Under the pieces are notes generated by a model. It saw only the letters and a list, made by a program, of their open reading frames with translations, was not told where the DNA came from and ran no database searches. 7,099 nucleotides of DNA, from contig DVOV01000183.1 of assembly GCA_018713375.1 (NCBI GenBank), positions 1 to 7,099 on the forward strand, given 5' to 3'. The DNA comes from Candidatus Scatomorpha stercorigallinarum. Its GTDB lineage: Bacteria > Bacillota_A > Clostridia > Oscillospirales > Oscillospiraceae. A program made the translations under genes and the position numbers. How positions within the stretch are numbered: the first letter of the stretch is position 1; each line of letters starts with the position of its first letter. Shown piece after piece: positions 1-7,099 of this stretch.

Positions 1-239
1 GCCAGCAGTATGCTGTTGCCAAACCAGGTCATGATATCCTCGCCGGTGAAAACCTCTACGTAGTTGGCTAGCGTGAAATCCTTCGGTATGAAGGAAAAAT
101 CCGAGCTCAAAAGCGAGTTCGTGCCCGAGAAGGACACGCTCAGCGCGTAAAGTATGGGTATGAGCGTCACGAAGCAGACGGCGATGAAAAAGACGTTCAG
201 CGCCGTGAGGCCGATGCGCTCGCGTGTGCGCTTTTTCAT
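1..239 (-). CDS. malG: MalG-type sugar ABC transporter permease (N-terminal part, cut by window edge)
   Basis: This is the second inner-membrane permease subunit of a maltose/maltodextrin-type ABC importer. Only about 79 N-terminal residues are in the window, read leftward from the ATG at 239 and still open at base 1. The protein begins MKKRTRERIGLTALNVFFIA, followed by a hydrophobic first membrane helix (about residues 10-35). A 'FIPKDFTLANYVEVF' stretch follows, matching the phrase typical of MalG-family proteins just before the second helix. Its ATG overlaps the stop codon of the preceding permease gene as ATGA (236-239), which implies translational coupling and fixes the start. Family membership is established knowledge from this N-terminal pattern. 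The EAA loop that would contact the ATPase lies outside the window. The substrate is inferred from the neighbouring binding protein. Confidence 0.88.
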   Translation of the reverse strand, partial: MKKRTRERIGLTALNVFFIAVCFVTLIPILYALSVSFSGTNSLLSSDFSFIPKDFTLANYVEVFTGEDIMTWFGNSILL

Positions 240-1129
240 AGCGTCTCCTCCCCAGCCAGCTTGAAGCGCGCCGAAAAGGCGAGCATAAGCAGGAATATGA
301 TGATCGATATGGCCGAGCTGTAGCCGTAGTTGTTCGTCACGAAGGCGTTTTCATAGGCGTAGGTCAGTATCGTGTGGAAATTCGAGCCCGTCCGCGCGCC
401 CATCTGCTGGGTGAGCAGATAGACGACGTCGAACTGCTTGAAGGTGGTGAACACCGTGATGATGACCGCTGGCGCGATGATGGGCTTTATCGAGGGGATG
501 GTGATATACCGCGTGCGCTCCAGCCAGCTGGCGCCGTCGAGTATCGCGCTCTCGTAATAGCTCGCGTCGATGCTCTGCAGCGCGCCGTCCATGATCATTA
601 TCATGAAGGGGAGGGCCAGCCAGAGGTTGACCACCGTGCAGCAGATGAAGGCGGAGACGTCCGTCGAGAGCCAGCGCACGGCCTCGTGCCCCAGGGCCTC
701 CATCCACTGGTTGAGCAGGCCGAACTCGCTGTTGAACATGCCCGTTTTCCAGAGCAGGATGGACACATAGCCCGGCATCGCCCAGGGGAACATCAGAAGC
801 GTCTTGTACACCTTGCGCAGGCGCAGCTTCTTTACGTTCAGCGCGCTTGCCAGCAGGAAGGCTATCACCAGCTGCAGCGCCATATTCACCGCCGTCCACA
901 GCACCGTCGCCAGCAGCGCGGAGAGGAAGCCGGAGTCGAACACGAAGAGCGCGCGCCAGTAGTTGTCGAGCCCGATGAGCGTGTAGTCGAACCAGTGGTA
1001 GACGCTCATGTTGGTGAGCGAGATGTAGAACGTGTAGAGGATGGGGAAGACGACGATGAGGGCTATCAGCAGCAGGGAAGGGCCGGATACGAGGTAGCTC
1101 CGGAGGATGCTTTTGCGGCGCTTGTCCAT
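236..1129 (-). CDS. malF: MalF-type maltodextrin ABC transporter permease
   Basis: Inner-membrane permease subunit, 297 aa, that pairs with the MalG-type protein to form the translocation channel of a maltodextrin importer. Hydrophobic helices lie at about residues 12-35, 66-97, 110-127, 159-180, 216-233 and 269-287, giving the usual six. The cytoplasmic EAA loop that docks the ATPase is at about 192-212: E193, DGA at 198-200 and the closing IP at 211-212 are all present. It is much shorter than E. coli MalF (514 aa) because it lacks the large periplasmic loop, as is common in Gram-positive members. The start ATG lies one base after the TGA of the binding-protein gene and has no strong Shine-Dalgarno of its own, so translation is probably coupled. 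The stop overlaps the next start (ATGA). The maltodextrin assignment rests mainly on the neighbouring binding protein. Confidence 0.92.
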   Translation of the reverse strand: MDKRRKSILRSYLVSGPSLLLIALIVVFPILYTFYISLTNMSVYHWFDYTLIGLDNYWRALFVFDSGFLSALLATVLWTAVNMALQLVIAFLLASALNVKKLRLRKVYKTLLMFPWAMPGYVSILLWKTGMFNSEFGLLNQWMEALGHEAVRWLSTDVSAFICCTVVNLWLALPFMIMIMDGALQSIDASYYESAILDGASWLERTRYITIPSIKPIIAPAVIITVFTTFKQFDVVYLLTQQMGARTGSNFHTILTYAYENAFVTNNYGYSSAISIIIFLLMLAFSARFKLAGEETL

Positions 1130-1130
1130 A

Positions 1131-2330
1131 TCACTTCATGTTGGCGATGAGGTTCTCCGCCTCCGCCAGGGCCTCGTCAAAGCTCTTGTCCACATCGCGG
1201 CCGGACATGTTGACGTCCGTGAGCAGGTTGCTCATCACCGTCCACATCACGTCCATCTCAGGGATGTTGGGCATCGGTATGGCTATCTCCGCCGTGGCGC
1301 GCATGGCCTGCACCAGCTCGTCGTTGGCGACGGCCTCGTCATCATAGCATTCCGTCCGCGCCGGGGCGCAGCCGCTGGCCAGGGCGAGCTCCACGCCGAC
1401 CTCCGGCGCGCAGAGCGCCGCCAGCACGGCGCGCACGGCCTCGCTTTTGCTTTCCGCCGCATGGGTGAGCACATGCACGCCCTGCACGCCGGAATAGGGC
1501 GCGAGCGGCATGTCCGTCTCATCCACCACCGGCATGGGCGCGATGCCGAGCTCGATGCCCGCCTCGCGGGCGCTGGGCACCATCCATGGGCCGCCTATGG
1601 TCGAGTCCGCCTTGCCCTCAAGGAAGAGCGTGTTGACGGTGGAATACTCCGTTTCGCCCGGCATCAGCTGCACGAACTTGAGGTGGTAGGCGAGCGCGTC
1701 CTTCACGGCCTGCGGCTCGGGGAAGGGCACGCCGTCGGCGCTGATGATCTCGCCGCCGAAGCCGTGTATCCAGGCGGCGGAGTAATAGGCCGTGGAGTGC
1801 TGCTCGACGAAGCCGAAGCGGTCGCGGCCGGTGTTGGCCTCCATGTAGGCATAGAGCTCCTCGGTGGTCTCCGGCACCATTTCGGCCGTCATGTACTTGC
1901 TGTTGTACATGAAGAGCAGCGTTTCAAAATAGAGCGGCAGCTGATAGGCCGTGCCCTTGTACGTCGCGGCCTCGGTGGTCATCGGCAGGTAATTTGCCAG
2001 CTCGCCCTCCGGCAGCAGTCCCTCGATGGGCTCGAGTATGCCCATCTCGGCAAAGAGGCCGATCTTGTCGTGGGCAAAGATGAACATGTCCGGCGCGCTG
2101 GAGGGGTCGTTGCCCACCAGCTTGAGCGAATCGGTGAGGCTGGTCTTTTTCTCCAGCGTTATCGTGTAGTCCGGCAGCGCCTCGCTGAGGTAGCTTTGCA
2201 GCACCTCGGCCACGGCGTCCTCCTTGTCGTGCCAGATGACGATGCTGTCCGCGTCCGTTTCCTGTGCGCCGCAGGCGGCCAGGGCAAATACCATCGCCGC
2301 CGCCAGGAGCAGCGAAATGAGTTTTTTCAT
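1131..2330 (-). CDS. malE: MalE-type maltose/maltodextrin-binding lipoprotein
   Basis: Extracellular solute-binding protein (399 aa) that delivers maltodextrins to the MalF/MalG permease. It has a lipoprotein signal: MKK, a hydrophobic run, and a lipobox ending LAAC with the lipidated Cys at residue 20. The fold family is recognisable by blocks matching E. coli MalE. 'APDMFIFAHDKIG' (79-91) corresponds to MalE GPDIIFWAHDRFG. 'GGPW' (246-249) corresponds to NGPW. 'PNIPEMDVMW' (354-363) corresponds to PNIPQMSAFW and keeps the sugar-stacking Trp (W363). 'SGRDVDKSFDEAL' near the C-terminus corresponds to SGRQTVDEAL. Translation starts after a strong AAGGAGG, five to six bases upstream of the ATG. 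It sits second in the operon, behind the starch-binding surface protein. The exact ligand (linear maltodextrin versus cyclodextrin or another alpha-glucan) cannot be read from sequence alone. Confidence 0.93.
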   Translation of the reverse strand: MKKLISLLLAAAMVFALAACGAQETDADSIVIWHDKEDAVAEVLQSYLSEALPDYTITLEKKTSLTDSLKLVGNDPSSAPDMFIFAHDKIGLFAEMGILEPIEGLLPEGELANYLPMTTEAATYKGTAYQLPLYFETLLFMYNSKYMTAEMVPETTEELYAYMEANTGRDRFGFVEQHSTAYYSAAWIHGFGGEIISADGVPFPEPQAVKDALAYHLKFVQLMPGETEYSTVNTLFLEGKADSTIGGPWMVPSAREAGIELGIAPMPVVDETDMPLAPYSGVQGVHVLTHAAESKSEAVRAVLAALCAPEVGVELALASGCAPARTECYDDEAVANDELVQAMRATAEIAIPMPNIPEMDVMWTVMSNLLTDVNMSGRDVDKSFDEALAEAENLIANMK

Positions 2331-2352
2331 CGTTCCCTCCTTATATCCCGCG

Positions 2353-2380
2353 GGGCGGGCACGCCGAGACGCGCCCGCCC
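2353..2380 (-). promoter_or_regulatory. Intercistronic GC-rich hairpin upstream of malE
   Basis: A perfect 8-bp inverted repeat, GGGCGGGC (2353-2360) and GCCCGCCC (2373-2380), with a 12-base loop. It lies in the 79-base gap between the starch-binding protein gene and malE. On the minus-strand transcript it is not followed by a U tract, so it does not look like a rho-independent terminator. The malE ribosome binding site (AAGGAGG) follows it by about 10 bases. By analogy with hairpins in E. coli mal operon gaps, it could tune mRNA stability or the expression ratio between neighbouring genes. That role is inference. Confidence 0.55.
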
Positions 2381-2409
2381 TCTCTGATAGGAAATGTAAA
2401 AATGCGGCT

Positions 2410-3537
2410 TTACTTCTTTTTCTTCTTCGATACCACGACGGCGACGGCGATGACGGCCACCACGACGACGGCGATCACGATCCACAGTGTGGAGCTGCTG
2501 CCGCCCTCGCCGGCGCTCTCGCTCTCCTCAGCGGGCGCGGCGCTCTCCTCTGGCTCGGCAGAGGGCTCGGCGGCCTCGCCGGCCGGCTGCTCATAGGCGA
2601 CCGCGGCGTTCTCCGCGTCCGTCACGGTTATCCACACGTCCTTGCCCGTCTCAACGGAGAGGTCGGTGGTCTGTATGCCGCCCTCGTTGGCGTTGATGAT
2701 GATGGAGTTCACCCAGCCGGGCACTTCGATGCTGTACCAGCCGTCCTCGCCCCCGGCCATGGCCTCGCCCGGCCAGGCGGCAAAGGCGTTGGTGCCGTCC
2801 GGGGCCGACCAGGCCCAGCAGCAGGGACCAGCCCAGTCCGCGGGCACCTGCGCATGGACGGTGATGGGCGGTGCGTCGGGGGCTTCGGGGTCCTCATAGA
2901 CGGCCTCGGTGCTGAGGTCGTTGTACACCGTCACCCAGACCTCCTGCGGCTCCACGGCGACGGCCTCCGTCTGCGCCGCGCCGCCGTTGCCGATGAAGGT
3001 CAGGCTCGTGGCGGTCACCGGCACGTCGGCCGTGAACCAGCCCTCCTCGCCGCCGGACATGGCCTTTTCCGCCTCCCCGGCGAGTACGCTGACGCTCTCC
3101 CACTCCAGGGGGACGTAGGCGTGGACGGTGTAGGTCTCCACATAGGCGGGGATCTCAACGTCCGCCTGGGCCTCGTAGCTCACCGTGGTCGTGAGGTCGT
3201 CCGCGACGGCGATCCACACCTCGCGCCCGGCCTCAACCACGTCGCCGGCGGTCTGCACCGCCGCCTCGTTGGCGCTGATTATCACGTTCTGCACGAAGGC
3301 CGGCACATAGATGTAGTACCAGCCGCTGTCGCCCAGCGGCTCCATCGCCCCGCCGGGCCAGGCCGCAAAGGCGTTGGTGCCGTCGTCGGCCCAGGCCCAG
3401 CAGCAGGGGCCTGCCCAGTCCGCCGGCACCTGCGCCAGCACGGGCACCATCTCCGCCTCCGCCGAGTCCGCCAGCGCCGCCGTCGACAGGCAGGCGATGA
3501 GCAGCAGGCAGAGCAGCATTGCCGTAAACTTCTTCAT
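2410..3537 (-). CDS. Membrane-anchored surface protein with three CBM26-like starch-binding modules
   Basis: Non-catalytic surface protein, 375 aa. It has a signal peptide (1-23, cleavage after ALA) and three related beta-sandwich repeats at about 34-113, 136-206 and 226-306. An acidic E/A/S/P-rich linker (about 312-348), a C-terminal membrane helix (350-370) and a KKKKK tail follow. Repeats 1 and 3 carry 'NAFAAWPG', 'GWY', a 'VPxxVxxxIIxAN' strand and 'QT', then 'VWITV' or 'VWIAV'. This order is typical of starch-binding CBM26/CBM25 modules, whose aromatics stack on alpha-glucans. Repeat 2 lacks the WPG block but keeps GW, VP and QT, so it may bind weakly or not at all. No catalytic glycosidase domain is present. 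The ATG at 3537 is chosen because GGAGG lies about 8 bases upstream and the signal peptide begins there; upstream in-frame ATGs lie beyond the promoter. As first gene of a maltodextrin-import operon it probably captures starch at the cell surface. The exact CBM family is a pattern judgement. Confidence 0.85.
   Translation of the reverse strand: MKKFTAMLLCLLLIACLSTAALADSAEAEMVPVLAQVPADWAGPCCWAWADDGTNAFAAWPGGAMEPLGDSGWYYIYVPAFVQNVIISANEAAVQTAGDVVEAGREVWIAVADDLTTTVSYEAQADVEIPAYVETYTVHAYVPLEWESVSVLAGEAEKAMSGGEEGWFTADVPVTATSLTFIGNGGAAQTEAVAVEPQEVWVTVYNDLSTEAVYEDPEAPDAPPITVHAQVPADWAGPCCWAWSAPDGTNAFAAWPGEAMAGGEDGWYSIEVPGWVNSIIINANEGGIQTTDLSVETGKDVWITVTDAENAAVAYEQPAGEAAEPSAEPEESAAPAEESESAGEGGSSSTLWIVIAVVVVAVIAVAVVVSKKKKK
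2771..2854 (-). repeat. Direct repeat copy B inside the starch-binding protein gene (module 3)
   Basis: This 84-base stretch encodes the AQVPADWAGPCCWAW...NAFAAWPG block of module 3. It closely matches 3356-3436 (module 1) at the nucleotide level and differs in length by exactly one codon. The near identity contrasts with the diverged rest of the modules. Confidence 0.8.
3356..3436 (-). repeat. Direct repeat copy A inside the starch-binding protein gene (module 1)
   Basis: This 81-base stretch encodes the corresponding N-terminal block of module 1 and is the partner of 2771-2854. The two in-frame copies lie about 580 bases apart in the same orientation, so homologous recombination between them would delete two modules without breaking the frame. 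Confidence 0.8.
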
Positions 3538-3879
3538 TTTTATGCCTCCAATCCGTATTGTTTTATACGTCCCTGAGGCCATATTAGCATTGTAAATCGG
3601 CATGGTCAATGCGAAATTGCGAAAACAATACACTTATCATCATGTCTATTTCGTACAATGTAAACGCCAGAGATATATAAATATTGCACAGAAATTTTGC
3701 CGAATGGCGGCGTTTTACCGGCTAAAATTGAGCCTGCCTCAGGCGCTTTGAGAAAATAGTTTCTCATATTTTCACGGCCCGTCCTGCCTGGCCGCCGGGG
3801 GCGGCGCGGAACGATGGATATACCCCAGTTCACAAATCAGGTATAGAATATGCTCATCACACACAGCGGAGGCGATGCA
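3538..3879. other. Divergent AT-rich intergenic region
   Basis: 342 bases between the leftward starch operon and the rightward recombinase gene, AT-rich from about 3541 to 3780. It holds the starch-operon promoter and leader. It also has small hairpins: GCCTG/CAGGC (3732-3744), GAGAAA/TTTCTC (3750-3765) and GCCGCC/GGCGGC (3791-3805). The minus strand has an open frame at 3606-3833, but it lacks a convincing ribosome binding site and overlaps the promoter, so I do not call it a gene. I could not find a clear plus-strand promoter for the recombinase; TATAGA at 3842-3847 is a possible -10 without a good -35. Confidence 0.6.
3581..3609 (-). promoter_or_regulatory. Promoter of the starch-binding/malEFG operon
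   Basis: On the minus strand, -35 TTGACC (3609-3604), a 17-base spacer and -10 TAATAT (3586-3581). A TG one base before the -10 gives an extended -10. The predicted start near 3574 leaves a leader of about 37 nt before the ATG at 3537. A tandem GCGAAATT/GCGAAAAC (3611-3626) sits directly upstream of the -35 and could be an activator or operator site, but I do not recognise it as a known consensus. Confidence 0.7.
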
Positions 3880-4722
3880 ATGAACGACAGATACGTTACG
3901 GAAAAGCTGCTTGAGGATTTTTCCTCCCAGCTGCGGGCGGCGGGATGCGCGCAGGGGACGGCGGAGAACTACCTTCGCCATGTGCGCGCCTTCGCGCGCT
4001 GGCTGGAGGGCGGCGAGGCGACGGGCGAAGCAGCGGCGGGATGGCGCTGCTGGCTGCTCGGGCAGGGCTATGGCCCGCCGAGCGTCAACGGCATGCTGGT
4101 CGCGCTGAACCGCTTCTTCAAGTTCGCCGGCTGGGACTGCCGCACGGAGCTGCTGCGCATACAGCGGCGCGCGTTCCGCGACCGGGGCCGCGAGCTGACG
4201 CGCGGGGAGTATGAGCGGCTCGTAAAGGCGGCGCGCGGCCATGGCCGCGGGCGGCTCGCGCTGGTGATGGAGACCATCTGTGCCACCGGCATCCGCGTCA
4301 GCGAGCTGCGATATGTCACCGTCGAGGCGGCCAGGCGGGGACAGGCCGAGATCGCCCTCAAGGGCAAGATACGCACCATACTGATACCGGCCCGGCTGCG
4401 GCGCAAGCTCCTGGACTACGCAAGGAAAAACAAAACCGCCTCCGGCGAGATATTCCTCACCAGAAGCGGCAGGAGCCTGGGGCGAAAACAGATATGGGCG
4501 GAGATGAAGGCGGCCTGCAGGTCGGCGCACGTCGCGCCGGGGAAGGTGTTCCCGCACAACCTGCGGCACCTGTTCGTGCGCGTTTTTTACCGCGAGTGCC
4601 CCGATATCGTAAAACTGGCGGACGTGCTGGGCCATTCCAGCATCGATACTGCCAGGATCTATCTTGTGGCCAGCGGCGAGGAGCACGCCCGGGTGCTCGA
4701 CCGGCTGCGGTTGGTGACGTAG
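3880..4722 (+). CDS. Tyrosine-type site-specific recombinase (catalytically complete)
   Basis: Integrase of the XerC/XerD-like tyrosine recombinase superfamily, 280 aa. It cuts and rejoins DNA at specific sites through a covalent phosphotyrosine. The N-terminal SAM-like core-binding domain spans about residues 5-90 (TAENYLRHVRAFARWL). The catalytic domain spans about 105-275. All catalytic positions are visible: R139 in ATGIRVSEL, K161 (or K163) in LKGKIR, H226 and R229 in HNLRH, H252 in LGHSS, and the Tyr nucleophile Y261 in ARIYL. The ATG at 3880 is preferred because GGAGG (3868-3872) lies 7 bases upstream; an in-frame ATG at 3850 has no such site. The compact size, lack of phage or transposon genes, and inverted-repeat sites directly at its stop codon favour a DNA-inversion or resolution role over prophage integration. 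Its actual site is inferred. Confidence 0.9.
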   Translation: MNDRYVTEKLLEDFSSQLRAAGCAQGTAENYLRHVRAFARWLEGGEATGEAAAGWRCWLLGQGYGPPSVNGMLVALNRFFKFAGWDCRTELLRIQRRAFRDRGRELTRGEYERLVKAARGHGRGRLALVMETICATGIRVSELRYVTVEAARRGQAEIALKGKIRTILIPARLRRKLLDYARKNKTASGEIFLTRSGRSLGRKQIWAEMKAACRSAHVAPGKVFPHNLRHLFVRVFYRECPDIVKLADVLGHSSIDTARIYLVASGEEHARVLDRLRLVT

Positions 4723-4743
4723 GACAATATACATAGTTTGTCC
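4722..4743 (+). repeat. Inverted-repeat site L (candidate recombinase or operator site)
   Basis: A 22-bp dyad with arms GGACAA and TTGTCC around TATACATAGT; its first G is the last base of the recombinase stop codon. The core GGACAATATACATA recurs in inverted orientation at 4964-4985. The two 22-mers match at 18 positions when one is reverse-complemented and 16 in direct orientation. I infer it is bound by one of the two flanking recombinases. Confidence 0.6.
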
Positions 4744-4777
4744 CATATCGTGATGCCATTCGTATGACATTACGCAA

Positions 4778-4806
4778 ATTTTAACACAGGTTTCGGCATA
4801 ATGCAA
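4778..4806 (-). promoter_or_regulatory. Leftward extended -10 promoter between the recombinases
   Basis: On the minus strand, -35 TTGCAT (4806-4801), a 17-base spacer and -10 TAAAAT (4783-4778) preceded by TGT, which gives an extended -10. It points away from the second recombinase and would transcribe antisense into the 3' end of the first. The -35 lies in the arm of the hairpin at 4797-4824. If the segment between sites L and R were inverted, this promoter would face the second recombinase with a leader of about 65 nt. Confidence 0.5.
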
Positions 4807-4824
4807 GATGGTTCTTGCATTATG
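4797..4824. repeat. Perfect 12-bp hairpin with TGGT loop
   Basis: CATAATGCAAGA (4797-4808) and TCTTGCATTATG (4813-4824) form an uninterrupted stem around a 4-base loop. No T tract follows on either strand, so it is not an intrinsic terminator by itself. It overlaps the -35 of the leftward promoter, so a protein-bound dyad or a cruciform could affect that promoter. Confidence 0.7.
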
Positions 4825-4826
4825 GC

Positions 4827-4888
4827 GCGCGTAAAAGCAGGCCAATCAAGAGCATTTTTTGATTGGCCGGGGTTTTACGCGCTTTTTT
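4827..4888 (+). terminator. Rho-independent terminator after the first recombinase
   Basis: A long two-part stem. The outer arms are GCGCGTAAAA (4827-4836) and TTTTACGCGC (4873-4882). The inner arms are GGCCAATCAA (4840-4849) and TTGATTGGCC (4859-4868). Six T follow at 4883-4888. It terminates plus-strand transcription from the first recombinase, about 105 bases past its stop, and insulates the second recombinase from readthrough. Confidence 0.85.
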
Positions 4889-4912
4889 GCTTTCGCGTCA
4901 GAAAATTATAAT
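4884..4912 (+). promoter_or_regulatory. Possible rightward promoter for the second recombinase
   Basis: A consensus -10 TATAAT (4907-4912) lies about 90 bases before the ATG at 5002. The matching -35 position (TTTTTG, 4884-4889, 17-base spacer) is poor and overlaps the terminator T tract. The surrounding ATTATAAT is self-complementary, so the -10 match also reads leftward. I call it weakly. Confidence 0.3.
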
Positions 4913-4963
4913 TGTTGTGTTATCAATTTGTATCCGACGCATCCTTATGTCCGGCTCCAGGCG

Positions 4964-4985
4964 TAACAATATATGTATATTGTCC
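4964..4985 (-). repeat. Inverted-repeat site R (partner of site L)
   Basis: On the minus strand it reads GGACAATATACATA, then TA, then TTGT; site L has GT at the variable step. On the plus strand the core is an 8-bp dyad, ACAATATA and TATATTGT around TG. It lies two bases before the AGGAGG of the second recombinase, so it could also act as a hairpin or protein-binding site in that leader. Confidence 0.6.
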
Positions 4986-5001
4986 ATAGGAGGCGAGGGG
5001 A

Positions 5002-5823
5002 ATGGAACAGCGCGGGCGCGCGGACGGCGGCGTCGCCGTCACGTGGCAGAGCGTTGACGAATATCTGGCGAGCCTGACGCAGCGCGGCTGTTCACCGGAC
5101 ACCGTGCGGGCCTACCGCCGCTGCCTGGCGAGGCTCTACCGCTTCCTGCCGGGGGACAAGCTGCTCCGCCGGGGGACGCTCGAACTCTGGCGCGGGGAGC
5201 TGCTGCAGACATACACGCCGCGCACGGTGAACGTCAACGTCTCGGCGGTGAACAGCTATCTGGAGCACATCGGCGCGCGGGAATTCCAGCTCACGCGGCC
5301 GCTGCCGCCGCCGGAGGACGACCAGCCGGAGATAACGCGGGCGGAATACCTGCGGATGCTCGGCCGCGCCAGGCAGGACGGCAACGAGAGGGCCTATCTG
5401 CTGACAAAGGTGTTCGCCTGCACGGGCCTGACGGTGCAGGAACTGCCCTGCGTGACGGCGCGGGCGGTGGCGGAGGGCCGGGTGGAGCCGCCCGGCGGGG
5501 AGGAACGGGCAGTGAAGCTGCCGGAGTGCCTGCGCCGCGAGCTGTCCGGCTATATGAGCCGGCACGGCGTGCGGGAAGGGCCGGTGTTCGTAACGCGCAG
5601 CGGGCAGCGCATGAGCCGCACGGCGGTGACGGACTGCATCCAGCGCCTGGCCGCGTCGGCGCACATCGCCCCCGGCAAGGGCAATCCCAGATGCCTGCGC
5701 AAGCTGTACCTGGCCGCGCAGAAGGAGATATGGGACAGCCTGCGGCCCATGGCCGACCAGGCCCACGAGCGCCTGATCGACACCGAGCAGATGGCCGTCG
5801 GCTGGCCGGAAAGAGAAGAATGA
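5002..5823 (+). CDS. Degenerate tyrosine-recombinase paralogue lacking catalytic residues
   Basis: A 273-aa paralogue of the upstream recombinase with the same two-domain layout: a SAM-like DNA-binding region at about 15-90 and a catalytic-fold domain at about 108-268. Clear shared blocks include 'VTRSGQRMSR' and 'SAHIAPGK' against 'LTRSGRSLGR' and 'SAHVAPGK'. Aligned to the first protein, the catalytic Arg is T144 (CTGLTVQEL) and the Lys position has no Lys (about G165-G166). HNLR becomes RCLR (H lost at 230, R233 kept), the second His aligns with E256 (H255 is adjacent), and the Tyr nucleophile is A265. It should therefore be unable to cleave DNA by itself. The uninterrupted frame and good AGGAGG (4988-4993, 8-base spacing) suggest a maintained role, such as DNA-binding partner, directionality factor or repressor. 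That role is inference. The surface-protein gene follows after 21 bases, probably on the same transcript. Confidence 0.85.
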   Translation: MEQRGRADGGVAVTWQSVDEYLASLTQRGCSPDTVRAYRRCLARLYRFLPGDKLLRRGTLELWRGELLQTYTPRTVNVNVSAVNSYLEHIGAREFQLTRPLPPPEDDQPEITRAEYLRMLGRARQDGNERAYLLTKVFACTGLTVQELPCVTARAVAEGRVEPPGGEERAVKLPECLRRELSGYMSRHGVREGPVFVTRSGQRMSRTAVTDCIQRLAASAHIAPGKGNPRCLRKLYLAAQKEIWDSLRPMADQAHERLIDTEQMAVGWPEREE

Positions 5824-5844
5824 GCGCATAAGGAGAGACGGAAG

Positions 5845-7099
5845 ATGAAAAAGACAAAAAAGCTGCTGGCCATGGCGCTGGCGCTGGGGCTCCTGCCCGC
5901 GGCGGCGATGGCGGCGTGCGACCCGAAGGTCACTATAAGGAAAGCGGGCAGATTGCGGGCCAGATCGCGGCCTGCGAGGTGGAAGAGATCACGGACTTCG
6001 AGATCGAGGGCTCGCACGTGGTGTTTGATATCGGCTCCGCCGGTTTCTCGCCCTTCGCGCTCGTCTGGGAGACCGAAAAGGTGCCCGAGCCTGTGAGCCG
6101 GCTGACGGTAACCAAGAGCGCGGACAAGGACGAGGCGGCGGTGGGCGAGACCGTCACTTACACCATCACGGTCAAAAACACCGGCACTACGGTGCTCACG
6201 GGCGTGAAGGTCACCGACACGTTCAGCGGCGGCCACGGCGCGCTGCGCTTTGAGCTGCCCGACGGGGTGACGGACAACGGTGACGGGACGTTCACCATCG
6301 GCGAGCTGGCAGTTGGTGATAGCGTGGAGATAACGGCCAAATACACGGTGCTCGAAGAGGACGCCGGCACGACGCTGACGAATACGGCTGTGGCGGACAG
6401 CGCGGAGACCGGGCCGAATGAGACGACGGAGACCGTAGATATCCCCGAGGCCGAAGAGCCGGACGAGCCCTGGTGGCCGCCCATCATCCCGCCGGACGAC
6501 GATGACGACGATGACGATGACGAGCCTGTCCGTCCCGGCAGCACGGTGCCGCCGATGCTCAACGGGAAAGATCATTTCGCCTACGTCATCGGCTACGAGG
6601 ACGGCACGGTGAAACCGGAGGGCACCATCACGCGCGCAGAAGTTGCAACGATAGTTTTCCGCCTGCTGAAGCCGGAAGTGCGCGACGGCAACCTGACGAC
6701 CGCCAACAGCTTCGCGGACGTGGACGAAAGCGACTGGTATGATATGGCAGTGTCCACGCTGGTGAAGCTGGGCATCATCACGGGCCGGACGGAGAGCGTT
6801 TTCGACCCCGACGCGCCGATAACGCGGGCTGAATTCGCGGCGCTTTTTGCGCGGTTTGACGAGTCGGAGGCGCAGTTCGAGGGCTACTTTACGGACATTT
6901 CCGGCCACTGGGCGCGCGAGAGCATAGAGCGCGCGGCGGCGCTGGGCTGGATAACGGGCTACGAGGACGGGTCTTTCCGCCCGGATGCGGAGATAACGCG
7001 CGCGGAGGCGATGACGATGATAAACCGCGTGCTGGAGCGCGACCCGGTGAACGATGCAGATTTGCTGCCGGGGATGAGGGTGTGGAGCGACAACCCGCC
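5845..7099 (+). CDS. SLH-domain surface protein with DUF11-type repeat; frameshifted near the N-terminus, 3' end outside window
   Basis: Secreted protein held to the cell wall by SLH motifs, which in known families bind secondary cell-wall polymers. It starts at ATG 5845 after AGGAGA (5831-5836) with a typical signal peptide ending AMA. The starting frame then becomes unlike protein and stops at 6096. The frame one base back (from about 5931, HYKESGQIAG) continues open to the window end. One missing base near 5928-5930, for example in a former GGG run at AAGGT, joins the two. The downstream frame encodes 'FSPFALVWE' (common at the end of a preceding surface domain), a DUF11-type repeat from 6102 (LTVTKSADK, GETVTYTITVKNTG), a nine-Asp linker, and three SLH motifs starting near 6555, 6711 and 6888. 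Each SLH motif has ITRAE. Either this copy is broken or the base is a sequencing error. It probably shares a transcript with the degenerate recombinase. Confidence 0.82.
6495..6521 (+). repeat. GAY trinucleotide run encoding nine Asp
   Basis: Nine consecutive GAC/GAT codons follow a WWPPIIPP segment and precede the SLH motifs of the surface protein. It is a flexible, acidic, low-complexity linker between the DUF11-type repeat and the wall-anchoring part, and such a tract can change length by replication slippage. Confidence 0.8.

Follow-up and report, generated by a model that had tools for sequence, protein, structure and literature searches.

The window, which is the whole stretch of 7,099 nucleotides analysed here, carries on its plus strand a tyrosine recombinase gene named rec1 (3880-4722), a segment flanked by two short sites, a second recombinase-like gene named rec2 (5002-5823) and a gene encoding a surface protein with a signal peptide, a DUF11 domain and three SLH domains (5845-7099), which runs off the window and is the presumed phase-variable output. 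The signal peptide (5845-6096) and the SLH part (from about 5916) of this SLH gene lie in two different frames of the assembled sequence, for which a mutation or an assembly error is a candidate cause. The minus strand between 1 and 3540 carries ordinary neighbours, namely sugar-type ABC-transport permease genes and genes for a solute-binding protein and a CBM26 starch-binding protein.

Rec1 is an Xer-like tyrosine recombinase of the active type and the presumed invertase. It matches PF00589 (E=4e-17) and, at a score below the cut-off of that model, the XerA-like model NF040815. All six catalytic residues (R, K, H, R, H and Y) are kept in the window, and they are complete in 106 of 109 aligned rec1 proteins, with five kept in the remaining 3. 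The start of the gene was set at 3880, downstream of GGAGG at 3868-3872; the list of open reading frames has 3850. The predicted structure of rec1 has a mean pLDDT of 79, with values below 50 in the region of the Tyr, and because of this low confidence the model was used for secondary-structure contrast alone. Among relatives of rec1 with available DNA, the closest (74-79% identity) are found in L001 (Candidatus Scatomorpha) and in two more genomes of the same genus, and a search of viral contigs for relatives of rec1 returned none.

The left site (4722-4743, plus strand) consists of the arm GGACAATA, the spacer TACATA (4730-4735) and the arm GTTTGTCC. The right site (4964-4985, minus strand) is an inverted copy that reads GGACAATA-TACATA-TATTGTTA when reverse-complemented, with its spacer at 4972-4977. 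An earlier note on this DNA had described two 22-bp sites sharing 14 bases around a 220-base segment, and this description was confirmed: 14 contiguous bases are identical, and 18 of 20 agree over the inverted pair I9, which is the best inverted 20-mer match at the locus and compares with a maximum of 15 in 300 Markov resamples. The gap of 224 nt between the 20-nt arms equals 220 nt between the 22-nt sites (4744-4963, assigned to neither strand). The placement of the sites against the two genes was also as described there. The left site begins at the stop codon of a complete tyrosine recombinase with six catalytic residues, since the two share a base, the last of the rec1 stop codon TAG (4720-4722) and the first of the site, and the right site ends just ahead of the ribosome binding site of the next gene, as AGGAGG (4988-4993, upstream of the rec2 ATG at 5002) starts 2 bases past it.

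Within the segment, a leftward extended -10 promoter is predicted at 4778-4806 on the minus strand (TTGCAT-17-TGTTAAAAT), directed away from rec2 and the SLH gene. It comprises TTGCAT (4806-4801), 17 nt and TG T TAAAAT (4783-4778), is weak by consensus (3/6 and 5/6) and is absent from the list of a generic promoter scan. The promoter that had been proposed here is present as a weak consensus match, accompanied by a competing rightward candidate that the proposal had not mentioned, TTTTTG-17-TATAAT at 4884-4912, which on a looser promoter score reaches 8.7 compared with 10.2 for the leftward one, or 1.5 bits lower. Because the two scores are nearly equal, rec2 and the SLH gene may be partly transcribed, and rec2 may not be silent, in the assembled orientation. 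The rightward candidate overlaps the T tract of the terminator. The proposed rightward intrinsic terminator was found on the plus strand at 4827-4888, with a predicted stem at 4827-4882 followed by TTTTTT (4883-4888) and a hairpin energy of -35.7 kcal/mol (z -6.6); it was missed by a terminator scan, probably because the stem is interrupted. A perfect 28-nt dyad without strand assignment (4797-4824, z -6.4) covers the -35 element and is a candidate operator or RNA hairpin. A sequence resembling this dyad occurs in L113, the nearest intact relative. Between 4600 and 5100, Rfam gave three matches, two of them to miRNA families at the position of the terminator hairpin (E 5e-4 and 7e-4) and the third elsewhere (E 0.5). 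All of them fall far below the gathering scores and were not accepted as genuine.

Similar cassettes were collected from relatives. The GTDB species genomes yielded 134 relatives of rec1, of which 80 loci were kept, and searches at the family and genus level added more. There were 111 distinct cassettes including the window, and after 13 with less than 350 nt downstream had been dropped, 98 were left. An inverted pair of 18-mers agreeing at 16 or more of 18 positions just past the rec1 stop codon was observed in 80 of the 98 cassettes and in 0 of 196 resampled controls, leaving 18 cassettes that miss this mark; at 15 or more of 18, the counts are 84 of 98 and 2 of 196. The arms follow the consensus GGACAAAA......TTTTGTCC around a 6-bp spacer, and the sites usually lie 210-260 nt apart. 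In some cassettes (L013, L019, L020, L079 and L112), the left or right site is duplicated downstream of rec1, which may permit several inversion products.

At least six cassettes (L001:3555, L005:1405, L033, L069:7615, L117 and L120) have a single intact site and no segment, with the next gene directly after it, and two of the three nearest relatives with available DNA are among the cassettes of this kind. No second site was found in the rest of the fetched loci L001, L005 and L069. These cassettes suggest that the switch is lost at times, and they are candidates for either lost switches or a different arrangement. They could also resemble empty sites, and since rec1 is integrase-like, the sites could be read as att-like ends of an integrative or transposing element instead of parts of a promoter switch. 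This reading is extremely improbable: the sites are inverted and not direct, the segment in the window consists of a promoter and a terminator with no recognised gene, and the orthologues described below differ by inversion and not by excision.

Tyrosine recombinases require overlap sequences that are identical, and asymmetric ones for a defined outcome, whereas operators do not. The spacers of the cassettes were compared on this basis, with the left and right sites picked by arm score alone and the spacer ignored; both sites passed in 88 cassettes, and 10 of the 98 were dropped. In 80 of these 88, among them the window with TACATA in both sites, the central 6 bp of one site recur exactly, in inverted orientation, in the other. 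Agreement between spacers averages 5.6 of 6 positions within a cassette and 2.8 of 6 between cassettes, among which 57 distinct spacers occur, none of them palindromic. Over all 88 site pairs, mismatches per position amount to 13% in the seven arm positions on each side, compared with 6% in the spacer. With automatically chosen sites, the exact spacer rule fails in 8 of 88 cassettes; some of these look like a wrong choice of site, since an earlier free search had given better pairs (for example in L040), and all 8 were counted as failures. A spacer that is identical within a cassette and diverse between cassettes is expected of a crossover region and not of paired operators.

The earlier note had itself raised the alternative that the two dyads are paired operators, in which case the segment does not flip and the sites serve a transcription regulator, perhaps rec2. 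Each site in the window is indeed a dyad, and recombinase folds without catalysis can act as repressors, as the available part of the report on MrpR describes (PMC10516654). Operators leave unexplained, however, why an asymmetric spacer is identical within and different between cassettes, and they leave equally unexplained the two promoter orientations and the inverted orthologous segment found among relatives. The spacer comparison led to the rejection of the operator reading, which is highly improbable. The spacers were also considered as insulation between cassettes of the same genome, and no such rule was found: they differ in 26 of 29 same-genome pairs and are identical in 3 (10%), which is above the 1.7% between all cassettes.

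If the sites are crossover sites, promoters pointing in both directions are to be found among relatives, and this was observed. With a strict promoter pattern (TT[GT]nnn, 17 nt, extended -10), 49 of 84 segments have the promoter toward rec1 (left) and 17 toward the downstream gene (right), and 18 were not matched; a looser promoter score gave 51 left, 20 right and 13 undecided. Promoters of the two directions sit at mirrored positions: counted from the far end of the segment, the -10 element begins at 69-75 nt in most of the 66 oriented segments, and 72 nt is the commonest distance (19 segments). The rec1 tree (64 rows) has 14 changes of orientation compared with 15.2 +/- 1.3 for shuffled labels, which amounts to no phylogenetic signal, and orientation has no association with the presence of rec2 (p 0.37). 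Contigs end less than 400 nt downstream of rec1 in 11 of 41 cases (p 4e-6 against a uniform distribution); as a sign of mixed orientation these breaks were set aside as weak, since upstream ends also cluster (5 of 38).

The most direct comparison is between L164 and L165, two genomes of the genus of L001, which share an orthologous locus in which same-strand identity amounts to 80% for the rec1 3' end and 75% for the rec2 5' end. Their segments are 76% identical over 221 nt, and this only when one of them is reversed; the reversed alignment scores 78.5 compared with 2.4 +/- 1.4 (maximum 8) for shuffles. A clearly higher score in the inverted than in the same orientation was obtained for 11 of the 70 best-scoring segment pairs; L164/L165 is one of these and the only one with established orthology. 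The reverse orientation that the earlier note had named as a thing to look for in related genomes was found at the L164/L165 orthologue and not in the nearest intact relative of the window, L113/L162, which has the orientation of the window. With the site pairs and spacers of the whole family and the inversion between L164 and L165 as its basis, the segment at 4744-4963 is very probably an invertible-promoter phase switch. The original proposal of such a segment is thereby upheld by comparison of sequences from relatives, through spacers, both promoter orientations and an inverted orthologue, rather than by reads.

Further elements of the segments were compared in the 66 oriented segments. Terminator-like hairpins that score against the direction of the promoter are present in 46, and ones that score in its direction in 34, compared with 3 and 1 in shuffled sequences, and the stronger hairpin lies against the promoter in 40 and with it in 17, in a scan that also mis-scored the interrupted stem of the window itself. 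A rule that the terminator always opposes the promoter is unsupported, given the 34 segments that score with it. A directional TATGTA motif, spotted by eye before it was counted, occurs in 32 of 66 segments within the 44 nt that follow the -10 box; a control interval has it in 1 of 66, and the count for the reverse complement is 2 of 66. By eye, A or G often comes next after the motif. Its counterpart in the window, near 4763-4777, is degenerate (...GTAATGTCATACG on the minus strand). Possible roles of the motif are a binding site and, within the leader, an AUG-stop.

In the fim system of E. coli, the recombinase genes adjoin the fimS element. This short invertible promoter element is turned by site-specific recombinases and controls a surface structure, according to the part of PMC8777976 that was available. 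The fim system has two active recombinases (FimB and FimE), whereas here the second recombinase gene is placed on the output side, and its aligned members keep 0-2 of the six catalytic residues. In Clostridioides difficile, short segments controlling surface and motility genes are inverted by tyrosine recombinases, and some of these switches, though not every one, depend on the single recombinase RecV, as far as the consulted portion of PMC5903667 goes; in the family described here, there is one recombinase gene per cassette.

Invertible promoters beside tyrosine recombinases in Clostridia have already been catalogued (PMC11892184, group 139), and this kind of switch is known in principle. As given in the accessible sections of that work on the hCom2 gut community, inverton group 139 comprises 33 invertons, 32 of them from Clostridia, is linked to a tyrosine-type recombinase group (invertase group 35) and displays orientation shifts in reads. 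One of the invertons reported there, from Intestinimonas butyriciproducens DSM-26588, has inverted-repeat coordinates that give an inner gap of 227 bp, and it too shifts orientation in reads. The clade, the nearby tyrosine-type recombinase and the 227-bp gap, which is close to that of the cassettes here, are shared, and cassettes of the rec1 family occur in a genome named Intestinimonas butyriciproducens and in its genus. The cassettes here therefore likely match group 139, as far as it is described in those sections, and no cassette with a geometry equal to that of the published Intestinimonas inverton was found in two genomes of the genus. The same sections state that invertases near invertons are generally not regulatable by the inverton promoter, with group 145 as a possible exception, and they do not describe a dead partner recombinase.

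This partner, rec2 (5002-5823, plus strand), is the first gene on the output side and encodes a conserved protein with the tyrosine-recombinase fold and without the catalytic residues. The earlier note had expected inversion to aim the promoter at a degenerate recombinase and the SLH gene; the gene order agrees with this, but rec2 is one of a conserved family of non-catalytic proteins rather than simply a gene in decay. A rec2 frame of more than 200 aa is present in 30 of the 95 cassettes with at least 900 nt downstream and in none of the other 65 (L001 has a shorter one). The gene usually lies directly past the switch, and in some loci it follows the surface gene (L154) or is more distant. 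Each of 30 aligned rec2 proteins, a set that includes the broken L007 and the fused L088, keeps 0-2 of the six catalytic residues: K and the first H are kept in 0, the second H in 1, Y in 1 (L058), the first R in 4 and the second R in 19. Downstream of one rec1, L088 and L157 (minus strand) carry arrays of rec2-like genes, some of which are fused or truncated. At L155:2648-3784 and L160:5903-7039, rec2 has a different integrase-like gene (MARKGENIFKRK..., named by eye) close by, and in L155 the gene after rec2 looks Wzz-like by eye.

The predicted fold of rec2 (mean pLDDT 91, pTM 0.62) retains the recombinase plan. In the models, residues 229-266 form one unusual C-terminal helix where the second His and the Tyr are expected, and two six-residue strands around the Lys of rec1 are reduced to two-residue pieces in rec2. 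Structural matches in the PDB include XerA, lambda Int, integron integrase, XerH and Cre; MrpR and SroF rank below these active recombinases, with middling Z and an rmsd of 5-16 for the predicted structure, and they are not among the 10 PDB sequence matches of a rec2 profile at E up to 0.01. Both of them are phage repressors, MrpR (YopR) from SPbeta and SroF from phi3T, and like rec2 they combine a recombinase fold with a loss of catalytic residues. The Lys and the Tyr are retained in MrpR and lost from rec2.

The switch could be real and rec2 nevertheless a decaying duplicate of rec1 without a role. The loss of catalysis is consistent with this, as is the patchy distribution, with 65 of 95 cassettes lacking the frame and 21 changes in rec2 presence on the rec1 tree compared with 25.0 +/- 1.8 with shuffled labels (94 rows). 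Omega of rec2 also exceeds that of the neighbouring rec1 in all 12 pairs with both computed, and within-cassette co-adaptation of rec1 and rec2 was not detected in the DNA-binding domain (mean +0.004 compared with across cassettes; 13 of 25 positive). Whole-protein distances of rec1 and rec2 do correlate over 26 cassettes (r 0.41, 0 of 2000 permutations). Against decay, omega of rec2 is 0.13-0.62 in 13 of the 14 closest pairs, with synonymous sites saturated in the remaining one, and 27 positions of rec2's own, including the C-terminal E262, Q263 and W268, are invariant in 42 sequences (the window and 41 chosen among the 120 of 222 matches that were listed). The reading frames are full-length in most rec2 cassettes, and the fold is predicted with confidence. 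These sequence comparisons indicate that purifying selection acts on rec2, and decay without a role is improbable.

Rec2 is more readily understood as a regulator, and most likely it would be a DNA-binding feedback regulator of the switch or of the promoter. The precedent of MrpR, a dead recombinase that became a repressor, favours a regulatory role, and the position of rec2 on the output side suggests that it is gated by the ON state. Since its DNA-binding domain has no particular likeness to that of rec1 within a cassette, binding of rec2 to the recombination sites is a guess. No conserved dead recombinase in an invertible-promoter operon was found in the titles and abstract beginnings of the open-licence literature, which is weak evidence of absence, and the conserved dead recombinase on the output side looks like the new part of the system.

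The products encoded downstream of the switch are mostly very large exported proteins. Among 42 hand-picked downstream proteins, the window included, 12 have List_Bact_rpt, 11 SLH, 5 LRR_5, 4 VWA and 2 Wzz domains. L113/L162 has the same order of rec1, switch, rec2 and an SLH protein (of at least 1405 aa), and L009 carries chain-length and ATPase-type polysaccharide genes downstream, with L024 looking alike. A homologue (E up to 1e-10) of the DUF4379 treble-clef zinc-finger protein of L011 is encoded downstream in 19 of 95 cassettes, an assignment for which 4 of the 19 were checked against Pfam, and in several cassettes this gene lies directly past the switch (for example L011:5725-6858 and L028:1828-3003). 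It occurs together with rec2 in one cassette only (Fisher p 0.005, with kinship ignored), and the DUF4379 protein would be an alternative feedback module to rec2.

In the proposed mechanism, rec1 would bind both inverted 22-bp sites and exchange strands within the identical, non-palindromic 6-bp spacer, so that the 220-bp segment is inverted. We infer that rec1 is the enzyme and that flipping occurs in the strain of the window. The assembled orientation would be OFF, with the promoter running leftward into the 3' end of rec1 (antisense) and the terminator blocking read-through from rec1. After inversion, in the presumed ON state, the promoter would transcribe rec2 and the SLH surface-protein gene, and rec2 would be made mainly in this state. 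It is tentatively proposed that rec2 is a state-gated dead recombinase, through which the ON product could feed the state of the switch back on the flipping rate or on the promoter. Rec2 might do so by binding the recombination sites or by joining the synapse as an inert subunit, and one recombination site would lie in the leader of its own transcript.

With these comparisons, a candidate on a single contig becomes a cassette that is widespread in Oscillospiraceae and in related Clostridia of the gut. The site rule of conserved arms around a cassette-specific 6-bp spacer lets such switches be found in assemblies without reads. What they control, for the most part very large proteins of the cell surface and in some cassettes genes for polysaccharides, is what hosts and phages encounter. 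With the conserved dead recombinase, it becomes possible to test if a DNA-inversion switch can sense the state it is in, and by what means; if the proposed feedback is true, rec2 would give such a switch a memory or a set ON time.
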